From positions 1 through 46,840 of the IMG/VR virus record IMGVR_UViG_3300024346_000121: a DNA stretch of 46,840 nt; one strand, 5' to 3'. The stretch is from a virus. The position numbers and the translations under genes were made by a program. The notes under the pieces were generated by a model, which did no database searches, had not been told where the DNA came from, and saw only the letters and a program-made list of their open reading frames with translations. Below are positions 1 through 46,840 of this stretch, in pieces (position 1 is the stretch's first letter; each line of letters opens with the position of its first letter).

Positions 1-60
1 AGTATAATCCTTAGATTATAAATTCTTGTAAGTCGTTGAAATCCTTGGAAGTCTCTATAG

Positions 61-205
61 AAATTCTAAAGAATTTTAAAAGTCTCTAAAGTCTCTACAG
101 TTTGGAAACTAGATTATAAATCTATGGAGATCTCTCAAGTCTTTTAAAGACTTTATAGCGTGGGCGATAGAATCTATGGATTCTTTGGAAGTCTTTTAAA
201 GACTT
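61..205. repeat. Cluster of inverted repeats and short iterons
   Basis: Perfect dyads are AAATTC/GAATTT (61-76), TAGATT/AATCTA (110-124), AAGTCTTT-T-AAAGACTT (137-153), AGAATC/GATTCT (169-184) and a second AAGTCTTT-T-AAAGACTT (189-205). AGTCTCTA occurs three times (50-57, 81-88, 90-97). AT-rich DNA makes some palindromes by chance, but an exactly repeated 17-bp dyad 52 bp apart is unlikely to be chance. Binding sites for a replication initiator, packaging protein or regulator are plausible. The function is not shown. Confidence 0.6.
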
Positions 206-208
206 TAT

Positions 209-238
209 GGGGCGGGCAGGTGACCATACCCCCACCCC
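209..238. other. GC-rich hairpin in an AT-rich region
   Basis: GGGGCGGG (209-216) can pair with CCCACCCC (231-238) with one internal mismatch, over a 14-base loop containing GGTGACC. It is flanked by TATATATA. This is the most GC-rich structure in the noncoding region and lies at the end of the terminal repeat. It could mark a packaging or replication-pause site, or a terminator for leftward RNA; none of these is proven. Confidence 0.4.
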
Positions 239-431
239 CCTATATATACACAATCATATACATTTTGACAGACTTTGGAGTGTCAACCAGTTAGCGCGGC
301 AGCTTTAAAGACTTTAAAGGTGAGAGTAAGTGCAGATAAGTGTACATAAAGAACACTTATATGTACATAAAAAAGGGGAGGAAGATGGTTGTGACTAAAA
401 TGACTATATAACCCCGGTGGGCTTAATATCT

Positions 432-460
432 ATTATAGGAGTAATATTGAATTCTGTCAA
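432..460 (-). promoter_or_regulatory. Perfect consensus sigma70 promoter, leftward
   Basis: On the minus strand TTGACA (460-455) is followed by a 17-base spacer and TATAAT (437-432), matching the bacterial consensus at every position. It points left, off the start of the window. On the circular map it would enter 46592 and run into the early genes starting at 46217, with a leader of roughly 800 bases. It is back-to-back with the rightward promoter at 565-593. Confidence 0.75.
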
Positions 461-564
461 TCTATTTCGTATGTATTCGCTGCATGAGCCTCCACTTACA
501 TATACCATTAATGATATATAAGTGTATATATGACGTATAATATATCATAAAAGGTATAAACTAC

Positions 565-593
565 TTGACAGTAATGCTTTTTAGGTATATACT
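565..593 (+). promoter_or_regulatory. Strong sigma70-type promoter for the late (rightward) arm
   Basis: TTGACA (565-570), a 17-base spacer and TATACT (588-593) match 11 of 12 consensus bases. Transcription would start near 600, giving a leader of only about 25 bases before terS, with no good Shine-Dalgarno sequence in it. The TTGACAGTA start resembles the other promoters of this genome. Confidence 0.75.
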
Positions 594-624
594 ATATATA
601 TATAATAGATAAACTAGATTAAAT

Positions 625-1023
625 ATGAGTCAGACTAAAGAATTAACAACCAAGCAGGAAGCTTTTCTCAACCACTTAGTTGAAGTAGGAGGTGATCCGC
701 GCAAAGCAGCAGAATTAGCTGGCTATGCAGATAGTAGTTATCCAGCGGTTGTTAAATCATTAAAGACGGAGATCTTGGATCTAGCTACAAATATCTTAGC
801 CCAGTCTGCACCTAAAGCAGCGATGAAGCTCGTAGACATTATGGATAGTGCAGAGCCAATTCCACAGGCCAATATGCGTATACAAGCAGCACAAACCATA
901 TTAGATCGTGTAGGTTTAGGGAAGACCGACCGTTTAGATGTAACGGTAAACACGGCAGGTGGTATTTTTGTATTACCCGCAAAACAAGAGACAGTGTTGG
1001 AGGGTGACTATGAGGAGGTCTAG
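625..1023 (+). CDS. terS: Terminase small subunit
   Basis: This 132-residue protein begins the packaging module and would recognise phage DNA and load the large subunit. Residues 8-45 (TTKQEAFLNHLVEVGGDPRK onward) resemble the N-terminal helix-turn-helix of phage TerS proteins. The next regions are helical, suited to ring assembly. It lies just before the terL block, the usual position. The start follows the promoter at 565-593 by about 30 bases and has no clear ribosome binding site, which is odd for the first gene of a long operon. The assignment rests on the N-terminal motif, size and synteny. Confidence 0.8.
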   Translation: MSQTKELTTKQEAFLNHLVEVGGDPRKAAELAGYADSSYPAVVKSLKTEILDLATNILAQSAPKAAMKLVDIMDSAEPIPQANMRIQAAQTILDRVGLGKTDRLDVTVNTAGGIFVLPAKQETVLEGDYEEV

Positions 1024-1234
1024 TAGCACAATTCCTTTTGGTTATGAGTTAAACGAAAACAACCCAGAGTTGTTGATAGAAGTACCCGAACAATTAGAAG
1101 AGCTTGATAAGATGATTGATATGATCAAGCAAAGAACTTTAAGCCTACGAGAAGCGTCATTGTTTTTAGAACATAAAACAGGAAGAGCAATCTCCCACAT
1201 GGGTTTAAAAAAGATAGCAGATAAAAGACAATGA
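1010..1234 (+). CDS. Small conserved-type protein between terS and terL
   Basis: A 74-residue, mostly helical charged protein of unknown function. I chose ATG 1010 over a longer frame because GGAGG lies 7 bases upstream. It overlaps the end of terS by 14 bases and its stop overlaps the terL start (ATGA), so all three are translationally coupled. The C-terminal part (SLREASLFLEHKTGRAIS, then GLKKIADKR) looks like a helix-turn-helix. The position suggests a packaging accessory role; that is inference. Confidence 0.75.
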   Translation: MRRSSSTIPFGYELNENNPELLIEVPEQLEELDKMIDMIKQRTLSLREASLFLEHKTGRAISHMGLKKIADKRQ

Positions 1235-2916
1235 AAGATTGGGAAGTTAATCCCGACAATTATGCAAAGGACGATACTGGAGAGTTTATACTAAAGGTTG
1301 ATGGGACTCCGCGCAAAAAGTCAGGAAGAGCTAAAGGATCTAAGGGAAGAGGATATACATATCATTCTCAAACTAAAGCTAAAATGGCTGCAAAGAAACA
1401 AGTAAAAGAAAAAGAAAAGAAACTTAAAGCAGCACAGAATAAAGTCGATAGTTATAAAAAGGCTATCAGTAGCACCAAGAAAACTTTAAATAAATTAGAC
1501 AACAAAGAATCTTCTATCGAAGGTAAGATAATAGAAGATGTACAGTTAGACAGTTTACCTAGTGCATTAGCTCAAGAAGCTACAGATGATGTTATCTTTA
1601 AGGCTAACGAAGGGCCACAAGAAGACTTCCTTGCAGCGGGTGAAACAGACGTTCTGTACGGAGGAGCAGCCGGAGGTGGTAAATCCTACGCGATGCTCGT
1701 AGACCCTCTTAGATACGCTCACAGGGCGGCTCACAGGGGTTTGATTATTAGACGGTCTATGCCGGAACTCCGCGAGTTAATAGACAAGTCTAGAGAGTTA
1801 TATCCTAAAGCTTTTCCGGGATGTAAGTATAAAGAAGTAGAAAAGCTTTGGACGTTTCCAAGCGGAGCTAAAATAGAGTTTGGATTCCTTGAGCGTGATG
1901 CGGATGTTTACCGCTATCAGGGTCAAGCATATAGTTGGATAGGTTTTGATGAAATTACACACCTACCTACAGAATTTGCTTGGAATTACTTAGCATCACG
2001 ATTACGTACTACTGATCCTGAAATTGAAGTATATATGCGCTGCACAGCAAATCCGGGGGGTGCGGGAGCAACATGGGTTAAAAAGCGTTATATTGATGTA
2101 GCTCCACCCAACAGTTCTTTTTTAGGTAATGATGGATTAACCAGAAAGTTCATACCAGCACGATTACAAGACAATCCTTTTCTAGCAACAGATGGTAGAT
2201 ATGAAAAGATGCTTCAGGCTTTGCCGCCTACACAGCGTCAACAACTGTTAGAAGGGAATTGGGATGTTGCCGAAGGTGCAGCATTCACAGAGTTTAATCC
2301 AATGAATCATGTAATAACTCCTTTTGAGATTCCGTTACATTGGGAACGTGCAAAAGGAATTGACTATGGATATGCTTCAGAAAGTGCATGTGTATGGGGT
2401 ACAGTTGATCCTAGTGATGGAACTTTAATTATATATAGAGAACTATATAAAAAAGGTCTTTTAGGTACAGAGTTAGCTGATATGCTAATGAACATGGAAC
2501 TAGAAGATCCTACAAGTGTTGCGGGAGTTTTAGACACAGCTTGCTGGAGTCGCACCGGAACAACAGGCCCGACAGTCGGAGAAACTCTTCAACGAGCAGG
2601 ACATAAGTTAAGAAGAGCAGATAAGAACCGAATACAGGGCAAAATACAGATCCATGAATACTTGAAGTTGCAGCCAAGCGGTAGGCCACGCATTCAAATA
2701 TTTAATACTTGCCCGAACCTGATACGCGAACTACAAAGTATTCCTCTGGATAAAACAAATCCTGAAGATGTTAATACACATGCTCCTGATCACGCATATG
2801 ATGCTTTAAGATACTTGATCATGTCTAGACCTCGTATAAACGATACTTTACAACAGATGCGACAGTTTCAACGAGAACAACATTTCAGACCTTTAGACAC
2901 AACTTTTGGATACTAA
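1231..2916 (+). CDS. terL: Terminase large subunit (ATPase-nuclease)
   Basis: This 561-residue packaging motor translocates DNA into the prohead and cuts it. The ATPase has Walker A GGAAGGGKS at 144-152, Walker B WIGFDE at 236-241 and a coupling motif CTANPGG at 271-277. The C-terminal RNase H-like nuclease shows acidic residues at D378 (GIDYG), D435 (VLDTA) and D520/D524 (HAPDHAYDALRY). Residues 20-100 are an unusual Lys-rich basic and coiled-coil extension that classical TerL proteins lack, but which I associate with marine phage terminases. The start overlaps the previous gene by 4 bases. Confidence 0.97.
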   Translation: MKDWEVNPDNYAKDDTGEFILKVDGTPRKKSGRAKGSKGRGYTYHSQTKAKMAAKKQVKEKEKKLKAAQNKVDSYKKAISSTKKTLNKLDNKESSIEGKIIEDVQLDSLPSALAQEATDDVIFKANEGPQEDFLAAGETDVLYGGAAGGGKSYAMLVDPLRYAHRAAHRGLIIRRSMPELRELIDKSRELYPKAFPGCKYKEVEKLWTFPSGAKIEFGFLERDADVYRYQGQAYSWIGFDEITHLPTEFAWNYLASRLRTTDPEIEVYMRCTANPGGAGATWVKKRYIDVAPPNSSFLGNDGLTRKFIPARLQDNPFLATDGRYEKMLQALPPTQRQQLLEGNWDVAEGAAFTEFNPMNHVITPFEIPLHWERAKGIDYGYASESACVWGTVDPSDGTLIIYRELYKKGLLGTELADMLMNMELEDPTSVAGVLDTACWSRTGTTGPTVGETLQRAGHKLRRADKNRIQGKIQIHEYLKLQPSGRPRIQIFNTCPNLIRELQSIPLDKTNPEDVNTHAPDHAYDALRYLIMSRPRINDTLQQMRQFQREQHFRPLDTTFGY

Positions 2917-2917
2917 T

Positions 2918-3376
2918 ATGAACGGAAAAAAGAAATTAAAATATAATAATGGTGGTCTAGTAGCTCAAAAACAATTTGGGAATGTGGGTTCTTTAGTAGC
3001 TCAAGCATCAGGTGATCAAGGATTTAGATCAGGAAGTGTTACAGGAAATTTAAGAAAAGGAAGTGCTGCTGTATCAGCTACTAAATTTAAAGACTCTGCT
3101 GGATTTAAATCAGGAAGTATGACAGGAAGTTTAAGAAAAGGAAGTGCTGTTGTATCAGCTAGTAAATATAAAGACTCTGCTGGTGGTCGTAACAAGAACA
3201 TTAGTATAGAAAAACAATTAAAAAATAAGTCTTCTGTAGGTGCAAACAAATCAGCATATGGTATGGGAGCTTCTTATAATAAACAACTAAAAAGCGGCTT
3301 TAATTTAAGAGTAGAAGCACATAAAGATGGACGAGGCCAATTATCTGGCAGTATGTCTATTTCTAAGCCACTTTAA
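2918..3376 (+). CDS. Repeat-containing basic hypothetical protein
   Basis: This 152-residue protein is Gly/Ser/Lys-rich. I chose ATG 2918, directly after the terL stop; a longer frame would need a TTG inside terL. Residues 35-88 are two copies of a 27-residue unit containing SGS(V/M)TG(N/S)LRKGSA and KDSAG, encoded by an 81-bp tandem repeat. The C-terminal 40 residues alternate polar and aliphatic residues like beta strands (GFNLRVEAHKDGRGQLSGSM). Its place between terL and portal suggests a virion or packaging role; no family was recognised. Confidence 0.75.
   Translation: MNGKKKLKYNNGGLVAQKQFGNVGSLVAQASGDQGFRSGSVTGNLRKGSAAVSATKFKDSAGFKSGSMTGSLRKGSAVVSASKYKDSAGGRNKNISIEKQLKNKSSVGANKSAYGMGASYNKQLKSGFNLRVEAHKDGRGQLSGSMSISKPL
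3020..3181 (+). repeat. Two tandem 81-bp coding repeats
   Basis: Units 3020-3100 and 3101-3181 are in frame and nearly identical, each encoding 27 residues. Most differences are single bases, which suggests a recent duplication or maintained repeat number. Confidence 0.85.
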
Positions 3377-3387
3377 AGGTAATTTAA

Positions 3388-5571
3388 ATGCAAGAAGAAA
3401 ATTCGTTATATGCAAATGCAAACGACATCTTTTACCAAGTAGAAGGTGAAAATGGTTTAGAAATGAACCTTGAAGAGAGTGTGCGTTCTAAACTTGTTGG
3501 GTTAATTGAAGATCGTTTTGAACAATCTCAAAGTGCAAGAGAAGCTGACGAACAACGCTGGCTAAAAGCCTATCACAATTTTAGAGGCTTGTACGGAAAA
3601 CAACAAAGCTTTAGAGAATCTGAAAAATCTAAAGTATTTATTAAAGTTACAAAAACGAAAGTTTTAGCTGCTTTTGGGCAGTTAGTAGATGTTATTTTTG
3701 GAACAGGTCAGTTTCCAATTGGAGTTAAAGAAACTCTTATTCCCGAAGGTGTTGCAACATATCGACATGTTGATACAACTCCCGGAATAGAGACATCTCT
3801 TTCAGAAGAAGAAGAAGAAAAAAAAGAACAAGAAATTGTTAATCCTTTTGATGTTGGTTATGAAGGGGATGGTAAAGTTTTAAAAGCTGGAGCAACCTTT
3901 GGACAAGGTGAATCACGTTTTGAAAGACTTCTAAATGAAGCAGAAGAAAACGGTGAAATTACTTTAACAGATGGCCCTTCTCCTGATCCTAATGTATTAG
4001 AAGTTTCTCCAGCTAAAGAAGCTGCTAGAAAAATGCAGAAGTTAATTCACGATCAAATAGAAGAATCAAACGGATCTTCTGAATTACGAAACGCTATTTT
4101 TGAAGCGGCTTTATTTGGCACTGGTATTATTAAAGGCCCGTTTAACCACAACAAAACTATTGGAAGGTGGAGAAAGGATGAAGCAACGGGTACTCGCAAC
4201 TATGACCCTCTTAGTGTGCGTGTACCACGTATTGAATTTGTTAGTATTTGGGACTTTTTCCCCGACCCTAGCGCAACCACAATTGATGAGTGTGAATACA
4301 CTTTCCACCGTCATAAGCTCAATCGTTCTCAGTTAAGAGCATTATCAAAGCTACCTTATTTTGATAAAGATGCTATACGTGATGCGTTAATGCTTGGGCC
4401 TAATTATGTTGAACAAGATTATGAGCATGAGTTAAAAGACGATGCGCGTACAGAAGAATATGGTTCAGGACAGTTTGAAGTTTTAGAATACTGGGGAATC
4501 ATGGATGCAGAGTATGCGCGTGAAGCTGGCATGGAGCTTGATGAAAATGTTGACGATTTAGATGAAGTACAAATTAATGCTTGGGTTTGTAATGGCAAGC
4601 TTCTCCGCACAGTTGTTAATCCATTTACTCCATATCGACTGCCCTATAATGCCTTTAGTTACGAGCGTAATCCTTATAGCTTTTTTGGCATTGGTGTTGC
4701 CGAAAATATGGACGACTCGCAACAGATAATGAACGGCCACGCACGTATGGCAATTGACAATCTTGCTTTAAGTGGCTCTTTAGTTTTTGACGTAGACGAG
4801 TCTGCTTTAGTTGGTGGGCAGTCAATGGAAATATATCCCGGAAAAGTCTTCCGCAGACAAGCAGGAATGCCGGGCCAAGCTATTCATGGAGTTAAGTTTC
4901 CGAACACTTCTCAAGAAAATATGATGATGTTTGATAAGTTTAGGCAGCTTGCTGACGAGCAAACCGGAATACCTAGTTATTCACATGGTCAAACAGGCGT
5001 TCAGTCTATGACCCGTACCGCTTCTGGTATGTCTATGTTGCTAGGTGCTGCGTCACTTAATATTAAAACTGTTGTTAAAAACCTAGATGATTTTTTATTA
5101 AAGCCTTTAGGTCAAGCATACTATCAATGGAACATGCAGTTTTTCGATGGTCAGTTAGAAATAGAAGGCGATTTAGAAATTAAAGCTATGGGTACAAATA
5201 GCTTGATGCAGAAAGAAGTACGTAGTCAACGATTGACAATGTTCTTACAAACTGCACAAAACCCTGCTATTGCACCTTTTGTTAAGATCTCTAAGATCAT
5301 TAGTGAGCTTGCATACAGTCTTGATTTAGACCCTGATGAAATTCTAAATGATCCTGAAGAAGCGGCTATTATGGCTAAAATCATAGGAGTACAAAATGCT
5401 GGACAAGGAAATGGCAGCGAGGCTGTCCCCCCTAGTGACCAATCAGGAGCTATGGGAAGCCCTCAAGGAACACCTCAACAACCTCAAGATGTTGGAGCTA
5501 CAGGGACTGGCGGTGGCAACATCGGAACTGGAAGTGTTCCGCAAGCAGGGGAAAGTGAGTTCTCTGGCTAA
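3388..5571 (+). CDS. Portal (head-tail connector) protein
   Basis: This 727-residue protein lies between terL and scaffold/capsid. The family forms the dodecameric ring through which DNA enters and leaves the head. The N-terminal helical part (residues 20-100, with YHNFRGLYGK) and the later region with GVAENMDDSQQIMNGHARMA, DEQTGIPSYSHGQTG and TRTASGMSMLLGAAS match the crown/clip and tail-facing pattern of podovirus-type portals. Residues 125-215 are an acidic insertion (SEEEEEKKEQE). The C-terminal 60 residues are Gly/Gln/Pro-rich and probably disordered. AAGG lies upstream of ATG 3388. The end overlaps a short open frame (5555-5626). Confidence 0.85.
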   Translation: MQEENSLYANANDIFYQVEGENGLEMNLEESVRSKLVGLIEDRFEQSQSAREADEQRWLKAYHNFRGLYGKQQSFRESEKSKVFIKVTKTKVLAAFGQLVDVIFGTGQFPIGVKETLIPEGVATYRHVDTTPGIETSLSEEEEEKKEQEIVNPFDVGYEGDGKVLKAGATFGQGESRFERLLNEAEENGEITLTDGPSPDPNVLEVSPAKEAARKMQKLIHDQIEESNGSSELRNAIFEAALFGTGIIKGPFNHNKTIGRWRKDEATGTRNYDPLSVRVPRIEFVSIWDFFPDPSATTIDECEYTFHRHKLNRSQLRALSKLPYFDKDAIRDALMLGPNYVEQDYEHELKDDARTEEYGSGQFEVLEYWGIMDAEYAREAGMELDENVDDLDEVQINAWVCNGKLLRTVVNPFTPYRLPYNAFSYERNPYSFFGIGVAENMDDSQQIMNGHARMAIDNLALSGSLVFDVDESALVGGQSMEIYPGKVFRRQAGMPGQAIHGVKFPNTSQENMMMFDKFRQLADEQTGIPSYSHGQTGVQSMTRTASGMSMLLGAASLNIKTVVKNLDDFLLKPLGQAYYQWNMQFFDGQLEIEGDLEIKAMGTNSLMQKEVRSQRLTMFLQTAQNPAIAPFVKISKIISELAYSLDLDPDEILNDPEEAAIMAKIIGVQNAGQGNGSEAVPPSDQSGAMGSPQGTPQQPQDVGATGTGGGNIGTGSVPQAGESEFSG

Positions 5572-5626
5572 CTTAATAAATCTTAAAGAACAAGTAAAAG
5601 AAGCTAAACAAAGAATTGAGGATTAA
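5555..5626 (+). CDS. Possible 23-residue overlapping ORF or +1 frame extension of the portal
   Basis: GTG 5555, preceded by GGGG, opens a 23-residue frame shifted +1 from the portal and overlapping its last 17 bases. It encodes a short amphipathic helix (LANLINLKEQVKEAKQRIED) that ends 3 bases before the next gene. The peptide looks protein-like and fills the gap exactly, so it may be a tiny gene, or the natural portal C-terminus reached by frameshifting. A chance ORF is not excluded. Confidence 0.35.
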   Translation: MSSLANLINLKEQVKEAKQRIED

Positions 5627-5629
5627 TCC

Positions 5630-7246
5630 ATGAAAATACCTAAAAAGTCAGCTAAGAAAGTTTTAAGTTTGTTATCTAAACTTTCTGATAAAGAAGTTGC
5701 TGAAGCAGGTGCTAAAGCATCAACGACAAAAAAGAATAAAGTAGATGCTGAACGTATACGCGAAGCTTTAGAAGAACGTCTAGCTGATAATCCTCAGTAT
5801 TTAGATACTTTAAGTGATGATGAATATATAGATCTAATGGATGCTCTTCCTGAAAAAGAGCGTTTAAAAATGTTAGGTGATGACTATGGCGTTGAAATAG
5901 CTGAGTCTCAAGAAGGTATGATGACTTCTATGACACCTAAAGAAGCAGCAAACAGTTTAGAACTATTTACAGGTGCTTCCGAAGTTTCTCAGTATTTAAA
6001 TACATTAGACGCTAAAGGTCTTAAAGAGTTTAAAGAGAATGTAAATGAAGCAGATGTAGATCTATATGGCCCTGCCTTAGATCGTTTAGAATCTACTGGC
6101 CCTAGAGTAGTTAAAGCTGAAGGTGGCTCTATGTTAGTACCACCAGAGCGTGAAGAATATAGCAAGGGCGGTAGAGTTGGCGAGTTAATTGTTAGCATGT
6201 TGCGTAAGAATGTTAAGCAAGGCAAGAAGCCAACACGCAAACAAATAGATACTGCTGTAGTTGAAACAAAAGAAACGTATCCTAATTTAATTAAAAAGCT
6301 AACTAAAGAAAATAAAGAAGACGAAAAGAGTTTACGGTTTTTTGAAAACTATGCTACAGGTGGTGGCGGTAAAACTGATTTAGATTCAATTATTGCAAGT
6401 CTTAAAGATAATGCAACTGAAAGCCAAGAAGCTACAAAACCTTTAGTACGGAAACAAAAAACTTATCGTAGTGATATGGCTAAAAATACTGCGGGTACAG
6501 CAGGTGTAACAATGTTGTTACTAGAAGGCCCAGAAGCAGTTAAAGATGTATATGAAAGTTTAACTGAAAGCAAACGTGAAAAGTTTGAAAGTGCATTTAG
6601 CGAAGCTCACAATGCAGGAGAAAATACTTTTATGTTTGAAGGTAGCGAATATACTACAGATGTAGCTAAAGGAAGAGAAGCTAAAGCTGAAGGTGGTTCA
6701 ATGCTACTGCCCCCAGAAATACAAGATACTTATGACAATATTCCAGAAGAAGAAAAAGAAGCGGCTAAAAAGTCACAGCTTCCTGACGCTGAAATGGAAA
6801 ATAACTATTTGCAATTTATACTTGACGAGTCTTTAGAAGAAGACGATCAAGATTATTTAATGGACGTTTTAGAACAAGATGAACGTCTAAGCAGCATCTT
6901 TGATCAAGTTATGGATGTTGCAGGAGAATTCTCAGGTGAAGGGGAAGTAGATGGCCCCGGAACTGGAGTATCAGATTCGATACCCGCAAGGTTATCGGAT
7001 GGTGAATTTGTTTTCACCAGAAAGGCTACTGATCAACTAGGCGCGGAACAGCTACAAACTATGATGGACGATGCTGAACGTGCTTATGACGGTGGTTTAA
7101 TGAAAAAAGCATTTGGTGGTATTGCTTATAATCCTATGGGAAATGGTGAAATGTCTAATAGGATTACTGAGGATGAACTTACGGAAGAAGAAATTAAGCG
7201 ACAAATGATTAGTTCTAACCGTATGCCAAGTGTAACCCCACGATAA
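5630..7246 (+). CDS. Virion-associated protein with GPGTG...SDGEFVFT motif
   Basis: This 538-residue acidic, helical protein sits between portal and scaffold. It carries two copies of a KAEGGSML(V/L)PPE segment (about 162-173 and 349-360), a SKGGRV tract, and near the C-terminus DGPGTGVSDSIPARLSDGEF, a motif seen in many phage structural and minor head proteins. No enzyme signature was seen. GAGG lies 10 bases before ATG. It may be a minor head or portal-proximal protein; the motif is recognised but its role is not known to me. Confidence 0.7.
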   Translation: MKIPKKSAKKVLSLLSKLSDKEVAEAGAKASTTKKNKVDAERIREALEERLADNPQYLDTLSDDEYIDLMDALPEKERLKMLGDDYGVEIAESQEGMMTSMTPKEAANSLELFTGASEVSQYLNTLDAKGLKEFKENVNEADVDLYGPALDRLESTGPRVVKAEGGSMLVPPEREEYSKGGRVGELIVSMLRKNVKQGKKPTRKQIDTAVVETKETYPNLIKKLTKENKEDEKSLRFFENYATGGGGKTDLDSIIASLKDNATESQEATKPLVRKQKTYRSDMAKNTAGTAGVTMLLLEGPEAVKDVYESLTESKREKFESAFSEAHNAGENTFMFEGSEYTTDVAKGREAKAEGGSMLLPPEIQDTYDNIPEEEKEAAKKSQLPDAEMENNYLQFILDESLEEDDQDYLMDVLEQDERLSSIFDQVMDVAGEFSGEGEVDGPGTGVSDSIPARLSDGEFVFTRKATDQLGAEQLQTMMDDAERAYDGGLMKKAFGGIAYNPMGNGEMSNRITEDELTEEEIKRQMISSNRMPSVTPR

Positions 7247-7380
7247 GGCCACTCTATTTTAGACCCCTTATCACTTTATAAACCTAGAGGCCACCTTGAA
7301 GTATCAAGACCCTTTGTTGTAAACGCGAACAACGAAGCCACCTTGAAAGACTAGCAAGCCCCAAAAGGAGTGTGACGATT
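7247..7380 (+). other. Intergenic region with a repeated GCCACCTTGAA element
   Basis: This 134-base gap before the scaffold gene contains GCCACCTTGAA twice (near 7291 and 7337) and a small GTTGT/ACAAC inverted repeat between them. No clear sigma70 promoter or T-tailed terminator is visible. The paired element just ahead of the scaffold-capsid pair could be regulatory or an RNA processing site. Confidence 0.35.
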
Positions 7381-8235
7381 ATGTCCGAAGCAATTGAAAG
7401 TATAACTGAAGAACAAGCACCTAATCCGTACAATTCACGAAAGGACTGGCATGTACCAGATGCTCCAAGTAGAGGAAGTGCAGATGGGCTGTTTTATGAT
7501 GATAGATCTGAAACACAGGCTACCCGCAGCGCGGCCCCTGAAGAAGTTGAAGAAACATCAGCAAAAAGAACTAACTATAAAAAACGCTATGATGATTTAA
7601 AAAAGCATTATGATCAAAAGATTTCAGATTTTAAACAACGAGAACTAGAGTTACAAGCAGCGGCTATGGAGCAACAACCTGCTTACGCACCGCCTAAGTC
7701 ACTTGAAGATCTTGAACAATTTAAAAGCCAATATCCTGATCTATATGAAACTGTTGAAAGTGTTGCTCACCTACAAAGTGAACAACAACTAGAGCAGATA
7801 AAATCAAAGCTTTCTGTTATCGAAGAAAGAGAAGCTGCTATAACACGTAGAGAAGCTGAAACAGCCCTACATGATAGGCATCCCGATTTTGACGAAATAA
7901 GAGGCGATGATCGTTTTCACGAATGGGCCAAAGAACAGCCAGAACAAATTCAAGGCTGGATCTATAACAACCCAGATAATGTACCTTTAGCCATTAAAGC
8001 AATTGATCTTTATAAGTTGGAGACAGGACTCAGTTCTACTAAGTCTGCTAAGAACAAAAAGTCGCAACCTACTTCATCAGCGGCTGATTTTGTTTCTACT
8101 AAAACAAATGCAGTGGATGCAAAACAACCGAAGGTGTGGACTCAACGGGAAATCTCTAAACTTTCGATGGCTCAATTTGACAAATATGAAAGTGAAATTG
8201 ATCAAGCCATTATGGAAGGCAGAGTAATCCCATAA
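7381..8235 (+). CDS. Capsid scaffolding protein
   Basis: This 284-residue protein directly precedes the capsid gene and would guide prohead assembly before leaving the shell. It is highly charged and helical, with a long predicted coiled coil (about residues 60-165, KKRYDDLKKHYDQKISDFKQ then EEREAAITRREAE) and a low-complexity Ser/Lys linker before a helical C-terminus, typical of scaffolds. ATG 7381 is preferred to GTG 7372 because AGGAG lies 10 bases from the ATG but only 1 base from the GTG. Confidence 0.82.
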   Translation: MSEAIESITEEQAPNPYNSRKDWHVPDAPSRGSADGLFYDDRSETQATRSAAPEEVEETSAKRTNYKKRYDDLKKHYDQKISDFKQRELELQAAAMEQQPAYAPPKSLEDLEQFKSQYPDLYETVESVAHLQSEQQLEQIKSKLSVIEEREAAITRREAETALHDRHPDFDEIRGDDRFHEWAKEQPEQIQGWIYNNPDNVPLAIKAIDLYKLETGLSSTKSAKNKKSQPTSSAADFVSTKTNAVDAKQPKVWTQREISKLSMAQFDKYESEIDQAIMEGRVIP

Positions 8236-8265
8236 TAATTTAATGTCTTTTTAGGAGAATATAAC

Positions 8266-9240
8266 ATGGCTCAATATTTTGAACCCGGCACAGATACTAA
8301 TGCTAACTTTGCAAACAGTGTCACAGGCCAAACTAACTCGTACTTCCTTCCAGCAGTTTACTCAAAGAAGGTTCTAAACTTCTTCCGTAAAGCTTCTGTA
8401 TGTGAAGCAATCACTAACACTGACTATGCTGGTGAAATTACTGCTTTCGGTGACTCTGTAAAGATCATCAAAGAGCCTGTAATTTCTGTTTCTGCTTACA
8501 CCCGTGGCAGCGACACTACAGCTACTAAGCTAACTGACCAAGAAGTTAATTTGGTTGTTGACAACGCTAACGCTTTTAAGTTTATCGTTGACGATATCGA
8601 AACTTCTATGTCTCATGTAAACTTCAAAGAAGTTGCATCTTCATCGGCTGCTTACGCTCTGCGTGATGCTTTCGATTCTGCTGTAATTGCTGAGATGTTT
8701 GCTGGTGTATCGGCTGCTACTCCTAACCATGTCCTTGGTTCTGACAGCACAACTGACCTAGCTGGCGGTACTTTTGATGGTACTGGTAACTTGGATATTG
8801 GTCAAGGTTCTGGCGAACACGATCCTTTGGATGTTATGGCTCACATGGCCCGTCTACTTGACGAGCAAAACGTGCCAGAAGAAGGTCGTTGGTTCCTAGC
8901 ACCGCCTAGCTTCTACGAGCAGCTTTCACAAGCAAGCTCTAAGTTGATGTCTGTAGACTTTAACGCTGGTCAAGGCTCTATCCGCAACGGTCTGGTTTCT
9001 TCAGGCAAGCTGCGTGGCTTTGACATGTATAAGTCTAACAACATTGCAGCTACTACTAACGCTGCTGGCAAGATCCTTGCTGGTCACGTTAGTTCTACTG
9101 CAACTGCACAGACTATCACTAGCACTGAGGTCATTCGTGATCCAGATAGCTTTGGTGACATCTGTCGTGGTCTGCATGTATTTGGAGCAGAGGTTCTACG
9201 ACCTGAAGCTCTAGTATCTGCCTTCTACGGTATAGACTAA
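8266..9240 (+). CDS. Major capsid protein
   Basis: This 324-residue protein forms the shell. Position after the scaffold, size and sequence pattern (TGQTNSYFLPAVYSKKVLNF, then VKIIKEPVISVSAYTRG, VDNANAFKFIVDDIE and PEEGRWFLAPPSFYEQL) fit HK97-fold capsid proteins of podoviruses. Codon use differs from its neighbours, with many C-ending codons (ttc, aac, gac), as expected for the most highly expressed gene. AGGAG lies 8 bases before ATG. A terminator follows at 9256-9283. There is no obvious N-terminal prohead-cleavage domain. Confidence 0.88.
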   Translation: MAQYFEPGTDTNANFANSVTGQTNSYFLPAVYSKKVLNFFRKASVCEAITNTDYAGEITAFGDSVKIIKEPVISVSAYTRGSDTTATKLTDQEVNLVVDNANAFKFIVDDIETSMSHVNFKEVASSSAAYALRDAFDSAVIAEMFAGVSAATPNHVLGSDSTTDLAGGTFDGTGNLDIGQGSGEHDPLDVMAHMARLLDEQNVPEEGRWFLAPPSFYEQLSQASSKLMSVDFNAGQGSIRNGLVSSGKLRGFDMYKSNNIAATTNAAGKILAGHVSSTATAQTITSTEVIRDPDSFGDICRGLHVFGAEVLRPEALVSAFYGID

Positions 9241-9255
9241 GCTGTAAATTAAAGT

Positions 9256-9283
9256 CGGGGGTGTAAAAGCCCCCGCACTTTTT
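9256..9283 (+). terminator. Intrinsic terminator after the capsid gene
   Basis: CGGGGG (9256-9261) and CCCCCG (9270-9275) form a 6-bp GC stem with an 8-base loop, followed by CACTTTTT. Downstream tail genes have no visible promoter of their own, so read-through must be partial. This would keep capsid mRNA more abundant than tail mRNA. Confidence 0.8.
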
Positions 9284-9295
9284 AAGGAGAAATAA

Positions 9296-9463
9296 ATGCC
9301 TCAAGTTGGAAGTAATGCAAAGCCTATAATGATTAAAGGCAAAAAAACTGGAAAGATTTTAGGCGATACAGGAAGTTGGTACACAAAAGAAAATAAGAAA
9401 AAATATGAAGATAACTATGATGCTATCTTTAGAAAAGATGAAACTAAATCAAAGGCACAGTAA
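9296..9463 (+). CDS. Small basic protein between capsid and tail genes
   Basis: A 55-residue Lys-rich protein. AAGGAG lies 6 bases before ATG 9296, and the stop is 2 bases before the next start. It contains KGKKTGKILGDTGSWYTKEN, a pattern like small head-decoration or connector accessory proteins, but I cannot assign a family. Its site just after the capsid terminator suggests a virion role. Confidence 0.7.
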   Translation: MPQVGSNAKPIMIKGKKTGKILGDTGSWYTKENKKKYEDNYDAIFRKDETKSKAQ

Positions 9464-9465
9464 TT

Positions 9466-10236
9466 ATGTCAACAAGTTATTTAGATTTAACAAATGAGCT
9501 TCTCCGCGAACTAAACGAAGTTCCTTTAACAGCAGGAAATTTTGCTGCTTCTATTGGCGTTCAACAACATGTTAAAGATTCTGTAAATCGTGCGTACTTT
9601 GATATAATTAATGAAGAACCGCAATGGCCTTATTTAGCAGTTACTGAAAGCGGTGATGTAGATCCTATGTACGGAAACGTATATGTAGAAACAGTAGTCG
9701 GACAAAGATATTATGAATTGAAACCTGCAAGTAGTTCTATTACTACTGATTATGGTTCAATAGATTGGGATAACTTTTATCTCACAACTGTAGGTGTTAG
9801 CGGTGAATCTGCTCCCTTTGAAGGGCGTAATTTACGTTATATTACCACAGAAGAATTTAAAGATTTTCGGAGAGTTTCTGAAAATTTAGATGATGCAAAC
9901 ACTCAAAACTATGGCGTTCCTAATGCTGTTACTAGAAGCCCAGATGCTAGAAAATTTGGATTAAGTCCAATACCAGATAAAGTTTATCGTATTTGGTTTT
10001 TTGCATGGAGCCTTCCTACAAAACTATCGAGTGCTACAGACACTTTAGTTTTTCCTGAAGTATACAGTTCTGTTTTATTATCAAGAGCTAGATATTACAT
10101 ACATCAATTTAAAGATAATCCACAAGCAGCAGCGTTTGCATTAGACGATTACAAAAAAGGCTTGCGTAGCATGAGGTCTAATTTATTAGAGCCTACTCCT
10201 GCGTATTTTAAAGATGATCGAATGAGATTCGTATAA
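9466..10236 (+). CDS. Tail tubular protein A-like head-tail adaptor
   Basis: This 256-residue protein matches the pattern of podovirus gp11-like adaptors: an N-terminal helical segment (YLDLTNELLRELNEVPL), an Asn/Tyr-rich beta middle, and a C-terminal helix with VFPEVYSSVLLSRARYYIHQ and LDDYKKGLRSMR. It would join the portal to the tail nozzle. It is coupled to the preceding 55-codon gene and followed 1 base later by the nozzle-like gene, the usual A-B order. Confidence 0.75.
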   Translation: MSTSYLDLTNELLRELNEVPLTAGNFAASIGVQQHVKDSVNRAYFDIINEEPQWPYLAVTESGDVDPMYGNVYVETVVGQRYYELKPASSSITTDYGSIDWDNFYLTTVGVSGESAPFEGRNLRYITTEEFKDFRRVSENLDDANTQNYGVPNAVTRSPDARKFGLSPIPDKVYRIWFFAWSLPTKLSSATDTLVFPEVYSSVLLSRARYYIHQFKDNPQAAAFALDDYKKGLRSMRSNLLEPTPAYFKDDRMRFV

Positions 10237-10237
10237 T

Positions 10238-11839
10238 ATGGCAGCTTCACAACCTTTTGGTATTTCATGCAAAGGTGGATTAAACACTAATCTTAATCAG
10301 CTTGAAATGCTCTCACAGCCGGGACTTGCTACAAAGTTACAAAACTTTGAAGTAGACCCTGACGGTGGTTATAGACGAATTAATGGTTTTACAGCTTTCG
10401 GTTCTACACGACCCAACGGCAGTAATAGAGTTTTAGGTATTCAAGTATATGCAGACGGTGTAGTTGTTTGTTCTGGCACAAATATATATTTTAGTGTTGA
10501 TGGCAATAGCTGGTTACAAATTAATAGATCTGGTGTACATAGTTCTGGAGATAATTATTCTACATTTACAGGACGAAGTGTTTTAACTAGATCAGGACAA
10601 AAACAAACATCTTTTGCGGTGTTTGAAGGTAATACAGATTATGGAGCATTAATTATTTGCGATGGTGCAAATAAACCTTATTATTTTTACATGACAGGTA
10701 CAGGTGATTTAAATACTCGTACTTTTTTTGCTGAAGAAATAACTGTAAATAGCACTGAAGCTCCTGATGTTTGTGCAATACATGATCATCATTTAGTAGT
10801 TTCAGGAACTTCAGAAAATAAAAATACTATTTATTATAGTCATAATTTTGAGCCAAATAACTTTACTGGTGCTGGAGCAGGAAGCATAAAGCTAAGTGAC
10901 CAAGTAGTAGCAATTAAAAGTTTTCGTAATGACTTAATGGTTTTTTGTAAAAATAGTATACATAAACTTATTAATATTAATGACTCTTCTAATATTGCAG
11001 TAGTTCCAATAACTAAAAATGTTGGTTGTTTAAGTTCTCACAGTGTTCAAGAAATTGGCGGTGACTTAGTATTTTTAAGTCCTGACGGTATTCGTTCAGT
11101 TGCGGGTACTGCAAGAATCGGAGATGTTGAATTAGGATCTGTAAGTAGACAAGTACAAGATCTTATTTCAAACTTAGCAACATTAATAGATACACATGTA
11201 ATAACAAGTGCAGTATTAAGAAAAAAATCACAATATCGTTTATTTTATTCCCCAGCTACAGGAAATGTAGCAGATGCTAAAGGAATTATAGGAACTTTAA
11301 CAGCAAACGGTTTTGAGTTTTCTGAAACAAAAGGTATTCAAGCTTTAGGGCTTGACAGTGGTTTTGATGAAGAAAATATAGAACAAATATATCATGGAGA
11401 TAAAGACGGCTATATTTATAATCACGATATTGGATCCTCTTTTTTATCTTCAGGAGCAGAACAAAATATAGATGCTCAATACATTACACCTAATTTTGAT
11501 TTTGGTGATGTGGGTACGCGAAAAACAATGCACTATGCTAAAATTTCTGTGTCTCCTGAAGGGGGAGTAAGCCCTACTTTAAGAGTTAGGTATGATTATG
11601 AAGATCCTAATATTCCTCAACCATCTGATTATCCGTTAGCTACAATACCTTTGCCAGCTACTTTTGGTACTTCTTTATTCGGTACAGGAGTCTTTGGAGC
11701 AAGTAATGATCCAATGGTAAGACAAGCACTTGAAGGTAGTGGACATGCTGTTAGTTTTAGAATTAGCAGTTTAGATAAAAAGGCATCTTATTCAATAAAC
11801 GGTTTATATATTAATTACGTTCCATCGGGCAGGAGATAA
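10238..11839 (+). CDS. Tail tubular protein B-like / tail nozzle protein
   Basis: This 533-residue beta-rich protein opens with CKGGLNTNLNQLEMLSQPG and FEVDPDGGYRRINGF, the signature start of podovirus tail nozzle and stabilisation proteins. Blade-like repeats follow (IHDHHLVVSGTSENKNTIYY, GGDLVFLSPDGIRSVAGT). It would form the tail tube below the adaptor and anchor fibers. The start is 1 base after the preceding stop, so it is coupled. Confidence 0.8.
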   Translation: MAASQPFGISCKGGLNTNLNQLEMLSQPGLATKLQNFEVDPDGGYRRINGFTAFGSTRPNGSNRVLGIQVYADGVVVCSGTNIYFSVDGNSWLQINRSGVHSSGDNYSTFTGRSVLTRSGQKQTSFAVFEGNTDYGALIICDGANKPYYFYMTGTGDLNTRTFFAEEITVNSTEAPDVCAIHDHHLVVSGTSENKNTIYYSHNFEPNNFTGAGAGSIKLSDQVVAIKSFRNDLMVFCKNSIHKLININDSSNIAVVPITKNVGCLSSHSVQEIGGDLVFLSPDGIRSVAGTARIGDVELGSVSRQVQDLISNLATLIDTHVITSAVLRKKSQYRLFYSPATGNVADAKGIIGTLTANGFEFSETKGIQALGLDSGFDEENIEQIYHGDKDGYIYNHDIGSSFLSSGAEQNIDAQYITPNFDFGDVGTRKTMHYAKISVSPEGGVSPTLRVRYDYEDPNIPQPSDYPLATIPLPATFGTSLFGTGVFGASNDPMVRQALEGSGHAVSFRISSLDKKASYSINGLYINYVPSGRR

Positions 11840-11843
11840 CCAA

Positions 11844-14800
11844 ATGGCAGGTACGAGCTATACAAGACAAAGCACATTAACAGACGGTGATACAATCACT
11901 GCGGGTCTGTTTAATAATGAATACAATCAAATTGTAAGCGCATTTTCATATACAACTTCTGGAACAACAGGACATCAACATGATGGTTCTGCGGGCCAAG
12001 GTGGTCATATTCATACAATAGGCGACCAAGACTTTTTAAATAAAATTGTTGTAGATACAGCTAACAACCGTGTTGGCTTTTTTATTGAAGTAGGTGGCAG
12101 TGCAATAGAACAAGTTAGAGTTGAAGATGGTGCAGTAGTTCCTGTAACTGACAATGATGTCGATTTAGGTAGCTCTAGTGTTCAGTTTAAAGATTTATTT
12201 TTAAACGGAACTGCTAATATTGATGCTTTAGTTCTTACGTCAGGATCAACTGTAACTACTATTCTTAATGAAGATAACATGTCTTCTGATTCTGATACTG
12301 CTTTAGCTACTCAACAATCTATTAAAGCTTATGTAGATGCTCAAGTTACTGCCCAAGATCTTGACCTTACTGATGGTACAACTGTTATTGCAATTGATTT
12401 AGATTCTGAAACTCTAAGCATTTTAGGAGGAACAGGAATCACTTCTACTGCATCTGGTAACGGTGTAACTCTTGCTATTGACGGTACAGTTACAACACTT
12501 ACTGGAACGCAGACACTTACTAATAAAACTATTAATGCTGATAATAACACTATTCAAAACCTCGAAGTTGATAATTTAAAGTCAGGTGTATTAGATACTG
12601 ATATTTCTAGTGTGTCAAGCTCTGACGATACGCTTCCTTCTGCTAAAGCTGTAAAAACTTATGTAGATGCTCAAGTAACAGCACAAGACTTGGATTTCCA
12701 AGGAGATTCAGGTGGTGCTTTAAATATTGATTTAGACTCAGAAACTCTAACAGTAGCGGGCGGTGCGGGTATTGACACCTCTGGAGCTACTAATACTCTT
12801 ACTGTAGCGATTGATAGCACTGTAGCTACTCTCACAGGAACTCAAACGCTTACTAATAAAACTCTCACTGCTCCTACAATTTCAGGGAACTTAACTACTG
12901 ATGGTACTATTGATGGTCGTGATGTAGCTGCTGATGGTACTAAACTAGACGGAATAGAGGCTTCTGCAACCGCAGATCAGACAGATGCAGAGATTCGTGC
13001 AGCCGTTGAAGCTGCAACAGATTCAAATGTATTTACAGATGCAGACCATACAAAGCTTAATGCAATTGAAGCAAGCGCAGATGTAACTGATACTACTAAT
13101 GTTACAGCCGCTGGCGCATTAATGGATAGTGAAGTTACTAACCTAGCACAAGTTAAAGCTTTTGACTCTTCTGATTATGCTACGGCTGCTCAAGGAACTT
13201 TGGCTGCAAATGCTTTGCCTAAATCTGGCGGTGCAATGACTGGAGCTATAACAACTAACAGCACTTTTGACGGTGTTGATATTGCAACAAGAGATGGGGT
13301 GCTAACTACCACCACAAACACGGCAAACGCAGCACTTCCTAAAGCTGGTGGAACTATGTCTGGCGAGATTGCTATGGGAACTTCAAAAATTACTGGAGCA
13401 GGAGATCCTACAGCCAACCAAGATGTAGCTACAAAAGCTTATGTTGATACAGAAGTAGCTGGGGTTGTTGACTCTGCTCCCGCAGCTTTAAATACTTTAA
13501 ACGAATTAGCTGCTGCTTTAGGTGATGATGCTAATTTTTCTACAACTGTAACAAATAGTATAGCTGCTAAACTTCCTCTAGCTGGAGGCACAATGTCTGG
13601 TGATATTGCTATGGGATCTAACAAGATCACTGGCGTTACAGATCCTACATCGGCTCAAGACGCAGCTACTAAAGCTTATGTTGATTCATCTTCTATTTCA
13701 GTAGCTACTGATTCAGTTTTAGGAGGCATTGAATTATTTAGTAATACAGATCAAAGTGTGGCTGCAAATAGTGTAACTACTACTGCTTCAAGAACTTATG
13801 GCCTTCAATTAAACAGCGCAAACCAAGGTGTTGTTAATGTTCCTTGGACAGATACTAACACAACATATTCAGTTGGTGATGGTGGACTTACTGAAATAAA
13901 CTTTACCTCTGCTGATAACACGAAGCTAGACGGCATAGAAGCAAGCGCAACAGCAGATCAAACAGATGCAGAAATTAGAGCAGCCGTTGAAGCAGCTACA
14001 GATTCTAATGTTTTTACAGATGCGGATCATACTAAGCTAAACGGCATAGAGACAGGTGCTACCGCAGACCAAACAGCGGCAGAAATTCTGACAGCGATTA
14101 AAACTGTTGATGGTACAGGTTCAGGCTTAGATGCTGATCTTTTAGATGGTCTATCTGAAGGTACGTTTATGCGAAGGGCTGGTAACTCCCAGCTAGACAT
14201 GAACAACTTTGACATTTTGGGTGTCGATCAGATTTTTGGCGAAGGTGACACCGACACATACATGCAGTTTCATGCGGCTAATCAGTGGCGTGTTGTTACG
14301 GGCGGCTCGGAGCGTCTAGAAGTTAATGACACTGCCGTAACTGTGCCGGGAAACATGACCGTTAGCGGAATCCTAAGTGTTAGAAATGCAATTGATCTTG
14401 CTGACAGTGACATCCTGCGTTTCGGAACTGGCGATGACGTTGAGATGTTCTTTAGCGGAACCCATTTCTACATGGATTTGAATTCTGGAGGTAATAACTT
14501 CTACATCCGTGACACAACTACAACTCGCTTTACCTTTGATGACGCAGGTCACTTTACTGCCACAGGTAACGTAACTGCTTATTCTGATAGACGATTAAAG
14601 GATGACATCCAACCAATCGAAGGTGCCTTAGAAAAAGTAAGCACCCTTAGTGGTAACACTTACCAGCGTAATGACTTACTCGACAAAGACCCTGAGAGAC
14701 GCTACGCAGGTGTCATTGCTCAAGAGGTTGAAGTTGTATTACCCGAAGCTGTCTCTGAGTCAGAGGACGGTACTAAGACTGTAGATTACAACGCAGTGAT

Positions 14801-14867
14801 CGCCTTGCTAGTAGAGTCCATTAAAGAACTTAAAGCAGAGGTTTCACAACTTAAAGGAGGTGACTGA
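11844..14867 (+). CDS. Tail fiber with C-terminal S74 intramolecular chaperone
   Basis: This 1007-residue protein is the likely receptor-binding fiber. The N-terminus (SYTRQSTLTDGDTITAGLFN) would attach to the tail. The shaft holds repeats: LTGTQTLTNKT; two copies of EASATADQTDAEIRAAVEAA; and AGGTMSG(E/D)IAMG with ATKAYVD, a classic trimeric fiber repeat. The last ~95 residues are a peptidase S74 chaperone beginning SDRRLKDDI, with likely catalytic Ser914 and Lys919, and ending in a coiled coil. By family knowledge the chaperone folds the trimer and then cuts itself off. Base composition rises in GC from about 14160. AGGAG precedes the start. Confidence 0.92.
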   Translation: MAGTSYTRQSTLTDGDTITAGLFNNEYNQIVSAFSYTTSGTTGHQHDGSAGQGGHIHTIGDQDFLNKIVVDTANNRVGFFIEVGGSAIEQVRVEDGAVVPVTDNDVDLGSSSVQFKDLFLNGTANIDALVLTSGSTVTTILNEDNMSSDSDTALATQQSIKAYVDAQVTAQDLDLTDGTTVIAIDLDSETLSILGGTGITSTASGNGVTLAIDGTVTTLTGTQTLTNKTINADNNTIQNLEVDNLKSGVLDTDISSVSSSDDTLPSAKAVKTYVDAQVTAQDLDFQGDSGGALNIDLDSETLTVAGGAGIDTSGATNTLTVAIDSTVATLTGTQTLTNKTLTAPTISGNLTTDGTIDGRDVAADGTKLDGIEASATADQTDAEIRAAVEAATDSNVFTDADHTKLNAIEASADVTDTTNVTAAGALMDSEVTNLAQVKAFDSSDYATAAQGTLAANALPKSGGAMTGAITTNSTFDGVDIATRDGVLTTTTNTANAALPKAGGTMSGEIAMGTSKITGAGDPTANQDVATKAYVDTEVAGVVDSAPAALNTLNELAAALGDDANFSTTVTNSIAAKLPLAGGTMSGDIAMGSNKITGVTDPTSAQDAATKAYVDSSSISVATDSVLGGIELFSNTDQSVAANSVTTTASRTYGLQLNSANQGVVNVPWTDTNTTYSVGDGGLTEINFTSADNTKLDGIEASATADQTDAEIRAAVEAATDSNVFTDADHTKLNGIETGATADQTAAEILTAIKTVDGTGSGLDADLLDGLSEGTFMRRAGNSQLDMNNFDILGVDQIFGEGDTDTYMQFHAANQWRVVTGGSERLEVNDTAVTVPGNMTVSGILSVRNAIDLADSDILRFGTGDDVEMFFSGTHFYMDLNSGGNNFYIRDTTTTRFTFDDAGHFTATGNVTAYSDRRLKDDIQPIEGALEKVSTLSGNTYQRNDLLDKDPERRYAGVIAQEVEVVLPEAVSESEDGTKTVDYNAVIALLVESIKELKAEVSQLKGGD

Positions 14868-15409
14868 TGACTCTACCAACTTCAGGCGCGATTAGTCTTA
14901 ATCAAATGCACGTTGAAGCTGGTGGACAGTCTGGCACAATTGTAAGTCTAAACGACAGCGATGTGCGTTCCCTAATAGGAAAAGCTAGTGGGGCTACTTC
15001 CAGTTTTTCCCAATTCTATGGGGCCAGTAACCTGCTAGATACTCAGACTGTAACAGTCGGCTACCTAGCCCCATCCTTGTACACGTTTCAGACAAGGGGC
15101 TTTGACTCAACTTTATCAGTAGGTTCTATTTCAGATGGAACACTGAACCCAGTAAGTAACGCCTCAATCGTCATATTAGCTTGGCTGGGTGCTAACAGCA
15201 CCGGATCAAGTGTACTCAACCGGGTGTATCTAACCGTAAGTGGGGTAAGAGCTAATAGTGGATGGACAAGTATGAAAGTAGGATCAACAACCTACACCAG
15301 AACATCAGCAACTTATTCAAACAATAGTACGGTAACTAACTGGTCGTGGTCAACTACAAGTAGTCCGTTCGGATCAACCGGATCAAGTGTTGCAGTGGAG
15401 TTCTCATAA
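14867..15409 (+). CDS. Fiber-associated small structural protein
   Basis: A 180-residue Ser/Thr/Gly-rich beta protein. Its start (TLPTSGAISLNQMHVEAGGQ, then ATSSFSQFYGAS) is a pattern I associate with phage tail and baseplate-type proteins encoded beside fibers. The ATG overlaps the fiber stop (TGATG), so it is coupled. A role as a second tip or adhesin, or in fiber attachment, is plausible. Composition matches the GC-richer fiber end rather than the upstream genes. Confidence 0.7.
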   Translation: MTLPTSGAISLNQMHVEAGGQSGTIVSLNDSDVRSLIGKASGATSSFSQFYGASNLLDTQTVTVGYLAPSLYTFQTRGFDSTLSVGSISDGTLNPVSNASIVILAWLGANSTGSSVLNRVYLTVSGVRANSGWTSMKVGSTTYTRTSATYSNNSTVTNWSWSTTSSPFGSTGSSVAVEFS

Positions 15410-16197
15410 TGGAAAGATTATATACAAAAAAAACAGACGAAATGGAATCAGATACAGAGTTCGCCTGTGTAGCTAAGGAAAATCTGTACATTGAAGTACC
15501 CATAGGTAACAGAACTGAGGCTGAAGTACAGCTTGCTATTGACGACGCGCTTTTGCATACAGCGTTGAGCAAGTTTAAACCAGTCCAATGTAGAGATGAT
15601 GTCTACTGTGACAAGCAGATAGTTCGTCAGGACTACTCTACTGGTACGACAGAGGCGCAATTGATGGCTGAAGAACTACAGGCGAGCTTTCCTGACTATC
15701 AGGATTGGTTAAGGTGGGAGTTCAATATCATAGGAAGGTATACCCCATACAGGGAGCCATATGCTAACGGTGGTTTGAGCTTCTACAACTTCGGACAGGT
15801 TCCTAGTGAAAAGCTATTACTTGAATTTGGAACATCTTACCCAACCACAAACCTTATGGATTGGCATGGTTTCAAGTTTGATTCTGAAACTAAGGAAATA
15901 ATGCTCAAAGTAGTTTTTAAACTGTACGATGGTGAAACTCCTGACCTACCATACAACGATGGTAACTTCTATGCCGCCACTCACAGTCAGGACGGAACCA
16001 CTAGCGACTGGGTGGATTACTACGCATACGCCACACCTAAGCTCATACGTGAGTTTTGCGCTGATAAAGGATTGTCGTATCCATTACCACCAACCACACA
16101 CACGGACTGTGACGTTGTATGGTGCTGGGGCTTTGTGTTTAACAAAGACACTTTAGAGTATGGGCCTGTTAAAGCTTATGCTAGATATAATTTATAA
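15409..16197 (+). CDS. Hypothetical protein downstream of the fiber
   Basis: This 262-residue protein starts inside the previous stop (TAATG). It is rich in Tyr, Trp and Asp (DYQDWLRWEFNIIGRYTPYR, WHGFKFDSETKEIM, DCDVVWCWGFVFNKD). I see no signal peptide, membrane segment or family motif. Coupling to the fiber genes and shared composition suggest a tail-tip, fiber assembly or host-range protein acquired with them. Function unknown. Confidence 0.65.
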   Translation: MERLYTKKTDEMESDTEFACVAKENLYIEVPIGNRTEAEVQLAIDDALLHTALSKFKPVQCRDDVYCDKQIVRQDYSTGTTEAQLMAEELQASFPDYQDWLRWEFNIIGRYTPYREPYANGGLSFYNFGQVPSEKLLLEFGTSYPTTNLMDWHGFKFDSETKEIMLKVVFKLYDGETPDLPYNDGNFYAATHSQDGTTSDWVDYYAYATPKLIREFCADKGLSYPLPPTTHTDCDVVWCWGFVFNKDTLEYGPVKAYARYNL

Positions 16198-16215
16198 TTT
16201 AGTAAGGGGAACTAT

Positions 16216-16656
16216 ATGCTTGCAGAACTAGCCGCAGCTAATGCCGCCTTTGCAGTTATTAAAAGTACAATAGCTAACGGTCAAGAACTAGCAAGTGTAG
16301 CACAACAAGCAACCACATACTTTGATTCTAAAAGTTCTATAGCTAAACAAGCTAATAAAGGTGGAAATAAATCAGACATGCAAGCTTTTATGGCTTTAGA
16401 AACTTTAAAGCAACAAGAAGAAGAGCTTAGAGAAATTATGATTTATGGTGGTAGAGCCAACATGTATCAAGACTGGCTTCAATTTCAGTCTGATTGTAAA
16501 CGTAAAAGAGCAGATGCTGAAAAACAAAAGTCATATAAATCAGCTAAAAATCGTGAGCTAATGTTAAATATTTTTACTGTTATATGTGTAACACTTGTAG
16601 CAGTCCCCGTTATTGGCACACTTGTTTATTTAATAGTAAGTATTTTAAAAGGATAA
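16216..16656 (+). CDS. Conserved-type structural or lysis-region protein with C-terminal membrane segment
   Basis: This 146-residue protein is helical (AELAAANAAFAVIKSTIANG), then charged (MALETLKQQEEELREIM), then carries one membrane segment near the C-terminus (about 123-144, NIFTVICVTLVAVPVIGTLV). Similar proteins sit beside the holin in T7-like marine phages. It may be a virion or membrane accessory protein. GGGG precedes ATG 16216 and the next gene follows 4 bases after its stop. Confidence 0.65.
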   Translation: MLAELAAANAAFAVIKSTIANGQELASVAQQATTYFDSKSSIAKQANKGGNKSDMQAFMALETLKQQEEELREIMIYGGRANMYQDWLQFQSDCKRKRADAEKQKSYKSAKNRELMLNIFTVICVTLVAVPVIGTLVYLIVSILKG

Positions 16657-16660
16657 TAAC

Positions 16661-16840
16661 ATGAATGAGCTTAGTGAACCAACAAAAGATATGTTAGATG
16701 TTGCAGCAGCTTCTACGGCTTTAGCTTCTTTAGCTGCGTGGCTACCACCTACAGCTTCTCTCTTGACAATTGTCTGGTTAAGTCTTAGAATTTATGTGCA
16801 GATTCAAGAGTTTAAACAAAACCCCAAGCAGGATGATTAA
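16661..16840 (+). CDS. Small holin-like membrane protein
   Basis: A 59-residue protein with a helical, Ala-rich N-terminus, a hydrophobic segment (TALASLAAWLPPTASLLTIV, about 19-38, extended by WLSLRIYV) and a charged C-terminus (QEFKQNPKQDD). Size, topology and location fit small class II-type podovirus holins, which open the inner membrane for lysis. AAGGA lies 7 bases before ATG. The gene contains an internal promoter (16763-16791). Confidence 0.6.
   Translation: MNELSEPTKDMLDVAAASTALASLAAWLPPTASLLTIVWLSLRIYVQIQEFKQNPKQDD
16763..16791 (+). promoter_or_regulatory. Sigma70-type promoter inside the small holin gene
   Basis: TTGACA (16763-16768), a 17-base spacer and TAGAAT (16786-16791) match 11 of 12 consensus bases. 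Transcription would begin near 16798, 45 bases before the 895-residue internal protein gene. It is the only promoter of this quality I found inside the late arm. Confidence 0.6.
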
Positions 16841-16842
16841 TA

Positions 16843-19530
16843 ATGAGCAAAAAAAGAAATAAAAGAAATACTAAAAAAGTATTAAAATCTCTTCAAGCTA
16901 AAAGAGCAGCTTATCATAGTGGGGGACATAACTATGCAGGGCGTATGGGCTGGCAACCACACAATCCAAAACTTGGATCGCATAATCAGCCTACAGGTGG
17001 TGGAAGTACTTCAACAACTGCAAAAACTGCAACAGGCAAGCCACCTACACCAAAGTTAAAAAGACCTAGTGGTAGCCCCTATAGTTTTGTAAGAACGTTT
17101 GATGCAAAAAAAGGTGTTGAATCAGCTATAGATCCTAGCGCATCTGCGGCTGAACAAGGCTTTACAACAGGTTCTGAAATTCAACAACTAGATGCAGGAA
17201 CACCTGTAACTACTGATGGTGTTCAAGCCCCTACAATGGCTCCTGCTGCTCAAGGAGATGTTACTTTAGGTGAAGCTGTACAACCTGTTGAAGCTTCTAC
17301 ATTTACAGCACAAAAAGCTGAAGCTACTGCACCTACTCAAGCTGCTCAAGGCACAGTATCAACAATTGCTGAAGCTGCTGGGCCTACATTAACTGAAAGA
17401 GCTACTGCTGCTCAACGAGACACAGAGCAAGAACAAGCTTCTTTAGCATCTGCTCAAGATTATGAAATTAGTGACGGTGCATATGTTGATGCTGTTACAG
17501 GTAAAGTTACAGACATTGCTCCTACAAAAGAAGCAGAATTTAAACAACGCGATGCTATTACAGATAATACTGTTTCATCAGGAGAAGCATCTAAAATTGT
17601 TGAGTCTGTTGGTTTTGAAGCTGCATCTAGAAGAGCCGTTACGGGCGAAGCCGCTAAAGGTGCAGCAGCAGAAATGGTTGCAGCCGTAGGAAACATTCCT
17701 AAAGAAATAACAGCAGCTATTGTTGAAGACCCTGCCTCAGTAGAAGCAGCTATAGATACACAGCCTGTTGAAGTTAAAGCAGCCATTGCAGCATTACCAA
17801 CTGAAGCTTTAGTATCTTCTCAAATGGAAGGTCTTTTAGCTTCTATGGATGATGGAGAAGTTCCTGTTTGGGCTAGGCCAGCGGTACAACAAGTAAACTC
17901 AATGCTTGCTAAACGAGGTCTTTCTTCATCAACAGTAGGAAGGGATTCGTTATTTAATGCTATTATTCAAACTGCTATGCCTATTGCTCAAAGCAATGCT
18001 CAAGCTCTTCAGACTAGAGCAGCACAAAATTTAAGTAATGAGCAACAAGCTAACTTAGCACAGTCTACGGCTGACATGCAGTTAAAGCTGGCTAATTTAG
18101 CTAATGAACAAACAGCATCATCTCAAACAGCACAGATGGCACAGCAGATGGCTACACTGCAAAGCCAGTTTAAACAAGACGCTGTTATGACTACTGCACA
18201 GCAACAGCAACAAACTGCTATGCAAAACTTGCAAAATCGTCAGCAAGCTTCTGTATTAAATGTTCAGAATCAACAAGCTACAAATTCACAAAATTTAGGT
18301 AATGAACAGCAAATAGAACTTGCTAATCTTTCATACTTAAATGCTAGTGCATCTGAAAACATGTCAGCGGAACAACAAACACGCTTAGTTCAAATGCAAA
18401 CTGCCGCAGACTTTTTAGCTAAGAATGCTGCGTTTAAACAGCAAATGGATTTAGCAAATTTAAGCAACGATCAACAAACAAGACTTGCAAATCTTTCTGC
18501 ACTTAATCAAGCAAGTGCTGATAATCTAAATGCAGAACAACAAACTGAGTTAGCTAATCTTAATGCTACGTTGCAAACTAATTTAACTCAAGGTAAAATT
18601 GCAGAGTCAATGGGGCTTGCTCAGTTAAATGTAGATCAACAACGGGCAGTACAAAATGCAGCAATGGTTGCTAATGTTGATTTAAATAAGTTTAATGCTG
18701 AACAGCAAGTAGAATTAGCAAACAGTAAGTTTATGCAGTCTATGACTATGGCTGACTTCAATGCTTCACAACAAGCAGCGATGCAGAATGCCACAACTCT
18801 TGCAGCAATGGATATGGCTACAGCCGACCAAGCTACTAAACTAGCTATTACTAACGCTCAAAACTTTTTAAGTATGGACATGGCTAACTTAAACAATGAA
18901 CAGCAAGCAACTGTTTTAGATCAGCAACAGCAGCAACAGCGTTTGTTATCTGATGCGGCTGCTGCAAATGCTTCTTTACAGTTTAATGCTACGTCTGAAA
19001 ATCAAACTAATCAGTTTATGGCAAGTCTAGCAAGCTCTATGGAACAGTTTAATTCAACTCAATCTAATGCTATGGCACAGTTCAACACTGCTGAAACTAA
19101 TAGACAAGCAGCTATAGAAGCAGGGAATGAACTACAAGCTGAACAAATTACTGCTCAATTAGAAGTAGATGTTGCTAAATACAATGAACAGGTTGAATTA
19201 CAGCGTGATACTTGGAATGCTCAAAATGCTCAAGCAATTGAACAATCTAATATTGCATGGCGTAGATCTGCTAACACCGCAGAAACTGCGGCTATTAATG
19301 CAGCTAATCAACAGAATGTTCAAAACGCATATAACTTAACAGCGTTAGAGCAAGCTCAAATCTGGCAGCAATATCGTGATGAAGCATCTTATATTAGACA
19401 ATCATATGAAAATGAAGAAAACAGAAAGACACAGCTTTATGCTACAGCTATTGGTAATGAAGCAGGAGCAACTAAAGACAGTAGAACATCAAGCAGTTCT
19501 TTAGTTTCTATGGTTAATGGGATTATATAG
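16843..19530 (+). CDS. Large Gln/Asn/Ala-rich repeat internal virion protein
   Basis: This 895-residue protein has a basic N-terminus (SKKRNKRNTKKVLKSLQAKR), an Ala/Glu/Thr-rich acidic middle, and from about residue 395 to 720 a long array of degenerate units centred on N-(L/F)-N-x-(E/D)-Q-Q with LANL spacers, likely continuous helix or coiled coil. The last 150 residues are again helical. The position before other large proteins and before the lysis genes matches internal core proteins that are ejected with DNA. It lacks enzyme motifs. Confidence 0.7.
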   Translation: MSKKRNKRNTKKVLKSLQAKRAAYHSGGHNYAGRMGWQPHNPKLGSHNQPTGGGSTSTTAKTATGKPPTPKLKRPSGSPYSFVRTFDAKKGVESAIDPSASAAEQGFTTGSEIQQLDAGTPVTTDGVQAPTMAPAAQGDVTLGEAVQPVEASTFTAQKAEATAPTQAAQGTVSTIAEAAGPTLTERATAAQRDTEQEQASLASAQDYEISDGAYVDAVTGKVTDIAPTKEAEFKQRDAITDNTVSSGEASKIVESVGFEAASRRAVTGEAAKGAAAEMVAAVGNIPKEITAAIVEDPASVEAAIDTQPVEVKAAIAALPTEALVSSQMEGLLASMDDGEVPVWARPAVQQVNSMLAKRGLSSSTVGRDSLFNAIIQTAMPIAQSNAQALQTRAAQNLSNEQQANLAQSTADMQLKLANLANEQTASSQTAQMAQQMATLQSQFKQDAVMTTAQQQQQTAMQNLQNRQQASVLNVQNQQATNSQNLGNEQQIELANLSYLNASASENMSAEQQTRLVQMQTAADFLAKNAAFKQQMDLANLSNDQQTRLANLSALNQASADNLNAEQQTELANLNATLQTNLTQGKIAESMGLAQLNVDQQRAVQNAAMVANVDLNKFNAEQQVELANSKFMQSMTMADFNASQQAAMQNATTLAAMDMATADQATKLAITNAQNFLSMDMANLNNEQQATVLDQQQQQQRLLSDAAAANASLQFNATSENQTNQFMASLASSMEQFNSTQSNAMAQFNTAETNRQAAIEAGNELQAEQITAQLEVDVAKYNEQVELQRDTWNAQNAQAIEQSNIAWRRSANTAETAAINAANQQNVQNAYNLTALEQAQIWQQYRDEASYIRQSYENEENRKTQLYATAIGNEAGATKDSRTSSSSLVSMVNGII

Positions 19531-19543
19531 AGGATAGTACAAA

Positions 19544-20692
19544 ATGGGACTTATTTCAAAACTTTTTAAAGGCGTTAAAAAAGTAGTAAAGAAAATAGGC
19601 AAAGGTATTAAAAGTGCTTTTAAGTCTGTTGGTAAATTTATGGGGAAGCTAGGCATTATTGGTCAAATTGGTTTAGGGCTTTTAATGCCGGGAATAGGCT
19701 CAATGTTCGGAAAGTTTGCTGGTGCTTTAATAGGCACTGGCGGCACAGTAGCTACTGCGGCAGGAAACTTTATTAATGCCGCACTAAATATAGGTACTAA
19801 AGTAGGTAATGTTTTTAGTAGTATTACAAAAGGCGTTACAAATGTTGTTGGTGAAGTTGTTGGTGCTGCCGCAAATCAACTTGGTTTAGCTAATCCTATA
19901 AAAAACTTTACAGGTGCTTTAGGTATTAATAAAGGAAATGGTTGGAATGTAGCAGGTAAAGGCTTTAACTCTGTTATGGACACAGTTTCTAATGCAGGTA
20001 CTGATCTCTTATCAAAAGGTCAAGACCTGTTTAGCATGGACACACTTACAGGTAAACACGCAAGCGTATCTAAATACTTAGATGAATTAAAAGTTAAGCG
20101 AGATGCTTTAGTTCCTGATCTTAATGTGTCAGCCGAAATGGATTCGGTCACTAATGAATTTACAGGTAAACTTGTTGAAACACCCGATATAGTTCTTGAA
20201 GATTCTATGGCAAAAGCTAAAGCTTTAGCAACAGGGCCGAACTTAACAGGTGTAGAAAACATGTCTCGAGGCTTGGATGGGACAATAGCTTCTAATACAG
20301 CACAAATGTCAACCGTTGCTGATGGAGTAACTAATGTAGCTACTGAACCAAAAAGTTTACTTAGCAAAGCTAGTGACTTTGTAGTAGAAAAGGCGGGTGA
20401 CGCTAGAGTAAAACTTGGAGAAGCTCTTACAGATGCACCTTCTAAATTTGTAAGTACAGCAGTAACAACCGCAGGGCAAAAAGCAGGAGGAGGGATTCCT
20501 GATGTTAATTATACTACAAATGTAGCTTCAGTTGCTTCTATGCCTACATCACTGTCTATCGGATCAGGTGATTATGCAGGAGATGTTAATTTAAATGCTT
20601 ACATGGACAACACTAACTACATGAATGCTTCTCCTTATGGACACACAGCAGCTATATATAACTACGGTCAAAGTATGAGAGGAGTAGGCTAA
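19544..20692 (+). CDS. Internal virion protein with amphipathic Lys-rich N-terminus
   Basis: This 382-residue protein starts with a cationic amphipathic stretch (LISKLFKGVKKVVKKIGKGI) followed by Gly-rich hydrophobic segments (about 35-105, IIGQIGLGLLMPGIGSMFGK). It is plausibly membrane-active. The rest is polar and helical. AGAGG lies before ATG 19544. Its place in the internal protein block suggests it is ejected and helps form the channel through the cell envelope. That role is inference. Confidence 0.65.
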   Translation: MGLISKLFKGVKKVVKKIGKGIKSAFKSVGKFMGKLGIIGQIGLGLLMPGIGSMFGKFAGALIGTGGTVATAAGNFINAALNIGTKVGNVFSSITKGVTNVVGEVVGAAANQLGLANPIKNFTGALGINKGNGWNVAGKGFNSVMDTVSNAGTDLLSKGQDLFSMDTLTGKHASVSKYLDELKVKRDALVPDLNVSAEMDSVTNEFTGKLVETPDIVLEDSMAKAKALATGPNLTGVENMSRGLDGTIASNTAQMSTVADGVTNVATEPKSLLSKASDFVVEKAGDARVKLGEALTDAPSKFVSTAVTTAGQKAGGGIPDVNYTTNVASVASMPTSLSIGSGDYAGDVNLNAYMDNTNYMNASPYGHTAAIYNYGQSMRGVG

Positions 20693-20694
20693 TA

Positions 20695-21297
20695 ATGGAA
20701 GAAGCATATCTTAAACTACAACAAAAAGGAGGCCGACCTATTGCGGGTCAGTCTTTAACAAACGATCCCGAAAACCCTGCTCCGTTTGAAAAGCAACCAG
20801 AATATACAAGTGTTCACCAAGCTTCTGAAGTATTGTTTGAAAAAATGCTACAAAAAGAAGTATACATCCCGCTGATGCAAGCGGTTGAAAGTGGAACACC
20901 TGTTATGGAAATTGTTCAGGTAATCTTGTTTAAAGGTTTTACAGAAGGCAAGTGGAATCCTGACTTGTTAATAATGTTAATTGAGCCTGTTGCATATATG
21001 ATTATAGCTTTAGCAGAACGCTTAGACATTGACTTTGTAGTTTATGAAGACGAAGAACAAGATGAAATAGAAGACGAACAAAACTTTGGAACTCAGTTTG
21101 AAGAGTTAGCAATGCAGAAAATAGCAAAAACTTCTGCTCCTCTTAAAGTTCCTGCTGGTGTAATTAGTAATGAAGTGCTTTCTAAGATTGAAGCTATACC
21201 CGAAAATAGTTTAGAAGAAACACAGGATGAACCAGTACCTGAACCAACACCTGAACCAATGCAGCAACCTGCAAGCTTGTTAGCTGCTGCTCAATAA
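20695..21297 (+). CDS. Acidic virion-associated protein
   Basis: A 200-residue protein starting 2 bases after the preceding stop. The early segment (GGRPIAGQSLTNDPENPAPF) resembles a motif shared by small marine phage structural proteins. A helical core with a hydrophobic stretch (LLIMLIEPVAYMIIALAERL) follows, then an acidic tract and a Pro/Glu-rich tail (DEPVPEPTPEPMQQP). It is probably a partner or chaperone of the flanking internal proteins. Exact function unknown. Confidence 0.65.
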   Translation: MEEAYLKLQQKGGRPIAGQSLTNDPENPAPFEKQPEYTSVHQASEVLFEKMLQKEVYIPLMQAVESGTPVMEIVQVILFKGFTEGKWNPDLLIMLIEPVAYMIIALAERLDIDFVVYEDEEQDEIEDEQNFGTQFEELAMQKIAKTSAPLKVPAGVISNEVLSKIEAIPENSLEETQDEPVPEPTPEPMQQPASLLAAAQ

Positions 21298-21309
21298 AAG
21301 GATATAATA

Positions 21310-22566
21310 ATGGCGATTGAAAATATAGGCGAGTCGTTGCTTTCTAATGTACGGCAAAGAAATGATAAAATTGCTCGTCAAACCAGAAAAGCAGAGCGTA
21401 AAGATGAATTAAAAACTTTGGGTATGACTTTAGCTGTAGGTGTTGGTAACAAAATGTTAGCTGATAGAACAGCAGATTTTTTAAACAATGAACAAATTTT
21501 AGCTTCTAATGTATTGTTTAAAAATGCTAGTTTAGCTAGGACACAAGCTGCCGATGAACAAAAAAAAATTGATCAGCATAAAGGAACAGCAGTAGACTTT
21601 TATAGAGATCAAATGAAAACTGAATTTGAAACACAGTTTAAACTGCAACAAGATCCTGATGAAATAGGAACTAAGTTGTATGATGCAAAAATGTTTGACG
21701 AACTTACAAAGTTAGCAACAGCAAGGGCTGACGCACACAAAAACCTTTATGAATCTACTTTAAAAATTAAAGATGTTGACACTGTAAATGCTTCTATAGT
21801 AAAAGAAATAAAGTCAGCGCGGCCACAAAAAGTAGGAGATCTTATAACTTCAGGAATTGCAAATCTATTTACTGGGACTTCTAAGCAAGAAAGAGAACAA
21901 GCAGCTATACAATCTATTATAAAAAATGATCCTAATAGAGAAAGAACTATTGCGCTTGCAAAAGAGTTTGAAAGAACTGGCAATGCAATTCTTGCTAAAA
22001 ACTTTGCAGATATGACTGTTGTAAAAACGCCTGAAGAAGAACGATTTCAAGACACAACAACGCATGAAATACAAGTATTAAATGATGTTGCATATCTTAT
22101 AGAAACTACAACAAAAAAAGACAGGTACAAACAACTTCCTGATATAGTTTCTAAACCTAAAGCTACAAAGTTCTTTGGAACAAATACTGAGGAAACAAAA
22201 GCAAATGTTTTAAAAACAGCAAACACAGCTTTTAATTTATCTAAAGAACCTGCACAGCTTTTAACTAGCCCTGCATATGCTGAATTTGTTAAAGCTGTAG
22301 GAGATAAAAATATTGTACTAGGCAATATAAAAACTATTGAACAGTACAATACAGTAGCAGAAATTTTACAGACATTTACAGTAGACAACCAAAACTTAAA
22401 AGATACAGAAAGAAACGATGCAATTAAAGCAATATTAAGTTCCTTTGTATCAAACAGTATTTCTACTCAAGGAATTTTAGCTAAAGGCACTGATGATGAA
22501 GTTGAAGACGCTGTAACAAAGATTATAGAACTTGGAACTCTTTTAAAAGAACAATACTCTAACTAA
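21310..22566 (+). CDS. Helical internal virion protein
   Basis: This 418-residue, charged, largely helical protein has no membrane segment or enzyme motif that I can see. A basic N-terminus (RQRNDKIARQTRKAERKDEL) is followed by Lys/Glu-rich helices. AAGGA precedes ATG 21310. Position between the amphipathic protein and the 1902-residue protein suggests a middle member of an ejected internal complex, comparable in place to T7 gp15. Homology is not claimed. Confidence 0.6.
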   Translation: MAIENIGESLLSNVRQRNDKIARQTRKAERKDELKTLGMTLAVGVGNKMLADRTADFLNNEQILASNVLFKNASLARTQAADEQKKIDQHKGTAVDFYRDQMKTEFETQFKLQQDPDEIGTKLYDAKMFDELTKLATARADAHKNLYESTLKIKDVDTVNASIVKEIKSARPQKVGDLITSGIANLFTGTSKQEREQAAIQSIIKNDPNRERTIALAKEFERTGNAILAKNFADMTVVKTPEEERFQDTTTHEIQVLNDVAYLIETTTKKDRYKQLPDIVSKPKATKFFGTNTEETKANVLKTANTAFNLSKEPAQLLTSPAYAEFVKAVGDKNIVLGNIKTIEQYNTVAEILQTFTVDNQNLKDTERNDAIKAILSSFVSNSISTQGILAKGTDDEVEDAVTKIIELGTLLKEQYSN

Positions 22567-22579
22567 GAAAGGATAAGTT

Positions 22580-25500
22580 ATGGATGTTGATGTAAAAAAC
22601 ACAGCCGAAGAAGCAGCCGCTAAAGCAATAGAAGCTGCTAAAGAATCTGAAACTTTAGCAGATCCTATTGCTGTACCCGAACCTGAAGAAGATGCAAAAT
22701 CAACAGGAGTCGGAACAGATATTTTAAGAGTGCTTGCAGACACAAGAGAAAATTTAGAGCCTTTAAATGTTTTGTACGGTGCAAGAATTTTAGCAGAAGA
22801 TGTAAAACAACTTTTAGGTTTGGACAGTAAATCATCAGAGTTAGAAGCACAACAGCAAGCATTTAAAAAATTCTTTCGTGATAATCCTATAAGTGGTTTT
22901 GATCAGCTTTTAAACGCATTTAATAAAACTGATGATATATATACGCCTGAAGGAGATGTTAAACCTACTGAAACTACAGCAGGGGCTGTTGCAGAGTTTG
23001 TTCCTTATGTAATTGGAGGCACAAAAGTATATAAAGAATTAGGTGAACGCGGATCAAAGTATATAAGGGGCCTAGCAGCAGGTGCAGTTACTGATGCTGT
23101 TTTAAGTGATGTTGAAGACGGAACACTTGCTGATGTAGTTGGTGAATATTTTCCAGAGACTCAATCTAATGTTATTATAGAGTATATGTCTTCAAATGAA
23201 AATGATTCTAAGTTAAAAGCAAAAAGTAAAGTGGTGCTGGAAGGTGCAGTCATTGGCGGTGCTATTGATATTGTACTAACAACTCCTAAAATATTAAAAT
23301 ATTTTGGTATTGGAGCTATTGAAAGTGTTAAATATTTAAGTAGGAAAAGTAAGCAGCTATATGGTAAGCCTGTAGAACAATTAGAGTTAGAAGAAAAAGC
23401 TGATGTAATGTTAGAAGTTTTAGAAGAAGCTAAAATTAATACACAGTTTAAGCAACAAAGTCAGGTAACAGATGTACAACTTACTGAAACTCCTGAAGGT
23501 TCAGCACAGGTTGCATTGCAGAATTCTAGCAAGTTACACAGATTCGTGAATAGATTTTTTACAACGCGAGGATATTTTACGCCTAAAGGATATAACGCTT
23601 TTGAAGATTCAGAATATGCTAAAAGACAAACTATTGCTAAAGCAGAGAACATTGCGTTAAGACTTCAACAATCTATAGATGAAATGGCTGAGTCTACTGA
23701 TCAAGAAGAAGTAATTGAAACTATAAATAAACTTTTTACTCAAGATTTAAAATGGTTAAAAGGCACTAAAGAAGATAAGATTATTGATCTTGCAGACAAA
23801 TATAATTTAACTGATGTTCAAGCAGAAGAGTTTTTGAATGCTAGAGAATTAATTGATGATATGTCTAATGAACTTATAGGTTCTACTTCTGTTAGTGATT
23901 CTTTAAAAGAAACAATTCAAGAAAACGTAGGAGAATATATCCGAAGATCTTACCGTCTTTTTGAAGATTCGGGATATGTTCCAACTCCTGAAGTTCAAAA
24001 AGATGCAACAGATTATATTTATAGAAATATTTTAGACAACAAGCCAGATATTTCTGAAGCTTTTGCTTATCAAGAAGCTGTTGATACTGTAAAAGAAATT
24101 TTAAAGCAGGGCGACCAAGCAGAATTTTCTGATTATTTTAGTAATCTTAAAAAGATAAATAAAGATATACTAAAGAAACAAGAAACTATACCTTTAGAAA
24201 TTAGAAGGTTGATGGGCGAAGTTGAACAACCTTCTGAAAATATTATCTTAACTGTTTCAAAAATGACAAACCTTGTAAACAGTACAAAGTTTTACAACAA
24301 CTTAGAGCAGCTAGGTCATTCTGGTGGATATATATTTAGAAAAGGTGAGCCTCGTCCAGAAGGGTACGACACAAAAATAGCAGGGACTAACTCTAAACTA
24401 GATGGTCAATTTACAACTCCTGAAATATTTGACGAGCTTCAAAATAACACTTCTCACTTTTTTACAAACGGGGGTTCAAAATATTATAAAGAGTTTTTAA
24501 GTTTTAAAGGACAAGCGCAAAAATTAAAAACTGTTTACAGCCACATGACACATATTCGTAACTTGACAGGCGGTATGCAGTTTGGTTTTGCTAATGGAGT
24601 AAATCCTTTTGGTGGAGGAGCAAACGAAACTAGAAAAGTTTTACTAGATTCTATTTTAAAACGTGGAGATAAATCATTTAATAACACGTATGAAAAATAC
24701 TTACGACTAGGAATTATTAATACTAACGTCAGAGTAAATGAGTTTAGAGCAATTTTAGAATCTGGATATGAAACAAATATAGACGGCTTTCAAAAGAAAG
24801 TAGGTTCTAGTTTAGATAAGATAGGTTTAACTAAAAATAGACGCGAGTTTTTTGACAATCTTTATGTTGCAACAGATGATTTTTATAAAATAAATTATTT
24901 TAATCAAGAGTTAAGCTTGCTTCAAAAAGCATATCCTGATGTGGCCCCAGACGTTTTAGAAGAGCAAGCTGCAAACATTGTTCGTAATACAATGCCAAAC
25001 TATGATCGTGTTCCTAAAGGCGTAAAATCTTTAAGGCAGCTTCCTGTCGGTAGTTTTTTCTCATTCCCAGCAGAAATAATTAGAACCTCTGCCCACATTG
25101 CTAGGCAATCAGCTAAAGAAATGCAATCTACTAATCCTCTTATACGAGACAGAGGATTAAAAAGAATGGCAGGATTTACTGTTACAACAATGGCGTTTGG
25201 TCAAGTAGCCGACATGTCTGCAAAACTAGCAGGGTTTAACGAAGAAGAACAGAAGGCTATTGCAATATTGAGCGAAACTCCTTGGTCAAATACTGCTCCG
25301 CGCAATATTGTAAAAATAGATGGTAAGATATACACCAACGATACGCAATACATTGACTCATACAGTGCTTTAAAAGATCCTTTACGTTCTGCGGCTTACG
25401 CATGGAGTAAAGGAGAAATAAACGAAGACGAGTTTGAAATAAAAGTTTTAGATTCTACTGCGGCTTTCGCTTATAGCTTTTTTAAACCATATATTGATGA

Positions 25501-28288
25501 AGCTATTTTAACGTCTGCTATTACAGATGTAACTTTAGCTGCTTTAAATGAAGATGGAAGAACTCCTAACGGTAAAGAAATATTTACCCCCGGTCTTACT
25601 GTTGCAGAAAAATCTGCAAATGTTTTGCAACATTTAGGAAAAACTTTAGTTCCCGGATCTGCGTTAAGTATTAAAAGTTTAATAGACACGATGAATGAAA
25701 AACCAAATAGAACTACAGGTAAGACTAAATCTAAACCTGCTGAACTTGTTGCAAACATGACAGGAGTAAAGTTTACAGAAGTAGATATTGAAAGTGCTAT
25801 TAAGTTTGCTGTTTCTGATTTTAAAAGAGACTCTAGTTTGTCTATAACTACAGGAATAAACTTTGAACGCAATTCTGATGAAGTTATTAAAAGATATAAG
25901 CAACAACAAAAAGTTCGTTTAAAGTCTTATAAAGAGCTTTATAGAACTTTAAAAGCTGCTGAATATCTTATAGATGAAGATGAAATGTATAGTTTTGCTT
26001 TAGAAAACGGACTGAGCAGAAAAGATTTAGCCGCTATAAGCATGGGATATTTTAAACCTAGCAGACCACCGCAAAAAAGCACTGTGGCGTTAGAAGAAAA
26101 AACTCCTAATGTAACAAGCACAAAGCAAGCAATTAATGTTTCAGAAGAGCTTGAACAAGTATACCTAGATTTATGGGATATAAGGCTTAACGATCCTATT
26201 ACAGGTGAAAAGAAGGGCGATCAAGAAAGACTTCAAAAAGTTATGGGCGGTGTCGTAGACAAGCTTGTGCCTAATGCTCCTGAAAACCCTTCAGATAGAA
26301 TTAATAAGGTTACAGGGATGCCATATAATTTAGAGGCAGGTGCAGCTTATTTAGAAGAGTCCGATCCTATTAGATCTTTAGTTATGGCTGCTGGAGGAAG
26401 AGTACGTAAAAGCAGTGGCGGTGAGATGGTGGCTAACCTTGTAGGCATCTCTAAAGAAGATCTTGAGTGGGCTAAAAGTCAAGACAAGCGTTATAGCAAA
26501 TCTGAAGAACTAGACGGTAAAGGAGATGCAGCCCGTCACCTTGCTTTAGGTTGGATTACTCAAAGAGCAGAGAATCCTGATCTAGCATTGAAGGCTGCAA
26601 ACTTCCGCGAAAACTTGAGCCTTAGACGTTTAGATAAGCCAATGGATCAACACAACAACAATCTAGGGGCTACTATTAAGGCTAATACTTTTAAAGAAGC
26701 AGAAGCTCAGATAGATAAACTCATTGCTGACAAAGAAGCTATGTACATGACACCCTCAGAAAGTGATCGAATGCGTGGGTATAGTAAAGGCAGTCTTGTT
26801 GCCAAGATGTTTTTTGCGCCTAAAAAATCATCAGGGCTGTATAGTGCCGCAGAAAAAGCTTCTCAGAAACTTGAAGGTTCTAAACCCAGAGAAGGTCAAG
26901 CATTTTTAAATGAAATTAAAAAAGATCCAGATGTTACTGATGAAGAATTAAAGTGGACAAAAGCTAATGAAAAGTTTGCTAACGATAAGAAGGTAACAAA
27001 AGAAGAAGTTCAGGAATTTTTTAAAGAAAATGATTTTGACTTTGATGTTGCAGTAGGACGCTCTGATGTTGATAGACCAGATGCAGATTTTAAAGTTCAG
27101 CCTGAACATTTAAATTATTCATTTGAAGGTGAGAATACTCAAAATTATCGTGAACTTGTACTTTCTATTCCAGACAAATATAAGAAAGTAGATCTTGATT
27201 TTGAATATGAGGATCACCATCCGCAAGCTAAAAATCAATTTGCTCATGTTCGTTTATCTGATATACAGCAAACTGATGATGCGTTTAATACAACTTTATT
27301 GGTTGATGAAATACAATCAGACGCACATCAAAGAGCAACTGGAAAAAGCGGGAAAGGCTACTATACTATAGAAGATGAAAAACTATTAAAGGAAAAGAAA
27401 AAAGAAATAACTTATACAAACGATTTTATTAAACTGAGTAATGAAAAAGAGAACCTTGTAGATAAGCTTGATCAACTAGACGATATGATAGATGATGAAA
27501 TTATAACAGAAGCAGAATATATACAAAGACGAGATACTCTTCAAACCCGAATAGGTGAGGTTAATAAAGATTTAGCTTCAGCAGACGACATGCTTGCTAA
27601 AGAAGATGAATTTTTAGATTTAATAATGAAACTTGAAACCAAAACTCCAGAACTTCCGCTTAAACAAGGAAAGCAATGGGGTGCTGCGGGTCTACGCCAA
27701 GCTATGAAAGTAGCAGCAGAAGAAGGCTATGATCAAGTTGCTTTGACTACTGGTCAACTACAAGCTATAAGAAATAATAAGATAGGTAATATTAAAGAAG
27801 CTTTATTGTTTAAAAAACAAGACATAAAAACTGGAGAGCCTAGAGGTTGGGCAATACAAGGTGTTAATACAGACGACGAGTTTAATGATTTTTTAGTTGT
27901 CTTTGATACTTTTGAAGAAGCTGTTCAAAAACTACCTAAAGTTCTTGGAAAAGAAAATGCAGAAAAATTACTTGCTTCAACCCCTGATGATGCAGGAGAA
28001 TATGCACTTAAACAACCAATGACCATGAAGATGGGTGGTCAGAAGTACATAGATTTTTATGATGGTACTTTACAAAAAATATGGAAACGAGACTTTGCTG
28101 ACAAATACGATGTTGATATTGAGATGATTAAATATAATCAAGGAGATAAAACTGTAGAACTTCCCACTCTTAAAATAACTGATAAGATGCGAGAAGATAT
28201 TCTTAAAGGTTTGAAAATGTTTGTATCAGGTGGACTCGTAGAAGAAACATTACACAATTTAAAAGGAGCAAGGACAGCTAATGACTGA
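22580..28288 (+). CDS. Giant multidomain (polyvalent-type) internal virion protein
   Basis: A 1902-residue protein with AAGGA upstream of ATG. Residues 1-1270 look like ejected core-protein sequence with Gly-rich hydrophobic patches (near 215-240, 820-870). About 1315-1360 holds GDAARHLALGW and MDQHNNNLG, resembling an uncharacterised His-rich domain I recall as DUF6973. About 1520-1880 shows NYRELVLSIP, LVDEIQSDAHQ, AMKVAAEEGYDQVALTTGQ and IDFYDGTLQKIWKR, the pattern of domains in phage polyvalent proteins. It may carry effectors into the host with the genome. No lytic transglycosylase motif is evident. It overlaps the endolysin start by 8 bases. Confidence 0.8.
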   Translation: MDVDVKNTAEEAAAKAIEAAKESETLADPIAVPEPEEDAKSTGVGTDILRVLADTRENLEPLNVLYGARILAEDVKQLLGLDSKSSELEAQQQAFKKFFRDNPISGFDQLLNAFNKTDDIYTPEGDVKPTETTAGAVAEFVPYVIGGTKVYKELGERGSKYIRGLAAGAVTDAVLSDVEDGTLADVVGEYFPETQSNVIIEYMSSNENDSKLKAKSKVVLEGAVIGGAIDIVLTTPKILKYFGIGAIESVKYLSRKSKQLYGKPVEQLELEEKADVMLEVLEEAKINTQFKQQSQVTDVQLTETPEGSAQVALQNSSKLHRFVNRFFTTRGYFTPKGYNAFEDSEYAKRQTIAKAENIALRLQQSIDEMAESTDQEEVIETINKLFTQDLKWLKGTKEDKIIDLADKYNLTDVQAEEFLNARELIDDMSNELIGSTSVSDSLKETIQENVGEYIRRSYRLFEDSGYVPTPEVQKDATDYIYRNILDNKPDISEAFAYQEAVDTVKEILKQGDQAEFSDYFSNLKKINKDILKKQETIPLEIRRLMGEVEQPSENIILTVSKMTNLVNSTKFYNNLEQLGHSGGYIFRKGEPRPEGYDTKIAGTNSKLDGQFTTPEIFDELQNNTSHFFTNGGSKYYKEFLSFKGQAQKLKTVYSHMTHIRNLTGGMQFGFANGVNPFGGGANETRKVLLDSILKRGDKSFNNTYEKYLRLGIINTNVRVNEFRAILESGYETNIDGFQKKVGSSLDKIGLTKNRREFFDNLYVATDDFYKINYFNQELSLLQKAYPDVAPDVLEEQAANIVRNTMPNYDRVPKGVKSLRQLPVGSFFSFPAEIIRTSAHIARQSAKEMQSTNPLIRDRGLKRMAGFTVTTMAFGQVADMSAKLAGFNEEEQKAIAILSETPWSNTAPRNIVKIDGKIYTNDTQYIDSYSALKDPLRSAAYAWSKGEINEDEFEIKVLDSTAAFAYSFFKPYIDEAILTSAITDVTLAALNEDGRTPNGKEIFTPGLTVAEKSANVLQHLGKTLVPGSALSIKSLIDTMNEKPNRTTGKTKSKPAELVANMTGVKFTEVDIESAIKFAVSDFKRDSSLSITTGINFERNSDEVIKRYKQQQKVRLKSYKELYRTLKAAEYLIDEDEMYSFALENGLSRKDLAAISMGYFKPSRPPQKSTVALEEKTPNVTSTKQAINVSEELEQVYLDLWDIRLNDPITGEKKGDQERLQKVMGGVVDKLVPNAPENPSDRINKVTGMPYNLEAGAAYLEESDPIRSLVMAAGGRVRKSSGGEMVANLVGISKEDLEWAKSQDKRYSKSEELDGKGDAARHLALGWITQRAENPDLALKAANFRENLSLRRLDKPMDQHNNNLGATIKANTFKEAEAQIDKLIADKEAMYMTPSESDRMRGYSKGSLVAKMFFAPKKSSGLYSAAEKASQKLEGSKPREGQAFLNEIKKDPDVTDEELKWTKANEKFANDKKVTKEEVQEFFKENDFDFDVAVGRSDVDRPDADFKVQPEHLNYSFEGENTQNYRELVLSIPDKYKKVDLDFEYEDHHPQAKNQFAHVRLSDIQQTDDAFNTTLLVDEIQSDAHQRATGKSGKGYYTIEDEKLLKEKKKEITYTNDFIKLSNEKENLVDKLDQLDDMIDDEIITEAEYIQRRDTLQTRIGEVNKDLASADDMLAKEDEFLDLIMKLETKTPELPLKQGKQWGAAGLRQAMKVAAEEGYDQVALTTGQLQAIRNNKIGNIKEALLFKKQDIKTGEPRGWAIQGVNTDDEFNDFLVVFDTFEEAVQKLPKVLGKENAEKLLASTPDDAGEYALKQPMTMKMGGQKYIDFYDGTLQKIWKRDFADKYDVDIEMIKYNQGDKTVELPTLKITDKMREDILKGLKMFVSGGLVEETLHNLKGARTAND

Positions 28289-28646
28289 AGAAATAAAGTT
28301 TAAGTATTTTAAACTAAGTGATTTTAATTGCCAAGAAACAGGCAAGAATGAAATGGATGTTGCCTTTATTAGAAAGCTAGACCACTTGAGAGATGTTTGT
28401 GGTTTTCCTTTTATTGTTACAAGCGGCTATAGAGATCTTCAACACAGCGCGGAAAGACATAAACCCAATGGTGGTGGAACGCACACTAGGGGGATTGCCG
28501 CTGATATTGCAGTAAATGGAGGTAGGCAGCGTATGCAGATTGTGCGTCATGCCTGTGCTTTGGGTTTTGTAGGCATAGGCATAGCTAAAGGTTTTGTACA
28601 CGTTGATATGCGAGATGATCATAAACCTGTTATGTGGTGTTATTAA
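28281..28646 (+). CDS. M15-family peptidase endolysin
   Basis: This 121-residue D-Ala-type carboxypeptidase or endopeptidase would cut peptidoglycan cross-bridges at lysis. SGYRDLQHSAERH is followed by GTHTRGIAADI and GFVHVDMR, giving zinc ligands H68, D75 (HxxGxAxD spacing) and H107. The length fits a single M15_3 catalytic domain without a wall-binding domain. There is no signal peptide, so it needs a holin. The ATG overlaps the previous gene end by 8 bases. Confidence 0.93.
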   Translation: MTEEIKFKYFKLSDFNCQETGKNEMDVAFIRKLDHLRDVCGFPFIVTSGYRDLQHSAERHKPNGGGTHTRGIAADIAVNGGRQRMQIVRHACALGFVGIGIAKGFVHVDMRDDHKPVMWCY

Positions 28647-28658
28647 GGAGATAGACTT

Positions 28659-29036
28659 ATGTTGCAATCATTGATTGGGCCAGTTACCGGACTACTAGAT
28701 AAATTTATAGAAGATAAAGACAAGAAGAATGCCATCGCATTTGAACTTACTACAATGGCTGAAAGACACGCGCAAGAGCTTGCGAAAGGCCAGCTTGAAG
28801 TTAATAAGACTGAAGCGGCACATAAGAGTTTATTTGTGGCAGGTTGGCGACCCGCAATAGGTTGGATATGTGGACTAGCCTTACTCTATTCTACTATCTT
28901 AGCTCCAATACTGGGCATTTGGTTTTCTGTCCCGCCTGTTGATAGCTCATTACTTACAAGTGTGCTAATGGGTATGTTAGGTTTAGGTGCAATGCGTACC
29001 GTAGAAAAATCTAAAGGCGTTCAAAGGGAGAAATAG
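28659..29036 (+). CDS. Three-transmembrane holin-type protein
   Basis: A 125-residue protein with a helical charged N-terminus (ELTTMAERHAQELAKGQLEV) and hydrophobic segments (AGWRPAIGWICGLALLYSTI, LAPILGIWF, LLTSVLMGMLGLGAM). This fits the 3TM holin family also found in gene transfer agents (GWRP motif before TM1). Directly after the endolysin, it would release it through the inner membrane. AAGGAG precedes ATG 28659. Confidence 0.82.
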   Translation: MLQSLIGPVTGLLDKFIEDKDKKNAIAFELTTMAERHAQELAKGQLEVNKTEAAHKSLFVAGWRPAIGWICGLALLYSTILAPILGIWFSVPPVDSSLLTSVLMGMLGLGAMRTVEKSKGVQREK

Positions 29037-29037
29037 C

Positions 29038-29223
29038 ATGGCAGCAAAGAAAAAGAAATCTACTGTAAATAAAGCAGAAAACTACACTAAGCCCGCTATG
29101 CGTAAACGCTTATTTGAAAAGATTAAAGCAGGGACTAAGGGCGGTAAAGCGGGTCAGTGGTCTGCGCGGAAAGCCCAAATGTTAGCTAAAGAATATAAAG
29201 CAGCAGGAGGAGGTTACAAATGA
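29038..29223 (+). CDS. Small basic protein (SARKAQ...GGGYK type)
   Basis: A 61-residue Lys-rich protein. The core GTKGGKAGQWSARKAQMLAK and GGGYK terminus match a small family common in marine phages, which I recall as DUF5872-like. A nucleic-acid or structural role is possible. It begins 1 base after the holin stop and overlaps the next gene as ATGA. Confidence 0.75.
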   Translation: MAAKKKKSTVNKAENYTKPAMRKRLFEKIKAGTKGGKAGQWSARKAQMLAKEYKAAGGGYK

Positions 29224-29363
29224 AAGTAAAAGCACCAGCAGGACATCATTGGATGAAACAAAAGAACGGTTCGTTTAAATTAATGAAGCATACCGGAAAG
29301 TTTGTTAAGCATAAAGGAGCAAGTCTGGAAGCTAACTTCTCAGTGCAGAAGGTACATAAGTAA
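29220..29363 (+). CDS. Tiny basic hypothetical protein
   Basis: A 47-residue His/Lys-rich protein. It starts with ATGA overlapping the previous stop and ends with TAATG overlapping the next start, so it is a coupled member of the basic-protein cassette. It contains PAGHHWMKQKNGSFKLMKHT. AGGAGG lies 6 bases upstream. No family recognised. Confidence 0.75.
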   Translation: MKVKAPAGHHWMKQKNGSFKLMKHTGKFVKHKGASLEANFSVQKVHK

Positions 29364-29608
29364 TGGCACTTAAAAAATCACAGAAGTCTTTAAAGAAATG
29401 GACTGAACAGAAGTGGCGTACAAAGTCTGGTAAGCCTAGCGCAAAAACAGGTGAGCGATACTTACCTGAAAAAGCTATTAAGGCTTTAACTAAAAAGGAA
29501 TATGCTGCAACTTCTAAAAAGAAAAAAGAAGATACTAAAAAAGGTAAGCAGCATAGTAAGCAGCCAAAAAAGATAGCGGCAAAGACAAGGAAATATAGGA
29601 AGAAATAG
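29363..29608 (+). CDS. Small basic protein (KWRTKSGKPS...GERYLPEKAI type)
   Basis: An 81-residue protein, strongly Lys-rich. KSLKKWTEQKWRTKSGKPS and TGERYLPEKAIKALTKKEYA form a conserved block I know from many marine phages and environmental sequences (DUF5872 or close relative). Charge suggests DNA or RNA binding or DNA condensation; the true function is unknown. Confidence 0.78.
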   Translation: MALKKSQKSLKKWTEQKWRTKSGKPSAKTGERYLPEKAIKALTKKEYAATSKKKKEDTKKGKQHSKQPKKIAAKTRKYRKK

Positions 29609-29610
29609 CT

Positions 29611-29928
29611 ATGAGAGAAGATTACAAGAAAGGCGGTAAGGCTAAAAACAAAGATTCTCGTTTAACTAAAGCAGGAGTAAGCGGTTATAACAAGCCCAAG
29701 CGTACACCGAATCACCCGAAGAAAAGCCATGTTGTTGTTGCGAAGGAAGGCGACAAAATCAAAACTATTCGTTTTGGAGAACAAGGAGCAAAAACAGCAG
29801 GGAAACCTAAAGCTGGAGAATCAGCAGCAATGAAAAAGAAACGCGCAAGTTTTAAAGCGCGTCATGCTAGGAACATAAAGAAAGGTAAAATGTCTGCTGC
29901 TTACTGGGCAGACCGTGAAAAGTGGTAG
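29611..29928 (+). CDS. Basic protein (KKSHVVVAKEGDKIK...SAAYWADREKW type)
   Basis: A 105-residue protein ending the late arm. KKSHVVVAKEGDKIKTIRFG, FKARHARNIKKGKM and SAAYWADREKW are a recognisable conserved block of marine phages (I recall DUF6321). It is predicted to be strongly basic. GGAAG lies upstream of ATG 29611. Its stop is only 7 bases from the stop of the convergent leftward arm. Confidence 0.78.
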   Translation: MREDYKKGGKAKNKDSRLTKAGVSGYNKPKRTPNHPKKSHVVVAKEGDKIKTIRFGEQGAKTAGKPKAGESAAMKKKRASFKARHARNIKKGKMSAAYWADREKW

Positions 29929-29935
29929 TCTGCTT

Positions 29936-30169
29936 TTAACCTTTGTGATTCAAAGCATTCAGTTCTTCTTCAAGAAAAGCATGTAAGACATCTAGTTTTG
30001 GTTTCGTAAGATGTACAATGTTTCTTATAGTTTCCAATTCTTCACCTTTGAAAGCTTTATGTAGATCCTCTAGGGGGATGCCGCACATTTCTGTAACGAC
30101 ACTCCCCTTAGAATCTATAAGTATTTTAAAACCTAATACAGTGGCTTCTTGAGGCTTAGACAATTTCAC
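29936..30169 (-). CDS. Hypothetical protein ending the leftward arm
   Basis: A 77-residue protein read from GTG 30169, with AGGTG 6 bases upstream; GTG 30178 is an alternative that adds 3 residues. It overlaps the end of the reductase gene by 14 (or 23) bases. A short beta region (ATVLGFKILIDSKGSVVTEM) precedes a helical, acidic C-terminus (LDVLHAFLEEELNAL). Its location suggests a partner of nucleotide metabolism, but no family was recognised. Confidence 0.65.
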   Translation of the reverse strand: MKLSKPQEATVLGFKILIDSKGSVVTEMCGIPLEDLHKAFKGEELETIRNIVHLTKPKLDVLHAFLEEELNALNHKG

Positions 30170-32036
30170 AAGCCCCACCTGTACAAGCTAGTTCTTGAGA
30201 GCCTGTTGTATTATCTTCTTTTTCAAACATACCTAAATCTTCCCAATTAACATCTACAGGCATTGAGGAAAGTAAATCTTTATACTGAGCTTTATCAATG
30301 TCTTCATATGGAGCTTGTTGATATACATGATCACTGACTGGCAAAAGACTAATCCCGCTGCACAAATCAAAGTTATTCCATATCCACTGTGCTACTTCCA
30401 AGAATTCATCGTCTGTATAATAAACAGTAATGCTTGGTTTATGCTCGCACCAGTGGTTTTGGTAAGCTTTCCAGAGTTCTAGCTGCTGCATTGCACCTAC
30501 ATCAGCAACAGTTACGCTTTCTTTTGGGGCAGCAACTGGGAAACTAAACACTGAAGAACTGGGTGACATTACATCTTGTTCTACGGGGAATCCTTTTTCT
30601 TGCATAAAGACTGCAAGCGGGTCTTTTTTGTCGCTACGTACTCTCCGAATGTAATACTTAGAGAACCTTGGATGAATGCCAGAAGCAGAATCAACAAGCT
30701 GAGAAACAGTACCACTAGGCTTAACACATGTAATAGCCGCAGACTGATTAATCCCAAGATTTGCAGCCCACTCTTTGTTTGTTTTAACAGCAACGTCACG
30801 AATGACTTCCAAGTATTTTCCAAGTTCTTCAGGTTCTGCACCGCTTAATACCCTATGATCCATTATTCCCGTCATGCTTACACCTAACAATGCTTCTTCT
30901 TCCGTATTCCTTTTCCATATATTTCGTAAGTACCGAAAGTCTGTTAGTGTAGCTTGCAGTGTACCAATGATAGCTGCTATTTCTGTTTTCTTTTTAAGAG
31001 AAGCTAACGTATCGTCAGCACGTACAACAATTTCTGAAAGATTACAGAACTGATTACTACGCAGGATAATCTCAGAGCAGGGATTAGTGCCAAAGTCCTG
31101 TTCACTGTCACGCCTACCGTTACGCGCTGCAATCTTTTGTGCGGCTACACGGCTAAAGATACCACGCTCACCAGCTTTTGACTCATACATTGTCTGCATC
31201 TCATTTAGAAACGCTTCAAAGTCTGGCTTCTCAGTATACGCTACGCTGTTGTTTGCTAAAGCCCTGTGTCCTTCAGTACGCCACCAGTCTCCTGACTTAG
31301 CTTTAGCCATGCGTTGATCAGAGAGATTAGAAAGACTAATCAATGCAGAACGTCTTACTCCTCCAACAACTACAATGTCAGCAATTTTACATACAATATC
31401 GTGACACTCAATAGACGTTAGCTTTCGTCCATGTGCTTTTTGAAATACTTCAATACAAAAGTTAAATAAATCTATCAAGGGTTCTGGGCCAGAAGCACGA
31501 CCACCAAAAGTTTTTAGTCTTTCACCTGAACCTCTTACTTTAGTTACATCCCACTTTGGTATTTTACCTGCATAAAGCATAGCAATAAGTTCACGGAAAG
31601 CTGAAGCCCATCCAATCTTACTATCAGCAACTACAATAATACTATCTGTTTCATGGAAAGTTTCTGCTATCTCAGGCAGTTTAGAAATAAAGTTACGCTC
31701 AACACTAAACCCTACGCCTGTACCACACATAAGAACATACATTAATTCATCAAAACTTCTGGGAGAATCAATGTGTAGGTAACTGCAATTAAATCCAGCT
31801 ACATTATCTTTATCTAAAGCTATGCCCGCTGTCATCATACAGCGCATAGATGGCATTACTTCTAAATTATAAATAGAATTAAAAAGCTTGAGTGCTGTTT
31901 TATCATCTATCTGTCCACGATCTTTCCAAAAGGATACATATCTGTTGACTGTCTCATCCCAACGCTCTCGTCTGCTCTCGTCTGGAAGCCAACGTGCGTA
32001 CCTGCTCTTGTGTATAAACTGTTGATACTGATCCAT
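30156..32036 (-). CDS. nrdJ: Class II (adenosylcobalamin-dependent) ribonucleoside-triphosphate reductase
   Basis: This 626-residue monomeric-type enzyme converts ribonucleotides to deoxyribonucleotides using B12. Motifs agree with Lactobacillus RTPR: N-terminal Cys84 (FNCSYLH); the NPCSE loop with Cys320 and Glu322; Cys331 eleven residues after Cys320, the same spacing as RTPR 408/419; PSGTVSQLVDSASGIHPR; and a C-terminal redox pair Cys618/Cys623 spaced like RTPR 731/736. No separate small subunit or activase is needed. It is shorter than the ~740-residue bacterial form. The start overlaps the DUF3310 stop (TAATG). Confidence 0.96.
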   Translation of the reverse strand: MDQYQQFIHKSRYARWLPDESRRERWDETVNRYVSFWKDRGQIDDKTALKLFNSIYNLEVMPSMRCMMTAGIALDKDNVAGFNCSYLHIDSPRSFDELMYVLMCGTGVGFSVERNFISKLPEIAETFHETDSIIVVADSKIGWASAFRELIAMLYAGKIPKWDVTKVRGSGERLKTFGGRASGPEPLIDLFNFCIEVFQKAHGRKLTSIECHDIVCKIADIVVVGGVRRSALISLSNLSDQRMAKAKSGDWWRTEGHRALANNSVAYTEKPDFEAFLNEMQTMYESKAGERGIFSRVAAQKIAARNGRRDSEQDFGTNPCSEIILRSNQFCNLSEIVVRADDTLASLKKKTEIAAIIGTLQATLTDFRYLRNIWKRNTEEEALLGVSMTGIMDHRVLSGAEPEELGKYLEVIRDVAVKTNKEWAANLGINQSAAITCVKPSGTVSQLVDSASGIHPRFSKYYIRRVRSDKKDPLAVFMQEKGFPVEQDVMSPSSSVFSFPVAAPKESVTVADVGAMQQLELWKAYQNHWCEHKPSITVYYTDDEFLEVAQWIWNNFDLCSGISLLPVSDHVYQQAPYEDIDKAQYKDLLSSMPVDVNWEDLGMFEKEDNTTGSQELACTGGACEIV

Positions 32037-32398
32037 TAGTTGTTCTCCTCTGCTACCATGTCTGTTAGTTTGTTTAAGTACCAGCCAGCCTTCTGCAAGT
32101 CCTGTACCTGCTTGCCCTTATAGTCGTACCTCCAAAGGTACTTCATACAGTTGCCCTTGAGGTAGCCTTTAAATGCAACACTGGACATGGACTCCTCTAT
32201 TGCATCAATACACTCTATGTTGCCAGTGTTATAATGACTAGGCTTGTTAACTACATCCTCTTCCCACGCCTCAGACGCTTCATCGTGTGCTGCCCTCATC
32301 CACACATCTAACCCTGTGGCTTTCTTTTCAATAGCGGGTGATTGCTGGCGCAGCCTGTCCCAATCTGCTGGTGTTGCATCATCTATGCTCATTTTCAT
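32036..32398 (-). CDS. DUF3310-type protein (T7 gp1.7-related region)
   Basis: This 120-residue protein has NKPSHYNTGNIECIDAIEE, YLKGNCMKYLWRYDYKGK and DLQKAGWYLNKL in its C-terminal two thirds, the recognised DUF3310 block. The family includes part of T7 gp1.7, which acts as a nucleotide kinase. Placement directly before the reductase supports a nucleotide metabolism role. ATG 32392 is an alternative start. The N-terminal 45 residues are variable in character. Confidence 0.82.
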   Translation of the reverse strand: MKMSIDDATPADWDRLRQQSPAIEKKATGLDVWMRAAHDEASEAWEEDVVNKPSHYNTGNIECIDAIEESMSSVAFKGYLKGNCMKYLWRYDYKGKQVQDLQKAGWYLNKLTDMVAEENN

Positions 32399-32516
32399 GT
32401 GCCTTATTATGTTTACGTTTAGTTTTTTTTAGCTCTGTCGCAGAAGATACTTTCTTAAACTTCTTCTTTCTGTCAAATCTAGACCTTCTTTCATCTTTGC
32501 GACTCTGCTCGTTCAT
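32379..32516 (-). CDS. Tiny basic hypothetical protein
   Basis: A 45-residue Lys/Arg-rich peptide. The start overlaps the endonuclease stop as ATGA and its end overlaps the DUF3310 start by 20 bases. It contains RKDERRSRFDRKKKFKKVSS. Coupled position supports it being real; function unknown, perhaps nucleic-acid binding. Confidence 0.6.
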   Translation of the reverse strand: MNEQSRKDERRSRFDRKKKFKKVSSATELKKTKRKHNKAHENEHR

Positions 32517-32977
32517 TTGAATGTTTCTCTTTTAGCAACATTAATCCAACCATCTGGTATAGTATCTTCGCTGTACCAAGTAAATCCGTTTGCTGTTGCC
32601 CATTCTCCATGACTTCTTTTAGTACCGTCTTTTCTACGCTTGGCTTGAGGCATTGGAGCAGAAGAGTTAGCAAAAAGAAAAACAAGTTCAGTATCTTCGG
32701 GTAACACTTTGTTTATCCAAATGTATTTACTGTATTCAGAATAGTCCCAGAAACGTCCTTTAGCTTCTAGAAGGATTGTCTTCCCCGCAACTTCTTTAAC
32801 AAAGTCTGGTTCATATTTATGTTGAACAGTATACTCAATTTTATCAGAGTGGAAACTCCAAGCATCTAAGATACCTGAATGTAATTCATACTCCCAGTTA
32901 GAATCATATCCTGTCATAACATTTTTCTCAACAGGCCGCTTGACTCTTGCTTTTCTAAATCCTTTTTTATTTTTCAA
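32513..32977 (-). CDS. Endonuclease I-like Holliday junction resolvase
   Basis: A 154-residue PD-(D/E)XK nuclease of T7 gp3 type. Acidic residues include E29/E31 (NWEYELHS), D58 (KYEPDF), E71 and K73 (LLEAKGRF). In T7 it resolves branched DNA and degrades host DNA. The start is an unusual TTG overlapping the previous stop as TTGA, parallel to ATGA coupling elsewhere here; an internal ATG at residue 21 also exists and would keep the nuclease core. AGAGG lies 10 bases upstream of the TTG. Confidence 0.85.
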   Translation of the reverse strand: MKNKKGFRKARVKRPVEKNVMTGYDSNWEYELHSGILDAWSFHSDKIEYTVQHKYEPDFVKEVAGKTILLEAKGRFWDYSEYSKYIWINKVLPEDTELVFLFANSSAPMPQAKRRKDGTKRSHGEWATANGFTWYSEDTIPDGWINVAKRETFK

Positions 32978-33144
32978 TGTAACTGTGCCTCTCTTCTTTC
33001 TAGTTCTGCCTCTATTAAATCCATAAGGTCTTCTAAAAAGTTTTTATCTAGATCCATGATAGAGTTATCAGTATTGTATAGGAAACTACCTACAGCAATA
33101 ATTGCATTTTCAATTTCTATACCTGACTTTTTGCCATTTTCCAT
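32974..33144 (-). CDS. Small acidic hypothetical protein
   Basis: A 56-residue helical protein with GGAG 8 bases before ATG 33144. It overlaps the preceding gene by 28 bases and the endonuclease start by 4. It contains IENAIIAVGSFLYNTDNSIM and an acidic helix (FLEDLMDLIEAELERREAQL). Function unknown. Confidence 0.65.
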   Translation of the reverse strand: MENGKKSGIEIENAIIAVGSFLYNTDNSIMDLDKNFLEDLMDLIEAELERREAQLH

Positions 33145-33410
33145 TGTACCATCTCCAAAGTTATATCTTTAATTTCAAGTTCTGGAAAAATTTTAATAAG
33201 CTGTTTGATTTTTTTAGACATCCACTTAGGGTGATAAGCACTCAACCGCATATTGTTAGATACAAAGATATGTGTTTGATCAGGCATTAATTCTTTGTAG
33301 TTATCAAGTGTGACAGCGTTTGCTTCTTCTTCATTTAACAAAGATCTTAGCCACTCTACCAATAAAACATCTGTTTGTTTGCGAATGCTTTTTGCTTTTT
33401 TACTGTTCAC
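33117..33410 (-). CDS. Hypothetical protein downstream of the exonuclease
   Basis: A 97-residue charged, helical protein beginning with GTG that overlaps the exonuclease stop (GTGA), with AGGA 7 bases upstream. It contains TDVLLVEWLRSLLNEEEANA and PKWMSKKIKQLIKIFPELEI. It has the size of small recombination or DNA-binding accessory proteins, but I recognise no family. Confidence 0.7.
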   Translation of the reverse strand: MNSKKAKSIRKQTDVLLVEWLRSLLNEEEANAVTLDNYKELMPDQTHIFVSNNMRLSAYHPKWMSKKIKQLIKIFPELEIKDITLEMVQWKMAKSQV

Positions 33411-34264
33411 AGTAGTTCCTCTACTTTAGGTTCAACAACAACCTTAGTCAAATATGAAAGGCCGTTAGAATATTTAAATGTCCGTAATCCTTCACCATCA
33501 TTTGAATCAGCATGGCATTGATATTTATATTTACACCAGCTACAGCCTTTGGCTAGTTTCATGTTTCCTTTCTTGCCATCTTCTACTGGATCGTAGCAAT
33601 AGTCGGGGGGCGTGTCAAGATCTAAAGAAGGGATTAGCTGGTTAATTTTAAACTTAATGTTGGGCTTATCTAAATCATCGGGAACATACATACATAGCTC
33701 ACCGCTTTCTTTATTCAAAACTAAAAACCCGCCTTCAGTAGTTCCTTCAGCTTCTTCATATCCTGAAAGCTGCCCAAGATAACCAAAAGGATCGTCCTGT
33801 GCTAGTCTCCCATCACGAAACTTATTGAATGCAAACCGTGATGCTGTTTTAACATCGACAACCTCCCCGTTAATTTTACAATCCATATGGCCTACAACAC
33901 CTTCGACAACCACTTCTTTCTGTTCATCGGTAACTTCGTGTTTAGCCATACGTACCAACATTAGTACAACTTCTTCCAGCAAATGCCCATAAAGAAACTT
34001 TATCTGTGTCGGCCCATCAATATCGCTGCGTCCTTGTGGATCTCTTTTCTCGTACCACAACTGACGATGGGGCTTACCTGCATTAGACATACGCACAGTA
34101 AAGTCTTCGTTTTGTTTACGAGGAGTTGCCCAAGACTTTAAGGCGGCTCTAATGTCTTCTACCGTTTTATCTATGTCTTCGTCTGTAAGAGGGAGAGGCT
34201 CTCCTGCACTTAAATTTTCTAAGTGCTTATAAATATCAGGCACTACTGTTGATAGCTTACTCAT
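33407..34264 (-). CDS. RecB/Cas4-like PD-(D/E)XK exonuclease
   Basis: A 285-residue nuclease, counted from ATG 34264 which has GGAG 6 bases upstream (a TTG 4 codons earlier is possible). The active site is E97/E98 (GHLLEE), D128 (GHMDCK), D137 and K139 (VVDVKTAS), then QLSGYEEA. Cysteines 241, 244 and 250 (CSWCKYKYQC) have Cas4/AddB iron-sulfur spacing, and Cys223 could be the fourth ligand. In T7-like phages the analogous gp6 exonuclease degrades host DNA and acts in recombination. The start overlaps the previous stop by 8 bases. Confidence 0.88.
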   Translation of the reverse strand: MSKLSTVVPDIYKHLENLSAGEPLPLTDEDIDKTVEDIRAALKSWATPRKQNEDFTVRMSNAGKPHRQLWYEKRDPQGRSDIDGPTQIKFLYGHLLEEVVLMLVRMAKHEVTDEQKEVVVEGVVGHMDCKINGEVVDVKTASRFAFNKFRDGRLAQDDPFGYLGQLSGYEEAEGTTEGGFLVLNKESGELCMYVPDDLDKPNIKFKINQLIPSLDLDTPPDYCYDPVEDGKKGNMKLAKGCSWCKYKYQCHADSNDGEGLRTFKYSNGLSYLTKVVVEPKVEELL

Positions 34265-34736
34265 CTTGTTCTCCAATAACGGAATCTATAATTCTAGTGG
34301 CAATAGCAACGCTACATTTAAACCATTCATTACGCTGTTCAAATAAGTCTGAAAGTCTTTTGTGTGCTTCTGTTTCAACGGCTCTTCGATCAAGAGCAGA
34401 GACAACATAAGCAAGTTCATAGTCTCTAAAAGGGGAAGAGGTCTGATAGTTTTTAGCTCTATCAGACGCTTCTACTGCCATGCCTACTTTAACCCAACCT
34501 TCCCAAGCAGGGTTAGTAATAATATAAATTTCACCTGAGATGCTGTCAGTATAATTAGGTAAAGACTTAAAAGCTGCATCTTCAAATCCTTTATATCTAC
34601 CAGCTTTATATAAGGGATGTAGTTTTTTAACTTCTTTACTATCTACAAACATACGTTTTTGATCTCTAGCTTTAACAGCTTGGGGGTTATCTTTATAGTA
34701 ATACTCTTTACCTGTCTTGGGATTGATTGCGTTCAT
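34257..34736 (-). CDS. GIY-YIG (T5orf172/Mug113-type) nuclease
   Basis: This 159-residue protein has GEIYIITN (68-75), WVKVGMA (81-87), R93, Y97, SPFRDYEL (101-108), ETEAHKRL (121-128) and EWF (137-139), the pattern of the T5orf172 branch of GIY-YIG nucleases found in phages. The N-terminal 60 residues are basic. It could act in host DNA breakdown, homing or recombination; no flanking intron is apparent. AGGAG lies 6 bases before ATG 34736. Confidence 0.85.
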   Translation of the reverse strand: MNAINPKTGKEYYYKDNPQAVKARDQKRMFVDSKEVKKLHPLYKAGRYKGFEDAAFKSLPNYTDSISGEIYIITNPAWEGWVKVGMAVEASDRAKNYQTSSPFRDYELAYVVSALDRRAVETEAHKRLSDLFEQRNEWFKCSVAIATRIIDSVIGEQDE

Positions 34737-34739
34737 GCC

Positions 34740-35234
34740 TTACTCCTTTAAAACTTCTAAGGTTTTAAGGGCTGACTGATCTAAAGCAAACAATTCGCCC
34801 CAACCTAGATTAATAATGTTTTTTTGATTTAACAGTTCTTCTTTAGAAGCAAGACCTGCAAATGTATAACTAGGAAAAGAGCCTACCATTAACATATAGT
34901 AATCGCAAGACTTATTTACTTTATGAAGTCCTGCACACAGCCTTCCAGTTTTATACTTAGTAGATTTAACGTCTATAGTTTTACCATTAAACATAAGATC
35001 ATGGTCAGGGATAACATCTAAATCTAAATCGGGCCAGACATTTAAAAGTTTTGCTGCGGCCAACTCCGAACCAAATCCTTCTAGGTCAGTTTCAAAATCA
35101 GACTGTGGGCCTTTCCGGTTATTCTTAATACCCGCTGCTCTAGATGTTTCGTATCTAGACTTAGCCATGTGTTTAGCAATGCGCTGTTCAACAGCATTTA
35201 AATTAATGTGTTTCGCTCCAGTTGTTTCCAACAT
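34740..35234 (-). CDS. PD-(D/E)XK nuclease-like protein
   Basis: A 164-residue protein with E57 (EGFGSELAAAKLL), D77/D79 (PDHDLMFNG) and D88-x-K90 (TIDVKST), the core of small restriction-type PD-(D/E)XK folds. The N-terminal 45 residues are basic. GGAG lies 6 bases before ATG 35234, inside the last 32 bases of the polymerase gene. It may be a structure-specific or host-DNA-degrading enzyme; specificity cannot be read from sequence. Confidence 0.75.
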   Translation of the reverse strand: MLETTGAKHINLNAVEQRIAKHMAKSRYETSRAAGIKNNRKGPQSDFETDLEGFGSELAAAKLLNVWPDLDLDVIPDHDLMFNGKTIDVKSTKYKTGRLCAGLHKVNKSCDYYMLMVGSFPSYTFAGLASKEELLNQKNIINLGWGELFALDQSALKTLEVLKE

Positions 35235-36969
35235 GATAGTCTCCGTCTAGTGGACAGTTAAGGTTTAATTCTACACCTGCTTCAATAATAGCTTCTACTC
35301 CTAGTTTTCCTACAGTATCAGCTACAGTTTCGTTACATTCTATTTGCCATTCGTCATGTACATTAGCGACAAACTTAGCATCTAAGTGTCGTATTTTTGT
35401 ATCCAGAATAATCAACGCTTGTTTCATTACAATCGCCCCTGCTCCCTGCAATAAAGTATTTAAAGCTGCGTGTTCAGACCGGACTAAAAGCTTGCGGCCA
35501 TCAAGACCTTTTATTTTGCCTGACTTAGCTTCTCTTTGTACTTTTCCTGAAAGATTTTTAAATGATGGGAGATTATCAAAGAAAGACTTTCTAAGTTCTT
35601 TACCTGCTGCTCTGCCTCTTCCAGCCACTGAGCCAAGCTTTGCATCTCCTGCTCCGTACAAGAGTGCATAGATAAAAGTTTTTGCCTGATTTCTAGATTC
35701 AAGTCCTGCAAGTTTTTGGTTAGCTGTGTGGATGTCTCCATTGAGTATTTCATTTGTATAAGCCTCGTCATTTAAATAATGTGCAAGCATCCTAAGTTCT
35801 AAGCCAGACGCATCAATGCCTACAAGTTTATATCCTTTTGGCACAGTCCAACACGACCTACACTCTTTGCCATAAGGGGAGTTGCTACTGGGGATTTGAG
35901 CCATGTTCGGGTGGGAATGTGTCATTCTAGATGTCACTGCTCCATTAGGATTAACATAGCCATGCACTCTTCCTGTATCTTCATTCAACTCTTTAAGCCA
36001 ACTGTTCACTTGAGCTAAACGCTTTTGAAGCATTAGATAGTTAGCAATAAGGGCAGCTTCGGGAATATGCTTAACTTTATTTAAAGTACCTTCATCAACA
36101 ATAGGCTGTCCTGTAGGAGTATAGTTCTTGGGCTTCCATCCGAACCGAATAAGATACTCTCCGATCTGTTTGCGTGATCCAAGGTTAAACTCAATAAATG
36201 TTTTTCGTGCAATAGGTTTGCGTTCAATATCTAAAGCAAGTATTTCATATTCCCTATCATTAAGTCTTACACCTTTTCCGTGTTGATCAACTGCTGTTTT
36301 AGCTAACGCTCCGGTAGCAGTAAACTTAGGGGTTAGTATCTGAGTAACAACAGTAGGTTTAAATCTTTCTTGAACCTCTTGTTTAACTTCATCTAGCTTT
36401 TCTTGGAACATTGCAACAAGAAGCATTGCTTTACGTTGATCAAGTACAAACCCGTTAGTTCTTTGTTGATCTACAATCTTAGCTGTAGCGTGTTCACTCT
36501 TAACAGATGTAGGGGTGAAGCCTCTGCTTTCTAACTTCAAAGCTTGATATACTTTATAGTTCAACTCGACATCTCTGCGACAATAATCTAGCATCTCAGG
36601 GCGATAGTAGTCCCAAGCATCTTCCTGTTCGCCATATGTTCCTTTGTTAAACCCTATACGATAGCCCCAGTTCTCAAGGCCGTGGCCTCCTTCTCTTGTA
36701 GGTTTAAATAAGCGGGAAAGAACTAGAGTATCTACAGCCTTAGATTTAGATAAGTCTACACCTGCAATTCTTTCTACCGCAGGGATGTCATACCCTATTA
36801 TGTTATGTCCTATTAACTTTGTTGCAGACATTAGCATATCATATCCTTCTTGTAGCTGAGTGTTGTCAAATGTAAACACATCCTTAGTGTCTACATCCAT
36901 AGCTACAATACAAAATATTTTAGTGGGGTTTAGTCCATCAGCTTCTATATCAAAAACTAAATTACTCAT
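35203..36969 (-). CDS. Family A DNA polymerase with 3'-5' exonuclease
   Basis: This 588-residue replicative enzyme is T7-like. Proofreading residues are D7/E9 (FDIEADG), N56/D61 (GHNIIGYD) and Y129-xxx-D133. Polymerase motif A is GIDASGLELR (D386). Motif B is RNQAKTFIYALLYG (R426, K430, Y434, Y438). Motif C is VHDEW (D539/E540). Y434 occupies the position equivalent to Klenow 762, and Tyr there is as in T7. It is shorter than T7 Pol (704), mainly outside the motifs. ATGA coupling joins it to the primase-helicase. Confidence 0.97.
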   Translation of the reverse strand: MSNLVFDIEADGLNPTKIFCIVAMDVDTKDVFTFDNTQLQEGYDMLMSATKLIGHNIIGYDIPAVERIAGVDLSKSKAVDTLVLSRLFKPTREGGHGLENWGYRIGFNKGTYGEQEDAWDYYRPEMLDYCRRDVELNYKVYQALKLESRGFTPTSVKSEHATAKIVDQQRTNGFVLDQRKAMLLVAMFQEKLDEVKQEVQERFKPTVVTQILTPKFTATGALAKTAVDQHGKGVRLNDREYEILALDIERKPIARKTFIEFNLGSRKQIGEYLIRFGWKPKNYTPTGQPIVDEGTLNKVKHIPEAALIANYLMLQKRLAQVNSWLKELNEDTGRVHGYVNPNGAVTSRMTHSHPNMAQIPSSNSPYGKECRSCWTVPKGYKLVGIDASGLELRMLAHYLNDEAYTNEILNGDIHTANQKLAGLESRNQAKTFIYALLYGAGDAKLGSVAGRGRAAGKELRKSFFDNLPSFKNLSGKVQREAKSGKIKGLDGRKLLVRSEHAALNTLLQGAGAIVMKQALIILDTKIRHLDAKFVANVHDEWQIECNETVADTVGKLGVEAIIEAGVELNLNCPLDGDYHVGNNWSETH

Positions 36970-38636
36970 AGCTCTTCTCCAGTAAACTCATCATCACTAT
37001 AATCTAAAATCTCTTTGAGTCTTCCTGTCTCATTCTCATATAAAAGGTGAGTAGCTATACCGACATCCCCTGTGTATCGAGACTTCAACACCCTGACTCT
37101 AGTAGTAGATGCTTCAATCTCATCATCGCTCTGCTGATTTCGTTCCAAAGCTATGACACAATCAGACAACTGTGCAATGCTCTGAGAGCCTCTAAGGTGC
37201 GATAGCCCTGTCTCAATACCATTCTCATGGCCTCTATTGCCATCTATTCTCCGCAAGTGAGACACTAGAATCATGCCACAGCCTGTCTCTTCGACCAGTG
37301 TTCTGAGTCTGTGCATAATACTATCAATAGCTTTACGTTCGTCATTCTCCAGTGTAGAGAGAACTAACATATGCAGGTGATCAACAACTATCCACTTGCA
37401 GTCTAATCCAATAATCATATATCTAAGCTTGCTGAATATATCATCAAGATTATTAACACCGTGGTGAGCGTGTATCCAAACCCTTCCTGTGTTCTCACCC
37501 ATAAAGACTTTCTCAAAGCAAGCATCTAGTTCTGAGGGGGTGAATCTATTCTTTACGCTTTCCAAGTGTAGCTTTGCATTAGCCTCAATAGACATTATGC
37601 CTTCGGCAGTTCTAGACCAGTTCTCTTCTAAAGCGAGAACCCCTACGTTATCTTTGGTGTGTTGTATTAGCCAGTGTTCTAGCTCTCTGGTAACACTAGA
37701 CTTACCAAGACCTGTACCTCCAGTGAGCGTCAGAAGTTCTCCTGCTCTTAGTCCTTCTAGCTTTCTGTTGAGGCCGAACCAAGGGTAAGGGATAGCGGTT
37801 ATTTTGTTAGCCCTTAGTTCTTGATAAGCCTCAAGCTGCTCTGATAAATTTAATACGCCAGAGGGTGTGTAGACTTTAGCATCCCAGAAGCAGCTAACAA
37901 AAGTAGAATGTCTACCTTGCCGCAACATATCATTGGGATCTTTGAAGTCCGTAGGGAGGGTCATTAACTTGGCTTTGCCGGGGGTCAGTAGCTTCGCTAT
38001 TTTTCTTGAAGCCTCCTGACCAGCAGAGTCGTTGTCAAAACAAATAACAACAGAATCAAAAGATTCTAAAAACTCTAGATTATTTTTAACATCTTTCACT
38101 CCACCACCAGCACCATTCTTTACAGAAACTACAGGCCATTTGCTGCCCATAAGTTCATATGCTGCCATAGCATCACACTCGCCTTCAACTAAGGTAATAA
38201 ATTTACCACCCGACTTGAATAGCTGTTCACCAAACAGGCCGCTTTCTTTAGCATTACCTGTCCAAACAAAGTCTTTATTGGGCTTGCGGATTTTAGATCC
38301 CACATACTCGTTCTTGTGGTAGTAGGGATAATGATGGGTAGTGATAGAGTTATTGGATAGTGTAGATTTTACACCGTATTTTTTAGCTGTTGCTAAACTG
38401 ATCTTGCGATCAATCAACTCATTGAACTGAGCAGAAGGGTTGTTATCAGACATGTTTTTATTTCTCTGATACGTATCAAATTCCGTTATTGTATCTGGTT
38501 GTTGTACTTCCTGTGTACTGTAGTTTTTAAAATATTTAGAACAGCTAAAACACCAAGCTGAACCATCTTCATTTATTGATGCGGCATCAGAACTCCCGCA
38601 CTCGAAACAAGGTTGATGAAATTTTACAAAAGGCAT
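36966..38636 (-). CDS. Bifunctional primase-helicase (T7 gp4-like)
   Basis: This 556-residue enzyme primes and unwinds DNA. An N-terminal zinc ribbon has C10, C13, C29, C32. TOPRIM primase residues are E151 (LVEGECDA) and D201/D203 (CFDNDSAG). The DnaB-type helicase shows Walker A GGTGLGKS (306-313), E337 (LALEENW), D419 (IVVDHLHML) and VSHLRRIDG. Met62 could start a form without the zinc ribbon, close to T7 gp4B. GAGGA precedes ATG 38636. Confidence 0.97.
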   Translation of the reverse strand: MPFVKFHQPCFECGSSDAASINEDGSAWCFSCSKYFKNYSTQEVQQPDTITEFDTYQRNKNMSDNNPSAQFNELIDRKISLATAKKYGVKSTLSNNSITTHHYPYYHKNEYVGSKIRKPNKDFVWTGNAKESGLFGEQLFKSGGKFITLVEGECDAMAAYELMGSKWPVVSVKNGAGGGVKDVKNNLEFLESFDSVVICFDNDSAGQEASRKIAKLLTPGKAKLMTLPTDFKDPNDMLRQGRHSTFVSCFWDAKVYTPSGVLNLSEQLEAYQELRANKITAIPYPWFGLNRKLEGLRAGELLTLTGGTGLGKSSVTRELEHWLIQHTKDNVGVLALEENWSRTAEGIMSIEANAKLHLESVKNRFTPSELDACFEKVFMGENTGRVWIHAHHGVNNLDDIFSKLRYMIIGLDCKWIVVDHLHMLVLSTLENDERKAIDSIMHRLRTLVEETGCGMILVSHLRRIDGNRGHENGIETGLSHLRGSQSIAQLSDCVIALERNQQSDDEIEASTTRVRVLKSRYTGDVGIATHLLYENETGRLKEILDYSDDEFTGEEL

Positions 38637-38638
38637 TG

Positions 38639-38869
38639 TTATTCCTCATTAGATGTAGCACTCCTTACTACTATAGCCTCTTCCGTTAGATGGGTTTTAA
38701 GATTATTTATTAATGTTACTGTAGCTGCTTGCATAATAGATACAGTAGTTATAGCTTCTTGAAGTTTTAAATCTGCCTCCAGTAAAGCCCTAACAAGAGC
38801 TTTACCTTCGGCAGTGAACTTCTCTGTATCATAAGAGCAATCATCTACTGTTATGATAGAATCAGACAT
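38639..38869 (-). CDS. Hypothetical helical protein between SSB and primase-helicase
   Basis: A 76-residue protein starting at ATG 38869, 1 base after the SSB stop. A longer frame into ssb lacks support. An N-terminal beta part (DSIITVDDCSYDTEKFTAEG) precedes amphipathic helices (RALLEADLKLQEAITTVSIM). Its location suggests a replication accessory role. No family recognised. Confidence 0.68.
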   Translation of the reverse strand: MSDSIITVDDCSYDTEKFTAEGKALVRALLEADLKLQEAITTVSIMQAATVTLINNLKTHLTEEAIVVRSATSNEE

Positions 38870-38870
38870 C

Positions 38871-39299
38871 TTACAACTCGTCTTCCATGTTTGAGTCAAA
38901 CGCATCGAACTCTGATCCGTCAGGTGAACCAACTTCTACTAAGTCAATAACCTGCATTGCTTGGAAATCTAGTCCCTTAAAGACTTTCCCTTTCCATTCC
39001 GACTCCCACTCCTTGTACTGAACACGCACATTAGAACCATTACCTACTCTAGCATCTAGTGGATTTTTAAACTTATCTACTAAACGTGGAGCAGGGCGTA
39101 CCATTCCGTTCGGGCCATTAACTTTACGTTTAATAACCAGTGCCTGTCCTTCATCCATTTGTTTTACAGTGAACCCTCGTGATTGAAAGTCTTCTGCTGT
39201 TGCTTCGTCAACCACTAGATTTACTGTGTATACAGGATCATAGGTTGTGTTTGGTGATGTTACTGAAGCCCAATAAGCTTCGCCTTGTAGTATAGCCAT
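38871..39299 (-). CDS. Single-stranded DNA-binding protein (T7 gp2.5-like)
   Basis: A 142-residue OB-fold-type protein with an alternating beta N-terminus (GEAYWASVTSPNTTYDPVYT) and RKVNGPNG, DKFKNPLDARVGNGSNVRV, KGKVFKGLDFQAMQVIDLVE, then a strongly acidic C-terminal tail (FDAFDSNMEDEL), as in gp2.5, where the tail contacts polymerase and helicase. It has its own promoter (39334-39362) and AAAGG before ATG, consistent with high demand for SSB. Confidence 0.87.
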   Translation of the reverse strand: MAILQGEAYWASVTSPNTTYDPVYTVNLVVDEATAEDFQSRGFTVKQMDEGQALVIKRKVNGPNGMVRPAPRLVDKFKNPLDARVGNGSNVRVQYKEWESEWKGKVFKGLDFQAMQVIDLVEVGSPDGSEFDAFDSNMEDEL

Positions 39300-39333
39300 G
39301 CTATGTTACCTTTGGTTAGGTGAGTGAATTCGT

Positions 39334-39362
39334 ACTGTATCATGCTTAAAAACTGCTGTCAA
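39334..39362 (-). promoter_or_regulatory. Extended -10 promoter before ssb
   Basis: On the minus strand TTGACA (39362-39357), a 17-base spacer ending in TGA, and TACAGT (39339-39334) form a promoter with a TGN extended -10. It fills the gap between the mazG stop and the ssb start and would drive the replication module. Confidence 0.7.
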
Positions 39363-39363
39363 G

Positions 39364-39699
39364 CTATTTATTTCCGTCAACTTCAACGGCTTCTTCCTTA
39401 ATAAAAATACCGTCCAACATCTTACCGCGCCTATCTTTAATATCTTCATAGGCGTGATCTATACATTCCTTTAAAGACAAGTTGTGTCGGACAGCAATGT
39501 TTACCAGCACCACAATGATGTCTCCAATGTCATCAATGGGTGTGGTCTTCTTGCAAACGCTGTCAGAAAGTTCGCCTACTTCCTGAATAAGTTTTAGCAC
39601 TTGCTGTTTGTCATCAGATCCGTGAATAAGATTCCTAGCTAAGTGCCACGAAACAATATTCTGAATTGATAATTCAATACCTCTATTCTCTTCGCTCAT
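39364..39699 (-). CDS. mazG: MazG-like nucleotide pyrophosphohydrolase
   Basis: This 111-residue protein carries the all-alpha NTP pyrophosphatase pattern: QVLKLIQEVGELSDSV with paired acidic residues, then DDIGDIIVVLVNIAVRHN and AYEDIKDRRGKMLDGIF. Phage MazG proteins hydrolyse (d)NTPs or alter host nucleotide pools. The length is a single-domain form. ATGA overlap with the preceding gene; AAGGA is upstream. Confidence 0.88.
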   Translation of the reverse strand: MSEENRGIELSIQNIVSWHLARNLIHGSDDKQQVLKLIQEVGELSDSVCKKTTPIDDIGDIIVVLVNIAVRHNLSLKECIDHAYEDIKDRRGKMLDGIFIKEEAVEVDGNK

Positions 39700-39992
39700 T
39701 TTTCCTTACTCCATATTTGTCCACCTTTCACAGAAACTTTAACGACATCTTTGCAATTAGGTACTGGTAATGTAGGAGGTGTAGATATATTATATAATCT
39801 TTCCATATCTATTATCGTGTTGTATTCTGTTTGTTCTACTATAAATTTTATCACATCTTTCTCTTTTACATTGTATGTTTTACAGGCTTCTGATAGTTTA
39901 ATTTCTTGCGTTGTTACTGCCATAACTGCTTTGGCCGTTGCCATTGCTTCTGTACTAGGATTTCCTGATAAGGATTCTTCAAACATACTCAT
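39696..39992 (-). CDS. Hypothetical protein
   Basis: A 98-residue protein. AGGAG lies 8 bases before ATG 39992, and its stop overlaps the mazG start. The middle reads as a small helix-turn-helix-like segment (LSEACKTYNVKEKDVIKFIV). No family recognised; the arrangement suggests co-translation with MazG. Confidence 0.7.
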   Translation of the reverse strand: MSMFEESLSGNPSTEAMATAKAVMAVTTQEIKLSEACKTYNVKEKDVIKFIVEQTEYNTIIDMERLYNISTPPTLPVPNCKDVVKVSVKGGQIWSKEK

Positions 39993-40108
39993 ACAGTTAC
40001 TCCTGTTAGTACAGTAAATGTGTAATACATTATAACAAGTGAGCCTAAAACTAACGTGGCTCTAGTTATCTTGGGTAATCTTACACCTGTTCTTTTAAGA
40101 TTAAACAT
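39989..40108 (-). CDS. Tiny single-span membrane protein
   Basis: A 39-residue peptide with a basic N-terminus (FNLKRTGVRLPKITRA) then one hydrophobic span (TLVLGSLVIMYYTFTVLTGV). Both ends overlap neighbours (8 bases upstream, ATGA downstream). Such small membrane peptides in phage early regions often modulate the host envelope; function unknown. Confidence 0.6.
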   Translation of the reverse strand: MFNLKRTGVRLPKITRATLVLGSLVIMYYTFTVLTGVTV

Positions 40109-40262
40109 TCTTTTTAGCTTCTTTTTCACTCCTTTTCTCCTGATCTTTTACTAACTTTTTAAATTCTTTATTAAAGATTTTATCAAAGTTTGAATTAAAT
40201 TTATCCTTGTCTACTGGTCTGGCGGTAGATCCTTTACCGCCATGTGTCTGTCCTGATGCCAT
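40101..40262 (-). CDS. Small protein with GGKGS..RP...F..NFD.IF motif
   Basis: A 53-residue basic protein. The block GGKGSTARPVDKDKFNSNFD is a pattern repeated in small uncharacterised proteins of many unrelated phages. The C-terminus is a Lys/Glu helix. AGGAAG is upstream and the start overlaps the previous stop (TAATG). Confidence 0.68.
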   Translation of the reverse strand: MASGQTHGGKGSTARPVDKDKFNSNFDKIFNKEFKKLVKDQEKRSEKEAKKNV

Positions 40263-40468
40263 TAACTTTCTTCCTGATAAGGTTTTCCCAAACTAAAGAC
40301 TAACAAAGGAAGTAAGATTATAATGCCTTCAAAGCACATATATTCTCCTTCATCTGTTAAACTATTGTGTACCCAGATCGGTCTTGCATCACAGAACTCT
40401 AAGTCTAAACCTACTCCATTGCGTAGTTCTAAAGATATACTATATCCACCTACATGAATTGAAAACAT
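40262..40468 (-). CDS. Small protein with C-terminal membrane segment
   Basis: A 68-residue protein beginning directly after the DUF932-like gene. A beta-type N-terminus (IHVGGYSISLELRNGVGLDL) is followed by one hydrophobic span near the C-terminus (GIIILLPLLVFSLG). Function unknown. Confidence 0.6.
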   Translation of the reverse strand: MFSIHVGGYSISLELRNGVGLDLEFCDARPIWVHNSLTDEGEYMCFEGIIILLPLLVFSLGKPYQEES

Positions 40469-40469
40469 A

Positions 40470-41420
40470 TTAAGCCGCCAGTTGTATACGTTGGTTAGTG
40501 AATGCAGATCGTACTGTCTGCTGTCTTTGATTTTGTATAGCTGCTATGTTGTGCATAGATGATTCCCTTGATGTTTCTGCATGAGTTGACCAATCTGTCA
40601 TAGCATTATATACAGCCCAGAAATTACTACCTAATCTGTGTTTGTATACTCCTACATATTTTGCCCAGATAAACTCTAAACTTTTATTCCTGCGGGGCAT
40701 GTCTTGCAACGCTGTTTCCGGTGTTCCACCATCGGCTATCAACTCTAATGCTTTATTAGCTTTAAGAGACTTACAAAAGAATATAAACGCTTGCTGATCT
40801 GTGACTTGTTTTTTAGACCACTCTGCCCACAACTCTCTTTCTTTTTCAAAGACCTCTAAAGATTTAGTAATTGCTCTACCACCATGCTCAATGTTCAAAG
40901 AGCGAGTGTGTTTAGCTTTAAACACTGCAACCTCACCGCCAACAAAGACCTGTAGATTTGTACAGGCTTGCTGTATAGCTGCTGCACTAATCATAAACGG
41001 CCATGTCCCATCAAAGGATGATATAGATAATAGACTTAACGCTGCTGTATCGCCATCTGGTGTCTGATAAGTATGCTCTGGAAGTCTATACTGCACAAAA
41101 GTTCTTGATCCATTGTGAGATGTTCGGATAATTTCCTGCATATTATTTAACTGTAGCCCTGATCGCTCTAAGATATTACGGGTTACATCTATCATGTGCT
41201 TCGGTGCTACAGCTTTATAGCCATGACCATGTACTCCAAGTTCTTCTCCTGTATCTGTTCGATAGATTACAGACTTAGAACTAGGGAACTCAGTACCATC
41301 ATCGTCAGCCAAATAAACTAAAGGTGCAGTAGCTATATCAAAATCTGCTTGGCCGTAACCACCATCTCTAATAGAGTTGAGGGCTGTGTTGTTTGTAAAC
41401 ATCGGTGTAATATTATTCAT
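40470..41420 (-). CDS. DUF932 / TIGR03299-type phage-plasmid protein
   Basis: This 316-residue protein has VIYRTDTGEELGVHGHGYKA, RTFVQYRLPEH, SISSFDGTWPFMISAAAIQQACTN-type sequence (split here at 20 residues) and HTRSLNIEHGGRAI, the recognisable DUF932 core seen in many phages and plasmids. The biochemical role is unknown. It has its own perfect consensus promoter (41447-41475) and GGAG before ATG, so it is probably strongly expressed early. Confidence 0.82.
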   Translation of the reverse strand: MNNITPMFTNNTALNSIRDGGYGQADFDIATAPLVYLADDDGTEFPSSKSVIYRTDTGEELGVHGHGYKAVAPKHMIDVTRNILERSGLQLNNMQEIIRTSHNGSRTFVQYRLPEHTYQTPDGDTAALSLLSISSFDGTWPFMISAAAIQQACTNLQVFVGGEVAVFKAKHTRSLNIEHGGRAITKSLEVFEKERELWAEWSKKQVTDQQAFIFFCKSLKANKALELIADGGTPETALQDMPRRNKSLEFIWAKYVGVYKHRLGSNFWAVYNAMTDWSTHAETSRESSMHNIAAIQNQRQQTVRSAFTNQRIQLAA

Positions 41421-41446
41421 TTGGATTCTCCAATTATTGAGATTAA

Positions 41447-41475
41447 ATTATATAAAATTAAACAACTACTGTCAA
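41447..41475 (-). promoter_or_regulatory. Perfect consensus sigma70 promoter before the DUF932-like gene
   Basis: On the minus strand TTGACA (41475-41470), a 17-base spacer and TATAAT (41452-41447) match the consensus fully. The start site would lie near 41440, about 20 bases before the ATG of the DUF932-like gene. Its -35 is one arm of a 9-bp inverted repeat shared with a rightward promoter-like sequence (41490-41517). Confidence 0.82.
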
Positions 41476-41489
41476 TAATAAAACATCAC

Positions 41490-41517
41490 TTGACAGTATT
41501 AAAAATACCTTTAAAAT
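41490..41517 (+). promoter_or_regulatory. Rightward promoter-like sequence antisense to early genes
   Basis: TTGACA (41490-41495), a 16-base spacer and TAAAAT (41512-41517) point right, against all surrounding genes. Its -35 pairs with that of the leftward promoter in the inverted repeat TACTGTCAA / TTGACAGTA. It could produce antisense RNA or be a by-product of a symmetric regulator site. Confidence 0.4.
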
Positions 41518-41529
41518 ACCTTAAAAGGT

Positions 41530-41709
41530 TTATGCACTTTTTAAGTTATCTTCAGTAGGATATACATAAGTATCCTCTAAATCTTTAAAGTTAATTGAAT
41601 CTTTAAAACAGTTTTTACATAACTGTTCGTTATACTTGTGGTCTTCATAATCCCTTAAACACATACTACAGTTTAAAATTCTTCCTTGTTTATCTGATCT
41701 AATAGTCAT
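41530..41709 (-). CDS. Small four-cysteine (zinc-ribbon-like) protein
   Basis: A 59-residue protein with Cys14-x2-Cys17 and Cys31-x2-Cys34 (NCSMC and LCKNC), a likely zinc knuckle, followed by an acidic tail (KDLEDTYVYPTEDN). The start overlaps the previous stop as ATGA. Such proteins often bind nucleic acid or host factors; the target is unknown. Confidence 0.75.
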   Translation of the reverse strand: MTIRSDKQGRILNCSMCLRDYEDHKYNEQLCKNCFKDSINFKDLEDTYVYPTEDNLKSA

Positions 41710-41906
41710 AGTGGTTTCACCTTTTTCTTTTCTTTAGCTTTAAATTTCTTCAAAGAGCCAGTCGATATTACATAAATATATTGCCATTTATATCCTGTCT
41801 TAACTCTCCAACCCCCATACCAACCACCAAGCCATACTCTGACAGGCTCATAACCTCTATCTAAAACCTTCTGCATGGTGGGATTTTCAATAGCATATTT
41901 ACTCAT
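41706..41906 (-). CDS. Small Trp/Gly-rich basic protein
   Basis: A 66-residue protein with VRVWLGGWYGGWRVKTGYKW and a Lys-rich end (KKFKAKEKKKVKPL). It overlaps neighbours on both sides by a few bases. Compact beta protein likely; no family recognised. Confidence 0.65.
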   Translation of the reverse strand: MSKYAIENPTMQKVLDRGYEPVRVWLGGWYGGWRVKTGYKWQYIYVISTGSLKKFKAKEKKKVKPL

Positions 41907-42081
41907 CTATATTCTCCCGTTGCTCAACATAATAATTATTGTTTAGTGATACCCATGATAGGTATTTAGCCGCATCAAGGGCATTTTCTTCCCAGTAGTA
42001 ACTCTCTAATTTATAGCCATCGCCTTGGCGAATGACATACCAATTGCCAGAGAAACGATTAGGGCTAGGTTCGTTATTCAT
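41899..42081 (-). CDS. Small hypothetical protein
   Basis: A 60-residue protein. ATG 42081 is preferred over 42096 because GGTGA lies at proper distance. It has NWYVIRQGDGYKLESYYWEE and DAAKYLSWVSL. It overlaps the previous gene's end by 8 bases and the next gene by 8. Function unknown. Confidence 0.65.
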   Translation of the reverse strand: MNNEPSPNRFSGNWYVIRQGDGYKLESYYWEENALDAAKYLSWVSLNNNYYVEQRENIDE

Positions 42082-42289
42082 TAGCTTCACCTTCAATAAC
42101 CTCTACAGGTTCTCTATCTACAACCTTCCTACCATACTCTTCGTAATAGCTTCCCGCTTTAGCGAACTTCAAAGCTTCTTCAGGACTGCTTGCAGGAACA
42201 TCAATATAATATCCATGAACTTCAGACATCATAACTTTATATCTATTTAATTTAGACTCTACATCTTTCTGCATTATTAATTTATCCAT
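42074..42289 (-). CDS. Small hypothetical protein
   Basis: A 71-residue protein coupled to the previous gene (TAATG). The segment VHGYYIDVPASSPEEALKFA fits small phage proteins of an alternating beta-alpha kind, in which residue spacing suggests a compact domain like those regulating or mimicking host proteins. This is only a fold impression. Confidence 0.65.
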   Translation of the reverse strand: MDKLIMQKDVESKLNRYKVMMSEVHGYYIDVPASSPEEALKFAKAGSYYEEYGRKVVDREPVEVIEGEANE

Positions 42290-42558
42290 TAGGACACCTC
42301 ACTTACTATAGATTTTTTAAGCCACTCACCCATCATAACTTCTTCTTTAGTTTCTAATCTAGGAAGCAGTGGCGGTTTGACATAAGGTTTAAGCAAATCA
42401 TCTGTCATTTCAGGATACCTATACATCTTATTGTGTAGTCTTTTATAATCTAAACCTGTAGCTTCAGCATACTCAAAGACTGTATAGTACATTCCTGTTT
42501 GTAGTTTAGGATGACTACCTACAAATTTAATTTTTTTAGTCTTCGACTTTGACGGCAT
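42289..42558 (-). CDS. Small protein with helix-turn-helix-like segment
   Basis: An 89-residue protein with a basic N-terminus and TVFEYAEATGLDYKRLHNKM (about 26-45), which reads as a small helix-turn-helix. It starts inside the end of the 47-residue gene. It could be a DNA-binding early regulator; it is the best regulator candidate in the window but the call is weak. Confidence 0.6.
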   Translation of the reverse strand: MPSKSKTKKIKFVGSHPKLQTGMYYTVFEYAEATGLDYKRLHNKMYRYPEMTDDLLKPYVKPPLLPRLETKEEVMMGEWLKKSIVSEVS

Positions 42559-42679
42559 CGGGTTCTCCTAAATAAGTTATAATATAAAACTCTCCAAACT
42601 GCTGACCAATTTTATGTGCATCTTCTATAGTTGCAGCATATTGAGTACAGCCCATCTCACTCCAATCAATTGCCCACAT
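42536..42679 (-). CDS. Tiny hypothetical protein
   Basis: A 47-residue acidic peptide (WSEMGCTQYAATIEDAHKIG, GEFYIITYLGEPDAV) with AGGAG 8 bases before ATG 42679 and a 23-base overlap with the next gene. A hairpin at 42697-42730 lies just upstream of its ribosome binding site. Confidence 0.65.
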   Translation of the reverse strand: MWAIDWSEMGCTQYAATIEDAHKIGQQFGEFYIITYLGEPDAVKVED

Positions 42680-42696
42680 AGCTATTCTCCTGTTAG

Positions 42697-42730
42697 ACAG
42701 CACATAGAACTATTACGCCCTATGTGCTGT
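42697..42730 (-). other. Perfect 11-bp stem-loop between early genes
   Basis: ACAGCACATAG (42697-42707) pairs completely with CTATGTGCTGT (42720-42730) over a 12-base loop. No T-run follows in either direction. It separates the coiled-coil gene (stop 42739) from the ribosome binding site of the 47-residue gene. An RNase III site, mRNA stabiliser or protein operator are options. Confidence 0.65.
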
Positions 42731-42738
42731 GAGTTATA

Positions 42739-43221
42739 TCAACGCTCAATAGTTACTCTGAAATCTACAGCATCTAGTTCAGATCTTACTGCACTGATAA
42801 CGTGTTCACTTATATCATCTTGTACAGCCCTAAGTACAGTTCGCTCTATATCTTCAGGATCTATTTGATCTTGGTGTAAATGCTCCAACTCGTCTATTCT
42901 ATATTCAAGATCATTACACTGACCTACAGCATTTTCTGCTTCAGCTTGTGAATCATCTACACCATCAGCTAAATCATCTAGTCTGCTTTCTATAGCGTTT
43001 AATCTTTCATCATCTGATACAAGTACAGCATCATCAGACGACACTTCTTTAGCTTTTAATTTTAACTCTAAAAGCTCGCCCTCTAAACTTGAAATCCTTT
43101 TAGCGTTTGCCCCTTGTAAATATTCTAAATCGTCTATTCTACGTTTTACAAAAGCAATTTCTGTTTTGTTCATAATTCTAGTATCAATCCACGCTTCTAC
43201 TGCTTCAATTAAACTTTTCAT
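42739..43221 (-). CDS. Coiled-coil protein
   Basis: A 160-residue protein with long heptad-like helices (about 20-130: FVKRRIDDLEYLQGANAKRI, SSLEGELLELKLKAKEVSSD, ERLNAIESRLDDLADGVDDS). The N-terminal helix (KSLIEAVEAWIDTRI) resembles an oligomerisation or membrane-anchoring segment. It overlaps the previous gene by 4 bases. Function unknown. Confidence 0.7.
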   Translation of the reverse strand: MKSLIEAVEAWIDTRIMNKTEIAFVKRRIDDLEYLQGANAKRISSLEGELLELKLKAKEVSSDDAVLVSDDERLNAIESRLDDLADGVDDSQAEAENAVGQCNDLEYRIDELEHLHQDQIDPEDIERTVLRAVQDDISEHVISAVRSELDAVDFRVTIER

Positions 43222-43838
43222 TTTGTTTCTCCAGTTAAATAAGTATAATGAACTTCACTAACATGATTACCATCTTGCCACTTAGGTGACTTTGTAGCTA
43301 AAAAACTACACCAACTATTCCATAAATTCTCAGTACCATATTCATGGCACAACTCTATATAAGCTAGAATCTTTTTAGCATTTGCTTCTAAACCCTTGAT
43401 AGTCTTAGGGTTTTGAGATAACGAAAACGCTTTAGGATCTAAGTTATACATTTTAATATTGTGAACATCCATGCAACCAACCAACCCCGCTGTCAATTGA
43501 CAAGCAAATCCTGCTTTTGGCACTCCTAAACCATCAACTCTAAGAAATACTTTCATCAGAGACTGGGCTTTTTCAGTGTCGTTTTTCTTAGAATTTATAA
43601 CAGCCATCACCTGACTATACATTTTATGCTTGTGAGTCTGTAAGTATCTATAGGTTTTGCCTTTGTTACCCCACAAGAATTTACTGTCTGCTTTATTTTT
43701 TCTTACATCAGCAAGCTGATCTCCAACACCCAACCAGTTTTGCTGGATGCTAAGAACTACCATGAGTATGACATCTGCCATATTGTTTACTGATCTTTGT
43801 GCATACTGCTGACAATTAACTGCATGAACTTTGTACAT
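43218..43838 (-). CDS. HhH-GPD (DNA glycosylase)-like protein
   Basis: A 206-residue protein. DGLGVPKAGFACQL (about 102-115) followed by MDVHNI (123-128) resembles the helix-hairpin-helix and catalytic Asp of HhH-GPD glycosylases. K108 sits where endonuclease III has its catalytic Lys and D124 where it has Asp, 16 apart against 18 in EndoIII. I see no iron-sulfur loop. GAGGTGAT precedes ATG, and a promoter is 30-60 bases upstream. Base repair or discrimination of modified DNA are possible roles. Confidence 0.6.
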   Translation of the reverse strand: MYKVHAVNCQQYAQRSVNNMADVILMVVLSIQQNWLGVGDQLADVRKNKADSKFLWGNKGKTYRYLQTHKHKMYSQVMAVINSKKNDTEKAQSLMKVFLRVDGLGVPKAGFACQLTAGLVGCMDVHNIKMYNLDPKAFSLSQNPKTIKGLEANAKKILAYIELCHEYGTENLWNSWCSFLATKSPKWQDGNHVSEVHYTYLTGETK

Positions 43839-43853
43839 AAATCACCTCGTTTT

Positions 43854-43899
43854 GTTTTGACGTTTTCCAAGCTACAGAACCTCCGTTTTGCTGTCAACA
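43854..43899 (-). promoter_or_regulatory. Repeated early promoter element, copy 1
   Basis: Minus-strand TTGACA (43897-43892), 17-base spacer and TAGCTT (43874-43869). A 23-bp block (43854-43876) covering the -10 and start region is identical to 46270-46292, and GTTTTGC plus the -35 follow at the same distance (8 variable bases between). TTGAC/GTCAA ends give a dyad. It would drive the HhH-GPD-like gene and those after it. Confidence 0.7.
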
Positions 43900-43948
43900 C
43901 ATTTCCCTGCGATAGTAACCTTGTGAAATACACATACACATATAAACT

Positions 43949-44116
43949 TTATAGGAACAACCCCTTCTTCTTTAAGTGCTTAAAATTTAATTCACACACT
44001 ATATCCACCATCTCATATAGGATTATTCTATCTTTGCTTTCAAGCTTCTGACTACAAATCCACTTGTATAACTCTTCAAAATTATCTATATCTTTTACTT
44101 CAGTAAGTTTCTGCAT
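43949..44116 (-). CDS. Small hypothetical protein
   Basis: A 55-residue helical protein (VKDIDNFEELYKWICSQKLE, DRIILYEMVDIVCELNFKHL) with GGAGAG 6 bases before ATG 44116. Its ribosome binding site directly follows the T-run of the terminator at 44128-44151, so expression may depend on read-through. Confidence 0.65.
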   Translation of the reverse strand: MQKLTEVKDIDNFEELYKWICSQKLESKDRIILYEMVDIVCELNFKHLKKKGLFL

Positions 44117-44127
44117 AATATCTCTCC

Positions 44128-44151
44128 AAAAAAATGCCCTCCGAAGAGGGC
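44128..44151 (-). terminator. Intrinsic terminator with UUCG-type loop, copy 1
   Basis: On the minus strand GCCCTC, loop TTCG, GAGGGC, then ATTTTTTT. The T-run is followed at once by GGAG, the ribosome binding site of the next gene. It closes the transcript after the gene ending at 44170. Confidence 0.88.
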
Positions 44152-44169
44152 TAAGAGGGGTGATAAACT

Positions 44170-44460
44170 TTATAATCTACCTGCCATTAGAGTTCCGGCA
44201 TCGTAGGGTTCAGAATAGAATCCATGTTTGTGCAGTATATTATATAAATCTGGATGGACACCATCAGTATCTTTGTGGACACCAAATGTCATATAATAAT
44301 CCCAAAGTGGCAAACCATCTGGAGCCAGACCACACTCAGAATTCTTAAACCACATACCATTATTTTCTTCATAGTCACTATCAAATTCTACAGCATCTAC
44401 AGCATCTAACTGCGGGAAGTGAGTATTTAATATACTCAACATAGTCTTTATTTTAATCAT
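44170..44460 (-). CDS. Small acidic hypothetical protein
   Basis: A 96-residue protein from ATG 44460 (GGAG 8 bases upstream; a longer frame lacks a site). It has Asp-rich stretches (LDAVDAVEFDSDYEENNG) and GLPLWDYYMTFGVHKDTDGV. Acidic early proteins of this size can mimic DNA or bind host enzymes; that is only a possibility. Confidence 0.65.
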   Translation of the reverse strand: MIKIKTMLSILNTHFPQLDAVDAVEFDSDYEENNGMWFKNSECGLAPDGLPLWDYYMTFGVHKDTDGVHPDLYNILHKHGFYSEPYDAGTLMAGRL

Positions 44461-44464
44461 AGCT

Positions 44465-44548
44465 TTACTCCTCAGTTTCTTTACCAACAAGATAAGCGAT
44501 AACAAATCCACTTAATATAATTATTACTATCGTATTAAAATCAATCAT
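44465..44548 (-). CDS. 27-residue membrane peptide
   Basis: GGAGG lies 7 bases before ATG 44548. The peptide is mostly one hydrophobic span (NTIVIIILSGFVIAYLVG) ending KETEE. It directly follows the T-run of terminator copy 2. Small but with a clear start signal and sensible topology. Confidence 0.55.
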   Translation of the reverse strand: MIDFNTIVIIILSGFVIAYLVGKETEE

Positions 44549-44560
44549 TGTCAAACCTCC

Positions 44561-44584
44561 AAAAAAACCCCCTCCGAAGAGGGG
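44561..44584 (-). terminator. Intrinsic terminator with UUCG-type loop, copy 2
   Basis: On the minus strand CCCCTC, loop TTCG, GAGGGG, then GG and seven T. The same layout as copy 1: T-run directly joined to GGAGG of the next gene. A second 7-bp stem (44620-44626 with 44639-44645) precedes it. Confidence 0.88.
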
Positions 44585-44660
44585 TAAAGGACTGCTAGGG
44601 GAAATTAGTTAATTTATTGAAGCCTACTACTAACGTAATAGGCTTTATAAATTTACTATA

Positions 44661-44894
44661 TTACTCAGGTTCAACCCATTTCATATTAAATACATTCGGG
44701 AAAAACTCTCTGTTCCATTTGGCATTATCTAATAATCTTACCCAGACTCTACCAGTGCTAGAAGGTTTATGTGGTGGAGTGCCACCTTCAACAACCCAAG
44801 CTTCATTATCTCTACTATGTACTAATTCTTTCTCAACGACAGATTCACCAGTTTCACTATGTACTAATTTCCAACCTTGTTTAATTATAGACAT
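44661..44894 (-). CDS. Small hypothetical protein
   Basis: A 77-residue protein with GWKLVHSETGESVVEKELVH and a C-terminal WVRLLDNAKWNREFFPNVFN. The start overlaps the previous stop (TAATG). Likely a small beta domain; it ends before the terminator region. Confidence 0.65.
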   Translation of the reverse strand: MSIIKQGWKLVHSETGESVVEKELVHSRDNEAWVVEGGTPPHKPSSTGRVWVRLLDNAKWNREFFPNVFNMKWVEPE

Positions 44895-45007
44895 TATAAT
44901 ACTCCTTCAGCTATTGCTTTATATAAAACTAAACCAAACCACACTGTAGCTATAACACTACAGAACAAAAACATTTCTACGAAAAACCTCGTTAAATTAC
45001 TCATCAT
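44894..45007 (-). CDS. 37-residue membrane peptide
   Basis: AAGGA precedes ATG 45007. One hydrophobic span (FCSVIATVWFGLVLYKAI) follows a short basic N-terminus. It overlaps both neighbours. Second tiny membrane peptide of this early block. Confidence 0.58.
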   Translation of the reverse strand: MMSNLTRFFVEMFLFCSVIATVWFGLVLYKAIAEGVL

Positions 45008-45152
45008 TGCATTCCTTTTTAGATTCTTTACGAAAGCGTTTGTTGTAACCACGCTTAACTCTTTTTACTACGCCCTTTTTAAAGTTATGATACTTGCGGT
45101 ATTTTGATAATACATCAAACTCATCACCAGATTTTAACTTAATTTTATCCAT
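44997..45152 (-). CDS. Small basic protein
   Basis: A 51-residue Lys/Arg-rich protein (KSGDEFDVLSKYRKYHNFKK, VVKRVKRGYNKRFRKESKKE) with GGAGG 6 bases before ATG. It starts 1 base after the previous stop. Probably nucleic-acid binding by charge; no family recognised. Confidence 0.68.
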   Translation of the reverse strand: MDKIKLKSGDEFDVLSKYRKYHNFKKGVVKRVKRGYNKRFRKESKKECNDE

Positions 45153-45153
45153 A

Positions 45154-45471
45154 CTAAACCTCCGCTAAAAACACTTCTGGTTTTAATTCTATTACTTGTT
45201 CCCAATGCTCACAATAATCTCTTATATTAAAATCACCATCATCAACCAGATCAGCATCAATAATATATTCTTCAAAGTAATCATCTCTCATTACAATCTT
45301 ATCATCAATAAGATCCCAGAAAGCTTTATCCTGACCCATAGTTATATCAACATCTGATATAACATAAGTAGAACCAAACTTACGCTTCCAACTTTGTGGG
45401 CATTCACCCTGACCATCCCAATCATGGGCGGCATAGTTTTCTAAGAGTTGAGTGATGATTACAATTTTCAT
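45154..45471 (-). CDS. Acidic hypothetical protein
   Basis: A 105-residue acidic protein (KIVIITQLLENYAAHDWDGQ, GSTYVISDVDITMGQDKAFW, DYFEEYIIDADLVDDGDFN). The N-terminal pattern 'VIITQLLENYAAHDWDG' is one I associate with short conserved phage proteins of unknown function. No enzyme motif. Possible DNA-mimic-like charge, unproven. Confidence 0.68.
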   Translation of the reverse strand: MKIVIITQLLENYAAHDWDGQGECPQSWKRKFGSTYVISDVDITMGQDKAFWDLIDDKIVMRDDYFEEYIIDADLVDDGDFNIRDYCEHWEQVIELKPEVFLAEV

Positions 45472-45475
45472 AGCT

Positions 45476-45670
45476 TTATACCTCTTTAGCTTCAGTTAAA
45501 TGTTTAATAGAATCTACTATATCCATTAGCCCATCTAAATCCCTTTTAGCCATCTCTGGCCTATTAAGATCTAAAGATTCAGCAACGCGATAAACATACT
45601 CTACAGCCCAAGTAATTTCATTTCTAAGAGCAGTAGCTCTTTCAGCATCAGTCAGTTTGTATTTAACCAT
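45476..45670 (-). CDS. Small helical hypothetical protein
   Basis: A 64-residue helical protein (TDAERATALRNEITWAVEYV, EMAKRDLDGLMDIVDSIKHL) with AGGTG 7 bases before ATG. Function unknown. Confidence 0.66.
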   Translation of the reverse strand: MVKYKLTDAERATALRNEITWAVEYVYRVAESLDLNRPEMAKRDLDGLMDIVDSIKHLTEAKEV

Positions 45671-45728
45671 GTCGTCACCTATAAATTATATTATTAATAG
45701 AAATTAAAAGCCGTCCGTGGCTGATAGA

Positions 45729-46217
45729 TTATTTAGCCGCTTGTAAGATTTCAAGCATTGCATCCAGTTTAGAATCAATGTCAGAGACTTTAGTCTCAAG
45801 TGCAGTAATTCTATTATCCATCTTTTTAGCTACGCTATTTTGAGCCGGAGCAGTTTTCTTGACAGCCTTTGGCTTTTTAGAATCTAAAGCCTCTTCAGCT
45901 TGCTGAACTGTCTGCTGTTTAGCTTTAGCTACTGGTTTAGCTTTAACTTTCTTAGCAGCCTTCGGCTTTTTAATCAGCTTCAAAATTTCCTTTGGAACAA
46001 GCTGATGCTCTCTGAAGTCAGTGACTTCGGCATGGGTCATGTAAGAATCTTGATCGCCATAGAATTTATTCAGAATGGCGTTAAACACTTTGGTCAAACC
46101 ATATCGCTCTGAAGGATTCTTGGCATGGATATTAGCAAAGTGACAAGCTACGCCATAGACTTGTTTAGCAGTAGCAATTTTGTTCGAGTCGATTTTTGCA
46201 AAATTAATGTGTGTCAT
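45729..46217 (-). CDS. First early protein: Lys/Ala-rich linker plus coiled coil
   Basis: A 162-residue protein from ATG 46217 (AGGTGAT 3-9 bases upstream); a longer frame to 46325 would run through the promoter. N-terminal 85 residues form a compact domain (KQVYGVACHFANIHAKNPSE, LTKVFNAILNKFYGDQDSYM), then an H1-like Lys/Ala linker (KKPKAAKKVKAKPVAKAKQQ), then a C-terminal coiled coil (MDNRITALETKVSDIDSKLD). As the first early gene it may bind DNA or reprogram the host. Confidence 0.72.
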   Translation of the reverse strand: MTHINFAKIDSNKIATAKQVYGVACHFANIHAKNPSERYGLTKVFNAILNKFYGDQDSYMTHAEVTDFREHQLVPKEILKLIKKPKAAKKVKAKPVAKAKQQTVQQAEEALDSKKPKAVKKTAPAQNSVAKKMDNRITALETKVSDIDSKLDAMLEILQAAK

Positions 46218-46269
46218 AATATCACCTATTTTATTTTTGATTTCGTTTGAGCCGTTTTTGGCCGTTGTC

Positions 46270-46315
46270 GTTTTGACGTTTTCCAAGCTACACAGATCTG
46301 GTTTTGCCGTCAACA
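46270..46315 (-). promoter_or_regulatory. Repeated early promoter element, copy 2
   Basis: Minus-strand TTGACG (46313-46308), 17-base spacer, TAGCTT (46290-46285). It shares a 23-bp identical block with 43854-43876 and the same -35 layout. It would start transcription near 46278, about 60 bases before the first early gene. Confidence 0.7.
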
Positions 46316-46413
46316 TCTTTTTCACGCACTCTTTTTCCTACGCATTATGCGTATTAAAACAGGTGAAAAAAGTAAAATTGCTCATTTCTGGGGTCAAAGT
46401 TCTTTAGGTGTTA

Positions 46414-46448
46414 GGAATATTATTCCCATGTATTAGGAATATCATTCC
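46414..46448. promoter_or_regulatory. Pair of 13-bp operator-like dyads, 22 bp apart
   Basis: TTAGGAATATTATTCC and TTAGGAATATCATTCC carry the same dyad GGAAT(A/-)...ATTCC with centres 22 bp apart, two helical turns. This is a classical layout for cooperative binding by a dimeric regulator or initiator. Confidence 0.55.
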
Positions 46449-46545
46449 GACCTGTGCAGGATTAGTCTATACCATAGACTGTATGTGTGTGAAGACTTTT
46501 AAAGTCTTTGAGGATGTAAAAATGGCTGGGTCTTTTTCGCCAATT

Positions 46546-46566
46546 CCTCCTTCGGAGGGTTGTTAG
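46546..46566 (+). terminator. Weak terminator-like hairpin
   Basis: CCTCC-TTC-GGAGG followed by GTTGTT on the plus strand. The tail is poor in T, so termination is uncertain. It resembles the CTTCGGAGG loops of the two early terminators, but lies in a gene-free region. Confidence 0.3.
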
Positions 46567-46592
46567 CTAAGAAATCTAGCAATCTGTTTAGA

Positions 46593-46840
46593 AGTATAAT
46601 CCTTAGATTATAAATTCTTGTAAGTCGTTGAAATCCTTGGAAGTCTCTATAGAAATTCTAAAGAATTTTAAAAGTCTCTAAAGTCTCTACAGTTTGGAAA
46701 CTAGATTATAAATCTATGGAGATCTCTCAAGTCTTTTAAAGACTTTATAGCGTGGGCGATAGAATCTATTGATTCTTTGGAAGTCTTTTAAAGACTTTAT
46801 GGGGCGGGCAGGTGACCATACCCCCACCCCCCTATATATA
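46593..46840. repeat. Right copy of 248-bp direct repeat
   Basis: This copy is identical to bases 1-248 except T46770 in place of G178. It runs exactly to the window end, as expected when a circular or terminally redundant molecule is linearised with overlap. The sequence alone cannot tell a packaged terminal repeat from an assembly overlap; the mismatch points to population variation or an error at a contig end. Confidence 0.95.

Follow-up and report, generated by a model that had tools for sequence, protein, structure and literature searches.

The window analysed here, a 46,840-nt stretch of DNA from an uncultured marine phage (IMG/VR record IMGVR_UViG_3300024346_000121), contains two copies of a 23-bp block, which we regard as the cores of two leftward sigma70-type promoters, probably switched together. 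The promoter assignment taken by itself is likely, with high confidence, and for common control through the conserved start-site element the chances appear about even. As judged from sequence comparison, the cassette to which the block belongs represents a family of sigma70-type promoters, specific to a phage lineage, in which the discriminator and an initial transcribed element are conserved.

The repeated block and its two gene units

The two copies (43854-43876 and 46270-46292) are identical over 23 bp, reading GTTTTGACGTTTTCCAAGCTACA on the plus strand, and each is followed on that strand by 8 variable bases, GTTTTGC, one further variable base and GTCAA, i.e., the -35 element seen from the minus strand. 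The first-pass annotation had described this arrangement, with the -35 at the same distance in both copies, and its description proved exact. Over 51 nt the copies share 80% identity. Outside the 248-bp terminal repeats, the block is the longest exact repeat of the window and the sole one of at least 23 nt. A search with its 20-nt core, allowing up to 3 mismatches, found only these two sites in the window (0.00 expected from 100 dinucleotide shuffles). Under a two-block profile, trained partly on these two window sites, the copies reached 63.1 and 50.8; no other independent site in the window scored above about 1, and 20 simulated windows peaked at 13.9. The terminal repeat itself is direct (1-248 and 46593-46840), which suggests a complete genome.

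The functional orientation of both copies is leftward: on the minus strand they have the layout TTGAC(A/G)-N17-TAGCTT-GGAAAACGTCAAAAC, upstream of a minus-strand gene in each case. Promoter B comprises the following minus-strand elements: (i) a box upstream of the -35, GCGTGAAAAAGATG (46314-46327), with a family consensus of about CGCACnnGAAAGnnG; (ii) a -35 hexamer TTGACG (46308-46313); (iii) after a 17-nt spacer, a -10 hexamer TAGCTT (46285-46290); and (iv) a predicted discriminator and initial transcribed element GGAAAACGTCAAAAC (46270-46284). It precedes gene B (minus strand, 45729-46217; 162 aa), the first gene of the leftward arm. Promoter A, likewise on the minus strand, has the box CGCAGGGAAATGTG (43898-43911), a -35 hexamer TTGACA (43892-43897), a 17-nt spacer, the -10 hexamer TAGCTT (43869-43874) and the same element GGAAAACGTCAAAAC (43854-43868), and precedes gene A (minus strand, 43218-43838; 206 aa). 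Upstream of promoter B lies a palindrome, ACGCATTATGCGT (46340-46352); in relatives, many of the B and A cassettes are likewise preceded by a palindrome, GCATWATGC.

The spacer length and the -35 hexamers, which are close to TTGACA, agree with sigma70 promoters; the -10 hexamer TAGCTT agrees with TATAAT at just 3 of 6 positions. An automatic promoter scan of the window listed neither cassette site; these last two observations count against the explanation favoured below. The GTTTTGC common to both copies belongs to the -35/-10 spacer, and most relatives do not conserve it.

The B unit is separated from the A unit by two similar terminator-like hairpins on the minus strand, CCCCTCTTCGGAGGGG-GTTTTTTT (44584-44569), located between the two promoters, and GCCCTCTTCGGAGGGC-ATTTTTTT (44151-44136). 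They lie within two 31-nt copies (44557-44587 and 44124-44154; 90%), each with a T tail on the minus strand, and a further promoter-like site with TTGACA follows closely downstream of the copy at 44557-44587, at 44554. Since the block is missing from the arm's remaining consensus promoters (-35 at 44554, 41475 and 39362), it is not general to the promoters of this phage.

The structural model of protein A (pLDDT 91.4) matches archaeal-type 8-oxoguanine DNA glycosylases (best Foldseek E 0.027), with a best Z of 13.2 and an rmsd of 2.6 over 163 residues, a Z that helical models can reach without kinship; an HhH/8-oxoguanine-DNA-glycosylase-like fold is predicted. Gene A, which had no match in Pfam and PHROG, contains a helix-hairpin-helix-like GLGxxKA motif, and weak homologues of it occur in Roseobacter, Paracoccus and Microcystis phages. 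In protein B, a basic linker joins a helical N-terminal domain to a long C-terminal helix, which is probably a coiled coil; the protein gave no significant family or fold match, the model used for the structure search being weak (pLDDT 69.5). In some B homologues (e.g., L125, L129 and L154, with L138 listed beside them) the basic linker carries the AT-hook-like sequence GRGRPKGSKNK.

Conservation of the cassette in related phages

Scanning IMG/VR with exact and degenerate patterns showed that dozens of contigs carry the cassette; further hits in coding or unrelated DNA, which lacked the upstream box, were judged by eye to be chance matches and set aside. The convincing non-coding cassettes with a readable first downstream gene numbered 13 before family A, 26 before family B and one before neither (L106). 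Common to the A and B cassettes are the -35-proximal box, TTGAC, a variable spacer, a varying -10 and the sequence kGAAAaCGTCAAA. Among 28 dereplicated cassettes, the pairwise identity was 0.89 in the -35, 0.36 in the spacer, 0.68 in the -10, 0.83 in the discriminator as well as in the initial transcribed bases, and 0.37 in the next ~20 nt, and A-11 was found in 26 and T-7 in all 28, part of this measured conservation (including A-11 and T-7) being imposed by the search patterns used. TTGAC is kept in nearly all relatives, at a distance from the -10 of 17-18 nt as a rule (one nt shorter in L004 and L087). The initial view of the block as covering the -10 and the initial transcribed region, beyond the hexamers alone, was the right one.

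Several phages have both copies, 1.3-2.4 kb apart. In one of these pairs (L001) the -10 is CACTAT in A and TAGCTT in B; the start-site element is kept while the -10 and the spacer differ. Compared with L022, L021 has lost the A cassette cleanly, 85 bp flanked by short AACG repeats being absent.

The sole pattern-free test of conservation used B homologues gathered by protein alone (63 of 78 examined, near-duplicates left out), the profile applied to them still being trained on overlapping sequences. In this set, 33 of the 63 homologues carry the cassette at a similar distance, down to 28-33% protein identity to the B protein of the window, and TTGAC is kept in all of these except L098. Seven keep the upstream box, mostly together with the -35, and have other sequence beyond (e.g., L264, L271 and L273), and the remaining 23 have no cassette within 400 nt. 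The expectation that the block would be conserved in relatives with these genes was therefore borne out in roughly one of two B homologues; the upstream region of the others is different. One phage (L207) encodes a B protein 90% identical to that of the window and lacks the B cassette, while its A copy has one. As the cassette is missing before about a third of the B homologues, L207 included, and before A in L021, it is replaceable, which counts against the favoured explanation.

The cassette-less B homologues that were inspected have arrays of long inverted repeats (hairpins) in its place. Such near-perfect arrays (e.g., TTAATTAAATAACTTAAAAAGAAGTCATTTATGACTTTTTAAGTTATTTAATTAA) precede gene B in L207, L209, L214, L216, L226, L233, L243, L245, L247 and L249, and single long inverted repeats precede gene A in L036-L068, phages without the promoter cassette there. 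In the window itself, the sequence preceding promoter B is also rich in hairpins, though weaker ones (46330-46840 and 1-330). In the B promoters of L264, L265, L266 and L271, which keep the box and the -35, CTTGATATGGCC replaces the GAAAACGTCAAA element.

The start-site element and a possible common control

In the explanation that we favour, host RNA polymerase with its primary sigma factor would read both leftward promoters, each offering a strong TTGAC -35, a free spacer of 17 bp, a weak -10 (TAGCTT) with A-11 and T-7, and a G-containing discriminator. The conserved sequence (kGAAAaCGTCAAA) would run about 8-9 bases into the expected RNA start. One promoter would serve gene B together with the small genes that follow, as far as the terminator at 44584-44569, and the other gene A and the genes behind it. 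The analysis shows the sequence, the geometry, the association with the two genes and the conservation; from these we infer that both promoters fire, and from gene position only that the units are 'early'. Because the box, the -35 and the start-site element are common to both promoters and have the same spatial arrangement, joint switching of the two is probable, the step concerned being start-site opening or promoter escape. The conservation from the discriminator to the initial transcribed bases may reflect a protein bound there or an influence of the sequence itself on how stable the open complex is and how the polymerase escapes; either the factor or the initiation property would be shared by the two promoters. 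Common regulation of the two units, as first proposed, is plausible since conservation does not stop at the -10 but continues into the initial transcribed bases. In summary, the cassette pair is real and conserved, and is best regarded as a phage early promoter pair, an already known kind, with a conserved start-site element.

A possible, more specific version of this explanation, rather than its opposite, is a promoter-operator, in which a phage or host protein would bind the asymmetric site GAAAACGTCAAA over the start site, perhaps together with the upstream GCATWATGC palindrome, and repress or activate both units. Conservation past the -10 exceeds the needs of sigma70, and the start-site element stays while the -10 and the spacer change, even within one phage (L001). 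Moreover, the element is block-replaced, with the -35 and the box kept, in L264, L271 and L273, as would be expected if a binding specificity had been swapped. However, a search for HTH_3 proteins and integrases in the window gave no match (gene B and many small early genes were without family, and a regulator from a family other than HTH_3 may be encoded), and the element is asymmetric. The first-pass annotation had taken the block for a likely promoter-operator cassette and its TTGAC/GTCAA ends for a dyad; geometry, orientation and the same two downstream genes in relatives speak for the promoter, but the dyad operator did not hold. Its arms are present as letters, at a distance of 31 bp, but they are not retained jointly: GTCAA is lost and TTGAC kept in the A copy of L015, in L109/L119 and in L264-L275, and the converse loss is seen in L098 (TTGAC gone, GTCAA kept). 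A still narrower proposal, rather unlikely in our judgement, is that an undescribed regulator encoded by the phage binds GAAAACGTCAAA and controls B and A together; the gene B product, with its basic linker, its probable coiled coil and the AT-hook-like sequence of some homologues, may be this regulator. If true, this protein would control its own gene and gene A in a large uncultured group of marine phages.

We consider it slightly less likely again that the element acts at the RNA level, the first 10-15 nt of both transcripts signalling antitermination, stability or translation. The element does coincide with the 5' end expected for both transcripts, and promoter B is followed by terminator-like hairpins. 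Nevertheless, the conservation takes in the discriminator, which is not expected in the transcript, nothing scored above the Rfam gathering threshold, and RNAalifold gave -0.85 kcal/mol over 15 B leaders, with 3 weak pairs, none of them compensatory. A leader hairpin noticed by eye in several B leaders (GCC-N6-GGC) was likewise unsupported by RNAalifold on the alignment.

It is very improbable that the identity of the copies merely records a recent duplication or gene conversion and that nothing but the hexamers is functional: the spacers of the two window copies do share GCAAAAC, but the same element stands before A and B in phages with strongly different spacers and B proteins, and this conservation in divergent relatives largely refutes such a reading. 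The least probable alternative is that a single-subunit phage RNA polymerase uses the block as its promoter. The block resembles such promoters in length and exactness, but these would not need TTGAC at a nearly fixed distance of 17-18 nt; no RNA polymerase match was obtained in the window, a weak argument as control genomes gave none either.

Relation to known phages and promoters

The nearest isolates are pelagiphages of the HTVC103P type, by terminase (64-67% identity to Pelagibacter phages HTVC103P, HTVC104P and HTVC115P) and by primase-helicase (44-47%). The HTVC103P-related 'group IV' of metagenomic genomes has 31.9-44.4% G+C and no cultured members (PMC8528129); with 35-42% G+C by 4-kb segments, the window would fit this group. 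Profile searches of the first 9-11.5 kb of HTVC103P, HTVC115P and the Roseobacter phages CRP-9 and CRP-1 found no cassette, and that of the ParKuw1 early region found nothing. A DNA search of known phages with the region and with the 90-nt cassette of a relative returned chance pieces only, and a search of the literature collection used here found no promoter analysis for these phages. Mimicry of a host promoter was also considered and rejected: bacterial and archaeal genomes totalling 257 billion bases contain the pattern TTGAC-N16-19-GTAGCTTnGAAAACG 6 times, in unrelated organisms, which by our own estimate is about chance.

The cassette makes early transcription control accessible by sequence in marine phages without a cultured representative bearing the element, and defines a promoter family associated with two gene families. 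Through its natural variants, in which the start-site element is lost, replaced or retained, the part played by the initial transcribed sequence can be tested.

Like the operators and stoperators of cluster A mycobacteriophages (PMC9283540), the element is a short, asymmetric, conserved site at an early promoter with proposed common control; unlike in those phages, there are only two sites per genome, both at start sites, and the window has no integrase match. With the sigma70-dependent early promoters of tailed phages and with alphaproteobacterial sigma70 promoters, the cassettes share the TTGAC -35, the spacer of about 17 nt, a -10 with A-11 and T-7, and the place before leftward gene blocks. 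T at -7 is absent from many alphaproteobacterial promoters (PMC8407463), in contrast to the cassettes, in which its retention in 28 of 28 is partly imposed by the search. A further difference from these sigma70 promoters is that the conservation of the cassette continues through the discriminator and the initial transcribed bases.

What the first reader, a model, noticed from the sequence alone, without database searches (positions are those of the whole stretch)
46340..46508. Dyad-dense region across the map junction: candidate origin
In the circular map about 460 bp (46340 to 205) contain at least ten perfect dyads of 5-8 bp arms, including AAGTCTTT-T-AAAGACTT twice and its relative AAGACTTT-T-AAAGTCTT, plus AGTCTCTA iterons. 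Arms recur in related form, which chance AT-richness does not readily give. No gene lies here. A replication origin or partition/packaging centre is a reasonable guess.
Basis: partly seen in the sequence, partly recalled or inferred. Interest (0 to 1): 0.65.

Follow-up and report, generated by a model that had tools for sequence, protein, structure and literature searches.

The report
Phage genome-end and packaging site
The palindrome-rich stretch is real and lies beside a conserved DNA site where an abundant group of marine viruses probably cuts and starts packing its genome, so it marks the end of the viral chromosome rather than, on present evidence, its replication origin.

Summary
The junction region has 10 perfect dyads with arms of 6 or more (1.4 expected; 0 of 500 shuffles) and is the densest in the genome. 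The record carries a 248-bp terminal repeat, and the phage belongs to the HTVC103P/HMO-2011 packaging-module group. The dyads fall into homologous slots in about half of the relatives, with arms that covary and no GU-over-AC bias, so they look like DNA palindromes rather than RNA.

The dyads are not the conserved heart. That is an undescribed ~115-bp site at 209-322: GGGCAGGTGaCCAT, a G/C tract, TATATATA|CACAATC..TATACATTTTG..TGTaaACCAG. It occurs in 71 of 80 relatives, and diverged versions are found in isolates. This record, two other contigs and three Rhizobium phage records break within a few bases of the same point. Reads of the related phage phiM6 gave a packaging start about 90 bp from the equivalent point. 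The site changes together with the DNA-binding half of the small terminase. I read it as the terminase recognition and cleavage site. A perfect sigma-70 promoter for the early arm sits across the cut from its genes. The palindromes' function remains open.

The parts
1..248 (.). left copy of the 248-bp terminal repeat of the record
   Evidence: identical to 46593-46840 but for 178 G/T; left edge not supported by relatives
46593..46840 (.). right copy of the terminal repeat; its right end is the proposed cut TATATATA|CACAATC
46340..46508 (.). the finding's own box: four perfect dyads (46340, 46414, 46464, 46492)
   Evidence: replaced by other palindromes in close relative L151
46546..46558 (.). 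CCTCC-TTC-GGAGG hairpin, conserved in many relatives
46595..46612 (.). dyad slot A, TATAATC-CTTA-GATTATA
   Evidence: homologous slot with covarying arms
46653..46668 (.). dyad slot B, AAATTCT-AA-AGAATTT
46691..46702 (.). dyad slot C, AGTTT-GG-AAACT (CTAGTTnnGTAAACTAG in relatives)
46729..46745 (.). dyad slot D, AAGTCTTT-T-AAAGACTT (also at 137-153)
46781..46797 (.). dyad slot E, AAGTCTTT-T-AAAGACTT (also at 189-205)
209..227 (+). core site, left element GGGGCGGGCAGGTGACCAT
228..240 (+). core site, switching G/C tract ACCCCCACCCCCC
241..248 (+). core site TATATATA; proposed terminase cut after 248
   Evidence: same break in three Rhizobium phage records and near it in two other contigs
249..322 (+). 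core site, right element CACAATC..TATACATTTTG-N13-TGTCAACCAG-TTAGCGCGGCAG-CTTTAAAGACTTTAAAG; proposed TerS-binding side
432..460 (-). leftward sigma-70 promoter TTGACA-17-TATAAT (12/12) pointing through core and array to the early genes
   Evidence: 48 of 48 sequences at 11/12 or better
565..593 (+). rightward sigma-70 promoter TTGACA-17-TATACT (11/12) for terS and the late arm
   Evidence: 44 of 48
625..1023 (+). terS, small terminase subunit
   Evidence: phrog_2538; N-half covaries with the core site
1231..2916 (+). terL, large terminase subunit
   Evidence: phrog_979, 64-67% identical to HTVC103P-type TerL
45729..46217 (-). first gene of the right arm: small basic protein with predicted C-terminal coiled coil; co-occurs with the dyad array

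Best explanation
The junction is the genome end and packaging region of a two-armed marine podophage. A conserved site at 209-322 is recognised by the small terminase (TerS). Terminase then cuts concatemeric DNA after the TATATATA that follows the G/C tract (248|249). That cut starts packaging rightwards through terS and terL, and it fixes the end at which this record stops. The left half (GGGCAGGTGaCCAT, G/C tract, TATATA) acts like the cut-side element and the right half (CACAATC to CTTTAAAG) like the TerS-binding element, comparable in layout to lambda cosQ-cosN-cosB or to a pac site. The palindrome array to the left is a separate part that travels with the early arm. I infer that it is a set of structure-selected DNA palindromes in the early leader/terminal segment, probably bound by a protein or aiding end handling; this step is not shown. 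Shown: conservation, coincident ends, co-inheritance with the TerS N-half, promoter positions. Inferred: recognition, cleavage, polarity.
For: Core in 71 of 80 TerL relatives and, by profile, at the arm junction of HTVC103P, HTVC104P, CRP-1, HMO-2011 and MW202701 (HTVC115P, HTVC033P and CRP-235 read by eye). This record ends at TATATATA|CACAATC; RHph_N3_13, I3_11 and N3_19 records break within 2 bp of the equivalent base (profile E 6e-4 and 0.019); contigs L180 and L185 stop at the same place, the only 2 of 87 known right ends within 466 bp. phiM6 reads: PhageTerm pac start about 90 bp away (PMC6256558). Core covaries with the TerS N-half beyond TerL (partial 0.286, 0/500), not with the C-half (-0.043); L008/L009 share 99.94% of terL but differ in core, array and TerS N-half, with the exchange point inside terS.
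Against: No read-level termini for this phage. phiM6 site match is not significant by profile. How the Rhizobium record boundaries were set is not stated. TerS N-half lies next to the core, so linkage explains part of the covariation. In HMO-2011 and CRP-1 the site is kilobases from terS. Contigs could also stop because C-runs and TA repeats assemble badly, although most pass through. The role of the array is not established.
Confidence: 0.66

Rival explanations
1. Bidirectional replication origin. The dyads and AT-rich DNA unwind, possibly primed by the leftward transcript that crosses them, and forks leave along both arms.
For: GC-skew minimum at the junction; dyads and short repeats far above chance; leftward promoter reading through the array; the array travels with the right arm.
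Against: Skew is fully confounded with gene direction. The array is missing in about half of the relatives and changes at least 8 times on the TerL tree. No initiator was recognised. The universally kept part is the core, which goes with TerS.
Confidence: 0.15
2. Leader RNA or structured non-coding RNA: the dyads are hairpins of the ~800-nt leader of the early operon, acting in antitermination or stability.
For: Leftward 12/12 promoter upstream of core and array; folding well beyond shuffles; UUCG-type hairpin.
Against: No Rfam match. GU cells equal AC cells (19 and 19), so neither strand is favoured; both strands fold equally well.
Confidence: 0.15
3. Operator array: the dyads are dimer sites for a regulator, perhaps the early basic protein, that shuts off early transcription.
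For: Co-occurrence with the early gene (19 loci with it carry 6-12 dyads, 18 without average 1.8); AAGACTTTnAAAGTCTT recurs in sequence at several slots.
Against: Slots A, B and E change sequence freely while keeping symmetry. HMO-2011 and CRP-1 have arrays with unrelated early proteins. The early protein has no recognised DNA-binding fold.
Confidence: 0.2
4. Passive outcome: palindromes perfected by template switching at a recombination-prone end, and a terminal repeat that is an assembly overlap.
For: Perfect arms with equal GU and AC; wholesale replacement by other palindromes in L151; contig breaks are frequent in the region; the repeat has one mismatch.
Against: Slots A-E stay at the same places with conserved spacers in strongly diverged relatives. 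It does not explain the core site.
Confidence: 0.15

Closest known systems
pac site of Sinorhizobium phage phiM6 (HMO-2011 group, PMC6256558)
   Same: Junction of the two arms, upstream of terS, read-based packaging start, similar anatomy (GGCAGGGCCA, G-rich tract, TATA, TGTATACAC)
   Different: Predicted start is about 90 bp left of the equivalent cut; sequence match not significant by profile
lambda cos (cosQ-cosN-cosB)
   Same: Cut flanked by an element on one side and a TerS-binding side on the other (layout recalled from general knowledge)
   Different: No sequence relation tested; no cohesive ends shown; a switching G/C tract instead of a fixed nick sequence
T7- or N4-type direct terminal repeats
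   Same: Direct terminal repeat of a few hundred bp in this record; N4 likewise has two arms transcribed from the ends (recalled)
   Different: No other relative examined shows the repeat; no phage RNA polymerase was identified; phiM6 reads indicate pac

Membership tests
Terminase recognition/cleavage site (cos or pac) | Genome ends are made at or near it | tested here: inconclusive
   Record and contig ends coincide and phiM6 reads agree within ~90 bp; no reads for this phage
Terminase recognition/cleavage site (cos or pac) | Recognised by TerS | tested here: inconclusive
   Co-inherited with the TerS N-half; binding not testable here
Terminase recognition/cleavage site (cos or pac) | Conserved among phages that share the terminase | tested here: met
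   71 of 80 relatives and several isolates
cos type | Complementary single-strand ends of fixed length | not testable with these tools
   Needs end mapping
T7/N4-type direct terminal repeat | Same-length repeat at both ends in relatives | tested here: not met
   RHph and phiM6 records have none; other long contigs show only 127- or 90-bp exact overlaps elsewhere, or none
Replication origin | Replication starts there | not testable with these tools
   GC skew is confounded with gene direction
Known structured RNA family | Match to an Rfam model at its gathering score | tested here: not met
HTVC103P/HMO-2011-type packaging module phages | Homologous TerL, portal and capsid block | tested here: met
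   TerL 64-67% identical to HTVC103P/104P/115P, 44-49% to HMO-2011 and CRP phages; portal and capsid families

The most novel reading that the evidence does not exclude
In this widespread marine phage group the sole strong promoter of the early arm points off the end of the virion chromosome, so early genes can be expressed from it only after the ends are joined. A structure-selected palindrome array between the cut and the first gene takes part in that circularise-before-express step. The 14-bp G/C tract at the cut is a fast-switching specificity element.
Probability: 0.25. Interest if true: 0.7.

Novelty: new variant of a known kind. Interest (0 to 1): 0.55.

Why it matters
HMO-2011- and HTVC103P-type phages are reported as widespread and abundant in the ocean (PMC9038755, PMC8528129), yet the phage papers I found describe no packaging site for them beyond the PhageTerm call for phiM6. 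A defined, conserved site makes their termini, packaging mode and module exchange directly testable. It gives a natural zero point for maps that are now cut arbitrarily, and a sequence handle to look for satellites or transducing particles that borrow their packaging. The promoter placement across the cut is a concrete, unusual prediction about the order of early infection events.

Tried and rejected
Known RNA family: none. One-strand RNA structure: rejected as the sole driver because GU equals AC and both strands fold beyond shuffles. First core pattern had the wrong spacer and found nothing; corrected. Contig left ends as proof of the repeat's left edge: spread over 0-600 bp, no single base. 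Terminal repeats of other long contigs: 127 and 90 bp exact overlaps at other places, likely assembler overlaps. Core pattern in bacterial genomes: none. Core-site DNA in annotated phages by blastn: none; profiles and reading by eye were needed. Early protein: no Pfam family at cut-off, low-confidence model, no fold match, no homology to the first early genes of HMO-2011, CRP-1 or phiM6. Exact inversion of the G/C tract: rejected, the alleles are replacements rather than exact reverse complements.

Full report
WHAT WAS CHECKED. The window is one IMG/VR virus record of 46,840 bp. Counting the repeat once, 46340-205 holds 16 perfect dyads with arm 5 or more (shuffles 5.05), 10 with arm 6 or more (1.40) and 6 with arm 7 or more (0.34), never reached in 500 dinucleotide-preserving shuffles. 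The 500-bp windows starting around 46301-46451 are the densest in the genome.

WHOSE GENOME. TerL (1231-2916) is 64-67% identical to pelagiphages HTVC103P/104P/115P and 44-49% to HMO-2011-type phages. TerS, portal, capsid, tail and holin lie on the left arm; Pol A, primase-helicase, Cas4-like exonuclease and class II ribonucleotide reductase lie on the right arm. The two arms diverge from the junction and meet near 30 kb. PMC8528129 describes such uncultured relatives of HTVC103P-type phages with HMO-2011-type packaging modules.

THE DYAD ARRAY. In relatives that cross the junction, dyads occupy the same slots (A 46595, B 46653, C 46691, D 46729, E 46781) with conserved spacers while the arms change together. 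On a 13-sequence alignment 10 of 46 pairs have changes on both sides (shuffle mean 4.3, none of 500 as high), and sliding the partners lowers pairing from 89% to 27-62%. In the same helices G-U and A-C cells are equal, 19 each, and both strands fold well beyond shuffles, so selection, if any, is on double-stranded palindromes rather than on an RNA of one strand. The array is not universal. Loci with the early basic-protein gene (45729-46217) have 6-12 dyads per 400 bp and loci without it average 1.8. Its presence changes at least 8 times on a TerL tree. HMO-2011 and CRP-1 have arrays of their own (6 dyads against 0.7 expected), while HTVC103P/104P/115P/033P do not.

THE CORE SITE. What is conserved in nearly all relatives lies just right of the array, at 209-322: GGGCAGGTGaCCAT, a 13-15 bp G/C tract, TATATATAcACAATC, TATACATTTTG, a constant 13-bp spacer, TGTaaACCAG, WTAGCGCSGCAG, CTTTAAAGnCTTTAAAG. 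It was found in 71 of 80 TerL relatives. A profile picks out the junction of HTVC103P (E 0.0013), CRP-1 (0.0036), HTVC104P (0.014), HMO-2011 (0.035) and MW202701 (0.058); a second, spurious window hit at 13.4 kb also scores 0.058, so the last of these is at noise level. The HTVC115P, HTVC033P and CRP-235 versions were read by eye. In HMO-2011 and CRP-1 the site is at the divergence of the arms although terS is kilobases away.

WHY A GENOME END. This record ends at ...CCCCCCTATATATA| and the next base in the joined form is C of CACAATC. Three GenBank records of Rhizobium phages of the same group break at the same place...TTATA|TACACAATC (RHph_N3_13, I3_11) and ...TTATATA|CACA (N3_19). A wider profile finds the site across that boundary at E 6e-4 and 0.019. 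The paper that I take to be behind those records (PMC8245606) gives the assemblers but does not say how the boundaries were set. Of 87 contigs whose right end is known, two end within 466 bp of the site and both stop at the tract/TATA (L180, L185). For phiM6, which its authors place in the HMO-2011 marine group, PhageTerm on reads predicted a pac initiating cleavage, set as position 1 (PMC6256558). The equivalent of the cut lies about 90 bp to the right, inside a stretch with the same anatomy, although the profile match there is not significant.

WHY TERMINASE. L008 and L009 have 99.94% identical terL but different core, array and N-terminal half of TerS; their identity resumes in the middle of terS. 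Among pairs with terL differing by at most 5%, those whose core differs by 15% or more differ by 33% in the TerS N-half and 7.5% in the C-half; those with the same core differ by 0.3% and 0.7%. The core correlates with the TerS N-half beyond TerL (partial 0.286, 0 of 500 permutations) and not with the C-half (-0.043). Physical linkage contributes, but an exchange point inside terS that keeps site and N-terminal half together is what a recognition pair predicts; that the N-half is the DNA-binding half is general knowledge of small terminases, not tested here.

TWO ODDITIES. First, the G/C tract switches en bloc: L008 and L012 are ~99% identical on both sides but carry GGGGGGGTACTGGG and ACCCCCTCCCCCC. 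G/G, G/C, C/C and C/G forms exist, and polarity changes at least 5 times on the TerL tree. Second, a near-perfect sigma-70 promoter lies on the minus strand to the right of the cut (460-432, 12/12) in 48 of 48 sequences, with none of that strength on the array side. It points through the core and array to the early genes about 800 nt away. In a linear virion molecule cut at 248|249 that promoter is at the opposite end from its genes. If the end is real, early expression from it needs joined ends. This is inference. HMO-2011, CRP-1 and phiM6 lack that leftward promoter.

CONCLUSION. The dyads are real but flank, rather than constitute, the conserved element. Best reading: terminase recognition and cleavage site (0.66), with the palindrome array as a linked but separate part of unknown role. 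An origin is possible but unsupported beyond a confounded skew. The confidences given for the rivals that concern the array alone are not exclusive of the best explanation. Whether the phage is cos, pac or repeat type is open; the 248-bp repeat's left edge has no support and may be an assembly overlap.

Noticed in passing
228-240 and homologous positions in L008, L012, L053, L072, L013, L060: A 13-15 bp G/C tract at the proposed cut switches en bloc between C-type and G-type between near-identical phages (L008 and L012 are ~99% identical on both sides), at least 5 times on the TerL tree. Unexplained.
   Followed up: partly
432-460 (-): A perfect sigma-70 promoter for the early arm lies on the far side of the proposed genome end from its genes in all 48 sequences examined.
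   Followed up: partly
45729-46217 (-): Early small basic protein with a lysine/alanine-rich linker and predicted C-terminal coiled coil, no family match; present in all dyad-rich relatives of this clade that were long enough to show it, apart from one borderline locus (L070).
   Followed up: partly
L008 against L009, core to mid-terS: Near-identical terL joined to different right arms, with the exchange point in the middle of terS: module swapping at the genome end.
   Followed up: yes
L073, L065, L059, L042 between early gene and array: Long perfect hairpins such as TTAGTATCTCCATAACC-TTTTA-TAGGTTATGGAGATACTAA, absent from the window.
   Followed up: no
44124-44154 and 44557-44587: A 31-bp near-repeat within the early arm, also matched by relatives.
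   Followed up: no
22580-28288 (+): 1902-aa late protein with only a sub-threshold DUF6973 match; function unknown.
   Followed up: no
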